Part shown: piece by piece, positions 1-64,000 of the stretch
Numbering within the stretch: position 1 is the first letter of the stretch
Layout: each line of letters starts with the position of its first letter
Source: Liolophura sinensis
Lineage: Eukaryota; Mollusca; Polyplacophora; Chitonida; Chitonidae
Length of the DNA stretch: 64,000 nt
Direction of reading: 5' to 3'
Assembly (NCBI RefSeq): GCF_032854445.1
Contig: NC_088302.1
Location: forward strand, 55,406,237-55,470,236
The notes under the pieces: generated by a model
Databases searched by the model: none
Told to the model about the DNA's origin: nothing
Seen by the model: the letters and a program-made list of their open reading frames with translations, nothing else
Position numbers and translations under genes: made by a program

Positions 1-135
1 TGCATTAATAAGCCCCATTAGTTCATACTTCATCAGGAAATGAGTGAAGGTTTTAGATAGAGAAAGTTAACAAGACTGGATACATACGCCTTGATTTATG
101 TCTCAAAGCAATCTTATGTCTACGTTTACCTGCAG

Positions 136-422
136 GATTGGTGTACGGTCACACAGGCCATGTGAGGTTCCTGACAACCATAGAAATGCCAACAACATCC
201 TCGCAGAAACTGGAGATCAACAGCTCAGATGAACAGGCCAATGAAAACTTGTCTCTCTCAGACATTCAGCGACGGGCATCCATGGCAACCCCGGCTACCA
301 TGGCCACCCGCATGTTGATAATCAGCGGGGGAGATGGATATGAGGACTTTCGTAACAATGCGTCTAATGAGGCAGCAGGAAGAGATGACAGTACAAACCA
401 TTTGCTCCTGTGGCAGGTTTGA
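136..422 (+). CDS. C-terminal exon of a Rho guanine-nucleotide exchange factor (ARHGEF10/17-like), partial
   Basis: This is the last coding exon of a gene that begins upstream of the window. A pyrimidine-rich acceptor ending in TTTACCTGCAG precedes position 136, and the open frame runs to TGA at 420-422. The exon encodes about 94 residues: a start resembling the last blade of a WD40-like propeller (VYGHTGHVRF), a Ser/Thr-rich linker, then SGGDGYEDFRN and a terminus GRDDSTNHLLLWQV. That ending resembles the C-termini of ARHGEF17 (TEM4) and ARHGEF10 proteins, which activate Rho GTPases through a DH domain and carry a C-terminal propeller. The DH/PH part is outside the window, so the catalytic domain is not seen. 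The family call rests on my recall of the C-terminal motif; ARHGEF17 is the likelier member. No alternative coding frame competes. Confidence 0.6.
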
Positions 423-496
423 TTGTTTGACATCAGCATGGGGGGAATTCCTCGGTGTGATGAACATGATGATGTGATATGAACTACATGACAAAT

Positions 497-865
497 GTAA
501 CATACAGGTGATCTGATTGGCACCTCATAGCTTTGCCTGTCACAGTACATGGCAAATCTGACATATGGGTGCTCAGACTGGCACCTCACAGCTTTGCCTG
601 TAACAGTGCGTGGCAAATCTGACATATGGGTGCTCAGACTGGCACCTCACAGTTTTACCTGTCACAGTACGTGGCAAATCTGACATATGGGTGCTCAGAC
701 TGGCACCTCACAGTTTTACCTATAACAGTGCGTGGCAAATCTGACATATGGGTGCTCAGATTGGCATCTCTCAGCTTTACCTGCCACAGTTTGTGGCAAA
801 TCTGACATATGGGTGCTCAGACGGGCACCTCACAGCTTTACCTGTCACAGTACATGGTAAATTAC
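497..865. repeat. 61-bp minisatellite, about six copies
   Basis: Direct tandem repeats with an exact 61-bp spacing (the word GCACCTCA recurs at 520, 581 and 642, and onward). Each unit contains GGCAAATCTGACATATGGGT and CACAGCTTTACCTGTCACAG. The array begins about 75 bp after the stop codon of the exchange-factor exon, so it probably lies in that gene's 3' UTR. Confidence 0.9.
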
Positions 866-3800
866 ATCTTTTTTGCCTGGAACCTTTTGTAAGTCCAATT
901 CTAACACACACTGTAAGTCACTAAAATGAATGCATTTAGCTAGTCTATTTTTACTGAAAAATTTAAACCATGTATTTTTACCGTTCGGGAGGGAATTCTT
1001 TATATACAAAAGTTGTTATTTTCAGCGGTTTTCTGGTTAGTATTGTCCATTTGGAGGGAAATTTTAACAATGGAAGATGGTTTATTGCTTTGTTTTTCCT
1101 TGATTTTTCCTTGATAGTCATGTTTGTTACTGAATCAGGCAAATGAATCTCAAGTGGCAGACTTTTCAAGTGACTTTGAAGTGACTTATAACCTTCCACA
1201 GTTCTGGCGTAGGATTTCAAATTTCATTGTGAGATTATTTTTACAGGTATTATTTGAAAACTTTCCTTACTGATGACCACTGTATTATGCTAAATGTCAC
1301 ATGTCTTACATAGTTATTATATTTTTGGAGGCTGGTTGCTGCATCATAGAACATGGCTGACTTTAGGATATCTGTCATCCATGTTAGTGGGTAGGGCAGC
1401 TCACCTCCAAGAGTAAGGCCTTGTTGTTGTTCTGTAGACTTTATGCAAACATTCTGTATTTTTATGCACAAATGGTGCTTGATGGTGTTACCCACGTGCT
1501 AATAAATGTTATACTGTATTAAGGAGGCCCACAGCCCATTTTTGTAGGATTTGATTCTGTATTTTAAAGAGGAAGTGTCCAAGGCCGTTGTGTGAACTAT
1601 GTGAGGACAATACTCAAAGGTCATAGAAAACTTCTGATTGCACTGTTACACATACAGGCTTTACATGAACTTCATGATGTGTGGCTGTATTATTGTTTAC
1701 ACTTACATCATAACAAGGTCAGACAGTGCTGTTTATTGTGAACTATCTGTAATCTCATTTCCACATTGTATCAAGATTATCTGACTATTTGCGTATTGTG
1801 GTCGCAGTATGGAGTATTTGAGTATATAGGTAAGCGCATGTTGTGTTATATCCAAGTCCTAGTATGTGCAATGTGTCCTGTGAGACAGTATACAAGTTTT
1901 ATGTGTTGTTAAGCCTTTTTGAGCTATGAACTGTGTTAGTCTCATTTATCTAAGGTTATCTATCACTTTTGTTTTATTTAACTACATGTACATTTTTTTT
2001 TAAATACTTGTGTATGGAGTTACCTGTCTATTTTGATATATTTTTTTTTGGAATTTGTGGTTTTAGTTTACGTACCTGTGAGATTTAGCCCCACCCCCCA
2101 CCTGTAGTTGTCAGAACCATATTAGCTCACTTTGGTTGGAGTACATGTATGTTATTCCATTGTTCCCAGAGCCTGAGGCATTGTGTAGGACCAGTGGTGT
2201 GATGTGTCAAAACATTTCAGGCGAATTTATGTGTATTAACCTTTGAGAGTCCTCTTGCTAATAGTTTTACTTGCTTTATTTTTTTTTTGTTCTTTTTTTG
2301 GCATCACCATATCTTGGTTGAAGTTTTTGTGGAGAAAAAAAATCAAAATTGTTATAGAAAGAAGAGCTGTATTCTGTTGAATAATCTAAAAGGTATTTGA
2401 TAGTAATCAGCATATTGATATATATGGCATCATATCATATTTTTTCACGTTAATATTCTGTGTATAAAAAATTAATATAAATAACTATTATAAATGAATT
2501 TAAAGTTAATTATATATTGTACTAATGTTGCAATTGATGTAATGATTTGTTATGTAATGCAGTACATATACCGGTACCGTAAATTCCCTACAGAGTTAAC
2601 CTCAAATTTCATTAATTATTTTGTTGTGGTGTGTATTTTTTATTTGAATTTGAATTCTCCATTTTATTGTTGTTTTCCTGACTAAGCAGGTCTCCCCCAT
2701 GTGACTTTTCTCTGATTGGTCTTGTCATGCCACAGGCTTTGGTTTGGCTGACACGTGCACAGTCGTTATATCAGGGCTGCTGGGGGGTTGCATTTGCGCT
2801 TATATAGCAGTATTACTACAAAGTTTTTGGTAATATTGACTGTATATAGGTGATATTTAATATATCTAGTGTGCAACGGTTACTTTTGCATTTTGTGTAG
2901 ATCTATACTGAACCAAAGCTGAAGAATCCCAGATACCTTTACAGTATGTGCGTATGTATGTGTTGCCTACATTTCTTTTGAAATGGGTCTAACTATATTT
3001 CAGTTAAATTCTTTGATACTCTTTATAATTCTTATGGTGTCTCATCTGTAGATAATCACTTAATGGACATGTATATATACCTCTGGCTTACTCTTTGAAG
3101 TCTAGCACTATTTGTACACCTTGACTCAACTCCCCCACAGGCAGAACGACACAGCAAATAAGCAAGCACACATACTCCTCACAGCTTCCTCAGTTGATAA
3201 CCAATCATTAATGTGTTAATTCTCCTGGAATCATTCATACTTTCACTAGTTCATATCAGATAAAAGGTATATTGTTCTCTCCCTCCCCTTAAAGAAAATA
3301 AATAATTGCAAAAAAAAAAAAAAGTCTGGTGTATTTTTTATTTCTTAAATTTTTTTACCAGAATGTTGTGCAAAATCTTGTGTGTTTTTTGGGAAGTCTG
3401 GTTGGTTGGTTGGCAACAGCTAGGTCAACCTTGGGTTAGGTGCTCATGCACTAATTACAAAACAGGATGGAAACAGTAATTAAGTCAGAAAAAGCAACTT
3501 GCATAATGGTACAGGTGGGCTCGATTGACAGAGAAAGGGCCATCATGTTGTGGTTCCAGGCACTTGTTTCCTCTCTCCACAATAATAACCACCATGATAT
3601 AAGCAGCAATTAAATCAGTTCATCTATTGAAAAAGCAACAGATATTTCAGTTAAAGCCATAGTAGTTTGAACTCAACATTTTGTAAAAAATTATGTAGGC
3701 AGAGGGCCTATTCTATAGAGGACATAATGCCAACCTAGTTCAGTTGAATTAAACATTGAGGTCTATTTTCAACAATTTCTGACATTTGCCTGTTGCATTT

Positions 3801-4104
3801 ACGAGATGCAAAACAGTATTTAGGCATACATGTAGTCTGCACATGCCTCAACAAAACTATGGCTTCAAAGCAAGATGTTCATTATTATTATTATTTTTAT
3901 TTATTATTTATGTGGCTTTATTTCATCTTATGCATTCTACTCACCTGAACTACCACATACGTGGAATCCCTTGGGACGGAATGGGTTACCTCCCTTGTGT
4001 ATAATACTCTTCAGAAAAAAAGACAACATCGTTAAGTAAAAAAGTGGGAAACTGTCACTGTGACTGTGTTGAAATTTTTCCTAGATTCTCTGCAAGCAGC
4101 AACC
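866..4104. other. AT-rich 3' UTR/intergenic stretch without recognised genes
   Basis: No open frame here has coding character or splice structure. It presumably contains the 3' UTR of the exchange-factor gene. An AATAAA at 3297-3302 is followed by a run of 14 A at 3310-3323, which could be a polyadenylation region or the tail of an old retroposed copy. A possible splice acceptor (TTTTTCCTAG ending at 4084) just before the THEM6 start suggests that gene may have an upstream 5' UTR exon. Confidence 0.5.
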
Positions 4105-7100
4105 ATGTTTTGGTTTCTTATCTCCCTCGGCCTTATTCTCTACATGTTGTTTGACGTGGCCTATTTCATCAGAGTTGTGATCTTGACGTTGTACGTGATG
4201 GGCCGTAAAATGATACAACCAAGACTCCAAGCTGGATTGTTAGAAGACAATGTTTTGAAAGGTGATGCATCTGATGAAACCAATACTTGATCTCTCCATG
4301 GACTGTCATCGTATTTTGGCAGTGCTGACTGTTTTATAAATACAGTCTTTCATGCTAAACGTGGGAGAGCCTATCTCTATTAGTCTAAAATTCTGGAAGG
4401 GTTACGGTGAATGTTAATCTAATGAATGTTGTGCTAATCATAAAACGTCTAATTCGTTAAGCTAGGCAGGGCTTCCTCTGACACTCGCCATGGTCGCAAG
4501 TTTAGAACAATTGTTTTGAAATGGCGATAAAATTTGAAGAAATGCGAATGTTTTTGGCGAAAAATTTATTTACTTAAGAAAAAATACAAACGTTATATAA
4601 AATCCACCATGAGAGTTTTCTCGGGGTTTTAGTGGATTTTCGCAGTTTTTCTATTGAAAACAATCCACTAACTTTCAAACGGCCTCAACTCCGCGAAACA
4701 ACAACAACACAATTTGTATGGCGATTACTTGACGGACATTTACAAAGGGGGTTCAGCATTGTTGCCAGTTGACTTACATTAAATAACGCTTGAAAACGAT
4801 TTTTGTCAAATAAGGAATGAGTATCATGGCATTTTGGGGGATGCTTTTCATCGCCAATTATCAAATTATCAAGGGAGATAAATCAAGGTAGAGTTACAAC
4901 TGTAAATCAAGTTACTTCCCATGAAAAATGTAAACTTTTCGACTTCAATAGACTATTTTTTGTGGTTCCGAAGTAAATTAAATGTTTCAGAGTATGTTCC
5001 ATTACATAAATGTGTACGCCGCCTGGTTTTCTCCTGTTGTACTTTGTTACTCCAATGTATTGATCATAGTGCTGCATTTAAATTCATTGAGGTCGGAAAT
5101 TTATTTCATAACAATTTTTTCTGATATAGGAAATGACATTTTACTAGGATCCTACACAGAAAGGTTGAAAAAAGGATTGATGTTTTTTTTTTTCAAAAAA
5201 CAAAAACATGCTGTGAAGCATTGGTCCATTATTTTAAGGGCAGTTGTTCTTAATGTTACGTTTGATAAACTGCAGATATATCTGGAAGAGACCAAACTGA
5301 TTTTAGCAGCTACACCAAGGCAGAAAAAATGAATTACTGATGGAGACCTACAAGGGTCATGGATACTGCTCCCATTCAATCAGTTGATGATCACAAAAGG
5401 TTACCTCAAGGCCGCTATGGAAGTGTGGCTAAAGAAAAATTGTGTTAGCCACAAAATCTGATGAGTGGCTAAAGTGACTGGCTAAAAACATTCTGACCCA
5501 GAGGAAGACCTGGCTAGGTGAATTTCAGAATAACATGCTGAGGTCATCTTGATGGACTGTACTTTGGTTATAATGTAAGAAAAGGATTTGACATCCAGAA
5601 AGAAAATTTCAAATTTACATGTGTTGTTAGTTTTTTTCCAACTGGTCATACTGAAGATATGTCTCGGTGACTTTCTGTGCATATCTGTGTGCAACATGTA
5701 GGAAAGTTTGTCGGTAACTTGCCAAAGATCAGCAGTTTAAGAACACCCTCCACCCATAAAGCTGACCATGGCTGAAAAGTATAAAAATAAGTAGAGAAAT
5801 TATATGATGAAGGGGCCTGGTATTGACTGGATTTACGTGTACACTCTAACATACCTTTTTTTATATTCATCCTTACAGCTCAGTTAGATCAGCAAGTAAA
5901 AATCTTTGTCAACAACACCATTTCCATTATACTTGCAAAGAAAACTTGTAGCCTTAACTATGATAGGGCTGAGAATGCTTTGTGCAGCCTCAATTCATCA
6001 TTTATCAATGTAGCATACAAATAAGAGACCCCATAGTGGTGGAATGTAACTCTGAAATCGAGCAGTGCAGTTGCAAGAGTTACTGAGAGAAACCGACTCA
6101 AATGTGTTGGATGGATGGTAAGGAACATTCATGTCTGTTCGCACGGGCACTAAATCTTCCTGAGCATAAATTGGCATCAACCATGTGTTCTCTGTAATAA
6201 ACTAAGCTGTTACGAGACTCACCAAACCAAAAGGGTCCATGGGAATCACGTTTGTTCGTGAAAAATAATCACATTTTCCAAGCCTATATCATAACATTTG
6301 GTGAGTTGTCAAGATTGCAGTCGCAGTAGGCATTAGGATAGGCCCTAAATTGTATTTTCAATTTGTGTTATTGCCATGGATATTTGCTTAAGCCAGCATA
6401 AGATTAGGTTGGTTAATTTAGAGGAACATTTGGCTGACATCGCTTTATGAAAGGGAAGACTTAATGCCTGTGTGAAACAGCTGTAAATGTCCCTTACTGT
6501 CAATCCAACACATTTGGAGCCGTTTTTCTGAAACTCTCCCAACTACGTTGCTCGATTTCAGAGTTATATTCCACCACTAGAGACCTCTCAATCATGACAA
6601 TTTGTATGGTCAATATCTCTTTGCTTAAATGTATGGAATAACCACTGTTTTAAATGTAGTTCTCTGTTTTGTCCGTACAGTTATTTGCTTGACAACAGAT
6701 ATGGATTTTAACTGGCATATGAATAATGGGCGCTACTTGCGAGAGGCTGATTTTGCTCGCTACAAGTGGTTTTTAGAAACCTCAGTTTGGGATACCGTCA
6801 GTTCCCTGGGTGGCAGTGCTATTACCTCCGCCAGTTCTATACGTTACAGGAAGTCAGTGCAGCTATTTGACATCATCCACCTTCACTCTAAAGTAAGTGT
6901 AACTTGCTTTACTCCATGGATGAGCTGCAGGGTTTGTCAATGAGTTAAGCAAGGACTGTGTGGAAAAACATTATGCAACTATTCATAAATCAAATTTCTA
7001 ATACCCGTACCAAGTTATGTTGGATTAAAATTTGCTCTATGTAGCATTTCTGCTTTATTTGTTTGAATTCTCAGTTACACAATATTCATGGCATGCCGTG

Positions 7101-7518
7101 GAACGGATATATACAATCTAGTAATTAACAAACTTTCCAAACATTTAAGGCTAATTGAACATGTCAGTAGATGTATCAAATGTAAGACAGTGTTAGTTTT
7201 TTCAGGTTTGTTCACTTGATGAATGGATCATTTTTCTCTCTTTTCTTGTCAAATAAATAAACATCACATCTAATTTTCCCTCCACAGATTATATGCTGGG
7301 ACGATAAGGCATTTTATATGGAGCAGCGATTTGAGAGGAGGCCTGACAACTTTGTATGTGCAGTAGCCCTCGTGAAGATAAGCCTCATTAAAGTTTCCCC
7401 ACAAAGTGTGGTGGACAAGATATTAGGAGTAGGAACAGAAAGCCCCCCTGTGCCTTTGGACCTGCAAAAGTGGATAGAGTCTAACACTGCATCTAGTGAT
7501 AAACTTAAGGCATTATGA
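4105..7518 (+). CDS. THEM6: THEM6-like membrane thioesterase-superfamily protein, three exons
   Basis: Coding exons are 4105-4261, 6681-6892 and 7288-7518 (600 nt, 199 residues plus stop; the human protein is about 208). Donors are G|GTGATG and AAA|GTAAGT; acceptors are CCGTACAG and CCTCCACAG. ATG 4105 is preferred because it places a single hydrophobic segment (about residues 1-27, MFWFLISLGLILYML) at the N-terminus, as in THEM6; a longer frame upstream has only a GTG start. The 4HBT/hot-dog region begins with DMDFNWHMNNGRYLREADF and continues through CWDDKAFYMEQRF and FVCAVALVK to the terminus DLQKWIESNTASSDKLKAL, all clearly THEM6-like. THEM6 is known as an ER-membrane protein linked to lipid homeostasis; its enzymatic activity is not well defined. 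Intron 1 (4262-6680) and intron 2 (6893-7287) contain no recognised gene. Confidence 0.9.
4262..6680. other. THEM6 intron 1, no further gene
   Basis: AT-rich intron. A stretch at 5700-5780 (AACTTGCCAAAGATCAGCAG, then CACCCATAAAGCTGACC) resembles words at 30262-30320 and 56715-56745, suggesting degraded members of another short interspersed family. Open frames of 60-116 codons here show no splice support or recognisable domain. Confidence 0.4.
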
Positions 7519-7654
7519 TGAGGAAACAAAGTCCATTTTGCCACATTTGCATTTGCATTTCAGTTTATTTTAAATGCATAATTTATTTGATTTTTTGAGC
7601 CGTTTGAAATATTTTGCCAGTTTTAGGATATATACATGTTAATCATTTTTATAC

Positions 7655-8515
7655 CTGACCGGCATTAGACGGAGCGTATTATTTTATAGCGGAGGCCTTC
7701 GTGGCTCAGCTGGTTAGCGTGCTAGCGCAGCGTAATGACCCAAAATCCCCTCACCAATGCGGTCGCTGTGAGTTCAAGTCTAGCTCTTGCTGGCTTCCTC
7801 TCCAGCTGTGGGAAGGTCAGCCAGCAACCTGCAGATGGTCGTGGCTCCATAATGCTAGCTGCCGTCGTATAAGTGAAATATTCTTGAGTATGGCATATAA
7901 AACCAATCAAATAAATAAATGAAATGATTTTGTGCGTCTGTTCGTATTCATGCCTGGAGTATATCTCCAATTGTTTTCCACAGAGAGTTTTAATTTTTGG
8001 TGGATACATAGTTACACAGATGACGATGTGTTGTGACTCACATTTGTTCAATTGCGTGGTTGTTTGGTAACCGCATAGCCATTTTCCCTACATACTATAC
8101 AAATAGATATAATTTTGTGTCCGGGATATAACTCCAACTGTTTTAATTTTTGGTGGATATCTTTATACACTCATGACGAAGTGTCGTCACTAACATTTGT
8201 TAATGGCCGTTGCCATGGTTACCATATCGCCAGTTTCCCTATATATACTATACAAACAGATATGATTTCGAGTCTGGGCTATAACTCCAACTGTTTTCTG
8301 CATAGAGCTTTCATCTTTGGTAGATATATACATACATATGTAGATGGTGATGTCTCGCGACTCACATTTGTCCATTTTTGGTGGACACATTTGTCCATTT
8401 GGGCGGTTGTCATGGTAACCACATAACCAACACCCATGAAGATTCCCCTCAGCAGTTATACTCACCACAATGCTGCTGGTATTCTTTTATACATTTCAAA
8501 CAAATACATTTGTTG
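7655..8515 (+). mobile_element. Tandem-core interspersed element, copy 1 (pearl/Helentron-like architecture)
   Basis: The presumed 5' part is GACGGAGCGTATTATTTTATAG near 7670. About three degenerate core units of roughly 170 bp follow, each with the order GATGACGATGTGTCGTGACTC, CATTTGTCCATTT, GTCATGGTAACCACATA, CTATATATACTATACAAA, GATATGATTT and CCAACTGTTTT. A unique 3' segment (GAAGATTCCCCTCAGCAG through TTTCAAACAAATACATTTGT) closes it. The same core and 3' segment recur at 43635-44615, which shows that this is an interspersed element and not a local satellite. A core of tandem repeats between fixed flanks is the layout of molluscan pearl/CvA-type and HINE elements; assignment to that group is inference. 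Ends are approximate. A SINE (7691-7921) interrupts the 5' part. Confidence 0.6.
7691..7921 (+). mobile_element. tRNA-derived SINE (family A)
   Basis: The head carries a pol III A-box-like TGGCTCAGCTGGTTAGCG and, about 65 bp on, a B-box-like GAGTTCAAGTC (7770-7780). The body ends in GAAATATTCTTGAGTATGGC, a near-AAACCAATC word and an AATAAATAAAT tail. Copies with the same order occur at 28851, 29278, 51464 and 53955 (+) and, in reverse, at 23943 and 27596. It is inserted in the tandem-core element described at 7655-8515. Confidence 0.85.
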
Positions 8516-11500
8516 GGTCATATGTTGTGATCACCTGAAATCTTGTTATCATTGCTGTTTAGAAGGTTGTGTATATAGTTTGTGATTTGCCTCTCACACC
8601 AGATAATAGTTGTACTTTTAATGCATCAGTCAGGTGTGCTTTTCTGGTGTGATGAACATGGCCAGTATTGTTGTATGTGATGTTTTCTATTCTGTAGTAT
8701 TACATAATTGTCAATCCTATTACTAACTGAAACAAAATTATCACCTGTGTTAAAACCTGCAATGGTGTATAATGTTAAACATGAACTGCTGGTACATTAA
8801 TGCCACTGTAAATTCAAACACTTTTCAAGTCAGCTCACACCTCAGCCCAGTTTCACAAAGCGACATACAACATTTTTTGGATGTACATTTGTCGTACAGT
8901 ATTTTGTATGTCACTGCTACTGTGCAATTATCATACCTGTACCACATCTTTGTGAAACTGAACCCAATTGTATTTGAACTTGCTCTTTTTGTTGAAATAT
9001 TGATTTTAGCGCCACTTTTCTTTCTGATGTCGTGGCCTGACAAATGAGTGCTTTTATTAATACATTTTACAATTTTGTTTTGTTTTTTTTACAATGTGCA
9101 TTGTCTATTCACATACGTACATTAGTTTTATGTTTGCAATTCTTTTTTTTTTTTGGACAATATACATTTTGATTATTCAAATAACGTATTAGTGGAGTAT
9201 GATTTAGAAGTAACAATTGAGATAAAGAACAGTCACAAGTGGCTGTGTTGACAGATAATAATTCCCTTGCTATTTCCTCTTGTGACGTGGTGATCGAGTG
9301 ATTCTGTCCAGGAAACGGCAGCATACTGGAATCCTGTACCTGTAACAAAGTGCAACAAGTACATTAGAGGAAAAAAGATTGCAGACTTCATCTGTTTGAA
9401 TGAAGCATTGGAAAGTTCTGTGATTGTAAATCGCTCTGATGTTACCAATACTTTTTATTGGAGGTGGGATCCTCACTGGCCTATTGAGTTTTCACACAGA
9501 CCAGAAGTCTGAAATGGTAGCAGTGACACCTTTTTCCTGTAGGAACTTATGAAGTTCACCCAACTTCCAGCTCCTCGGCTTTTTCAGTATTTTATCAACT
9601 CTAAGTTACTTTTGGTGAAACGTTTTTAGATGCCCTTGGTAGAATAAATCTGATCAAACATTGTTGCCAAACATTTTCAACGGGTCACATGATACAGCTG
9701 TCTAGCTGTCTGTGATGCAGTACCAGAAAGGAATAAACTGTGATGGTGCATTTAGTGACCTCACCTTGCCAAAAGTAGTCCCCAGTTTAATGTTTTGTCA
9801 GACCGCTGGATGTGATGGTTACTTCCTTCCTTGTTTGAGACCCAAGCACTGATTATACAGTTTCGCTATACTGTAACTGGGAGGGTAAAACCACAATCAG
9901 ATCAGATTAGCATAACGGAACATGCCAATTAGGCTACTGGTGTTAGTATACTGTGACGGGGCTGTTATGTCTGATGACGTCTGTGTCGTATTCCATTGAG
10001 GCAGCACTGTATATTTTTTGCCCAAGGAACACTGTCCTAATGTTGCTGAAATAATGACGCAAACAGTTAAACCCAAGAAAATCATCAAGTATGTCAGGTA
10101 GAACTACTTGTCAAAGTTTTGGACAGAGGTCTCAAATCTGTCTTCTGTACAAGTACTAGAAGTCAGGTGGCATGCACTAGAATGTTCTGCACCATGTTAA
10201 ATTATCTGAAAGCCATTCTTTTGTGAAAATGGTGTTTTTCAGTTTCAAAATGTAATGAAAAAAAAACAGTAGTGAAATTCAGATGTCATAAATGTTTAAA
10301 TCTAGATGCAGTGTGCATTTGTATAACAAGAGACAAATGTTGCATGTATGTTTGCATAAGTACAAGGTGTGCAAATGTATTTTCACCTGCTGCTATAAGA
10401 AAGTGTTTGTTGTTATTCTTGTTGCATTTAAGATGCCCATTGATGAAATCTTTACATGTGTTGTTTAGTTTAGACAAACTGAGGGTATGTCTACAAAACT
10501 TAATTGACATACCAATTCCACTTCAAACATATGTTAAAATCTTTGAAAGATATTTGAATGTCATACATGTATTTTGATACTATTAGATACAGGTTGTCAG
10601 CTGGGTAGGTTCTCTTTGAGGAAAGTTTATGGAAAATATGAATCGAAAAAAGAAAAACTATCCACAACAGGTTGCAAAGGAAACCTTTATTTGTGAACTT
10701 TTGCTGACAGAGACTGGATGGAAAAAGAATTTTTCACCAAACGGCAGAAATCGCATCATGTTAGATACTTGAAAGAGAAAGACAAAACATATACATGTAT
10801 GTTTGATGTGAAAGAAGATACATTGGTACACGAGAATAAAATATCGTGTTGGCCCACTGGTACAAGTATTATTCATAGTTTTGTTGTGATATCACAGCTG
10901 CTCTGAGCCAAACTTCAGGACATTCTTAGGTGAAAACAATGCAAATTTAACCCTGGTGAGATAGGCATTGAAGAAGATTTTAGAATAAAAAATGAAAAAT
11001 ATAGCTTTTAGGTACATGTAAGAAATTCTCTCTGAAAAAGGGATCAGTGTGTATCTAGCTTCTGATATGATAGTTGCATTATCATCTAAAACTTTAAATG
11101 GCAAAAATGGGCATTTTGCCCATTTAACTCCATGTACGCCTTGCGAGGAACCCAAGTGCTCGAAACAATAAAAGTTATCTCAAAGTCACCATGTCACGTA
11201 CATGTGTTTATTTCCTCATTTGCATCCCATACTAAGTAAGTGAAAGGCATAAGATATGTACTGGTTTGTGAACAGATCCAGGGACTATTATATATAGATA
11301 GAACTAAATGAGATATTTGGTGAAGAGTTACATATATGCAGTACCAGAGCAAACTTATGCTGGACACTATACAGTGTATAGACAAGTCTTAACAGATTGT
11401 CAGCGGTTAACTGACGCATACTGGCACACATTAGTCACAGCAGATGTCAGATCCCCTAACCATGCCTAACGTTATGTATATAATAAGCTGTGCGCATTTC

Positions 11501-12098
11501 CAGAAGGGTGATGTGGGCCGTATTTATTATCTGCTAGTCTCCAAATGCAGATCTGCACAAATGCCAAGCACCGGACCCGGTCCATCTCTATGTACACCAG
11601 TGTTGTAGGGGGCGTTGTTACAAGAATTAATCTCCTGCCACGTCAAAAATTTAATTCTGGTGGAGATGTACCTCTGCCAATTGCTTGGTCTACATTCAGA
11701 CTCTGACCGATGGTCATTCACATCCCATAATTTGGTGTTTTTAACAAAGAGGTGATGAAATTTGCGACACTCATGGTCTATATGGTGTTGTGGTTTTTTT
11801 TTTGTAATAATTTACGAGTGAAGGCCACCGGATGCGGCACAGGTCATTTTTGAAAAGTGTTCACACCCCCAAGACGAGCAGAATGTCGTGCTGGCTTTTT
11901 GTGCAGGCCCGTACCGCCATACTGTATTTTTCGTCGCCAGGAAAAGTGAAAATTTCTTCTAAGTTGTGCCAAGCAGTGAGTGCACAACTCACTAGACAAC
12001 ATCTGCTTCTCACCTGACTTATTTACGACGATAACTGATCGATAGAAACTGGCCAGTCATGACTGATTGAGTGGACACGGTTTGTAGTTTTCTGCATC
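8516..12098. other. Intergenic stretch, nothing recognised
   Basis: No exon with coding character was found on either strand. The last few hundred bases (about 11820-12098) should hold the promoter and 5' UTR of the zinc-finger gene, but I see no TATA box or other site that decides this. The open frames here are short and of AT-rich, low-complexity composition. Confidence 0.4.
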
Positions 12099-15026
12099 AT
12101 GATTTTTGGCGTGGTTACGGCGGAGATCGCCAAAGAGTTTGTGGAGTCGCTGCGCTGCCATGACCGGGGGAAAATCTTTGAAGATGTCGTGCAACGAAGC
12201 GGCGTCACGCTGTATATGTCAGACGACAAAAAGGACATACGACTGCAGGGCTTTTGGGATAGCGTGAAGGATGCCCACGATTTACTGGAGGGGGAGTATG
12301 GGGGAATGGTATCGTACCCGAGCTCGGCTAAAGATGGGTGTGGCAGACAGCTGTCCCGTCAGAACAGGATGGCAGTTCTGGCCACCAAGCCGTGGCCTTC
12401 GCAGGGCCCTCGGGTGCCTGATAACACCCGTGTGCAGCCCAGAGGGAACCTGGACGGTGCGAGCAAGTCGCCATGGAAGACCATGAGAAAATGGCCCAAA
12501 GCCCCAGACCCAGTCATTATATTCGAAGGCGTGGGTCCAGGAATGCCGAGCACTGCCGATCTTCTCAGTAGAGGCAATAAGGAAGAAATTAAAAAGGCTA
12601 TTGAGGTTGTCACGCGGAGTTCGGCGGTTCCAAGTTCGATAACGGTCCAGCAATTTCCGGAAGCACAAAGTGATGCAAAGATAACAGATGCCAATGACAG
12701 TTCAGTAAATCTTCCTGAAAAGCCTGTTGATGCTGACGAGGCTATCCCGCCATCACAAGCTGATGACGACGATGATTATCATGATGATGGAAATGCAGAT
12801 GATAACGAAGCCACTGAGGGAGAACAGGTCATAGAGTGCAAAAATGAAGATCTAACTGTGCCCAAAACTGAGAAATCACCAAAGAGTGCTGCCAAAGAAA
12901 CGACGGAAGACACTGAAGAAGCTGATGTAGGACCTGAACAAAGACCAGTTAGAACCAAAAGTGGTCCGCAGACCCGAGGTAATAAAAGAAAGGCAGGACG
13001 TCCTAGGAAAATCCCCATCAAAACAGCTAGTAGCGATGAAGGGGCCCAAGAAGACAGTGATTCTGACTACAGCACTCAACCAAAGAAGTCAAATCGCCGA
13101 AAACGGTTGCCTGTTCGGAAGTCCCTAAGAAGGAGAGTCCCAACAAGACGACAGCCGGCTGCTCCATCCCCAGACGAACCTGTTGTGAAACGAAAACGTG
13201 GACGACCTCGAAAAACTGAGGTACGAGCAGAAACCTTCAAGTGCAAAGAGTGTGACTTCATTGGAAAAAACAAAGGCCAGTTAAAGAATCATAAACGGAG
13301 AATGCATGGAACAGAGGCAGGTAGCTGTCGCTGCCCTGTGTGCGACAAACAGTTCAGTTTCGAGAAAGACATGAAACGACACATGATGAGGCATGTTGAT
13401 ACGCGCTACCCCTGTGATATTTGTGGTAGAGTTTACAAAGATCGTAAAACTATGTTGACTCACAAGGAAAGGCACAATGAGAGCTATGTGCCACCATCTT
13501 TCTCATGTGATCAGTGCAGTAAATCCTTCTGTACCAAGTACATCCTGGCTAACCATGTGAAATCTGAGCATCTCGGCCTCAAGAGAATGTTTCTGTGCCC
13601 CACGTGTGGTAAAAGCTTTACCCAGAAACATGCCTATCTTCAGCATGCCAATGTGCACCTTGGCATCAAGCCATTTGTGTGTGAGGTGTGTAACAAAGCT
13701 TTTGCCTATGAGAAGTCTCTGAAAGAACACAAATTCATGCACCAAGAAGCAAAGAACTTTGTGTGCGAGATTTGTTCTAAGGCTTTTCGTCAGAAATCAG
13801 CTTTGGTTGTGCATGCTAAAATTCACAAACCAACTAAGGACTTTTTGTGTAGTGTGTGTAGCAAGGGGTTTACACAGAAACAAGCTCTTTTACGCCATGA
13901 GCGTGTGCATAACGGAGAAAAGCCATTTGCTTGCGGAATTTGTGGTCGAAGTTTTAGTGACAAGTCTATCATCAGGCGTCACATGATACTGGTTCATAAG
14001 AGAGACTCGAAACAGTGGAAGGAAAACACTTTTGAGGAGCAAAAGAAAAGAAGTGATTATTTCGTAACACCAAAGTTAAATTCTGATATGGATGAAGATA
14101 TTATAGTGACTACTTCTGCTGATAATTCACTGAGCACTGCGCGACCGCTACAGGCTATGTCCCACCAGCCTCCAAGCATCCCACCGTCAGTGAGTGTAGA
14201 GCAAAGGGAGAGCAATCACGCCACTCCTGATCCCTTGCCCATGTCACCAGTTCCAATCCCGCCCCGCCTTCCATCAGTGCCTATCTCTATGGTGCCTCCA
14301 GCACCTGTGCCATCAATATCAAGCCATGGGGAAGAAAATTTACACCCTGCCCATTCAGGTATGCCAGCCATTTCCCATGGGGGAGCTCTTTTCAACCCTC
14401 GTGACATGCATGAAATGAGGGATATACGAGACATCCGGGACATGCGAGATATCCAGGATATGCGAGACCTTAGAGCACCAGAAATTCGTCCCGTTGAGCT
14501 GCGGGATATGAGAACGGGTGAGATCAGGGAATTACAAGCAGCAGAAATCAGGGACATGCGCACACCCGATGTGAGGGATTTGCGGGTAGCTGGACTGAGA
14601 GAACATGCCAAGGTTACCTCCCTTACCGATCTTCGGGATATTAGAGTGCCAGACATGCGTGACATGCGACTGGCTGACATGCGTGACATTCGCTCTGGAC
14701 ACAACGAGCTCAGAGATTTACGAGACATGCGTGACTCCCACCTGGCAGGGCCACCTCTTCCCTCTCCCGTACACGACAGTGCCCCAGTGACCTCACACTC
14801 GGTGGCTGACCTCTCACCGGGGTCAATGACTTCCAGTAGCAACTACCCCAGCTCTGTGCCCCCAGGCATCAGTACCCACCACGGGGCCTACCCTTCCACT
14901 GTGACGTCCCCCTCGGCCATGCCAGTCCATCATTACCCATATATGTACAGTAACATACCTCAGAACTATGACCCCCACTCAGGTGCCCCTTACATACAAC
15001 AGCCCCAGATGAACTACTATCAGTGA
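12099..15026 (+). CDS. Nine-finger C2H2 zinc-finger protein with AT-hooks and an RD-rich repeat, single exon
   Basis: Uninterrupted frame of 975 residues ending in TGA at 15024-15026. Residues 1-70 form a compact conserved-looking N-terminal region that I do not recognise (LYMSDDKKDIRLQGFWDSVK). About 215-245 is strongly acidic. AT-hook cores GRPRK occur near residues 298 and 368 in basic surroundings. Nine consecutive C2H2 fingers span about 378-633; fingers 5-9 carry TGEKPF-like linkers such as NGEKPFACGICGRSF. After a Pro/Ser-rich stretch, residues about 767-882 repeat the tripeptide RD-M/I/L (MRDIRDIRDMRDIQ). The C-terminus is rich in Pro, Ser, His and Tyr. Such proteins are normally nuclear DNA-binding regulators; that role is inferred from the fingers and AT-hooks. 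The lack of introns contrasts with every neighbour and fits either a retroposed origin or a large single coding exon. I could not match it to a named family. Confidence 0.9.
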   Translation: MIFGVVTAEIAKEFVESLRCHDRGKIFEDVVQRSGVTLYMSDDKKDIRLQGFWDSVKDAHDLLEGEYGGMVSYPSSAKDGCGRQLSRQNRMAVLATKPWPSQGPRVPDNTRVQPRGNLDGASKSPWKTMRKWPKAPDPVIIFEGVGPGMPSTADLLSRGNKEEIKKAIEVVTRSSAVPSSITVQQFPEAQSDAKITDANDSSVNLPEKPVDADEAIPPSQADDDDDYHDDGNADDNEATEGEQVIECKNEDLTVPKTEKSPKSAAKETTEDTEEADVGPEQRPVRTKSGPQTRGNKRKAGRPRKIPIKTASSDEGAQEDSDSDYSTQPKKSNRRKRLPVRKSLRRRVPTRRQPAAPSPDEPVVKRKRGRPRKTEVRAETFKCKECDFIGKNKGQLKNHKRRMHGTEAGSCRCPVCDKQFSFEKDMKRHMMRHVDTRYPCDICGRVYKDRKTMLTHKERHNESYVPPSFSCDQCSKSFCTKYILANHVKSEHLGLKRMFLCPTCGKSFTQKHAYLQHANVHLGIKPFVCEVCNKAFAYEKSLKEHKFMHQEAKNFVCEICSKAFRQKSALVVHAKIHKPTKDFLCSVCSKGFTQKQALLRHERVHNGEKPFACGICGRSFSDKSIIRRHMILVHKRDSKQWKENTFEEQKKRSDYFVTPKLNSDMDEDIIVTTSADNSLSTARPLQAMSHQPPSIPPSVSVEQRESNHATPDPLPMSPVPIPPRLPSVPISMVPPAPVPSISSHGEENLHPAHSGMPAISHGGALFNPRDMHEMRDIRDIRDMRDIQDMRDLRAPEIRPVELRDMRTGEIRELQAAEIRDMRTPDVRDLRVAGLREHAKVTSLTDLRDIRVPDMRDMRLADMRDIRSGHNELRDLRDMRDSHLAGPPLPSPVHDSAPVTSHSVADLSPGSMTSSSNYPSSVPPGISTHHGAYPSTVTSPSAMPVHHYPYMYSNIPQNYDPHSGAPYIQQPQMNYYQ

Positions 15027-18000
15027 CGGCCTACAAGCTTTAATTTAGCACAATGGAGTTCAGTCTGTGACTGCTAATTTGTTAGCGTAAAGGTGCCATA
15101 TTACACATTCTTTTGTTATAACTTACTATTTTATGTATTACACATATTTACATCTGTATGATCTAACTTCTAACTATGCATCTTATAGAGTACATGTATG
15201 TATGTATGTATGTATAACCTGTAATATGCACCCTTCATATTGCATAGTCATTGTCACTTGAGGTTGATGTACATGTATTTAGGGTTTAGAATTTTCTATT
15301 AGATTAGCATATGTAGTTAAGATTGTCAGTCTTGCGTTTGACTTAATTACTTTAAACAAAGGTATTTATGTTGGTGAAATACATGTATTTACATTTGTGT
15401 ATGTTACATTTATTCAAAGCTTATGTGTATAGTTTCTTTATTCATTTATGTAGTTTGGTTGTCATTTGAAGGTAAACAACATGCAATAATAACTTACATG
15501 TTAATGATTGAGAACTGTTTAACATTACATGTAAAATGTGCTGTTGATGAGGGGTTGATGTAGTTACTACGTGGAACATGCCCATTACATAGTTTAGGTT
15601 TTATGCGTAGATGTTAAATAGATGACATAAAATTTTATCCTTTTTTCTACTGCCTTTTTACCCATGTTCTAATCTATAAAAACCATAATTGTGTAATAAT
15701 ATATGTTCTTAGTTTGTGCATATATGAAGCTTCCACGTTTCAATATTTTGCACTATCTTTCCTTTCAGTGAGTATTACACAACATTACCAAACACAATTT
15801 GCAATGGTGATTTCAAAAGTGTTAGCTGTGTTAAGATGGGTATAGGTCAGTTAATCAAGGTATACAGACAAATGGCATATTTATACCAGTAGGGATTACG
15901 TGTATGCGCAATTCTAGAGGAGTTTTCTTCCATAAGCCAAGCTCACAATGAGCAGTGTTTGGTACCAACTTGCGGAATGACCTTCATGGAAATGACAGTT
16001 GTGTTGAGTTGAAAGCCACAAATTGTAACAAACAGAGTGTCGAATTCTCGTTAAACTAGTTGAATGTGTCAAGTACATGTACAACAACTCACGGTAGCTT
16101 TTCTTGATTTTATAGATCTTCTAGATATTTTAATGTTTAATATTAAATGTGCATCATATTAGATGCATCATTTTACAGAAGAAATTTACATTATTATTAT
16201 TTTAATTGTTTTTGTGCTATTATTAAGTGTGAAATATGCCATTTAGTTTGTTTCCATTGAAGTGTTAATTAACTAATTGTAATGGGACATAATACAATAA
16301 ATAATAGAGTATATGGAATGCTGGTAAGTATGTAGCTCTTAGTAAGAAACTTTTTGAACTCAATAGTGTTAACATGTCTAAACATCATGGTGATTTTGAA
16401 AAATGAAAGCATTTCATAAAGTCTGGTGTCTGGTCAACTAGATAAAGGATAAAAAGAGTTTGCATTAGCTTTAGCTAAATATTGCTGCTATCTCGGTAGA
16501 GTAAATGAAGATACAGGTACCTTGCATGGTCACCAGATGTGTGGAAAAATTACCTGTATTCTACTTGATAGGAGTCTTAGATTAAGGTCATTTTCATTAA
16601 AAATATCAAACATTTCTAAAATAGTGTATGTACGGTATGATTTGTTTTGTGAAAAGTACTATTTTCCATTTTAATTTCTAAGAAAAATTAAGTGTTTTTG
16701 AAACATCCTGTCCAATGCAGACTACTACCTTATTTTTCGCTAAGATTTCTTTTGGGATGGTAATGGCATTATGACCTTTGCGGATAGTGGTTAACTTCTC
16801 TGGTACCTGAGACTACTACTCAGTAACAAAGAGAAATAAGGTATAATGATAAATGGTGCATGTTTGTCAGGTACCATTTTGAAGAGCATATCTTATATTG
16901 GATTGTAGAATGCTTCTTGAACCTCGTTTTTGTATTAAAATATTTCCAGCATCCTTTAGTTGCTATAATAACCATCAACATAAGCTGTATTCTCTCAGCT
17001 GAAGAAAACCTCTGAAGCAGTGTCTGTGTGTACACGCTTGTTTATGAACAAATTGTTTATGAATGCTGATTTCATCATTTTCAACATACTAGACCACACC
17101 CATGCAATTTTTTAAGAACTTGAGTCTGGTCACTAGGCCAAGGATTCTTTATAGAGACAAAGGTATCAGTAGCTTGGTTTGTCAAATTTGTGACTTATAA
17201 TTCCATGTTCGTATTTGCCAGAAATAGTGTACGAATCTGGTGTAAATTCGGTACTATTTGTTCAACCGTTTTCCTCTGTTTTTATGTCCCTTCATTTCAA
17301 ACACATACTTTGGTAATACAAAGATCAATACTTGGATATTACTTTTACTGTGGTTACACCATATATATATGCAAGTTGTGAAGGAGTGTGTAAGCCAAGT
17401 AGATAGCAACAGTACAAATATCTACCAAAAATTATGGATAATTTGTCATTTGTTCATTATCTTGTTAAGCATAGTTATTGATAGTTGTTCTTGTATTAAA
17501 AACATATTTTCATACTCAGCCAACCATTGTTTACATATTCCCCCCCTCCCCCGGCACAACATGTTGCAAAGCACAACTTGGTTTGCTGAACAGGCTTTTT
17601 ATACTGTTACATTGACTTCAGAACAGAAGATTCAGTAAATTTACCCTTAATGCCTTCCTGTTTTTCTGAAATAATTTGATGTGTGTTTTGCAAAGTTGCT
17701 GTCCCAAAAAAGGAGCCTGAAAGATGGTTGAAGTTGAGTACTATTCGTGCATACATGTATAAGCTGAACCATCAGTTGGAGAGTGTTATGAATATTCATT
17801 GGAAAGGTGGATTGTTGTTTATAAAGCAGATTTTGAGGATTATACAAGCTCTGTTTCATTATTTGCTGCTAAGGAATTTGTGTGTCACAACACAAACTGC
17901 TGCTAAGGAATTTGTGTCACAATAGAAGTTGGCTAAGTTCAGTATAAAAGTTGTGAAATGGTTATAGGATTAGAGATGTCATTTCTGAAATTATATGGCA

Positions 18001-20087
18001 AGTCCACAGGTTATGATATAAAACCCTTTATTTGACATTTTGGCAGTTATGTGGATTATAATTTGTATGCACTATTCATCCTTGGCACTGATTTTGTACT
18101 TACTGCACTTACATGTACAACACTCCAAACTTTTAGCCTCATTCATGATATGTATGCCCCAGATTTTTAAGCTTTAAAAATTGGGAGGTGGCATATTTTT
18201 AAATTGTATGATCTGGAGCTAGCGTGAATCAGGACATAAAGCTATTGTTATCTCCATAATTGAGGGTGGCGCAAGGTGTGTGCTGTTACAGTCTATCACT
18301 TTCTACTGTTATGTCCTACTGTCTATTAATGTGAGAAATGAAAACTTCAAGAAAATGGTGTTGGGGTCATGTTGGTGGGATTGGTCGCGCCCCCATCAGC
18401 TCCTGATTCATTTCAAATACAGGTGTAAGAATATGGCTCCTCTTAGGACTTTCACAAATATTTCAACACCTGTTACATTTATTATGCAGACTTTGTATGC
18501 CTTCGATCACCATGCACATCAATTATGCATTTTTTTTAAAGGTGTACCTGACCATTTTCTCAAGAGGTTTGATAGTGATAGATAAATGCAATCATGGTGT
18601 GTCTGAGGACAGACTGTATACCTGAAATACACCTCACCCAAATACAAAAGAATGTGATTTTTTTTGCAGACAAGTTAGATGAAAATATCAATCATGATAT
18701 TTATCATCACCTTTAATTGTATAATGCATGTTACTGCAGTCATGTCTGCAGGTGTAATCGTATTTATTGTTATTTTCTTTTCATAATTGAAAGCATATTA
18801 TGTATTCAGTATACTTCAATACCTTTATGCATAATTCTGTTACCCTGCATGCTACATGCTGTTATGCACGTGTGAGACTCGATGTAGGGGTGAATGAAAT
18901 AAAGTCCATTACGGATTAATGCTGTTGCCTTTGGTTGTAAGTTTCTGTATATTTGTTGACAGGCGAGATTCATACAAACTGAAATAGGGTTGGTTCTTCC
19001 CCTGCCAAGGTTCCTCCGCAATGTCTAACCACAGCCTGGTATTTCAATCCAGAGTTCAATTTCAAGCTCAGGCAGGGAATTCTTAAAGACTCCTCGCCTC
19101 CGCTGTTTGTGAGACCTTGATGACAGTAAGCTGCTGATGCTATTCACAAGCCCATTTGGCTGCCCTTACATGAAATATGCATGGGTTTTACTTTGTGCTT
19201 CCAATTTTTACCAGTCATGACCATGTGGAGTCATTAGGCGTGTGTACATACACCAGGCATTCTTGTGGCAGGATGAATACCTGCTGCCAAAGTGGAGCTG
19301 CCTCGGAAATATCACGCTGAAGACATCAGACACATGATGCTGGCCAGCATGATGGTGGGAGGAGACCGGTGCCTGGGGGAACAGTGTTAATGGATTATGT
19401 AGCATGTACACTGGACTCGCACACAATAGATTAACATGGGGATTATCAGATTGTTCATCCAGACATCTGGTTTTTATTGCTGTTATTGGGATGTTCATTT
19501 TAATACCATTACTTGTAAGAAGGTAATGAAAATCTCTTCTCCCAAAAGGACATCTTTGGAAAAATAAAAAAAAATATTAAAAATTTATTAAAAGTGAAGC
19601 CAGGCTTAAATTTTAATACCAGTTTTGCCCTGATACAGAACAAATGGCACTTTAGTCTGCTCTAATACTAATACCTGGCTTAACTGCTAGTACACTTCTG
19701 ACTTAATTGTCCCTGGCCATGTGGCATATTTCACCAATGGGGACACAGCAAACGATTTACAGCATGACTGTGGCACCAACTCACTCCTAGTTCATCGTAG
19801 GACATCACATTTAACGTGGTACATGTATGACATTACAGTAGTAGAAAATGATAGATTGCATCATTTTAGGTGTTGCACTACGATCAATTCTTGATGTAAC
19901 ACTGACTCAAGGTCCTCTCTCCCCCCATTCATCTTGTTACTGATACTCGTCACAACAACATGTCATGGTTAAATGAAATAACTTCACACAGTTACAACTG
20001 CATTAAAATAATGTTATATTTTTTATAATATATGTACACCAAAATTCAAAATCAGTCGGACTACTGACGTGTAGCCCATGACAATGT
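15027..20087. other. 3' UTR and convergent intergenic region, no gene recognised
   Basis: This lies between the stop of the zinc-finger gene and the stop of ALKBH8 on the other strand, so both 3' UTRs fall here. It is AT-rich with many TACATGTA words. An AATAAA at 16296-16301 is a possible polyadenylation signal for the zinc-finger gene. Open frames of up to 126 codons (for example 17258-17638) have low-complexity AT-rich composition and no splice support. Confidence 0.4.
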
Positions 20088-23000
20088 TCAGTGGCTGAGT
20101 TTCTCCAGTAGAACACACCAGTTGCCTTGGTCATAGTAACTCTCTTTGATGACAATATTTGGTAAAGTCTCACACAGGGAGTCCAGCTCCCCTTGTCTGA
20201 ACACATGGTAATAACGGTGAAATGTCATACAGCTATCTATTTCAGATGTCTGAGTAATGTCTTCACTAACATTGGCCTTCTTGTTTTTCAGCTGCCATGG
20301 AACAAGTACATCCTGTTCTTTAAACGCCGTTCGATTCACGTGCACAGAGAGATGATTACTGAGGGGTCCAGTGTCTTCAGTCACCGTCTTAGTTTCTGCT
20401 GATGTTTGAAGGTCGGGCTCAATGTTTGCTGAAGCCGTGGTAGTTGTTGTAGTTGTTATAGTCATAGCAGTGCACCTAGATCCTACTTTATTGCTTGGCT
20501 GGGAAGATAATGTGTCCGTATTGACTGTTGGCTGTGTGCAGTTTGATAGCGCTGCATCAGATGGTGATGAATCAGATGGCAGTGAATCAGCTGGTTTTAG
20601 CATGGCTGACCCATCTGGTTTTGAGTCAGCCTTTAATGATGAAGTGTCCTTTGCAGAAGTCACAGCAAATGAATTCACATCAAATGAAGTCACCCAGGTT
20701 TCTGGAGATGAAGATGGCAATAATGAAGTTTGTGTAGGTGATCTTATTGACACTGAAGTTCCTGTACCATATGCGTCAATAACAGGAACAGTTGCTCCCT
20801 CTTGTATGGTGTCTGCCAGCCTGTATTTACCAGACACCTCCCCACAGCTTGTTGAGACAGATTCCATGCCTATCCTACCCCTGCCTTTCTCCTTTTCTTT
20901 ACCCACTGGAGCTTTTTGTCTTTTCTTGACTTTTAGGTAATTCGACTTCACCTTGCCCCTTTCCTGTTCCATTGCCCAAACATACAACAGAAGTTGTCCC
21001 CTGGGAGCTAACAACCTCACCAACTCTCTCACCGCATTCAATCTTCTTGTCTGTAATTAGAACAAAACAACTATACATGCCAGTAATCATACAGGATGCT
21101 GCCACCATCATGTTAACAGTCAAGAATATCTTATGCAGATACTGACAGCATCAAAACAGGAGAGTATTATGGAGTTGTCTGCCTTTCCACAAATGCTCAT
21201 ATTGTCTTATGGATTCCGGGGACAACAAATTATCTACAGTTTGGCAGGATCATTGTTAAGGACTTACTTCACCAATGAATGGCAGGTGAGGATACTTTGC
21301 CAGCAGAGGACCTACCTGTGTGGATAAATGATGTATAACTGCAATACAAATACAGACATCAAAGATCCCCGACCTCAGTGGTACAGACAGTATGTCTCCC
21401 ACAAATATCTGATGGCCTCTACCTGCACAGATACTGGCCAAATTCTCACTCCTGTCTGAACACACCTGTCGAGTACAGGAATAGAGTCAAAATACACAAT
21501 GAATCTCAGAACAGTATTTTAATAAAATATTCACACAAAGATTTTCACAAATGTAAAACATTTAGTGGAGCACCATCTACATAAATGTGCAGACACACAG
21601 TAGGCCTGGAATCAACAAGTACCTATTAGTTGAGAATAATGCAACCTAGGGAATAAGTACTCATCATAGATTTACATTTAATGAAGGGACAGCATACCAT
21701 TAGTGTACAAATAATAAATGTTGTCACAACTCTTCAATGTTTGAACTCGCGACAAAAAAATATATACTGCAATAAACAGTTTTCGTTTATAACCATTGTT
21801 TAATGGTGATGAAAAAAGTTCCCACATGTTAAGAAAAACATCATTTGCATGTAGCAGAGACTCTCTTCCCTTTTTACCTCATAGATCTGTTTGTTCAAGC
21901 CTAGGTATTTTCCGTTTCCACAACCGATGTCAGCCAGTAACGACCCGACAGGTAGAGATTTGATAAACTCTGCAATGCGAGGCCAGGCAGTATGACGCGT
22001 GTCACTGAAGTGTGTTGCTATTTCCTCATACACCTGACAGCATACACAAACACATGTATACATGGCTAGTTCACAGATCATATATAAAAGTCCTACTAAG
22101 GAAAAAAGTTTAATTGTCTTTCAGTTTTGTTTCCTCAGATATTCTGACGAAAGTTGGCACTACTTCAAATCTTTGTGGAACCAAATCTTTTTCCTAAGTA
22201 TCTGGTGAAATGAAGAAGTAACATCTTATCAGAAAATATTTTACCCTGCTCAAAATGATAAGTTTTTCACCTTTCTTGGAAGAACAAGAATATCAATATA
22301 CTGTATCTGAATCTGACATTCACACCACAATTACCCTCCATGTATAGGCACACCTTCAAACTCACCTTATGAACATGTGTTGTTTCTAAGATAGCTGCTT
22401 CTTGTTCAGAAACTGGGCTCTTCTTCTCATTTCTGGAAAACAAACAGCAAACAAAATAATTGTAATTCAGTTAAAAAGAACTACTAAATTATGACTACTC
22501 ATGACAATAAGATAATGACCTCTAGCAAGATCTGGCCCAGAGGTGCACTCTACAGGTGTACAATACGTCATATCTCAGAGGGCAAAATAAAGTGTTACAA
22601 TACACAGAACATTGATTCTACACAGTCTCTACTTTACACTTTGATCTACTGATAATGCCCCAATAATGAACAATCAAGGTTTGTCTCACTGAAGACTATC
22701 CCATGTTTTTTGTCAGCTTGGATGAGACCTTACTGTGTCACAATGATTGTTTTACAGAGAATGTCCAACAGTGAACCAAACAGGAAACAAATACCCAATC
22801 TGCTAACCTAGGTTATAAGAAACAAAGAAGATTGCTCTTTACCAACCCATAAAGTTTATAATTAAATGTTCTTTTACTTTCTACAGAAATAGTGGACATG
22901 TAATTCTCATAATTGATCTTTGGAAGATGTTCCAAAACACAATCTCAGTAATGACAACTTCTCTGAAAGAGAACCAATACCCAAAATATGCCACAGGTAA

Positions 23001-26000
23001 CTAAGTTTAGTAAATGTCTAAACTTTTGGTGAACTCACCTTGACTTCTCTGTCCCTGGTGCGTTAATCTGAACTGGTGGATCTGTAAACATCAACAAGCA
23101 CAGGTCAAAGGAATGTGAATATAATGTTCCTGAAAGTTTAATGCGCATTTGCCTCATATACAGCTTTATGCTCCACAGACAGAACCTTACACATTTCTTA
23201 TGCATCCCTGAAGCTGACCAACCCAGACTTTCAAAATTCAAACAACAAATGATTAAGGTGTATCATTGTGAATAAGTTTGCCATTTTATATAACCACAGC
23301 CTGAGAAATAGCGGTAATAAAATTCACTGGCAACTGAACAGAACAGGCAGAATATTTCTCGGCCACTGAAATTCATGACATTTACATGTATTCTGTAACA
23401 GCATCAAAATAAGTAACTACAGAAACTAAAATTTTCAGTGATAATTCTCAGATGATCAATTCCGACAATGATACGGAGACATCGTCTGTCAATCTCAACG
23501 CTGAGCAATGTCAACCATACTTAATCCCTTACTTTGGTTGTGTATGATTTTCCTGAATGTGAGTGAAGTCCGTGTCCCCCTGGTGGCCAATGTCAGCCCT
23601 CCTGCAGGGGAGGTAACAATGTCAGACTTCCTGGGAGTGATAGCATGTGACCAAACATATCGCGATTCTCCAGTCATCACCAACAAACTTCGTCGAGGCA
23701 GAAGAACAGACACATGGCGGCCATCTGGATGCTGAAACTCCATGATAACCTAAAACCAGAGAAAACATAATGCTTAGAGCTGAATAGGACATAAGTAGTT
23801 CCATATGTTATTTTGACGTTATGGTCAATACTGCAAACAGTGTACATTAACGGAAAGAGGTAGGGCTATTCCATCTCTAAATTACACCCACAGCATAAGC
23901 ATCCCCTGTATAATGATTGGCTCATTTACTTATGGATTTATGTATTTATTTGATTGGTGTTTCACTCATATGACGCCGGACATCATTATGCTGGGAGGAA
24001 ACCGAGAAGTGCAAGGAGTAAACCCACGACCATCCACAGGTTGTTGCCTGACCTTCCTATGTACGGCCGGACATTTACTTATGGAAAAAGCTGATGTTAT
24101 AACTTCAAGTTGCTATTTAAAACTTTGTATTGTCAACTGCAATTCTATGTTTAAAACAGAGGCAGTTGGAGTGTCAGATGCCCATTGTTCTTTCAATGTA
24201 GGTCCCCTCACCTGCACATCTGGAAATGAGGACAAGAAAATGGAAGATTTTTGTTAAGCTTTATGCCCAGGAAATAATTTCTTCTAACTGATCTCTTTTT
24301 ACCTGTGATCCTAAACTAACTGACATGAGTCCATCTTCAAAGGCTGAAGGTGTATCTACATGTGGGGGAATACCTGTAATAGTGGGAACAGACACGTTTA
24401 CCAACACAAACAAAACCAATTAGGTTTTTCATCCAAAAAACACGTACAAAACACTTATCAATATTTTTCAAAACATTTTCATTGTTAGCTGGGCCAGCTT
24501 TTTGGTTCAGCTGGCAAGAAGGCTAGTCCTTGAATTCAGCTTCTGATAATCTGGCCACAAATTTACATCAGGTAAATGGGGAGTTACAGGAAACATGGTG
24601 TCTTTCCTCTAGGCTATGCTCAATTTCCTCTGGGCTATGCTCGGTTTCCTCTGGGCTGTGCTCAGTTTCCTCTGGGCTGTGCTCAGTTTCCTCTAAAGTA
24701 TTCCTAATGCCCTTCCATCAACTTGAAAACTACTTTTATACAAGAGAAATACTCTTAAACATGTCATCGGTGTACAGAATCAATGAAAAAACAAACACAT
24801 ACATTAAGTAATCTAGTAGATATTTAACAAATATTGAAGCTATCAAATGTTTTTTGATAGTACCAAGTATTAGATTCCTGGTGATATTTGATATCAGCCA
24901 AAAAAAGTAATTTGACACAATAATGTGTTACTTCACACTGCTTACCTTGTCCTGGACTATACTGGTTGACTGTCAGCTGATCAGGTCTGTGTGCGATGAA
25001 GCCGGCAGACAAAGCCTCAGATATCAGTCGCTCACACTCCTTAGGGATTCCCTGGGGCAGTGGCTGGTGAGGATTCACATTATTCACACCATACAGGAAC
25101 TCATACCCATAGTGCTTCACTCTTCTCTGCTTCAAGTCCTTTTGGGCTTTAAATAAAAAACAAAGAAAAAATACAAAAAAAAAAATTGTTCAAAACAGTT
25201 CTTAAGCATATAGCCATGGTTAAATGTAATCAGTCTCCATTGTTGCTTTAATGGCCCTCATTTACCTCTGGCATCATTTGTTAAAAGTTATCAACAAGCT
25301 ACGCTTCAGTACAATAAGCTTAAACACTGTCACATTATTAACTATCACCATTTAGTTACTTAATGAACATCAGACAGATTCTCTTATTTCACACGACAAA
25401 ATACACTGGTAGTGTCATTTTATTTTAGCAATATCACAGGCTGAGAACACAGTGTTATGGGTGGCACAGACTGCAGAAGCCTACCTCCTGGAGATACGTC
25501 ATTAAAGTCAATGGTTGCCAGGAGCGCAGCCTCATAGTCTTCAGACACAAAGTCTTCCCTCAGGATCAGACCCAGTGGTAGGGGCTGGAACCGCGTCTGT
25601 TCACAAGGAGCTATATGTGCATGGACAAAAAGACAAATTTCTGATTACCCTCAGGAATCACAAGCTACATAGTGGTATTAACATCTGCTAACCTTAAGAA
25701 TGGTAAAGAGTGACAAATACCTGGTCTGTTATGACAGTGCTTTCTGTTCTGAAAGAGAATCCTACATTTATAAAAATCACTCAACCACCCAACCAGCTAA
25801 TACATGATCTAAAAAGCTTTCCTGGTCGTGGGTTTCCCCCAGGTTCTCCCTGGTTTCCTCCTACCATAATGCTGGATGCCACTGTATAAGTGAATAAAAT
25901 ATTCTTGCGTACAGCATAAAACACCAATCAAATAAATAAATAAATAAAACAAAGCTTTCCATCCTCCTTCATGCATTACTGCTTCATGCACCATGGTACA

Positions 26001-28038
26001 AACCAGTCATACATGACTTTATTCCAGCACCTTACCATGATTCACAAACACTGGCTGAAGCACACACTTTATACCAGCACCTTACCATGATTCACAAACA
26101 CTGGCTGAAGCACACACTTCATACCAGAACCTTAACGTGATTCGCAAACACTGGGTGAAGCACACACTTTATACCAGCACCTTACCATGATTCACAAAAA
26201 CTGGGTGAAGCACACACTTTATACCAGCACTTTACCATGATTCACAAACACTGGGTGAAGCACACACTTTATCCCAGCACCTTACCATGATTCACAAACA
26301 CTGGCTGAAGCACACAGTTCATACCAGAACCTTAACGTGATTCACAAACACTGGGTGAAGCACACACTTTATACCAGCACCCTACCATGATTCACAAACA
26401 CTGGGTGAAGTACACACTTCATACCAATACCTTACCATGATTCACAAACACTGGGTGAAGCACACACTTTATACCAGCACCTTACCATGATTCACAAACA
26501 CTGGCTGAAGCACACACTTTATACCAGCACCTTACCATGATTCACAAACACTGGCTGAAGCACACACTTCATACCAGAACCTTAACATGATTCACAAACA
26601 CCGGGTGAAGCACACACTTCATACCAGCGCCTTAATGTGATTCACAAACACTGGGTGAAGCACACACTTTATACCAGCACCTTACCATGATTCACAAACA
26701 CTGGGTGAAGCACACACTTTATACCAGCACCTTACCATGATTCACAAACCCTGGGTGAAGCATACACTTTATACCAGCACCTTACCATGATTCACAAACA
26801 CCGAGTGAAGCACACACTTCATACCAGCACCTTAACTTGATTCACAAACACTGGGTGAAGCACACACTTTATACCAGCACCTTCCCATGATTCACAAACC
26901 CTGGGTGAAGCACACATTTTATACCAGCACCTTACCATGATTCACAAACACTGGGTGAAGCATAGCGTTAACTGCAGCTCCAGAATCCTCTGCAGAAATC
27001 CGCACACCATTCAAAACAGCCTGGCATTTCTCTGCCTCTGCCATGTCTGAGAACACAACAAACGAGTATGGTCTCTGGGGTATCATGACAATCTCTGTGA
27101 TGTGGCCACACATCTGAACAAGGGAGAGAATCTGTTCCTTTGTCACACCATTGTCCAGCCCAGCATTGTATATACACAGAATCTGTAAACAGGAAAATAT
27201 GACACAAAATGAACAAAATTAAACAATCAAATCACTGTGCTGATATTTAACCATTTAAAATTGGATTTAAACAATGTTTTCATCAAGCTCAACAATCTTT
27301 TTTCCTTCATCATGTTCGCTGCTTGCTGATGAATAACCAGATTTTTCTAATTTGTATATCAACAGGATTTCAGTGCTAAACAACAATTAACTAGGCTGAA
27401 ATGTTTTATGGCACCATCAAAATGAAATGCTTAATTAATGCCTCAAATAAGGACTGTTTCATGTTAAACACCAATTAAGACTGATATATTAAGAGAGAAA
27501 ATTGTGAAACAGACACATGTTTGATTAAGACACAGAAAAGCAGAGGAGACATGAAAATGGATATGAATTTTCACTTCATTCATTATCTTAACGAATTTAT
27601 TTCTCTGATTGGTGTTTTACACCGCACTTAAGAATATTTGACTTAGACAGTGGCCTACATTATCATGGGCGAAAACTGGGAAGATCCCGGAGGGAACCCA
27701 TGACCGGCAGCTGGTTACTGACAGACATTTCAACACAGAGGAAAGCCAGCCAATGGAAGCCAGATGTCAACACCGGTGTCTTAAAAGGTTTCACCAAATA
27801 TGGGACATTACCAATGTGTAAAATATTCATTTAGTGCACACCGAAAGGAGAAATTAATACAGAAAACTCATATTTAGGTATGATATGATAACAGATGAAC
27901 CTTGGTGGGAAGTTCAGATATGTCTACTCCTTGATCGTACAAAACATGCTTGACTCTGTTCTGTTTTTTGGCAAGACGCTTGTCGGCTTTAGGTGGTCTA
28001 GTTTTCCTGTCATGTTTTTGGTCCGAATTTACGGGCAT
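20088..28038 (-). CDS. ALKBH8: ALKBH8: tRNA wobble-uridine methyltransferase and AlkB-type dioxygenase, 11 coding exons
   Basis: Coding exons, 5' to 3' on the minus strand: 28038-27901, 27182-26936, 25610-25485, 25146-24946, 24373-24303, 23749-23533, 23081-23039, 22432-22366, 22033-21878, 21465-21316, 21050-20088. Together they make 2379 nt, 792 residues plus stop, all phases in frame. Order: basic N-terminus ([12 protein letters not shown]), RRM about 47-128, AlkB about 129-333 with the iron ligands HVD (about 242-244) and His in YVWSHAIT (about 296) and the 2-oxoglutarate arginine in [11 protein letters not shown], then a TRM9-like methyltransferase with [12 protein letters not shown] (about 404-415), AVIHHL and YVWAMEQE. 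In other animals ALKBH8 with TRMT112 makes mcm5U at tRNA position 34 and the AlkB domain hydroxylates it. Compared with the roughly 664-residue human protein, this one has a Ser/Thr-rich insert of about 180 residues (about 522-704) before the conserved tail [13 protein letters not shown] and [13 protein letters not shown]. Exon 1 uses a weak donor (AAG|GTTCAT). Exon 2 ends in a minisatellite that repeats its own donor. Confidence 0.95.
23943..24070 (-). mobile_element. SINE family A, partial, reverse orientation
   Basis: Reads AATAAAT-type tail first on the plus strand (TTTATTTGATTGGTGTTTCA), then the reverse complement of the CCACCATAATGCTGG and GGATGGTCGTGGGTT body words. The tRNA-like head is missing. 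It lies in an ALKBH8 intron. Confidence 0.75.
24604..24697. repeat. 21-bp tandem repeat, about four copies
   Basis: Unit CCTCTGGGCTRTGCTCAGTTT, repeated about four times with few changes, in an ALKBH8 intron. It is a multiple of three and stays open on the plus strand, but nothing suggests that it is coding. Confidence 0.85.
25812..25950 (+). mobile_element. SINE family A, 3' part
   Basis: Starts in the body (TGGTCGTGGGTTTCCCCCAG), continues with CCTACCATAATGCTGG and ATTCTTGCGTACAGCATAAA, and ends in a four-fold AAATAAAT tail. The pol III promoter part is absent. It lies in ALKBH8 intron 2, next to the 50-bp donor minisatellite. Confidence 0.8.
26018..26960. repeat. 50-bp minisatellite that duplicates the ALKBH8 exon 2 splice donor, 19 copies
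   Basis: Exact 50-bp register: the word CTGGSTGAAG (or a one- or two-base variant) stands at 26051, 26101, 26151 and so on to 26951. On the coding (minus) strand each unit reads as the last 25 or so bases of exon 2 (CTTCACCCAGTGTTTGTG, AATCATG) followed by the donor GTAAGG and about 20 intron bases. The last plus-strand unit overlaps the functional exon, whose donor is at 26935-26934. By eye, 13 of the 19 units keep the CATG|GTAAGG-type junction with GT intact; the others carry changes such as AACGTG or AACTTG on the plus strand at the same place. Confidence 0.95.
27596..27735 (-). mobile_element. SINE family A, partial, reverse orientation, diverged
   Basis: Plus-strand words TTCTCTGATTGGTGTTTTAC, AAGAATAT and CCCATGACCGGCAGCTGG match the reverse complement of the family tail and body. 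It lies in ALKBH8 intron 1. Confidence 0.6.
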
Positions 28039-28394
28039 AATGCTGAAGCGTCTTGGCTACAACAGACACTTTCAATAAACTCTGATAGAGACCTGCACAG
28101 TTGTGCCCAAACTGTAAGATCCCAGAGTTCTGTTGTCCAACATTCAGTTCACGTGTACCTGGTTGTCATCACTCGTACATTTCTTGTACGCTGATGTAAC
28201 GCATAGAAATACCAATGTACGGGTTATGTTTGCGTGGAATGCATGATCATTTTTTCTTAAACCGTACCCAATTTTACTCGCATGACAATAGTTTAATAAA
28301 AGAACCCAATTATCTTTTGTTTTAGCTGTTTTTCTTCATTTGTTTTTCATTTCAGTTTGCCTACATCCGGGCACTTGAGCTTTTATGGAGAAAG
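28039..28394. promoter_or_regulatory. Bidirectional promoter interval between ALKBH8 and THOC2
   Basis: The two start codons face away from each other across 356 bp, so both 5' UTRs and core promoters should fit here. There is no convincing TATA box. AAGATGGCGGC overlapping the THOC2 ATG (28392-28402) matches the YY1-type element often found at or just after the transcription start of housekeeping genes. A pyrimidine-rich run ending in CAG (28318-28362) could be an initiator-type sequence or a splice acceptor for an upstream non-coding exon. Shared regulation of the two RNA-related genes is inference. Confidence 0.6.
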
Positions 28395-31300
28395 ATGGCG
28401 GCTTGTTTCGTCAATGCCGATGTTGTGAGATCTTGGGAAAAGACGGGGAAAACGGAGTTGTAAGTTTGCTGCGCTTCAGTTGTACGTGCTAGCCTGAATT
28501 TTGAATCAAAACTCCCCTGGAATACCGATTTATCACGATTTTGTGATGCTCCAAAATACATTCACATTTCATTAAATGATGTGCAATCATGAATTTCCCC
28601 TTCGAATCAGCAAATGTATAGTCCAGTGCTCGGTTTTCGCATGGTCAGAGTTACCCAAATTGGTTAATTATGTTAACTAGCTTAAACACTGCGAAGTCAC
28701 GAATTCAATATTATTTACTCCTTGGAGCACGGATTAGGAATAAACTGTAATTTGCGTTGAAGACTTTACAGAAGGCTGAACTTGAAGCCCATAGATGGAC
28801 TAGATTCAGACGTGAAGATCGAAATTCTAGGGCAAAGCCTTATCTGCCTAGCGTCGCCTCTATGGCTCAGTTGGTTAACACTCTAGCGCAGCGTAATGAT
28901 TCAGGAGCCTCTCACCAATTCGGCCGCTGTGAGTTTAAGTGCTGGCTTCCTGTCTGGCTGTAAGTGGGAATTTCTGTCAGCAATCTGCAGATGGTCCTGG
29001 GTTTTTCCCCAGGCTGTGCCTGGTTAACTCACACAATAATGCTGGTGACCAATATATTCTTGAGTACGATGTGTTTCACATCATACTCAAGAATCAAATA
29101 AATAAATAATCAGATAAATAAATAAGTAAATATCAACCTAGCTCTACCCCCACCACCTCATTAAGCTTTAACCTGAAGGTGAGATTGCAATGAAGTGCTC
29201 GTAGTGCTCCATTAAAGTTGAGCTTTGAGTGATCCTACAAGTATTCTTACTAAAACCCACATGTTGTTTGGTCATTGGCCTACCTTGTGGCCGAGGTGGT
29301 TAGCATGCCAGCGTTGTGCAATGACACAGGAGCATCTCACAAATGTGGTAGCTGTTCTTAAGTCCTTCCTCTCCAGCCATGCAAATCAAATAAATAAACA
29401 AATATATTGTTGGACAGAAACCCGAAGATAAACATCAAAACGTCAGGTGGATGTTTTCCTCCACTCCCTTGTTTAGCCTCATTGTGACATTGGTATCTAT
29501 TCTGTGAAAATGTTGAATTTTATCCCATAGAACAAATAAGGCTAGCCCTAGGAGTATGCTGATCTGTGCCATGATTCTTGAGTAGTGGGTATGGACTCAG
29601 TGTAGCGATGAATGCTAGAATTTTAAAATAGTAAGCTAAGTCTATCTAGATAGTATGGCAAAGATTTGGCTCAGCAAAACGTTGTTCGAGGCAGACATCT
29701 CAGAGAGATTCATACTTCTCTTGCCACTTCAAAGGGAGAGATGTCAGCTTAGACTTCTGCCTGGTGCTGAAGGACAGTGATTACATACAATATGACAGTC
29801 CTGTCTTGTTCTGTGGGCTTATCTTGAACAACTCTGTGTTGTCCTCAATTTATTAATGCTCTCCTCCAAATAATGTGTCTGTCACTAATCCAGGTGTCTG
29901 TAGAAGACCCATGTCTTTTTATCACTGCATGTATCCGTCATCAGCAAAGAATGACAAAACTCCTTGCTGAGCCTCACCGCATTTGGGTGCTGCCACTGCA
30001 CTTCAATGAAAACAATGTTTCCACTACAGAATGACGAGACTTGATATGACAGTGCTCGGAAGTGAGGCTTGTGTAGTAAAAAGATTTAGAGTCGTTGGGG
30101 CAAAGTCCAATGATTACTGACGACACAGGTGCTAGTAATGGTTAAATACCTGTGCCTTGGTGTCAGTAAGCAATTGGCAGTGCTCATTTGACTGTTTGCT
30201 CAGTCTAACATTCATTGAACACTATTTACCTTTCAGTTCAAGTCAAATGTGGTAAAGTTAGTCACTGACTTGCCAGAGATCAGTGGTTTACACTCCAGTT
30301 ACTTCCACCCATAAAACTGGCTTTGTATAAGTGAACAGCTCTAAAGGATGGTGTTAAACAGTCAAGTTCATAAATACATCTCTTGTCTTTCCTGCTTCAG
30401 TACTGTCAGTATCCTCAAGACTCAGAGCAGAGCTCATGGGGAACTTCATGTGTGTGTGTGTGGGGGGGGGGGGAAGAGGGTCAGAGTTGGAAGTAAAATT
30501 CTATCCTTCATTTTGGTTATCAGCACGAAGACTTGTAGGAAACTCATTGAAAGCAACTCAACATGGAGCCTTGGATCAAAATCTTTAAAGACTGCAATGT
30601 ACGAAATTTGCTGGCAAGTGATGAAAGGAAATCTGAAAACAGAACAGGCCATATCTGCCATAGGGGATGTTATGGTAAGATATTTGTATAGTCCTTTTTT
30701 CTCTCCCAGTTGAAAGCATTAAAGGTTACATGAAACATTTGATGTTAATGTCTTAATGTGCAGTTTAATAGAATGTGTTCTAACATATGAAAGTATTAAA
30801 AAAACTTTTTGTGGACATAAAAATGGCCCTGTGAAGCTAGTGTTTTCCTAAAGCCTGCAAAACAAAGTACACTGTAAATGTTCTGGTATGAAATGATGAA
30901 ATCAACATAGCTGTGTGACAGTGCAAAGAATGTCTAAATATCTGTAATATTCTTGACTAGGTGCGAAAAACTGTTTCAGTTTAGTTTGGTTTTCAGTGGT
31001 TGTACATTTGTATGTACAACATTACATAACCAGTGACATTTTGTTTTTCAGAATTTACAGAAAGACATCCCTTCCCTGATGGCTGATGTATTGAGTATTA
31101 TTGGTAATGACTACTTTTACATGTATGCGAAAGTTCAAACTGTACCTGACACTTAGTGTAGGGTAGGCTTACAGAATAATTGTAAGGCAAAGGTAGCCAT
31201 GTACTGTCTATTGGTGGATTCGGTTTTTGAAATTAGACATGTTTTCAATGTTCCTTTTGGAGAAGTTGTCATCATGTGATAATTTTATCCTCGTGTATGT

Positions 31301-34300
31301 CATTTGTAGTTATTGTAAACAAAAAGGTTTCACACTACCCAGCATTATTTTTATTATTATTATTTTTTTTTTACAGTTTTACCTGAAATAAGTGTATATA
31401 TGCATCTTGTATGCCGTAGAACGTGTGGAGGTAGTAAAGTAAGATATGTTGTTGAAACAAAGCCTTAAGAAACAGTGGTTATGATACTTCTGTTGACATT
31501 GATTGTTGGAGGTAACACTGAAGTTTGAATGTACTGTTTAATGATTTTGTTTGTAATAGGCAGGCGAGCATTTAGTAGGAGTTTGTTTTCATTGAAATAT
31601 TTGTGAAGATACCTCATGTAAACCTCATGTAGACTTGATGTTAGTGTATGAGGTCATCCATTCAGTAAATTGAAAGGGTGAAAAATGTATATTAAACGTT
31701 TAGGTGACAAATTTGTAATTGTGCCTTTAGTAAGTCTATGTCAATGTAGCAAGTAAGTATTCTGTTATTTAGATCTTACGAAGTTTAATTTTTTAGTTCA
31801 TAAATGGTTTATTTACCTTAGATAAATGTTGAAAGGTGGAGCAGTTATTGGGACTTATTTAAAACCTGATATTAAGCAACTATATGTACATGTATTGACC
31901 ATCTAGTTAGTCAGTCAGAGTTAAAAGGAGACTGTTGTAAAGAGGCCTTGATGTAAATAGCAACATTTTTAGCATAGACCAGTTAAACACTGTTTGTGTA
32001 TGTTATTCAGATGACTTTATCGTATTGTCCCAGTTGAACATGTGTATACATTGCCCATCATAACACCAGATGCAGCGAATTACATAAATATTTCTGTTAG
32101 CAACATCCATGCTGTTTCCCTGTTTTAGTAAGATATGGAGGTTATTTATATATTGGTGTTAACAATAAAGAATTGGAAGAGTAAGTCATTCACGTTTCAA
32201 GAAGGATGTTGTGAAAGTGTATTTGTTGATGGGGCATATAATCTTAGCTTAACATGGTGTTTTTACACCAAGGGATATTAGCTTGGCTTAACATGGTGTT
32301 TTTACACCGAAGGATAGCAGCTACGTTTAACAATGTATTTTGTCACTGAGAGATAGTAGCTTGGCTTAACATCGTGTTTTGACACTGAGAGATAGCAGCT
32401 TGGCTTAACATCGTGTTTTGACTCTGAGGGATAGCAGCTTGGCTTAACACAGTGTTTTGATACTGAGGGATAGCAGGTTGGTTTAAAAATGTGTTTTGAC
32501 ACAGAGAGATAGCATCTTGGTTTAGAATGGTGTTTTGACAGAGGGAGATAGCAGCTAGGTTTAGAAATATGTTTTGACACAGAGAGGAAGCAGCTTTGAT
32601 TAACAGTGGGTTTTGACAGAGAAATAGCATCTTGGTTTAACAGTGTTAGGTTTTTGACACAGAGATAGCATCTTGGTTTGGAATGGTGTTTTCACACAGG
32701 GAAAACAGGTTGGTTTAACTATGTTTTTAACACAGAGATAGCATCTTAGTTTAGATTGGTGTTTTGACACAGAGATAGCAGTTTGGTTAAACATGGTGTT
32801 TTGACACAGGGATAGCTGCTTGGATTAACATGGTGTTTTGACAGACAGATAGCATCTTCGTTTGGACACAGAGGATAACTGCTTGGTTTTGACACAGAGA
32901 TAGCAGCTTGGTTTTGACACAGAGAGATAGCATCTTGGTTTAACATGGTGTTTTCCTGGGGCCTGGCCTGACTCTTTACAGATCTGGAGACGTCAACCAA
33001 TGAAGACAAGATGCAGCGGGATCGCTTCATCTCAGTGGCAGCAGCCTGTGTGGTGTGTACTCTAATACTTCTTCTAAAGTTGGATTAAATTGGTGTGTGT
33101 TTAGTTACAAAAATGAGTTCATTATTGCCATTGTTTTGATGAGGAATAAGGTATACTAAGCGAATGCAAAAGATATTTCATTTAAGTTCACCTTGCCTCA
33201 TCTGTCTTGTGCACATGTAATGTGAGAAAGATCAAGCTCTGTTGGACTTCATTCTCACCTGTACCTGCCCATGATTTTGTACATATTTCAGTAATCACTC
33301 ATTGTGGCATTAGAGGCTCATACTTGTGGCTTATGCTCGTAGTATTTTTGTTGTCAGATGTTTATCCCTGAGCCAGTGCTGAAGGAGAGGTTAGACCATG
33401 ACACCCTGGAGAACATAAGCCTGATACAGTCCAAAGTACAGTTCACACAGAAATACGTCAAGGTCAAGACGAAACTTTAGTAAGTTGTCAAGGATTTTTT
33501 CAAGGATCTTTTTTTAGAGCCTGTATCAAGTTCTCTACCACAACCAAAAGGTTAAAAATTAGATGATAAAACAATGACAAAAAAGCTGTAAAAGCTCTTG
33601 ATGCATGTAGAAAAATTGAACTGATAGTTGTCAAAGTTTGAATGATGCTCCACAAAATTTTTGTTAAGGCCCTAGATTTGGCCATGGTCATCTGTTGGGG
33701 TAAACAAATACCATCGGTGCCGTGGATTTTTCGATTCATCACCCTGTTGTTATCAAAAGCTGCTGATTTTAAGCACCCTTAAAACCACTTGATTTTGTAG
33801 TTACAAACAGCAGAAATTCAACCTAATGCGAGAGGAGAGCGAAGGGTACGCCAAAGTTATTACTGAACTGAACCAAGAGATTACAGATGACATCACCCCA
33901 ACGTCAACTTTACAGACCATCAAATCTCTTATAGGTAAGGAAGTCCAAGTTTACGTTCCAGGTCACTTCCCCTTCAGTGACAACATGCATATGGTACCTA
34001 AGTCACAGTTCTACAACATTAATGTTATTACATAAAGTAAATGACCCAAAGTTTCGGATATGAGTTACTGACGTTTACTTTTGTGCTCTCTGAGAAGGCG
34101 GCAAGATGACAGTGATTAGCACCTCGCTCGTTTCATTACCGTGCACAGCAATTGGCAGCAGTGGCTGCTAATCCTCGCCATGTGGGGTCAAGTCACTGAC
34201 AGTGAGGTGTGCAGGTCTCCCGACTCGTGGGCCTACATGTACATCTCTAAATATGCATGAATGAAGTCGAAGAAAGTATCAAGACAGGCGATGGCTATTA

Positions 34301-37300
34301 CAAACCTTTCATTCTCAAGCACCGTCTCACGGTGAATGCTTGTCTGCTGAGAGCCCTCATTATGCCACAAATACATGTACCAATGTATTTCAGCTGAAAA
34401 TGAATGTCACTGAGAAATATCTGTGATCAGTTTCCCATGTCCATGTAATTCCATATGGTATGTCAGTCTATGTTTTGTTGCGTTACAATTGGAACTGTCC
34501 TCCTGTTGCTGAAAAATTACCTTTCCCGCGTTTTGAAATCGGGCCCCCCCCCATTAAACACAGAAAACTCAGTTTCCGAAAACGCAGTTTGAGTGATCAG
34601 CGTGAGTGGTCACGGTCACGCTCATCAATCTCCAGGGAGTTTTCTCCAATCAAGATGCACCTTTTGTGGAGTAAACCTTTACGTACTAAGTTCATTATGA
34701 TTAAAACTGAGGAAAAAATGAACTGTTGGTGGCAGTAGCATAGACTGACTGCTCAGTGAAGGATGAGCTTGTTTATTACATTTGGGGACTGTCCGCATGA
34801 TCCCCTGACCACCACCGATGCTCTCGCGCGGTGCCCAGTCAGTAAGAACCACAATCAACGCAATGAATCCTTGGATACACTTTCCGCATCCCATGGCGAA
34901 ACTTCAGGTCATTTACCGTTCTGAGAATTGGTACAAATTTTAGCACTTACATGTTGGCATTATTAATTATTACTTTAAGCTTACTTCAGATGTCATTTAG
35001 CAGCAAATTAAGAATATCCGTCAGTGGTTTTATCCCGACATAGTTCTGTGCTGATGGCCTGTCACAGATTGCCTTCATTCCACTCACTTCAAAATTGTGG
35101 ATTTTCAAATGTTAGTTTTTTAAATGATACTGTCATTTGATAAGTGACACGGCAATCTTGCAAAGACTGTTATAAGCAGGCTATGTTGAATCATAACTTG
35201 TTACATTGGAACATCTTTACTGTTAAATGTATGTAACTTAGCATCTGTTCCTTTACTGTTTTCTTGCTCTGTGACAGGTTGTTTTGATCTGGACCCTAAC
35301 CGTGTGCTAGATGTCATGTTGGAGTCATTTGAATGTCGCTCGACTCTACATAGCTACTTTGTGCCATTGATCAAGTCGTACATGGCTGAGCAGGGAACAA
35401 TATGCCATATCCTAGGATTCAAGTTCCATTTCTATCAGGTTAGAGAGGAAACAGTTGTACTTTAAAAATCCTTTTTGTTTAATCAGATGAGACATATTTC
35501 TAAAATCTCCCATGAGATAATAAGTAAGTGATCATTTCTAATAGTCTTGATCTCTGAAAGTGTCTTCAGTAATTTGTAATGAGAGTACTAACCCCTTTCC
35601 ATCTTTCCAGACTTTCCATCTTTCCAGACTTTCCATCTTGTGCACTGAACTATTTTATATTCCGTTACTAGTGATGTACCTTTTTCCATTGATTGTATTG
35701 GTTTTGATATTTGTCCAGGACCCTGCTGATGAAACTACTCCTCAGTCGTTGTACAGGGTGGCTGCTTTACTTCTCAAACACAAGCTTGTGCAGTTAGAGG
35801 ACCTGTACCCACATGTAAGTAGATCCAAGGGGTAAATTGGTGCACAATGGAGGGATAAAATAACAGTGCTTGTTTTTATTCATTTGATTTGTATTTTTTG
35901 TACAGCAGTGTGGGACAAAAGCTCATATGATTTGGTCAGGAACCAGTGAATGTGTGGCATTCTAGAGTATATGGTCAGAATGACTTGAAATGTCTTATAC
36001 TTTTACTGGCTGATCAATTTGCAGAGTCAGATGCCTACAAACTTAAGTAACGTAATCAGTATCATACTGTGTTCCCTCCTTGACTTTCATGGATTACATT
36101 TTGAGATATGTGCCATCTTGAGTTATAACTCTCCTGAATGTGTATTCCTCTTGGCTGACAGCTGTCCCCAGCAGACAGTGCCATAGCAGAACAACACAAG
36201 AAGCAGCTGATGGAGGCCAAGCAGTATGCTCGCAGTAAGAGCATTGTTAGTCTGGCTGACAAAACCGAGGACAAGGAAAAAGACATTGACAACAAAATAG
36301 ACCTGGTGAGTAGTGTAGCTTGTGCAATGCTGTACTGCGGCGCAGAGCACCTTTAGCATGCACATTGTGAAGACATATGTCACTAAGGTAAACGTGCTTG
36401 ATGCAAAATTTACCGAGGCTGCAGGCCAAAAGTGATCGAACAAAAGTGTAAATATCATTATACATATTGATGCTAAGGGAGATAACCACCACTAGATGTC
36501 GCTTCTGTTAATCTAATACAGCTCTCCTGTTCAGGAAAGTATTATCTATTTGTACATCAGTGACTGCTTGATAGAACACAAACAAAATGTGTGGAGAAAA
36601 AGCAAAGTTCGTCTTCATGAGGACTAACTGTCACATGTTACTCCAGACTTCGCCATACTAGGAAAGATGTCTTTAAGAGCCTTAACAGCTGTCTGGCTAC
36701 AAATTTCAAGTAACAAGCATAAAGCACAATACATAGTTCGTTGTAAAGTTTTTGATATTTCCAGTAGGGATGAGTCGGCATTAACATGTTATATGGGTGG
36801 AATAAAAACCATGAGATTGATGCAGCCTTGTCCAACACTGACGCTCCAGCCCGATAGTACAGTAGGCTGAATGTCCGCATCGGGAGGGTTAGATCCAGTT
36901 TCAGTCCTGGGTTGGGTCACACCTAAGACTTTAAAAGAGGAAATTCTAGCTTCTTCGCTTCGCGTTCAGCATTAAGGGGATAGTGCAACAACTGGTTGAC
37001 CTGTATAATGGCTTAGGCGGGGCAGCTTTCTTGCCTTCGGTATGTCGTCTCAGTGAAGCCGTGCTAGATAAAAGAGCAGTGGAATCCGTCCTGCAACAAG
37101 GAAGCACATTACACGCACGTGCACTCTAAAGACTCCTTGGTCGTCATGTGACTGAAAAATTGTTAAGTACGACGTTAAACCCCAAGCACTCTCTCCCTCC
37201 AACACTGACGCACCAGTGCCAATGGAAATGCTGGCAAGTTGAAAGCTAACTGGACAAATTGAAAACAGTTAATTGCCAAACGTGGGATATATCATTATTC

Positions 37301-40300
37301 ATTTTTTTAAATTTTTGATTTATTTATTTATTTTTTATTTTTATGATATACCTATAATGATGTAGTTACTTTTTTGTTTTAAAACAGAGAAAGTGAAAGT
37401 TATAATTACTTACAAAGTTAGGAACAAATGAACATGAAATTACATGGAAGTCGGCTGGTAGCCATGTAAAGCTTATAGAATAAATCAGTTTATCTCATAT
37501 AAATGAATTTTCTTGTTTTGTGACCTGAAATTTTCAAAGATAACTTGTCAGTGTGATGTACACTAGATATCTAAGGTAGTTGCTCTAAAATCCCAGAGTA
37601 TTTGCCAGAATCTTTTATTATGTGATGTGGGATTAGGCTTCCAGTTTTATAGTCATAGGTATTATCCGAAGTGTATGTATGAGGTTTGGGTTTTTGGACA
37701 TACACCACATACACCCCTGACCACTGTGTCTGCTTGTGAGGGGGCGGGTCCCTGACACTACAGAGGTGTCAGCACTGAAATGCCATGCTGTACATGTAGG
37801 TAACTGACACTACAGAGATGTCAGCACTGAAGTGCCATGCTGTACATGTAGGTAACTGACACTACAGAGGTGTCAGCACTGAAGTGCCATGCTGTACATG
37901 TGTGAGGTTTGGGTTTTTGGACATACACCACATACACCCCTGACCACTGTGTCTGCTTGTGAGGGGGCGGGTCCCTGACACTACAGAGGTGTCAGCACTG
38001 AAATGCCATGCTGTACATGTAGGTAACTGACACTACAGAGGTGTCAGCACTGAAGTGCCATGCTGTAGATGTAGGTAACTGACACTACAGAGGTGTCAGC
38101 ACTGAAGTGCCATGCTGTACATGTAGGTAACTGACACTACAGAGGTGTCAGCACTGAAGTGCCATGCAGTACCTGTAGGTAACTGACACCGATGCCTAAT
38201 GTTACGGTATTGAAAACAGCAACAGAAAACAGACTCAGTGACTCAATATTACAATGTAAACAATGCTTTATAGATAAAATGAGACGTACAGTTTTACAGA
38301 CAGTTCAACAACAACAACATAAAAAAAACATACACATCAGTATTACCGGTCTTTAAAAGTTTCCAGTTCACCTTTGCATCCCAAGGAACGTATTCCAGGA
38401 GATCCAACGTAAAGACCATGGGATAAACACACAATTCACACACGTCACAAATTGTCCCAGTCAGGTACTTCGCTAGGTTAGCGAACGCGAACACTGTACA
38501 CAGGCTACACAGAACTGGAACAGTCAAGCCTTTGAATGACGTCACACCCGCAGAGCACAACACAGGGTAAATCCAGGCATGGAGGTATAATCCACTTTAG
38601 AACAGTCACAGCTCCCGCAGAAACTCACAAACGAGCCGTTCAGAGACGTAGAGTAATGTCACCTTGTGGCAGTACGAACGTCCTTTGCAAAACTGAAAAC
38701 TTCAGTTTAGAGTCCGTGACGACCTTGTCGGTCAGGTGAGGTCAGCGTGTTAAACAAATTACACAGTCAACACTGTATAATCATAATAAAGATCCGAACA
38801 CCAATAAACGTGACTTCCGCAGAAATTCACTTAAACCAGACATCAGTACAACTGTGTTACACGAACGGTGCCGGCATAGAAATCTGTCCTCCCAAACGAA
38901 ACTGGGATCACCAGCTCATATCAATATAATGGACTCGATACGAGAGCGTCGCACACTCTCATGGCTCCCAGTGGATGCAGCAAAAATACCTCCTCTCTGC
39001 ACAGAAAACACGGCTTATATATGTTCCAGGTGGATTCAACTATTCTTATACACAGAATTAACAGCCAATGAAATAAACGAAGCATTGAACAAGGTGCTTT
39101 CGATCCAAGTCCAAGTCCAAGTAATGTTGCGTAGCTCCAGAGGTAGTTCAAGGATATGACTGTAGGGTTTTTAAATACCAGTCAAACACCGAGACCATTG
39201 TGGACCTCAGTGTCAGTTATGTGGGGTTATTGTACGTCTGTGTGATTGTACAAACAAGTTAATATGAAAAGTATGGCTGCATGTTTATGGCTCATTAGTA
39301 TGTGGATTAAGATCCTTGAAAAGTGCAGGAAAACAAGACTATTTAAATCCTTGAAAGTTTTGGGAAAAGATTTTTTTCAGAAGTGTGGTTCTACCTTTGT
39401 TTGTATCTGTATCATCTGTATTATGGTGATTTTTCTGTTCTAAAATTAATAAATCGTCAAATGCCATGTTATTCAACATTACCTTGAGGGTTAGATATTT
39501 GTTTCCTCAGACATGCCTCACACATATATTCATATTCTGTTGTACTTATATTTCAGTTTGAGAGCAATCAGAAGCTTGGATTGATCAAAGCTCTGATAGA
39601 GGTAGAGGATTGGCCTAACGCCAAGTGTATCATGGACAGAATGCCTCCGTTCTTTGCATCCTCTCACAAAGCCGTGTCTGCAGCTCTCTGTTCTCTGATC
39701 CATGCCATCATGGAGCCCCTGTACAGGAAGTAAGTACTTCCTCGGTGTTGCCAGTGTGCTCATTCATGGATTCCTTGGCCTGAAATGCTTTGTAATTCTG
39801 GGTTTCACCTGTTCTTTACATCATATTATACCTATTTTCCCCTTAAATCAGTTCAGACATTAATTCATTTCTAAAATGGAAGTGATGTATGCGATGCTGA
39901 TAGGTAATGTAACAACAACAAAGATGTAAAACCATGTCTTGCAATGAAGCAAAGCACTAAATTTCAGAAAATTTTTATTCTCTTCGTACACCAGGATTTG
40001 TGAATAGTTCTAAGATTGTATTAGTACAAACCCGTTCAGACATAAATGGTTGATCCTCAGGCACACAGGTCTTCCCAGCTCTGTATCCAGGAAGAGGATG
40101 AGGGATGGCAGTCAGCAGCCATTGGCTGTGGGGTCCATCAACTCGTATCAGGGTTTACACAGACAAGTGTTTCCCATGCTCAGCTACCTGGGGCCCAGTC
40201 TACACAATGATGTCCTCCTCATTGCCAAAATCATCCGTCTGGGCAAGGCTTTCATGAACATGGTATGTGCTCAACATGTTTGACCATAACTGATGAAATA

Positions 40301-43300
40301 AAATGTCTTTGGGAAGTACTGCTTGAGACTTTTAGCTGTAAATTTCAGTCTCCTTCAACAGTGTGAATTGCCATGCCTATGCTAGCTATGATTTACTGAA
40401 CTAATAAAAACATGTGTTCATTTCCTCTGGGACTGACTGTCGTGTAAGGCATCCATCAAAAGAACAGACAAATGACAAGTTGGTGTGTGATGTTTGGTAT
40501 GGGTGTTTCAGAGGAGAGATGGGGGTATATCCCCAGAGGATGACCTGGCTTACTATGGGTTTCTCACCATGCTGGATGAGGTGATCTTACCCAGCCTCAC
40601 CCTGCTTCCCTGTAACTGCTCTATCTCAGAGGAGCTCTGGAGTCTTCTCAAACTCTACCCCTATGAGCTCAGGTATGTGTTCTCATGTGTTACAGTACTA
40701 AAATCTAATTAAGTTAACACAAGCAAGAATAATGTAAACAGTGTTCGGATAAACTGGCTTTTGTGGTGAAATGGTCATTGTATAGGACATGGAACCCTGG
40801 TCAGGAAGACAGGATGGAAAAGTGTAGTTTTGAAGACTGCCCAAAAACAAACCTTTGTGCAGATGTGAATCTTACTAATATGGTTATTTGATAGTTATGA
40901 ATGTAATTAATGAGACTTTATTTATTATTATTTCTGGCTTTCAGGTATCGCTTGTATGGTCGGTGGAAAAATGAGACATGTAACGTACACCCTGCCTTAA
41001 TTCGGGCTAAGGCAGACTGTCTGGACAGAGCGAAATACATAATGAAGTAAGTCAAAAGTTCTGCTGATACAGGTGGATGTAAGCTTTCTTGAGGTGTAAT
41101 AGGCTGTAATGTTAAGGTTACAACGAGTTAATTAACTTGAAAGTCTGTAGTGCAGTATGCATCTGATCATGTATCCTTGTCTTTATAAATAGTTACCATA
41201 ATATGGTTACCTGGTGAAAGGGGATTTCCCCGCCTTTTGCCGTTAATCTACCATATGACAACTTGTCTGTTGTGTATAAAATTAGTGTTAATGAAGTTCA
41301 GTGAAATTTTTTTTAATTATTTTTCGTATTATTTGAATATTTTCAGACGTCTTGCTAAGGAGAATGTGAAACCCTCAGGAAGGCAGCTAGGCAAACTCAG
41401 TCACAGTAGTCCCGGTACTGTGTTTGAATATGTAAGTTACAGCTCTTAAATACTTCAGCTTTGAAGGGCCATAATTTAAGTACACTGACCGTATAATATA
41501 ATATTGCTGCAGCTTGTCCTTAGCATGAATTTCAATCTTTTGAGGTGAGTTTTAATTAGATTTTGGTTGGATGATTTTATAACTGACGTGTATATCCCTT
41601 CACTATATCTTACTTTCTGTGTCCAGGTGTTATCACAGATCCAGAGATATGACAATTTCATTGGCCCTGTGGTGGACTCAATGAAGTTTCTAACATCTCT
41701 GTCCTATGACATGTTGACATGTATCCTTTAACCTGAAATGTTGACATCTATGCTGGTAATCCTTATTTGGGATAAATCTTTTGGGATGCATTGGTAAGCC
41801 AGAGTCATTCCTAACCAATTGTTGAGTGTTGTGCAGTAGTAGATAATAGTACTGTGCTCTGTCAGGTACTTGGCAAGGTGTGCTGTTTTCTTTCTGGCAT
41901 AAACCAGTTATCATATAAGTGAAAACCATAAATGCCAATCAAATAATCGAGTATGGTAATTATAATAAAAGATTTACAGCATAGAGAGTAAAGGCAGATC
42001 AGTGAAGACAAGAAGCAGTTAGAAATTTTGAAGCAGTTAGAAGCAGTAACGTTCTTTTAGGTCACATTGGCAAAATCATTATATGCGTTTCAAAAACCTG
42101 GCGATTTGTGTGAGTATAAATTGAATGATGACTTTCTAAGTTGATGTGTAGATGATGTGCAGTTCTGACCTTAACTTTACTAAAGACTGTATCATTGAAG
42201 CCGTGGCTAACCCAGAAAAGGAGCGTCTGAAGCACGATGACACCAATATATCACTGTGGTTACAGAGTAAGTAGATTCGAAGAAGTCACATGGCCCATTG
42301 TTAACATGTGGTCAGGTCCGTGTCGATTTAACAGAAATAAATCAGTAATCTGTTTGCAATTGTTAATACAAATAAATAAAGTTATACACATTATGATAAT
42401 ACAGATTATCTGTACGATGTGTAAGAGAATTAGTGGTAATAAGTCAAGATCTATCACAAGAGGGAAACTCTCTATGTACGATGTGTAAGTAAGAGAGTTA
42501 GTGGTAATAAGCCAAGACCTATCACAAGAGGGAAACTATATGTACGATGTGTAAGTAAGAGAGTTAGTGGTAATAAGTCAAGACCTATCACTAGAGGGAA
42601 ACTCTATATGTACGATGTGTAAGTAAGAGAGTTAGTGGTAATAAGTCAAGACCTATCACTAGAGGGAAACTCTATATGTACGATGTGTAAGTAAGAGAGT
42701 TAGTGGTAATAAGTCAAGACCTATCACTAGAGGGAAACTATATGTACGATGTGTAAGTAAGAGAGTTAGTGGTAATAAGTCAAGACCTATCACTAGAGGG
42801 AAACTCTCTCTCTCTCTCTCTATATATATGTATATGCTAAATGCTAATTTATGTTTCAGGTTTGGCCAACTTTGCTGGGTCCATATGTAAAAAGTACCAG
42901 ATTGAGCTGACAGGAATGCTACAGTATGTAGCCAATCAACTGAAAGCAGGCAAAAGGTAAGTGCCTGATTTACAGTTTAAACCTGTGGTAATTGATTAAG
43001 GATCACAGTGAAAATGCTCTTTGAAATGTTTTAAAATTTCTGAATGTATAAATTCTGGACTAGTCTTAGTGACGATTTTGAATGTGTGAAGTCTAAGCTC
43101 TTTATAAGACATACATATACATTTACTTCTTGGTGATATCTACTAAAGACACTTTAACATGTTGTGGTGTTTTTGAGCGAATGCCATATTCATCAAAATT
43201 GGAACGTATGAAACGAAGTTGATTTTGCTTCCGTTCAGCTCATCTCATTTGATCATCTATACTACACATCTCAAAGTGTGAATCTGGTATATTCCTTACC

Positions 43301-45518
43301 ATAGAAAGTTTCTGGCATTGCCTGATAACTGAGGCATTAACAGATGTTCAGTATCTTCTGCCCAGCCCTTAAGGGCAATAATGTTCAGAGACTGTTCATG
43401 TGACAGCCATGGCCATGACCAATAGGGTTCTAATACTTACAGCTCTGTGTGGTTGTGTTTTAGTTTTGACCTGCTGTTGTTGAGGGAGATACTACAGAAG
43501 ATGGCTGGTATAGAGATCTCTGAGGAGATCACAGATGACCAGCTGGAAGCCATGTCAGGAGGGGAGCTTCTCAAGCAGGAGGTGGGTGGCTTTTCTCCAA
43601 GCTCTTCATAGTCATGGGGTACCAAAGAACATTTTCTTAGATTTTCCACAGATGACAATGTGTCACGACTCACATTTGTTCATTTCCGCAGTGGTCATGG
43701 TAACCACATAGCCATTTTTCTTATATATACTTTATCAAGAGTTATGATCTCGTGTCCGGGCTATGAGGCCAACTGTTTTCTGCGTATGGTTTTAATTTTT
43801 GTTGGATATCTTCACGCATGTTGATGTGTCGTGACTCATATTTGTTAATTGTGGCTGTTTGCCATGGTTCCCAGATGGCCAGTTTCCCTATATACACTAT
43901 ATAGATAGATATGATTTTGTGCCCGGGCTATAACTCCATTTGTTTTCTCTGTAGAGCTTTAATTTTGTTGGACACATACATAAACAGATGATGATGTGTC
44001 TCGACTCACATTTGTCCATTCTTTGCTGTTGTCATGGCTACCAAATTGCCATTTCCCTATGTATACTATATAAATAGATATGATTTCCTGTCCAGGCTAT
44101 AGCCCCAGTTGTTTTCCACATGGTTTTAATTTTTCATGGATATATAGATACACAGATGATGATGTGTCACGACTCACATTTGTCTAGTTTTGCTGTTGTC
44201 ATGGTAACCAGATAACCATTTTCCTTATATATGCTGTATAAATAGATATGATTTTGTGTCCTATCTACAACTCCAACTGTTTTCCACACAGAGGTTTATT
44301 TTTTGGTATATATATATATATATGTATAGATGACGATGTGTCACGATTCACAATTGACCACTTCCATGGTTGCCATGGGAACAAGATAGCCATTTTCCTT
44401 CAATGTACAATGTAAATAAAAATGATTTCGTGTCTGGGCTTCAACTCCAACTGTTTTCCACACAGAGTATTCATTTTTGGTGGACACATCTGTCCACTTT
44501 TGCGGCTGTCATGATAACCACATGCCTGTCATCAACTCCCGTGAAGATTCCCCTTAGGGGTTATATTCACCACAATACTGCTGGTATTTCTTTATACATT
44601 TCAAACAGATGCATTTGTTAGGGTGTATGCTCAGCTGACATCAGAGGCCTTTTGTGCTCACCCAACATCGGAGGCCCTCTATGCTCACCTGACATTAGAG
44701 GCCTTCTATGTTCACCTGACATCAGAGGCCCTCTATGCTCACCTGACATTAGAGGCCCTTGGGCGGGATGCACATTGGCTTTATTCACAGTTGTGTAAGC
44801 TCACCCACCCAAGCTAATCTCTATTGAGACGTTAAGTAGTTAGGTGTTTGATAGAATTTCCATTAGACAGTCAGTTAGTGAGTCCATAACCCGTACGAAT
44901 TTGTCAAAGCAATGTGTACTTGTTTGTTAGCATCTTGAAATTTACACTTCGCATTAGCTGTTTGTTGGACTTCTCATGTCATTTCTTTTATGTCTAATAA
45001 TATGACTCAAACACTGGCTGTATCCTGCAATAAAGCTGCACTGTATTTCATTTACATCGATTTCATCAGTGATGATGCTGCAGTTATTGTATACAGGCAT
45101 GTGATTATTTTACAGGGTGGATACTTCTCTCAAGTGAGGAACACCAAAAAGTCGTCCACAAGGTTAAAAGATGTATTGTTGGAAAATGATTTGGCGTTGT
45201 CTCTGTGTATGCTGATGGCTCAGCAGAGGGATGGGGTGATCTATCGTGAAGGCGAGGAACGGCATCTCAAACTTGTGGGCAAACTCTATGACCAGGTAAG
45301 TGACTGTCAGTCAAAACATTTGTTCTAAAATCTTCTGTTTAGCAACACTGTAAATCTGTGATTTGTCTTGCAAACCTGTAAGTTGACGGACAGGTTTATG
45401 GGTGATGAAAACCGGTGCGCCCTGAGGAAAGCACCACCCTAAGCCAGATACATGAGAGCCCCCTTATTTAAAGTCACAGCCGACGCGTGATTTACATTAG
45501 AGAAATAAACAATATTTA

Positions 45519-45576
<58 letters not shown>

Positions 45577-48500
45577 TATTTTGTATGTGTTTTGATGTTT
45601 TGCAAAAGTTTAAATGGTAACCACCTGTGTTTTATGTTTAGTGTCAGGACACCCTGGTGCAGTTTGGTAGTTTCCTGTCCATGCAGCTGAGTACAGAAGA
45701 GTTTGTGAAGAGGCTACCATCTATAGACATCCTGGTGTCTACATTCAATGTCCCACCAGATGCTGCATTCTTCCTCTCCAGATCTCTGTACACGCATGGA
45801 ATTGCTGTGAGTTGTCTCCCTTTATCATTGTCAAGTCTCGATTACCGAATATAATGTCATTTGGTGGAGATATGTCCCTTGTAATAGCATCTCAACTTCC
45901 CAGTAAGATTTGTCACCAACTCTTTATCTTTAACCTGAGTTAAAGAAAACTTGCTTTAAAGTTTTTACAAATTTTAAACATCCAGATCAGCTTCAAAATG
46001 AAAACTGTTTTGAAGATCCCGATCACTGAGTGGAATATTTATCAATACCGGTATTATTTATGTGTACATTATTCTGTGTAATGAGCTTAGTGATCTAGCC
46101 ACACAATGCAGTGAATCAAATTGTCACAACATATGTTGGTGTGATTATCGGTTATTTTTCAGTAATGAAATGGAGTACCTGTACATCTGTACCCCTGTTT
46201 ATATTCAAATTGGAGTACAAGGGCTTTGAACCTTTGTTTAGCTTCTGAAAAAGAAAATTCCTTCTCACACCTTTTTTGTTTTTCTTGCAGACAAAGTTTG
46301 ATGAACTGAAGAAAATTGACAAAAGTAACAAGCAAACATCTAGTCAGCAGAAGGTATGTATTTTTTTTAATATCTTCAGGTTTAGAAACAAGTGATGAAA
46401 GATGTAATTTTTAAGATACAACAATTTTTGTATTCCATAGGCTACTGCTTTGATTATAATACGGAAAATAACTTGGACCTTAGAGGGCTGGAGTAAACCT
46501 TGGTGTCGATAATGGAGACCGCTGAAGCAGTGTCAAGACGAAGTTTTACTGAACTTTTGAAAAAAAATCTTATAAAATGTTTAATGCCACTGCAAGATAC
46601 TTCGAATGGTAGTCTTTCAGTGAACATAAACATCAGTCAGCAGCTGTCTTTCCCTTTAAAAAAATTTGGTTACAATTTTCCATGTAAAAATAAATATTTT
46701 GTGAAAGGAAGCATTTTTTCTTGCATGTTCAGCTTCGGAACCTTACCAAAATAAAGACATATTTCTGAAAAGTTTGTATAACAATGTATGAAAAAATGAA
46801 GTAACTAGGGTATTATAGTGTGACCTTTTGAAATGCAGTTGCAGAGATACTTGGAGGCTGTAGAGTCTGTGATGAGTCCTGTTGTTGAGCTGGTCAGACC
46901 GTTGCACACCCCCAAAGTCTGGGATGATCTCAGGTAGGCCTTTCACACCTCCTTAGTGATCCTTAGTGATAACTTCCTATGGGCCTTTAAATCAAAAATA
47001 TTCCATGAACCAGTCATACACAGTGTCGGGCATTAGTAATAGGGTTACTTGCCTAAGTCATCTCAGTGAAGCAGCTCTAGATAAACGAGCGGTGGAAATC
47101 TGTCCTGCAACATGGACACACATTACATGCACAACTTAAGATTCCTTTGTCATCATTTGAGTGAAAAATTGTTAAGTATGACGTTAAACCCCAAGCACTC
47201 GCTCACTCACTCACTGGCTTACTCTACAATGGGATCTTGTTTGTGTTTTCAGCCCCCAGTTTTATGTGACATTTTGGTCCTTGTCCATGTATGATCTGTG
47301 CCCCCCTTCTACCATGTACGAGAAACAACTACAACAGCTCAAGTCACAAATTGATGCCATAGAGGACAACAGAGAATTGGTGGGTTTCAGCAAGATATTG
47401 TAGTCTACATGCTGTTCGCTGTTGTTTGAGTTTGTTATCTAACTCAAATAAACAACATATAAATGTACTTTACACTCTTACTTTCCACATTGAAAATAAC
47501 TATGAGACTAGATTTTTACTGGTGTGTGTCTGTGATATACGATGGTCAGATTTATACCATTGCTCTTTGCTGTCAACCTCGCAACTGAATTGACAAGAGC
47601 TTGATTTGAACCTGCGACTTTTTCGTTCACCAATAACCTTGGTGAGAATAATGCTCTAAGCTACAGGATTTTGACCAGCCCGGATAGCACAGCTGGTAGA
47701 GCATAGATTCAGGATCAATCCTGGGTCGAGTCACACCTAGGACTTTAACCCTTTCCAGACTGAATATATTTGCATAGATTAAAGAATTAACTGTATGCAT
47801 GGAGTCTTTTTAATGCAGGAAGGCTATTATAAGCTTGCTTGCCAAAACCTATACCATTCCTGAAACCCTGATATTAGGACTACATGACTCTGAACAGACT
47901 TCTCCAAAGGAGTGGTTTTTGGTGGTTTCCATGGAAACCAAAATCACTGATTTACTAAAAATCGCGATAAATGGGTTTTTTCTGGTTACAGGGAGGAGAT
48001 AATGGTCAGATAAGTTCATATTGTTACTTTTATATTTGTGCTTCAAGTGTTTTATGAGAAAATAAAAGTATTTTTCAACCTTTTCCTATTTATCTCACAC
48101 CTGAGCAGGTCATTACTGAACACTGGTTACCAAGTATCGCGACAAGGTGTCACATGTGTACATATATTTGAAACAATGATACATGTACATACAAGTGAAA
48201 TAAAGTGGTAGATACTCTACATGCATACAGTGTATAACCAGTGTATATGTAAACAAAGTAAATCAGGAAGTAAGTTGACAGGAAATTTTATTGCCATGGA
48301 AACGGAATGTACCTGAAATGGCATTGAGCCTCACAAACCATCGATAGCATGAAGATCATATTTCAAAAACTGATTTATACTTGATTTGGACTCATTACAA
48401 AGTACAGACCTTTCAGTGTTTCCAATAATCTTTGTATTTATGATAGACAGCATAACAGTTTCTGTCCTTATTCAAACACAGGGCAACTTTACACGTGTCA

Positions 48501-51500
48501 CAGTAATAATGTGATCTGTGTCTATCGGTATTGTAGGACTTTCCGTTGGCCACTTTTGGCTGAGCACCACTAACACAAGTATTACCACTTCTGATAATTT
48601 TCTCATTACACACTCTACAGTCACGTCTCTCTTTAGTGTAGACAGGCAGGTGTGTGCCAACCTCCTGCAGCCTATGTACCTCAGTAGGATCTCCAATCGA
48701 TGGCCTACCCTTTTTCTGCCGGTATGATCGGCCACCAATCAAAGGCTTGGCAAGTTCCATTTTATAGGTCAAGTATGGTATTTTTTTCATTCCAAACTTT
48801 TCACGAGTGGCAGATTCAACAACATAAGAAGCCATGTATCATGTGGTTAGCTGGGTTATATTCATGTTGCCAGTCAGCATCATTATTGGGCTGTTCAAAA
48901 TGTACTCCAACACGCTGTCCGTTGTCCTCTTCCACGTCCCCTGCCACGCCCCCTGCTGCGCCCTATGTCCGTATGGCCATTTACCTGTCCCGTAGTATTC
49001 CTATTTACTCCAGTTACCTGGGTATTATCATCTGTACTGCCATCATATGAAGTGTCAGATTGCATTTCGTAATCGCTGGAAACCTCAGAGTCAGAATCCA
49101 CGGAATAGTCCATTTCCTGATAAATAGGCTCAATGCTCACACCTGAGCACCCATTCTGCACCGGTAAGACACCTGGATTGCTCACCGGACCGTCAAATGT
49201 TGTTGTTGTACTGCCGGAATTGTCCTCCGAGTCCGATTCATCGGAGCTATAATCACTTTGTAACTAGTCACAGTCATACTCCCATTCGGAATCTAAAACC
49301 GCGTCAACAGCTTCCTGGGTATTTAGTAACAATCGCCGCGTCGCCATGTTCATGAATCAGGATGAAAATCCAGGTAAAAACAGTGAAAAGCTCGACTCAG
49401 GTGGCTGTCACACGTCTACATGGGAGCCGCCATTACTGCTAGACATTTCAATTGTGCTAACCCCCCTCTAGGGCCAATTCATTAGTGGGTCAAGTAAATT
49501 AAACAAAACCACGTGTTTACCGGCCAAATTTGGCCGGTCCGTCTGGAAAGGGTTAATAGAGGAAGTTGTGACTTCCTGACTTCACGTTCAGCATAAAGGG
49601 GACAGTGCAACAACTGGTTGACTTGTATCAGTATAATGGCTCGGGAGGGGCGGCTTACTTGCCTTTGGTAAGATGTCTCAGTGAAGCAGTACTAGATAAA
49701 AAGAGCGGTCGAAATCCGTCCTGCAACAAGGAGGCACATTACATGCACCCTAAGGATTCCTTCGTCGTCATGTGACTGAAAAATTGTTAAGTACAACGGT
49801 AAACGCCAAGCATTCATTCACTTACAGGATTTTGTTTTTCTTTAGCTGTGTCTTAAGCCAACTGCGCCTCAACTTTACAGCTGGTTTTATTTATTACTCT
49901 AGCCCCAGGGTAAGAAGAAGAAAGAGAAGGAGCGGTGTACAAGTCTGAAGGACAAGCTGCAGGAAGAGGAGAAGCGGCAGAACGATCATGTGGGTCGCGT
50001 AATGGCAAGACTTAAGCATGAAAAAGACACCTGGTTTCTCTCCAGTAAGTCAATTTCTCAGTCCTCTCATTTTTACATCTTTCTCAGTGATCAAGCTCTC
50101 ACGTCTTTCACAGTGTGGGCCCTGTGGTGACTAAGCTCTCACATCTTTCACAGTTTGGGCCCTGCACTGGCTGAGCTCCCACATCTTTTATGATGTGGGC
50201 CCTGTAGTGACCAGGTGCTCTGGTATTTAACAATGTGGGCCTTGCAGTGGCCAAGATCTCACATCTTTCACAACGTGGGCCTTGCAGTGGCCAAGATCTC
50301 ATATCTTTTACAATGTGGGCCTTGCAGTGGCCAAAGAACTGGTTCCTCTCCAGTAAGTCAGTTTCTCAATCCTCTAATCTTCTCACAAGGTGTAATGACC
50401 AGACTCAAGCAGTGCACTGTGAACTCTGTGTAGAGCATGATACTGTCACTCCTTTAGTAACTGCTGACCGGTTTTGATTAAATGTACCGCAGATTATTAC
50501 TGCCTAAGATAATATTTTGTTTTTTGTCCACAGGATCCACAAAGAATGAGACGATCACCCAGTTCCTGCAGCTATGTATCTTTCCGCGCTGTTGCTTCAC
50601 TGCCAGTGATGCTGTGTACTGTGCTAAGTACATACAGATACTTCATGATCTCAAGACCACCAACTTCTCCACCCTCATCTGTTACGACAGGGTAATGCCG
50701 AGAATAACAGTCATTCAAACATACGTTAAATGACAAGCAAATAAACGTCATAAAATGTTGCCAGTGGTGCTGAAACTTGCATTCTTCCAGTAGGATATCA
50801 TTTTATTTTCCAAAGAAACCTCAAAACATTCTCCTAGGATCAATGGAACTCTCAGAATCAGGTAAAATGTATGACTTGGTCATGGGGGGAAAGTATATGT
50901 TATATAATCTCCTGTGAGATGAGTTGAGATGCATCATAGTCTTGCAGAAACTGGTTATTCATAGAAAATGGTTCATCAGGTTTCATCTATTTAAGAATTT
51001 TGTTCGTTACTGTTTTCTTTAAGAAGTATTTCATTTTAAATTCTTTCCTTGTTTCAGATTTTCTGTGATATTACCTATTCGGTGACAAGTTGCACTGAAA
51101 ATGAGGCTCATCGTTACGGGAGATTTCTTTGTGCAGCCATGGACACCATTATGAGATGGCACAGTGACCAGGCACTCTATGATAAGGTAGGTGGTAAGGT
51201 TTCAGTTCTAACTCCATGTACATGTAGACAACACTCTGTATAAATAGTCGCCGTACAACTTAAGCTGAAGAATACAATGGCTTTCACTGCATATTATAGA
51301 TTTATTTATTTATTTCATTAGTGCCTTACACCATACTCATGAATGTTTCACTGATACATTGACCAACATTTGCATATTTCAGGGTATATCAGCATATGTT
51401 GATGTATGTGTACACTGTTTCTTACCCTATGGTAATATAAATTCTTCCTTAATTTCTTGGGGGGGCCTCCGTGGCTCAGTTGGTTAGCACGCTAGCGTAG

Positions 51501-54500
51501 CGTAATGACCCAGAAGTCTTTCACCAATGCTGTCGCTGTGAGTTCAAGTCCAGCTCATGCTGGCTTCCTCTCCGGGCGTACGTGGGAAGGTCTGTCAGCA
51601 ACCTGCGGATGGTCGTGGGTTTTCCCCGGGCTCTGCCAGGCTTCCACCCAGCATAATGCTGGCCACCATCGAATAAGTGAAATATTCTTGAGTATGGCAT
51701 AAAACACCAATCAAATAAATTATTTTGTTTTAGCCCATATATATGTAATCCTAGCAGGAATGTTGAGTTCCTTTTTTCTCATACGAATAGACCATCTAAT
51801 CAGCAACATACTCATATCTTTCCTTTTTGAAAAGGTTGTTAAACACGTGTAATATTCTACTTACAACACTAGTCATATCTGTCTCAGCTTTTAGAAGAAT
51901 TAGGGTATTCTGTATGTGATTGGTTGTTTCACATGGTGGCCGTTGTGTTCATTGATTCAGGAGTGTGCGTCCTACCCTGGCTTTGTGACTGTGTTCAGGA
52001 AGGGGGCAGAGGACAGTAACAACAAGGCTGACCAGCTGGACTACGAGAACTACAGACATGTCTGTCACAAGTGGCATTTCAGAATAACAAAGGTACAGAC
52101 TTGGTGCTAAAATGTACCTCTTGTTGACTGCATTCAGGACCAACCACTTTCGAATTAGATCCCTTATTTCACCATGTTGAGTTTCTAACATGCAGAATTT
52201 TGCTGGTGGAGTTTGGTCTACCTCTAAGCTTAGGCTAATGAATACATGCTGTGGAAGCGTTGTACATACATATGTGCATACTATCATATAAGGTTCTGTG
52301 ACACTGAGACATGTTGTGTTATTTTTCAGGCGATGGTGACTTGCTTAGAGTCTGGGAACTACATCCAGATACGGAATGCCCTCATCATCCTGACAAAGGC
52401 AGGTTCTTCAGGGGTGATGTTAGGCGAACTAGCGGAGGCATTTCTGCTGATTTACTCTAATGTTGACACTAAGTGTACATTGTAGTACTTTGTATTAAAA
52501 ATAACAGCTGTTTCATAATTTTCTTAAGGCATGTGTTTCATTTTTTGTGTCCTGAACATATATGTATTCTTACCATTGAATGGATGAAGGAAAACTTCGT
52601 TATAAAGAGAGGGTTACACAATCAAAAGTACATTTTGTTTTTCATTGATGCCCTCTGCACATTAAATGATCACGTAGAAAACAAACACTGAGTAATACAT
52701 TATTTACCAAACATTTGTCAGAACAAATTGTACATGGATTGAGTGTGTTATTTTGCCTCTGTCTCTCACAGATGGTCCATTGATTTACTTATGTTGTCTT
52801 TGTCAGATTTTACCTCACTATCCAAAGATATTACAGTTTGGCCAGGCTGTAGAAAGAAGGGTGGACAGGCTGAGACAAGAGGAGAAAGAGAAGAGGCCAG
52901 ATATATATGCTCTAGCCATGGGGTAAGACAACAGCACAAACCTTAATGCCGAGGTATATACGCTCTAGCCAGGGGGTAAGACAACAGCTCAATCCTTAAT
53001 GCCGAGTTATATACCCTCTACCCACAGGGTAAGACAACAGCACAACCCTTAATGCAGAGGTATATGCCCTCTAGCCAGGGGATAAGACAGCAACACAAGC
53101 CTAAATGCCGAGGTATATACGCTCTGCCCACAGGGTAAGACAACAGCTCAACCCTTAATGCTGAGGTATGTACACTCTAGCCATGGGGTAAGACAACAAC
53201 TCAACCCTTAATGCTGAGGTGTATACGCTCTAACCACGGGGTAAGACAACAGCATAACCCATAATGCCGAGGTATATACCCTCCAGCCACAGGCTAAGAC
53301 AACAGCTCAGCCCTTAATGCTGAGGTGTATACGCTCTAACCACGGGGTAAGACAACAGCTCAACCCTTAATACTGAGGGATGTACGCTCTACCAACAGGG
53401 TAAGACAACAGCTCAACCCTTAATGCCGAGGTATATACACTCTACCCACGGGGTAAGACAACAGCTCAGCCCTTAATGCTGAGGTGTATATGCTCTACCC
53501 ACGGGGTGAGACAACAGCATAACCCCTATTGCCGAGGTATATACACTCCAGCCACAGGGTAAGACAACAACACAACCCTTAATGCCGAGGTATATACCCT
53601 CTAACCACGGGGTAAGACAACAGCACAATCCTTAATGCCGAAGTACATACATTCTAGCCACGGGGTAAGACAACAGACCAACCCTTAATGCCGAGGTATA
53701 TACCCTCTAGCCAGGGGGTAAGACAACAAGACAACCCTTAATGCCGACGTATATACCCTCTAGTCAGGGGGTAAGACAACAACACAACCCTTAATGCCGA
53801 GGTATATACCCCTCTAGCCAGGGAGTAAGACAACAACGCAACCCTTAATGCTGAGATGTGTAAGCTTGTTAAATTGTGGATGTCTTCAGACAGTTTTCTG
53901 TACAAATTGTAATGTTTTGCTAGAGGACAGCTGTGTTAACTTGAGTAAAAAACTCGCAGTGATCCAGGAGTCTCTCACCAATGCAGTCGCTGTGAGTCCA
54001 AGTCCAGCTCATGCTGGCTTCCTCTCCGGCCGCAAGTGGGAAGGTCTGCCAGCAACCTGCGGATGGTCGTGGGTTTCCCCCAGGCTCTGCCCGGTTTCCA
54101 CCCACCATAATGCTGGCCGCCATCGTATAAGTGAAATATTCTTGAGTGCGGCGTAAAACACCAATCAAATAAATAAATAAATTGAGGAAAAAACCGAATT
54201 GAGGGCGTGGAAAGCCATTAAGTTTTACTCTTTCTAGTCACAAGATCAATGCAGTGCATTATTCAGTAGATTCGGACTTATTGTGATCATCATTATCTTC
54301 AGGTATTCTGGTCAGCTAAAGGCTAAGAAATCTTCATGGGTTCCAGAGAATGAGTTCCACCTGAAGGAGAAGGACCAGGTAAGGCTGACAGATGATTACG
54401 CATACGCCTTTTACTTTGTCACATGTTATCCATATTGTCCTGCAAAAAGGAGGCACATTACACTCCTACATTCCTTCGTTGTCATATGACTGAAAGATTG

Positions 54501-56961
54501 TGAAGTATGACATTAAACCTAAATCATGCACGCACACACACTTTAAGAATGTTTTTAACAGATTTCTTGAATAGAATTACTGTAATTCTTCAAGCATTTC
54601 GCAAGTTTGCAAAGTGTTTATTCAAGCAAAGCATGAAAACATTCCTCTGTGGTGACTGATAAAACTGTACTTTTTGTGAAGCCCTGAAATTGGCCAACCT
54701 AACCAATGTAGTTTTGTCTCAAAATCAAATTTAAAATTTGCATAAATAGTGCTGAAAGTTACTCTTTCAATTGTGTAAAGGTTGAGGAATTTGGATAAAT
54801 GCCTTTAAATATTAAACTCTAAAATTGGACTTATAGACCATGTTGATAGCTATGGGTAAGTCCCCATATGATGCCGTTATTTAAAATGCTCCTGTTTTTG
54901 TTGTCAGCAGAAAAATCAGGCCAAGGCTGCCAATGCTAAAGCTGATGCTTCAAAGACACCTGCTGTAAAAGAGGCTGCAGCTAAGTGTCCTGAAGCCAAT
55001 GGTAAGTGAAATCCAAGTAACGTCAGTATTTTGTGAGCCAGCTTTGAGTCGTGTGATGAAACTTAATATAGGTATTATTTTACTGTGTGTGAAAGGTACT
55101 GACAATTAGGTCTGGCTGAACTTAGTAAGGATTTTGAAACAATAGCCCTGTTCTTGTAATTTATGCAAAAGACTGACAGGGACGAGTTAAGTCCTTGATA
55201 GAAGCAATTTAAAGGTACCCCAGCCCTTCAATAATCAATAAACAACTCAAGCGTGCATTGATAGAATGATGGCCGTCAAAATTGTTTTGTTCTTTTTTTG
55301 TCTATATTAGGTCATGCTGCAGAGTCAAATAATAAAGAGAAGAAGGATGGGAAGGCTCCCAGTTCAGTTGAAGTGCGGAAGTCAACATCAGAGACAGACT
55401 CTAGGTAAGGTAATGAAGCTGTAAAATATATGACAGGGTGGGCATTATTATGAGCATTTGCCATATGTGGCATGGTTTTTATTATTAATTTCTTTCTGAC
55501 TGTATTATCAATATTCACACTGGCTTCTGTGTATTGTCAAATAGGCATCATTATAAACTGTCAAATAGGCATCATTATCAGATCTCACATAGGCACTATT
55601 ATCAGCTGTCAAGTAGGCATCATTATAAACTGTCATACAGGCATCGTTATCAGCTGTCACACAGGCACCATTGTCAGCTGTCACATAGGCATCAATATCA
55701 GCTGTCACGTAGCCAGCATTATCAGCTGTCAAGTAGGCACCATTATCAGCAGTCACATAGGCCACATTATCAGCTGTCACACAGGCACCATTGTCAGCTG
55801 TCACATAGGCATCAATATCAGCTGTCATGCAGGCGACATTGTCAGCTGACACATATCCAGTATTATCAGCTATCATGCAGGCGACATTATCAGCAGTCGC
55901 TCAGGCATCATTATTAGCTGTCACATAAATGTAGACAGCATTATCAGCTGTCACATAAATGTACATGTAGACAGCATTATTATCTGTCACATAAATGTAC
56001 ATGTAAGCAGCATTATTGGCTGTCACATGTAGGCAACATTGTCAGCTGTCACGTACATGTAGGCAATATTGTCAGCTGTCACATAGGCATTATTATCAAG
56101 TTTCACATACATATATGCAAAATTGCTTATATAATCACAGTATTATCAACTCCCATTATGTGTGGTTTTACAGGCACAGTAAAGGAGACCGAGAGAAAAC
56201 GCACACAAAGATTAGCAAGAGTAAGACGGATGTGCAGGCTGACGAGCGTGGGAAGCATGGACGAGACGATGACGAGAGGGTGCGGACCGTCAGGGTCAAA
56301 GAGGAAGGTCGGGTCAAGGTCAAAGAGGAGAAGGTTTTGCGTTTGAAGGAGGAGAGTAAAGAGCTGGATCGAGCGTCTAGTGTGGCATCCAGTGGCAGCC
56401 ATGGGTCACAGCGTCGCAGTGCCGAACCCTCCCCCCACACAACTGAGGACAGAGGTGAGAGCACAAGGGCAGTAAGGGAACTAATACTTGGAATATTACA
56501 TGAACCTTTTAAATATATCCTCATTCTCTCTCTATATTGTGTCACCCGCATAATCTGGGTCACCCGACAAACAGGTTATTTTCAAGATTGCCCTGCTAGC
56601 ATTGTTCTGGTGTCCATGATGGTGATAAGTGGTAAATAGTGTTCTCGTGTTTGGTTCACTGGGCACGTCTCGTTTTACGGCGGTACAGTATCTGTCACAC
56701 CCTGTGAAAGAAAGCCAGAAACTTGCCAAATGTCAGTGGTTCTCCAAGGATTCAGCCAAATTCAGTGCATTTTTTTGTTAAATTCTAATTGCGATCATCA
56801 TATAACAACTAAATGAGACACAGCAAAGAAAAACAATCACTACAGTGTACATTGATATTGTATTAAATTTTTGTGTTAACATGCGGCTGTTATAAATATG
56901 TGGGTTTGTTTTTTCAGAGCCCAAAAGAAGGAAGATTGAAGCACCCGTTTCAGGTTCAAAG
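28395..56961 (+). CDS. THOC2: THOC2: THO complex subunit 2 (mRNA export), 34 coding exons, 3' end not in window
   Basis: Exons: 28395-28459, 30524-30674, 31052-31103, 32982-33052, 33358-33479, 33801-33934, 35278-35438, 35719-35814, 36162-36305, 39557-39729, 40061-40262, 40512-40672, 40945-41046, 41347-41431, 41627-41720, 42186-42266, 42860-42956, 43464-43581, 45116-45295, 45642-45806, 46291-46353, 46839-46933, 47253-47379, 49903-50044, 50534-50691, 51058-51186, 51961-52092, 52330-52398, 52807-52922, 54303-54378, 54911-55001, 55311-55404, 56174-56454, 56918-56961. The sum is 4071 nt (1357 codons) with every phase consistent. THOC2 is the large scaffold of the nuclear THO/TREX complex that couples transcription to mRNA export. 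Landmarks: [18 protein letters not shown] at the start, [113 protein letters not shown], then a charged, disordered Lys/Glu/Arg-rich tail including PKRRKIEAP. Human THOC2 is about 1593 residues, so roughly 200 residues remain downstream. Oddities: GC donor of intron 28, donor minisatellite at exon 29, tandem CAGCAG acceptor at exon 31. Confidence 0.96.
28851..29130 (+). mobile_element. SINE family A with an inverted tail duplication
   Basis: Full-length type: TATGGCTCAGTTGGTTAAC head, CTCACCAATTCGGCCGCTGT, body and AAATAAATAAAT tail, in THOC2 intron 1. The tail word ATTCTTGAGTACGATGTG (from 29056) is followed after TTT by its own near-perfect reverse complement (to 29094), which forms a hairpin that other copies lack. 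Confidence 0.85.
29278..29402 (+). mobile_element. SINE family A, internally shortened copy
   Basis: Head TTGTGGCCGAGGTGGTTAGC, then CATCTCACAAATGTGGTAGC, then a jump directly to the tail AAATCAAATAAATAAACAAA. The central body is missing. THOC2 intron 1. Confidence 0.7.
32225..32952. repeat. About 40-bp minisatellite, roughly 18 copies, just upstream of THOC2 exon 4
   Basis: Degenerate units of 37-40 bp containing GATAGCAGCTTGGTTTAACA, TGGTGTTTTGACACAGA. The array stops about 30 bp before the exon 4 acceptor (ACTCTTTACAG at 32971-32981). Absence of stops in several minus-strand frames is a by-product of the repeat. Confidence 0.9.
36849..37195 (+). mobile_element. SINE family B, near full-length
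   Basis: Order: tRNA-like head GCCCGATAGTACAGTAGGCT (A-box region) with a diverged B-box, TCACACCTAAGACTTTAAAAG, GATAGTGCAACAACTGGTTG, GTCTCAGTGAAGCC, CCTGCAACAAGGAAGCACAT, and the tail GACTGAAAAATTGTTAAGTA then CGACGTTAAACCCCAAGCAC. Related copies are at 47044, 47676 (interrupted) and 54425. A conserved central part of this sort recalls domain-bearing SINEs such as the molluscan V-SINE group; that grouping is inference. Confidence 0.75.
37681..38190. repeat. Higher-order tandem repeat: 52-bp units inside a 222-bp unit
   Basis: A 52-bp unit (GTAACTGACACTACAGAGGT, GTCAGCACTGAAGTGCCATG, CTGTACATGTAG) is repeated, and the block beginning GAGGTTTGGGTTTTTGGACA occurs at 37681 and again 222 bp later at 37903. 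The second block holds about five 52-bp units, the first about three. Each unit contains the inverted pair TGACAC/GTGTCA and the palindrome TACATGTA. THOC2 intron 9. Confidence 0.9.
38215..39170. other. CpG-richer segment in THOC2 intron 9 with antisense promoter-like sequence
   Basis: This stretch is visibly richer in CG dinucleotides than the surrounding intron (ACGTCAC, GCGAACGCGAAC, GAGAGCGTCGCAC). On the minus strand a TATA-like CATATATAAGCCG lies near 39013-39025. An 89-codon minus-strand frame (38563-38294) with hydrophobic segments follows further along. No protein family is recognised. It may be part of a retroelement (long terminal repeat or leader) or an unmethylated regulatory island. 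Confidence 0.3.
42410..42812. repeat. 64-68-bp tandem repeat, six copies, THOC2 intron 16
   Basis: The word TACGATGTGTAAG recurs at 42413, 42477, 42543, 42611, 42679 and 42744. The unit continues TAAGAGAGTTAGTGGTAATA, AGTCAAGACCTATCACTAGA and GGGAAACTCT. It ends in a short (CT)n(TA)n run just before exon 17. From the second copy on, each unit contains the donor-like GTAAGTAAG. Confidence 0.92.
43635..44615 (+). mobile_element. Tandem-core interspersed element, copy 2 (pearl/Helentron-like architecture)
   Basis: About five core units of 166-174 bp (ACTCACATTTGT words near 43667, 43833, 44003, 44171 and 44345), followed by the same unique 3' segment as copy 1 (GAAGATTCCCCTTAGGGG through TTTCAAACAGATGCATTTGT). 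The 5' flank seen in copy 1 is not obvious; the copy seems to start inside a core unit soon after THOC2 exon 18. No protein-coding capacity, so it is non-autonomous. Confidence 0.65.
44625..44762. repeat. 27-bp tandem repeat, about five copies
   Basis: Unit CTCACCTGACATTAGAGGCC plus CTCTATG, attached directly to the 3' end of the tandem-core element. The unit length is a multiple of three, which explains the open frame there. Confidence 0.9.
45522..45575. repeat. (AT)n microsatellite, about 27 repeats
   Basis: An uninterrupted TA/AT alternation in THOC2 intron 19. Confidence 0.97.
47044..47215 (+). mobile_element. SINE family B, 5'-truncated
   Basis: Begins near TTGCCTAAGTCATCTCAGTG, continues CTGCAACATGGACACACATT and ends GTGAAAAATTGTTAAGTATG then ACGTTAAACCCCAAGCACTC with a CTCACTCACTCAC tail. 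THOC2 intron 22. Confidence 0.8.
47676..47748 (+). mobile_element. SINE family B, left half, split by the piggyBac-type insertion
   Basis: Head GACCAGCCCGGATAGCACAG, CTGGTAGAGCA, then CAATCCTGGGTCGAGTCACA and CCTAGGACTTTAA. The right half resumes at 49557 with TAGAGGAAGTTGTGACTTCC. In the uninterrupted copy at 36849 the corresponding words are contiguous (AGACTTTAAAAGAGGAAATT). Confidence 0.9.
47749..49552 (-). mobile_element. piggyBac-type DNA transposon, internally deleted, 1804 bp
   Basis: Flanked on both sides by TTAA (47745-47748 and 49553-49556), the target duplication used by piggyBac elements. The ends are perfect 12-bp inverted repeats, CCCTTTCCAGAC and GTCTGGAAAGGG. A 20-bp palindrome lies just inside the right end (49519-49538). 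The interior carries the two ends of a transposase gene on the minus strand but no room for the catalytic core, so the element is non-autonomous. It sits inside a family B SINE in THOC2 intron 23 and must be younger than that SINE. Confidence 0.95.
48413..49347 (-). pseudogene. Remnant of a piggyBac-family transposase (N- and C-terminal parts only)
   Basis: The N-terminal part starts at ATG 49347-49345, is Asp/Ser/Glu-rich as is usual for these enzymes ([14 protein letters not shown]), contains an in-frame TAG (49264-49266) about 27 codons in, and ends in an Arg/Gly run ([13 protein letters not shown]). The C-terminal part, open from 48835 to 48413, ends in the cysteine-rich domain: [17 protein letters not shown] and [10 protein letters not shown], which in piggyBac transposases binds the element ends. 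The middle of the family's usual 550-600 residues, including the Asp catalytic triad, is absent, and the two parts are out of frame. It cannot encode an active transposase. Confidence 0.85.
49557..49825 (+). mobile_element. SINE family B, right half of the split copy
   Basis: Starts immediately after the second TTAA and carries GACAGTGCAACAACTGGTTG, ATGTCTCAGTGAAGCAG, CCTGCAACAAGGAGGCACAT and GACTGAAAAATTGTTAAGTA. It ends near CGGTAAACGCCAAGCATTC, 78 bp before exon 24. Confidence 0.9.
50092..50335. repeat. 40-bp tandem repeat, six copies, beside THOC2 exon 24
   Basis: GTGGGCC-type words recur every 40 bp (50114, 50154, 50194, 50234, 50274, 50314); the unit is CTCACATCTTTCACAATGTG then GGCCTTGCAGTGGCCAAGAT. 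It starts 48 bp after the exon 24 donor. Confidence 0.93.
50334..50385 (+). repeat. Duplicate of the THOC2 exon 24 end and splice donor
   Basis: AACTGGTTCCTCTCCAGTAA then GTCAGTTTCTCAATCCTCT closely copies the exon 24 boundary at 50030-50067 (ACCTGGTTTCTCTCCAGTAA then GTCAATTTCTCAGTCCTCT). The copied donor GTAAGT is at 50353, 308 bp downstream of the true donor at 50045, and lies on the far side of the 40-bp array. Confidence 0.85.
51464..51721 (+). mobile_element. SINE family A, full-length reference-quality copy
   Basis: GGCCTCCGTGGCTCAGTTGG head (A-box), GCTGTCGCTGTGAGTTCAAG (B-box region), GGAAGGTCTGTCAGCAACCT, GGATGGTCGTGGGTTTTCCC, CAGCATAATGCTGGCCACCA, TGAAATATTCTTGAGTATGG and CACCAATCAAATAAAT tail. 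THOC2 intron 26. A reverse-oriented tail fragment lies nearby at 51300-51350. Confidence 0.92.
52898..53865. repeat. 53-bp minisatellite that duplicates the THOC2 exon 29 splice donor, 18 copies
   Basis: The functional boundary reads ATATATATGCTCTAGCCATG then GG|GTAAGACAACAGC. The same block, exon end plus donor plus about 30 intron bases (CTTAATGCCGAGGTATATAC), is repeated downstream with GTAAGAC words near 52975, 53028, 53134, 53187, 53240, 53347, 53400, 53453 and so on to 53825. By eye, 16 of 18 units keep a GT at the donor position (one as GTGAG); two have lost it (near 53080 GATAAG and 53293 GCTAAG). Confidence 0.95.
53955..54182 (+). mobile_element. SINE family A, lacking the A-box end
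   Basis: Begins at GTGATCCAGGAGTCTCTCAC, keeps the B-box region, CGGATGGTCGTGGGTTTCCC, TAATGCTGGCCGCCATCGTA and the tail CAATCAAATAAATAAATAAA. It lies 90 bp after the donor minisatellite of THOC2 exon 29. Confidence 0.9.
54425..54530 (+). mobile_element. SINE family B, 3' fragment
   Basis: TCCTGCAAAAAGGAGGCACA then GTTGTCATATGACTGAAAGA, TTGTGAAGTATGACATTAAA, ending in a CACGCACACACAC run. THOC2 intron 30. Confidence 0.75.
54585..54840 (+). repeat. Dispersed repeat D, copy 1
   Basis: ACTGTAATTCTTCAAGCATT and GTGTTTATTCAAGC through GTTTTGTCTC and GTTACTCTTTCAA share the order and spacing of copy 2 at 62921-63135. Neither tail nor terminal repeats are evident, so its class is unknown. Confidence 0.6.
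55534..56105. repeat. 24-bp minisatellite ending just before THOC2 exon 33
   Basis: Unit CAGCTGTCACATAGGCATCA plus TTAT, repeated about 16 times in exact 24-bp register to about 55930, then in longer variants that carry AAATGTACATGTAG. Because 24 is a multiple of three, several frames on both strands stay open for about 120 codons; these are not genes. The array ends about 70 bp before the exon 33 acceptor at 56173. Confidence 0.93.
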
Positions 56962-56999
56962 GTTAGTATGGAAGTGAACGGGTAGCCTTGTTGAGTGAG

Positions 57000-57515
57000 A
57001 AGACAGAGATGGGGGAAGCGTGTACTGTCAGAGGACCAGTGTACCAACAGACCTCCCTCCTCCCCAGATGGCTGCCAGTCCCTTCTGTGCAGCAGGCTTA
57101 GGGCTCCTAAATTTGGTGCTAATTCAGAGGTTGTGTGGGAAGTCCAGGATGGTTATCCTGCAGCTTACACGGGTGCTTGAGTAGGAGAGCTTTTCTAAGT
57201 CACCTGTCTCTGCACAACGGAATTATTGGGCGGAGCTACGTTTTTGTTCAAGTGTGGTGAATATATAAAGGGCCTGTCTTTGTAGTGAGCGGCGCCAGCG
57301 TCTGTCATGATAGAGTTACCATCCTACATCTTCCTCACGGGTCATGTGCAATACTATGCTTCATCAGTATTCACTTTGCAAGTATGAAGCAATGCCCCAA
57401 GTTAATAAAGTTGTCCTCCTGCCATCAACAGAATCCTTTGGAAATTTATTCCTCTCTGCGACCACAAAGTAATGAAGTGGTGTGGCTACCAATCTAGAGT
57501 GTCCACATCTTCCTT
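57000..57515 (+). mobile_element. LTR-like segment (tentative)
   Basis: A TATA box (ATATATAAAGGG, TATAAA at 57264-57269) is followed about 140 bp later by AATAAAG (57404-57409), the compact promoter-to-polyadenylation layout of a long terminal repeat. Candidate ends TGTACTG and GTGTCCACA are not paired by a visible target duplication. No gag, pol or other retroelement protein is recognised nearby, so a solo LTR or a chance arrangement are both possible. Confidence 0.25.
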
Positions 57516-58039
57516 AGTTCTTCAGGTAAAGTGAGCTAAGGTGTTTGCTTGAGCTCCTGTGCTACATCGCTATTGGAAGACACCACATAGGCATGGTGGT
57601 ATAACGTAATGGACATGGACTTTAGAATGTTAGTTTGTGATCCAATCCCGTCTCACAGATATCTTACAGATGCATGAATATCATAGACTTCAGGAAAATA
57701 GTGGAATACCTTACTCCCTCATGGATTTCTGGGATAAAAGTGGTGAAGATATCCAGGTCATCGCTGTCTTGCGGACATTTTCTGATACGTGCCTGCTCGT
57801 GTTGCTTATTTTCTGTATTTCTCTTTATCAAAGCATCTAATTAACCATGTTACATCACTACCGTTTGCCTGAGCTAATGAAGGTCGCACAAGATCAAAGG
57901 CTCCTGTTAATACTGGCTACCAATCTAACCCAGTTCCGCCTATCTAATTATGCTGGTATATTCAGGATTCCAGTCATTGCAGAATACTAACCAACCTTAA
58001 GGATTTCAACAGCCAATAAATTTCAGCTGCCAGGAAATT

Positions 58040-58200
58040 TCAAACAGTAGGAATTCAACATGCACCATGGGAGATTTTTAAAGCCCCAAGGGATTTGAGC
58101 TATGAAGATGGATTTAAGCGCTAAGAGATTTCAGCTGCCTGGAGTTTTCAGCTGCCTGGAGATTTCAGCTGCCTGGAGTTTTCAGCTTTAGGAATCCAGC
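58040..58200. repeat. Short degenerate repeat, 17-bp type
   Basis: GAGATTTCAGCTGCCTG and GAGTTTTCAGCTGCCTG alternate four times near 58110-58185, with more diverged ATTTCAGCTGCC-like words upstream from 58020. Confidence 0.7.
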
Positions 58201-58499
58201 AGATGAAAAGCCTGTCAACATGAGATACAACCAGAAGATCTGCGGGAAAGATGCAAGCACCAAAAATCTTCAGCATTCCAGAATACAACGATCTCTTTTT
58301 TCCAGCTGTTACGATGACCAGTCACGAAAGGTTTCCCACAAAGAATTCAGATCATCACGATTTCTGCCCATGTCGTCCCTCCAGAAATTTCTAGCTGTCC
58401 AGAACCCAATCTTTGCCTTAATATTCCCATCAGTCATGGAGGTGCAGCCAGCAAAGGTCCAGCCACCAGAGTGAATTCAGACCAATGCTCTGCTAGCAT

Positions 58500-58870
58500 T
58501 CCAAAACGTCCAACAACCACCTTATCTCGTCAGCCATAGAAGCCCGGCAACCAAAAGTTCCAGCAAACGTATCCTGACCAACCCTCTTGTAGCATTCTGT
58601 GAATCCAACAACCACCTTATCTCGTCAGCCATAGAAGCCCGGCAACCAAAAGTTCCAGCAAACGTATCCTGACCAGCCCTCTTGTAGCATTCTGTGAACC
58701 CAACAACCACCTTATCTCATCAGCCATAGAAGCCCGGCAACCAAAAGTTCCAGCAAACGTATCCTGACCAACCCTCTTGTAGCATTCTGTGAATCCAACA
58801 ACCACCTTCTTGCGAGTTGTGGAAGCCCAACGACAACTAAAATTCCAGCAAAACATATCAAGATCAACGC
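58500..58870. repeat. 95-bp tandem repeat, nearly four copies
   Basis: AGCCCGGCAACC stands at 58541, 58636 and 58731, with a diverged fourth at 58824. The unit includes CCAAAAGTTCCAGCAAACGT, ATCCTGACCAACCCTCTTGT and CAACAACCACCTTATCTCGT. Minus-strand frames through it are repeat artefacts. Confidence 0.92.
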
Positions 58871-61450
58871 TGTTCTTGCTTTCTGATATGTCCTACCACC
58901 GCATTATCTCCAGGGCCAGAGAATTCCAGCCGTCTTGCAAGATTTAAGCCATTAAGACTTTGGCCGTCATCAGGTTCCAGAAGATAGTACTGATTCGTGC
59001 TCTCCATGAAAGGCCTTTCCCAGAGGCAGGATAGCCGGTTGTCCTGTCTCCTGTAGGTTTTGACTATCTGTTGGTTTCTTTTTATATAGTGCTTCAGGAT
59101 TTTCGTGATGGGAAAATCATTGAATTCACAAGGATTTATGATTTCCCGTGTGTGCACTGCATATGTAAATCTGACTGTGATACCTCATGAGTTGTGCGTT
59201 TGACAGCTGGATTCTTGTGTGGTGAAGGATAGGAAAACTTCAGCATACATGAGATACACAATTATAATTCCTTCATCATACATCATATTTAATATAGAGG
59301 CATTGATCACCATTCTGATTATTTTCATTTCCCCATTTTTAGATGTTTTGTTTTTGTTTAATGGACATTCGTAATGGAATCGAGAAGGTCACATACTATA
59401 ACATACCAAGTATGAAAACGGTTACCATGAAACAGGCTGTTGTCATGGTGATGAAGCTAATATCCCAACATTCCATATCCAGTGATAAGTTCATACTAAG
59501 GCAGCAATACATATCCATGAACATGTCATTCATTTTATTTATGATCAGTACATACACTGTGAAATAGTTTTGATTAAGAAGTTAGTGTATTAACTGTGGA
59601 ATATTTAACCTCTGAATACAGCTTGGTGAATAGTGTTGTTGTGCTAACATCAAAGAGTGCTTAATCCTGTACATAACACTGTATATACACTCTATTTTTA
59701 AGTATAGTCAGAAAAGTATTCAACTTAATTAAATATTTTGTTAGGTATGAAATATTTGCATAAATGTGGAAATTTTAGTCAAACTCAAAGCATGACGTGA
59801 ATGAAATCACAGTTTTGTGATGCCTGGCTTATAGTAGAGTGCCTGTATGAATGTGGTATGACAAAGTGTACGTGTGTAAACAAGACATTATGATTCTCAT
59901 GAAGTATTACTGTGTGTGTTGAATGATCTCCAGGGAATACTCTTGTTACATGTAGTATAACAGGTTAGTACAGATTGGAATATTTACAATCCGCTGGCTG
60001 ATGTTTGCTCATAATCTAGTCTAGTTCTCTTGGTCTACCGACTGAGGACTATGCCAGGTAGTGTGTAAATTAAAGATCTGCTTCCAAATGTTTTTGGGAG
60101 CATTCAGCCATTTTTGTCAGCCTTTATCATAATTTGATATCAAACATTGGCATCCTAGATCATCGTGACAAGATTGTGTGGCCACCCAGGTCCTGATATA
60201 ATACTATTGGGATAATGGTGACATGCTGGCTACACTGGGTTCTCTCCATCATACGGTATAAATGCCCATTTTCCGAAATATGAAATTTTATTCTGGAGAA
60301 AGATGCAAAAAGGGAAATGTCCTAAAAAAAAAAGAGCTAAGTCATTGGACAGTATTGTGGCTAGATGTAGATCCAGATAAGTGGTATGCTTCCTGATCAG
60401 TATACATAGGGTATGTACAAAATACAAGGATAGATGTGACATCCTCCAGTGAGATGTCAGCCTGTTATTTCACCGTTTTATAAATACGGATAAAATATGC
60501 GTTTACACTGCAAAACATGGGAAACTGAAGGTAATTTCGAGTGACCAATATTTTTATCCTATCATTCTGTTTTATATGTAACTGCATTTATTTCATAACT
60601 CAGATTATTTCAGCAAATGGTTTTCATAGGCTGTTAGGCTTTACTCTTCTACAGGTAACTAATTGAAGGGCACGAAAAATGTGTGAAAGATACTGAAGGC
60701 AAATTAGAGTGCATAGTGAAAAAAATCCAAAGCAATATCTTTTGAATGTGGAGACTCAGCAAATGAAAGTCAAATTTCTGTGCTTGAATCAAAGCAGAGC
60801 TGTGTAGGTGATTATATGAGAATTGTGTTTGTGTGAAAAGTGTGGAAATGTCACATAATCATACCCTTGTTAAACAAAGCAGAGTGTATAAGGGAAAGAT
60901 GTGATGATTTATTATATTTCCTCCAAATCAATTTTTGAAAATTAAAATCTATGAAAATCATTTGAATTTCCCACTGAGAATTTTTAGAATTAGTATTAAA
61001 AATAAAAACTGGCTGAAAATTTATACAAATGTTACCAGAAAGTGGCATTTACCTATCTCAGGCATGTAAATTTTATTTGGTGTTTTCACTTGATTGCAAG
61101 CTAGAACTGTTTGTTCAAATCCCACCTTGCACAGGGAATTTGCAGATTTCTACAGCCTTTGATCATTCGTGCAGTCAGACCGTCATTGATGACCATTGTC
61201 CTCCACCAAAGTAGTGTGCCTGTCTGTACCTCACATTATGGAAAGTTTTGTCAGCATGTTGCTCATGATTTGCTGGGTTTGGACATTCTGGTTTCCACCT
61301 CTCAGAAAACAGATCATCTTTGTATTGACACCGACCAACAATCCTTCAAATTAATCAGTCTTTTTAGAACAGCATTATATTCTTAAGCATACTATCTACC
61401 CTTAAACACATTTCTTTATGCAGTAAATTTGTATATTTCTGACCTCTTTG

Positions 61451-61610
61451 CTGGCTGAGTGGTAAGAGCGTGTGCCGTGAGGTCATACCACTGGCTGAGT
61501 GGTTAGAGCGTGTGCCGTGAGGTCATACCACTGGCTGAGTGGTTAGAGCGTGTGCCTCAAGGTCATACCACTGGCTGAGTGGTTAGAGCATGTGCCTCAA
61601 GGTCATACCA
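61451..61610 (+). repeat. 40-bp tandem repeat with a tRNA A-box-like core, four copies
   Basis: CTGGCTGAGTGGTTAGAGCG then TGTGCCGTGAGGTCATACCA repeats at 61451, 61491, 61531 and 61571; a diverged part (CTTGGCGAGTGGTTAAAGCA) appears near 61631. TGGCTGAGTGGTTAGAGC matches the 5' part of tRNA-Leu/Ser type genes, but no B-box or cloverleaf follows. Confidence 0.9.
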
Positions 61611-62920
61611 AATACACTTGTTACTGCCTAACTTGGCGAGTGGTTAAAGCAAGGAAACTATACTGGTTGGCCCAAATATATATATACACACAGTAAGTGA
61701 GCCCTGGAAAATTCTTAAGTAACTCAAGCATACATGCATACATTGTATATATCTGACAAAAAATTTACTACTAGTTTCAGTTAACCTAATTTATTACTTT
61801 TGGAAATTGAAAACAGCACCTCGAACAGAGGTGGAACTTTGACAATGTTCACAAAAATATCGTGATCATGATTTTGACCCAAGTAAGGAATTTTGTCCAC
61901 AATTCCCAATTCATTTTATATTTCTGAATTGTTAAGTGTGTTTCAGTGATTTCTCATCCCACCATATATTACTAATAATCAGTGTAAAGTTACTGTTGGT
62001 CTATGGTAAAAACATAATGACATTGGGTTGTGTAACCTCTAAATTATTTCTGAGTTCGGTATCTCTTACTTGTTACAAAGTTAATACTGGTAACTAAACC
62101 TTGCAATCAGCCGAGGTCAGATTATGTACACATAGTTCTTATTTCTGCAGGTCTTTGCTGGGATTAGAGGGAAATGAGGGTTGCTATTGACAACACCTAA
62201 GGGGTATTAAAATTGTGGAAGTCTGTCTACCCAAATCACATTACCAGTGACCTTAAACCAAAAACCCCACTGGGCCAATGTTTTCCAAACCCTTGCAGTG
62301 AATAAACTACAAATAAGATCTTTCAAAGTTGTCTCCCTTTGACTGAAGAACAGTTGTCTGTTGATTAGAAACAGTAACTGTATGAAAGGTTAGTTGGAAA
62401 TTCTTATCCACTAGCAAGCTTCTTCCATTGCCTCATAAAAACAAGAGAAAAGAAATAGGCTCCTTATTTGAAAAAAATGTGAATCTGCAGCAGATTTTTT
62501 CTAACTCTAAATGTTTTGGGCCACTGATATGGACCAAGCTGCGTTAGCATCTTTTAATTTGAAATGGGATAATAATGAATGAATGCAAGTAATTTTTGTT
62601 TTCAATCTGACCATGGCACTTGTGATGTCAGAAGTTGTATAGACCTAGACTTAACAGAATGGCAGGCACTCGCTCAGGGAGAAGTGCAAGTCATACTTTG
62701 TGACAGAAATAATCTCGTTACAAGAAGCCTATTGAAAGCAAGAACAATTTATAACCATTCTGGGGGTTGTGATTTTCATCAAATCGTTTGGTATTCATAG
62801 AACCATGTGAGTGGCACTATAAGAGGTTAGTATTTGCAGCATGTAAGTTTCCCAAAGTCTATGGAGAGAGTTAGGAGGATGAGGTTAGATTTGGGTCAAG
62901 CCTGTAATTCTGGCAGTAGT

Positions 62921-63135
62921 ACTGTAATTCTTCAGGCATTTTACATGTTTACGTGGTGTTTATTCAAGCCTATTCTGAAGGGATTATTCAGTGTAGGCTA
63001 AATTATACTCTTTATGAAGCTCCGGCCATTCCCAACAATTTTGTCTCCAGTTTCGTTATAAATGTGCATAAATTGCACAGGAAGTTGCTCTTTCATATGT
63101 GAGAAGGTATAGGACTTAGAGTAACTCCACATGTT
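62921..63135 (+). repeat. Dispersed repeat D, copy 2
   Basis: ACTGTAATTCTTCAGGCATT, GTGTTTATTCAAGC, ACTCTTTATGAAGC, TTTTGTCTC, GTGCATAAAT and GTTGCTCTTTCA follow the same order as copy 1 at 54585-54840. Confidence 0.6.
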
Positions 63136-64000
63136 GTAGGGTTGTCACAAAGTTAGGACGATAAACTTGTTTGTTTGACCTGAACCTCAGAAAACTGAGC
63201 TCTATTTCGCAGAAGTTTCAGCTTGTCGTCCCGAAGTAAGGCCAGGGATTGTTACGTGGGACTTTTAAATGTGTACAGTATAACTGTATGGTTGCATGTA
63301 GTGTAGTTTTTGTGGACAACGGAGGAGTATATCTTGAGGACTTGGTTACGCTATATTGTTCATCAGCCAGTAAATTCAGCGGGCCAGTTCGAGTTTTGGG
63401 TTTAGCAGATGTATTGTTTTCTGACAGATTTCTCATAATTTCTGTTACTCTTGTTTGGAAGTCACCAATAAGTTAGTTCTCTTGACAAGGTTAGTATTGT
63501 CTCACCCATCTTTAATGTTTTTAAAACTATTTTTATGAGTTTTAATTTAAACATGTTCTTGCCATATGGCTGTAATAATGCTGAAGAGTAGGCCTCAGTC
63601 AGTCAGTCACTCATGGATTGAGTTATTAACTTGGATGTAATAGTTTTCTTTAAAGGAGTGATTACATGTATATTTTTTTGTTAGATGCAAATGTACCAGA
63701 CCCAGTCTTGACCACCTGGACATCATACAGGCTGTGGTGCTGAGCCTCTTGGTTCTTGTTCCTTATTGTCTCTGAAATGACATCTTTATTCTCTGTGTGA
63801 CCTGCTGATTGGTGCATGATCAACATAAAGTATGCCTCTTAGTCCTGCACTCACAACTCAGGGACAGTAACCAAGGAAAATTATCGTGGACATTTTTTCC
63901 AAGTTCGATGAGAAAATGTTGGGTCTTAGTGATGAAAATAAGCATAGAATGCTTAAAGTGACCCTCCTCTGAACATACCAGAAATATGTTTGAGTTCTCT

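Follow-up and report, generated by a model that had tools for sequence, protein, structure and literature searches.

A donor-containing minisatellite at a THOC2 exon end in the chiton Liolophura sinensis, with comparable arrays at other exon/intron junctions

Results

A minisatellite spans a 5′ splice site of THOC2

Positions within the locus are those of the window, the 64,000-nucleotide stretch of contig NC_088302.1 that was analysed as a whole. A THOC2 coding exon of 116 nt lies on the plus strand at 52807–52922, directly behind the acceptor ttgtcag (52800–52806). The exon gave a Pfam Tho2 match (E 1.1e-5), and its translation (ILPHYPK...YALAMG), when spliced to 54303, continues as ...YALAMG/YSGQLK..., to which human THOC2 (PDB 7APK chain B) aligns across the 52922/54303 junction (E 2.1e-24). 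Because this join matches the human protein across the junction and restores the conserved AMG/YSGQ, the donor at 52923–52931 (plus strand; GG/GTAAGACAA) was identified as the authentic 5′ splice site. The next THOC2 exon, also placed by alignment to human THOC2, occupies 54303–54378 on the plus strand (acceptor cttcag, donor gtaagg). The plus-strand intron between them (52923–54302) is 1380 bp long, of which the array accounts for 933 bp.

A preliminary description of this DNA had reported an 18-unit, ~53-bp array at this exon, in which the exon end, the donor and some intron bases were expanded downstream and 16 of 18 units kept a GT donor. Indeed, TRF run on the window returned a plus-strand array at 52902–53855 (period 53, 18.0 copies, 84% matches, score 1255). 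The build was as described: copy 1 is the end of the THOC2 exon, whose last ~21 bases (52902–52922) form the exon side of that copy and are common to the later copies (18 matching). Alignment of the 18 units anchored on the donor (GT positions 52923, 52976 ... 53825) gave the same count of 16 units with GT, missing in units 4 and 8, and a mean pairwise identity of 84%. The highest similarity was found among adjacent units (16, 17 and 18) and among separated ones (7/9; 3/5/13), a pattern such as repeated local exchange would leave.

The reading frame beyond donor 52923 meets TAA at once (...ALAMG, stop), and use of a later donor would therefore truncate the protein. When scored with a generic donor matrix, 13 of the 17 later donors were at least as strong as the authentic one, which gives no ground for taking the copies to be silent.

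A companion array and other arrays of the window

The second donor array of the window was likewise found to be real. It lies on the minus strand at 26016–26962 and comprises 19 units of 50 bp, the first copy standing at a putative junction that closes an exon coding for an RRM domain (RRM_1, E 2.6e-8), with 27 exon bases shared with the later units. The analysis itself matched the RRM domain; the gene is presumed to be ALKBH8, the name used in the preliminary description. Comparison of the units confirmed that those of THOC2 and putative ALKBH8 are unrelated. A third and simpler case was seen on the plus strand at 50031–50385, where a likely THOC2 donor at 50045 (CTGGTTTCTCTCCA/GTAAGTC...) recurs ~300 bp away at 50353 (CTGGTTCCTCTCCA/GTAAGTC...), with a 40-bp array (50085–50334) between the two copies. 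About 14 exon bases were duplicated along with this donor; its exon was recognised by eye from resemblance to a stretch of human THOC2.

Fairly strong minus-strand donor words also occur in arrays 485–862, 43647–44484 and 44626–44759 (scores 8.1, 8.7 and 10.6). These were not counted as junction arrays because no exon was seen by eye before the first and the last, and because THOC2 lies on the plus strand. Inspection by eye also found no exon overlap in arrays 37675–38189 and 42421–42807. The unit of a 40-bp array at 61451–61610 (CTGGCTGAGTGGTTAGAGCGTGTG...) appeared tRNA-like by eye and is perhaps derived from a SINE head.

A DNA search returned the THOC2 unit at a single locus

When the genome was searched at the DNA level by a method that skips very common words, the THOC2 unit was returned at one place only, and the array is therefore attributed to local expansion. 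This result bears on the reading that an introner-like or other mobile element carrying a donor was inserted at THOC2 and then multiplied, a reading suggested by the donor at the unit edge and by the exon/intron placement, both of which recall introners. Dispersed near-identical copies at many loci, as expected of introners, were not seen in this search, which gave one genome match and which weak or very common copies could escape. Furthermore, copy 1 owes its exon half to the THOC2 coding sequence itself, and the putative ALKBH8 unit bears no relation to it.

A SINE-like repeat, which we take to be of a mollusc type, stands directly downstream of both donor arrays (25860 and 54103). A link between such repeats and arrays was considered and rejected: in a strict scan of the window and the nine background blocks described below, 3 of 22 repeats lay no more than 300 bp from the edge of an array, where 2.87 were expected by chance. 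A looser scan allowing five mismatches was too permissive (136 matches). Taken with the single place that the DNA search, which skips very common words, returned for the unit, these data make an inserted element scarcely credible as the source of the THOC2 array.

GT is not preferentially kept in downstream units

The preliminary description had treated the retention of GT in downstream copies as requiring explanation. The two donor arrays of the window, neither of which had been picked out by a donor word, argue otherwise. GT was present in 15 of the 17 downstream THOC2 units and ranked 21 of 52 dinucleotides (mean 0.81), which is average. Among the downstream putative ALKBH8 units its retention was poorer, at 12 of 18 and rank 46 of 49 (mean 0.91). 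Both ranks were reproduced by a second method. In four other arrays, sampled elsewhere in the genome, GT ranked 21 of 30 (L007), 1 of 45 (L014), 5 of 37 (L021) and 1 of 39 (L022), but these ranks are no independent evidence for selection because the arrays were chosen by exact donor words.

In favour of selection on the downstream donors, as decoys or back-up donors tuning THOC2 splicing, stand the strength of the later copies and the stop directly past the exon, which resembles an unproductive-splicing switch. A GT kept no better than other dinucleotides in either array leaves selection on the downstream donors unsupported, and we regard it as very unlikely. The retained GTs need no special cause; slippage or unequal exchange with homogenisation suffices.

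Two arrays in one window are weak evidence of recurrence

The chiton genome is unusually rich in minisatellites. Nine 10-kb blocks, starting at position 10,000,001 of contigs C2–C7 and C9–C11, hold 18 arrays covering 13.3% of the 90 kb; the window, with 15 arrays and 9.7% covered, is of ordinary density by comparison. Such figures favour coincidence, by which minisatellites covering about a tenth of the genome would overlap a few donors by chance with no preference for junctions. From 0.2 arrays per kb and 40–60 donors in the window, the latter a guess, 0.16 to 0.48 donor-overlapping arrays were expected, and the probability of two or more was 0.012 to 0.084. The preliminary description had argued from the two arrays that junctions are a recurrent seed for tandem expansion. 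Both arrays are real, but their positions do no more than hint at recurrence and prove little, and the argument for recurrence is therefore carried by genome-wide word counts and sampled exons.

Donor words are enriched in tandem, an acceptor word is not

The published chiton assembly is described as 609.5 Mb in 632 scaffolds in the available part of its report (PMC11068029), and its species has since been corrected to Liolophura sinensis according to the available part of a later one (PMC12441733). All 632 contigs (609.46 Mb) were scanned. On contigs C99 and C632 a mitochondrial cox1 was noticed in which TGA encodes an amino acid, as an animal origin would predict, and neighbouring mitochondrial genes were recognised by eye; on C99, seven copies of the cox1 region follow one another head to tail at ~15.5-kb spacing, either a mitochondrial concatemer or an assembly product.

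Seven-base words were counted genome-wide both singly and as three copies with 18–48 bases between them, with the reversed word as control. One range of periods and one acceptor word were tried, and the triplet figures are counts of copies rather than of arrays, so that large arrays dominate. Triplets per 1000 occurrences were 34.7 for AGGTAAG (2980/85904) against 17.6 for its reversal (1403/79919), and 46.5 for AGGTGAG (3557/76523) against 22.2 (1172/52755). Pooled AGGTRAG gave 43.8 (7115/162427) against 21.8 (2889/132674). The near-miss AGGTYAG, which differs by one base, equalled its own reversal at 27.5 (3685/134094) and 26.8 (3455/129156). The acceptor word TTTCAGG showed no triplet excess, with 8.3 (1060/127801) against 11.2 (665/59512). 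The donor-word excess is thus about 1.6-fold over the near-miss to 2-fold over the reversal, and it hinges on a purine at +3, as does a real donor; it is not to be read too finely, since the reversed controls alone span 11 to 27 per 1000. With a cluster-inflation factor of 60, set by eye among the matches listed, the AGGTRAG excess had z values of 4.1 (over the reversal) and 3.0 (over the near-miss), and the excesses of the single donor words had z values of 2.7 and 2.8. That both donor words agree, while the near-miss matches its control, speaks against coincidence. These data suggest that arrays are seeded more often at donor junctions than at acceptor junctions, or are better tolerated there.

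Sampled arrays at other exon ends

The sequence upstream of the first copy was read for an exon in 20 distinct donor-word arrays (L003–L022), taken among the matches listed from the first 5.5 Mb of contig C1, a region that is possibly subtelomeric. In 4 of the 20 (one weak), the first donor ends a homology-supported exon. These exons encode ankyrin (L007, E 2.1e-9, 23 exon bases shared with the array), Raptor (L012, E 5e-11, 12 bases), an Fe-hydrogenase C-terminal domain (L022, E 1.8e-12, 35 bases) and, with a match that does not reach Pfam's cut-off, alpha-L-fucosidase (L021, E 0.0011, 3 bases). A further four carry a plausible exon, with an open frame and in some an acceptor-like AG, and share 10 (L011), 34 (L014), 49 (L020, 36 matching) and 5 (L013) exon bases. 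At least 10 exon bases, the overlap asked for in the preliminary description, are therefore shared in L007, L012 and L022 of the homology set and in L011, L014 and L020 of the plausible set; L021 and L013 fall short. Pfam searches of the L014 and L020 exons gave nothing for one and a chance-level match for the other (E 0.097), and their upstream ORFs gave nothing convincing at E 0.01. In the other 12 sampled arrays no exon was seen before the first copy, which accords with coincidence. Several of the 3- to 4-kb pieces in this sample, each chosen for one array, carry at least two further unrelated minisatellites.

Among the matches listed, 19 acceptor-word arrays were read in the same way; one ends at a firm exon and two at plausible ones. 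The firm case (L029, C1:8726700–8728700) is an acceptor-side array at an exon of the GH18 (chitinase) family (E 3.1e-10). Of the plausible two, L035 had no Pfam match and L040 a tetraspanin match below the cut-off (E 0.003).

ORFs of at least 60 codons were no more frequent at the edges of donor-word arrays (5/26) than at those of others (18/103), a comparison in which the THOC2 and putative ALKBH8 arrays stood among the others because their donors are not AGGTRAG. This negative result is a further point for coincidence; as an exon detector, ORF length is uninformative, and homology was relied on instead.

The recurrence of arrays at donor junctions is thus partly supported. Other junctions do carry such arrays, and AGGTRAG is in excess where the acceptor word is not; on the other side, the excess is modest, the density of minisatellites permits chance overlaps and the ORF-length comparison showed no difference. 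Coincidence without any junction preference is accordingly judged unlikely, though it deserves real weight. A mutational preference for donor junctions and a better survival of donor-side arrays cannot be separated here.

Discussion

The structure of the array, the identity of its exon and junction, the average conservation of GT and the presence of similar arrays at other exon ends lead us to read the THOC2 array, with a probability of about 0.8, as a mirage-type minisatellite that arose by duplication across the donor, then grew and was partly homogenised, its downstream copies being unused. In the path that we infer, a ~53-bp stretch straddling the donor of the THOC2 exon would have been tandemly duplicated, and slippage, unequal exchange or gene conversion would then have enlarged the array and made its copies partly uniform. 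Growth would have been possible on the intron side only, with copy 1 remaining the exon end and presumably the donor used in vivo. Growth into the intron would have been harmless, since it leaves the exon bounded by its original donor; growth toward the exon would not. Copies 2–18 would be removed with the intron by splicing, and the array probably has no function; the downstream GTs would persist through the relatedness and partial homogenisation of the copies rather than through use.

Tolerance is probably part of the difference between donor and acceptor sides. The splicing machinery can pass over surplus donors that follow a good one, but not surplus AGs by the 3′ splice site. In an acceptor-side array, additional AGs would come to lie close to the branch point; such arrays should then be tolerated less well, in agreement with the missing excess of the acceptor word. 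Tolerance alone yields no excess over neutral sequence, and some seeding preference, or an effect of gene context, may therefore play a part. A bolder proposal is that, in this chiton lineage, minisatellites are born preferentially at 5′ splice junctions but not at acceptor junctions, so that the genome would hold hundreds of young mirages and a standing supply of donors. We advance it tentatively, at less than even odds. If it is true, the duplicated donors would be raw material from which introns could be gained or could slide and new isoforms could arise. The excess of the donor word over a one-base near-miss and over an acceptor word puts a number in place of anecdote, and natural arrays of near-identical donors offer material for studying how the spliceosome picks the first donor.

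The THOC2 array may be compared with three known systems. In intron gain by tandem duplication, a duplication around splice-competent sequence reportedly gives rise to a new intron. The THOC2 array shares such a duplication, but here it is an old junction that was copied repeatedly within an intron already present, and no new one was seen. Introner elements are splice-site-bearing copies dispersed in multiple through a genome; the THOC2 array also has multiple splice-site-bearing copies, but the DNA search returned its unit at one place only.

The closest likeness is to the mirages of amphioxus, which the available parts of two reports (PMC3087553, PMC3902484) describe as minisatellite-like tandem repeats across exon/intron boundaries. 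They are reported there from Adh3 and the globins BflGb6 and BflGb9 (PMC3087553, which names RDH and presenilin as similar cases), and from TnC and PGBD5 (PMC3902484). They are found at either end of introns, are reported to be unstable, in length between haplotypes and also somatically, and to leave regular splicing undisturbed, and have been proposed as a route to new introns (PMC3087553, PMC3902484). A limited search of the open literature found mirages reported from amphioxus genes only, and none from a mollusc.

The THOC2 array shares the structural features: it is a tandem minisatellite-like array (18.0 copies of 53 bp), its unit spans an authentic exon/intron boundary and includes exon sequence, and the splice signal stands in many but not all copies (GT in 16 of 18). 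As far as the available parts of the two reports go, the resemblance extends to the tandem duplication of an authentic boundary, to units of tens of bp (10–72 bp in Adh3), to a splice signal kept in many copies rather than all, and to the occurrence of donor-side and acceptor-side cases. On the same basis, the chiton differs from amphioxus in that the array lies in a mollusc and has 18 copies, compared with 3 to 6 units in BflGb6, and in that a genome-wide donor-word excess has been measured for it. The THOC2 array is therefore a known kind of structure, the mirage, in another phylum, and cases in so distant a phylum make the proposed route to new introns testable.
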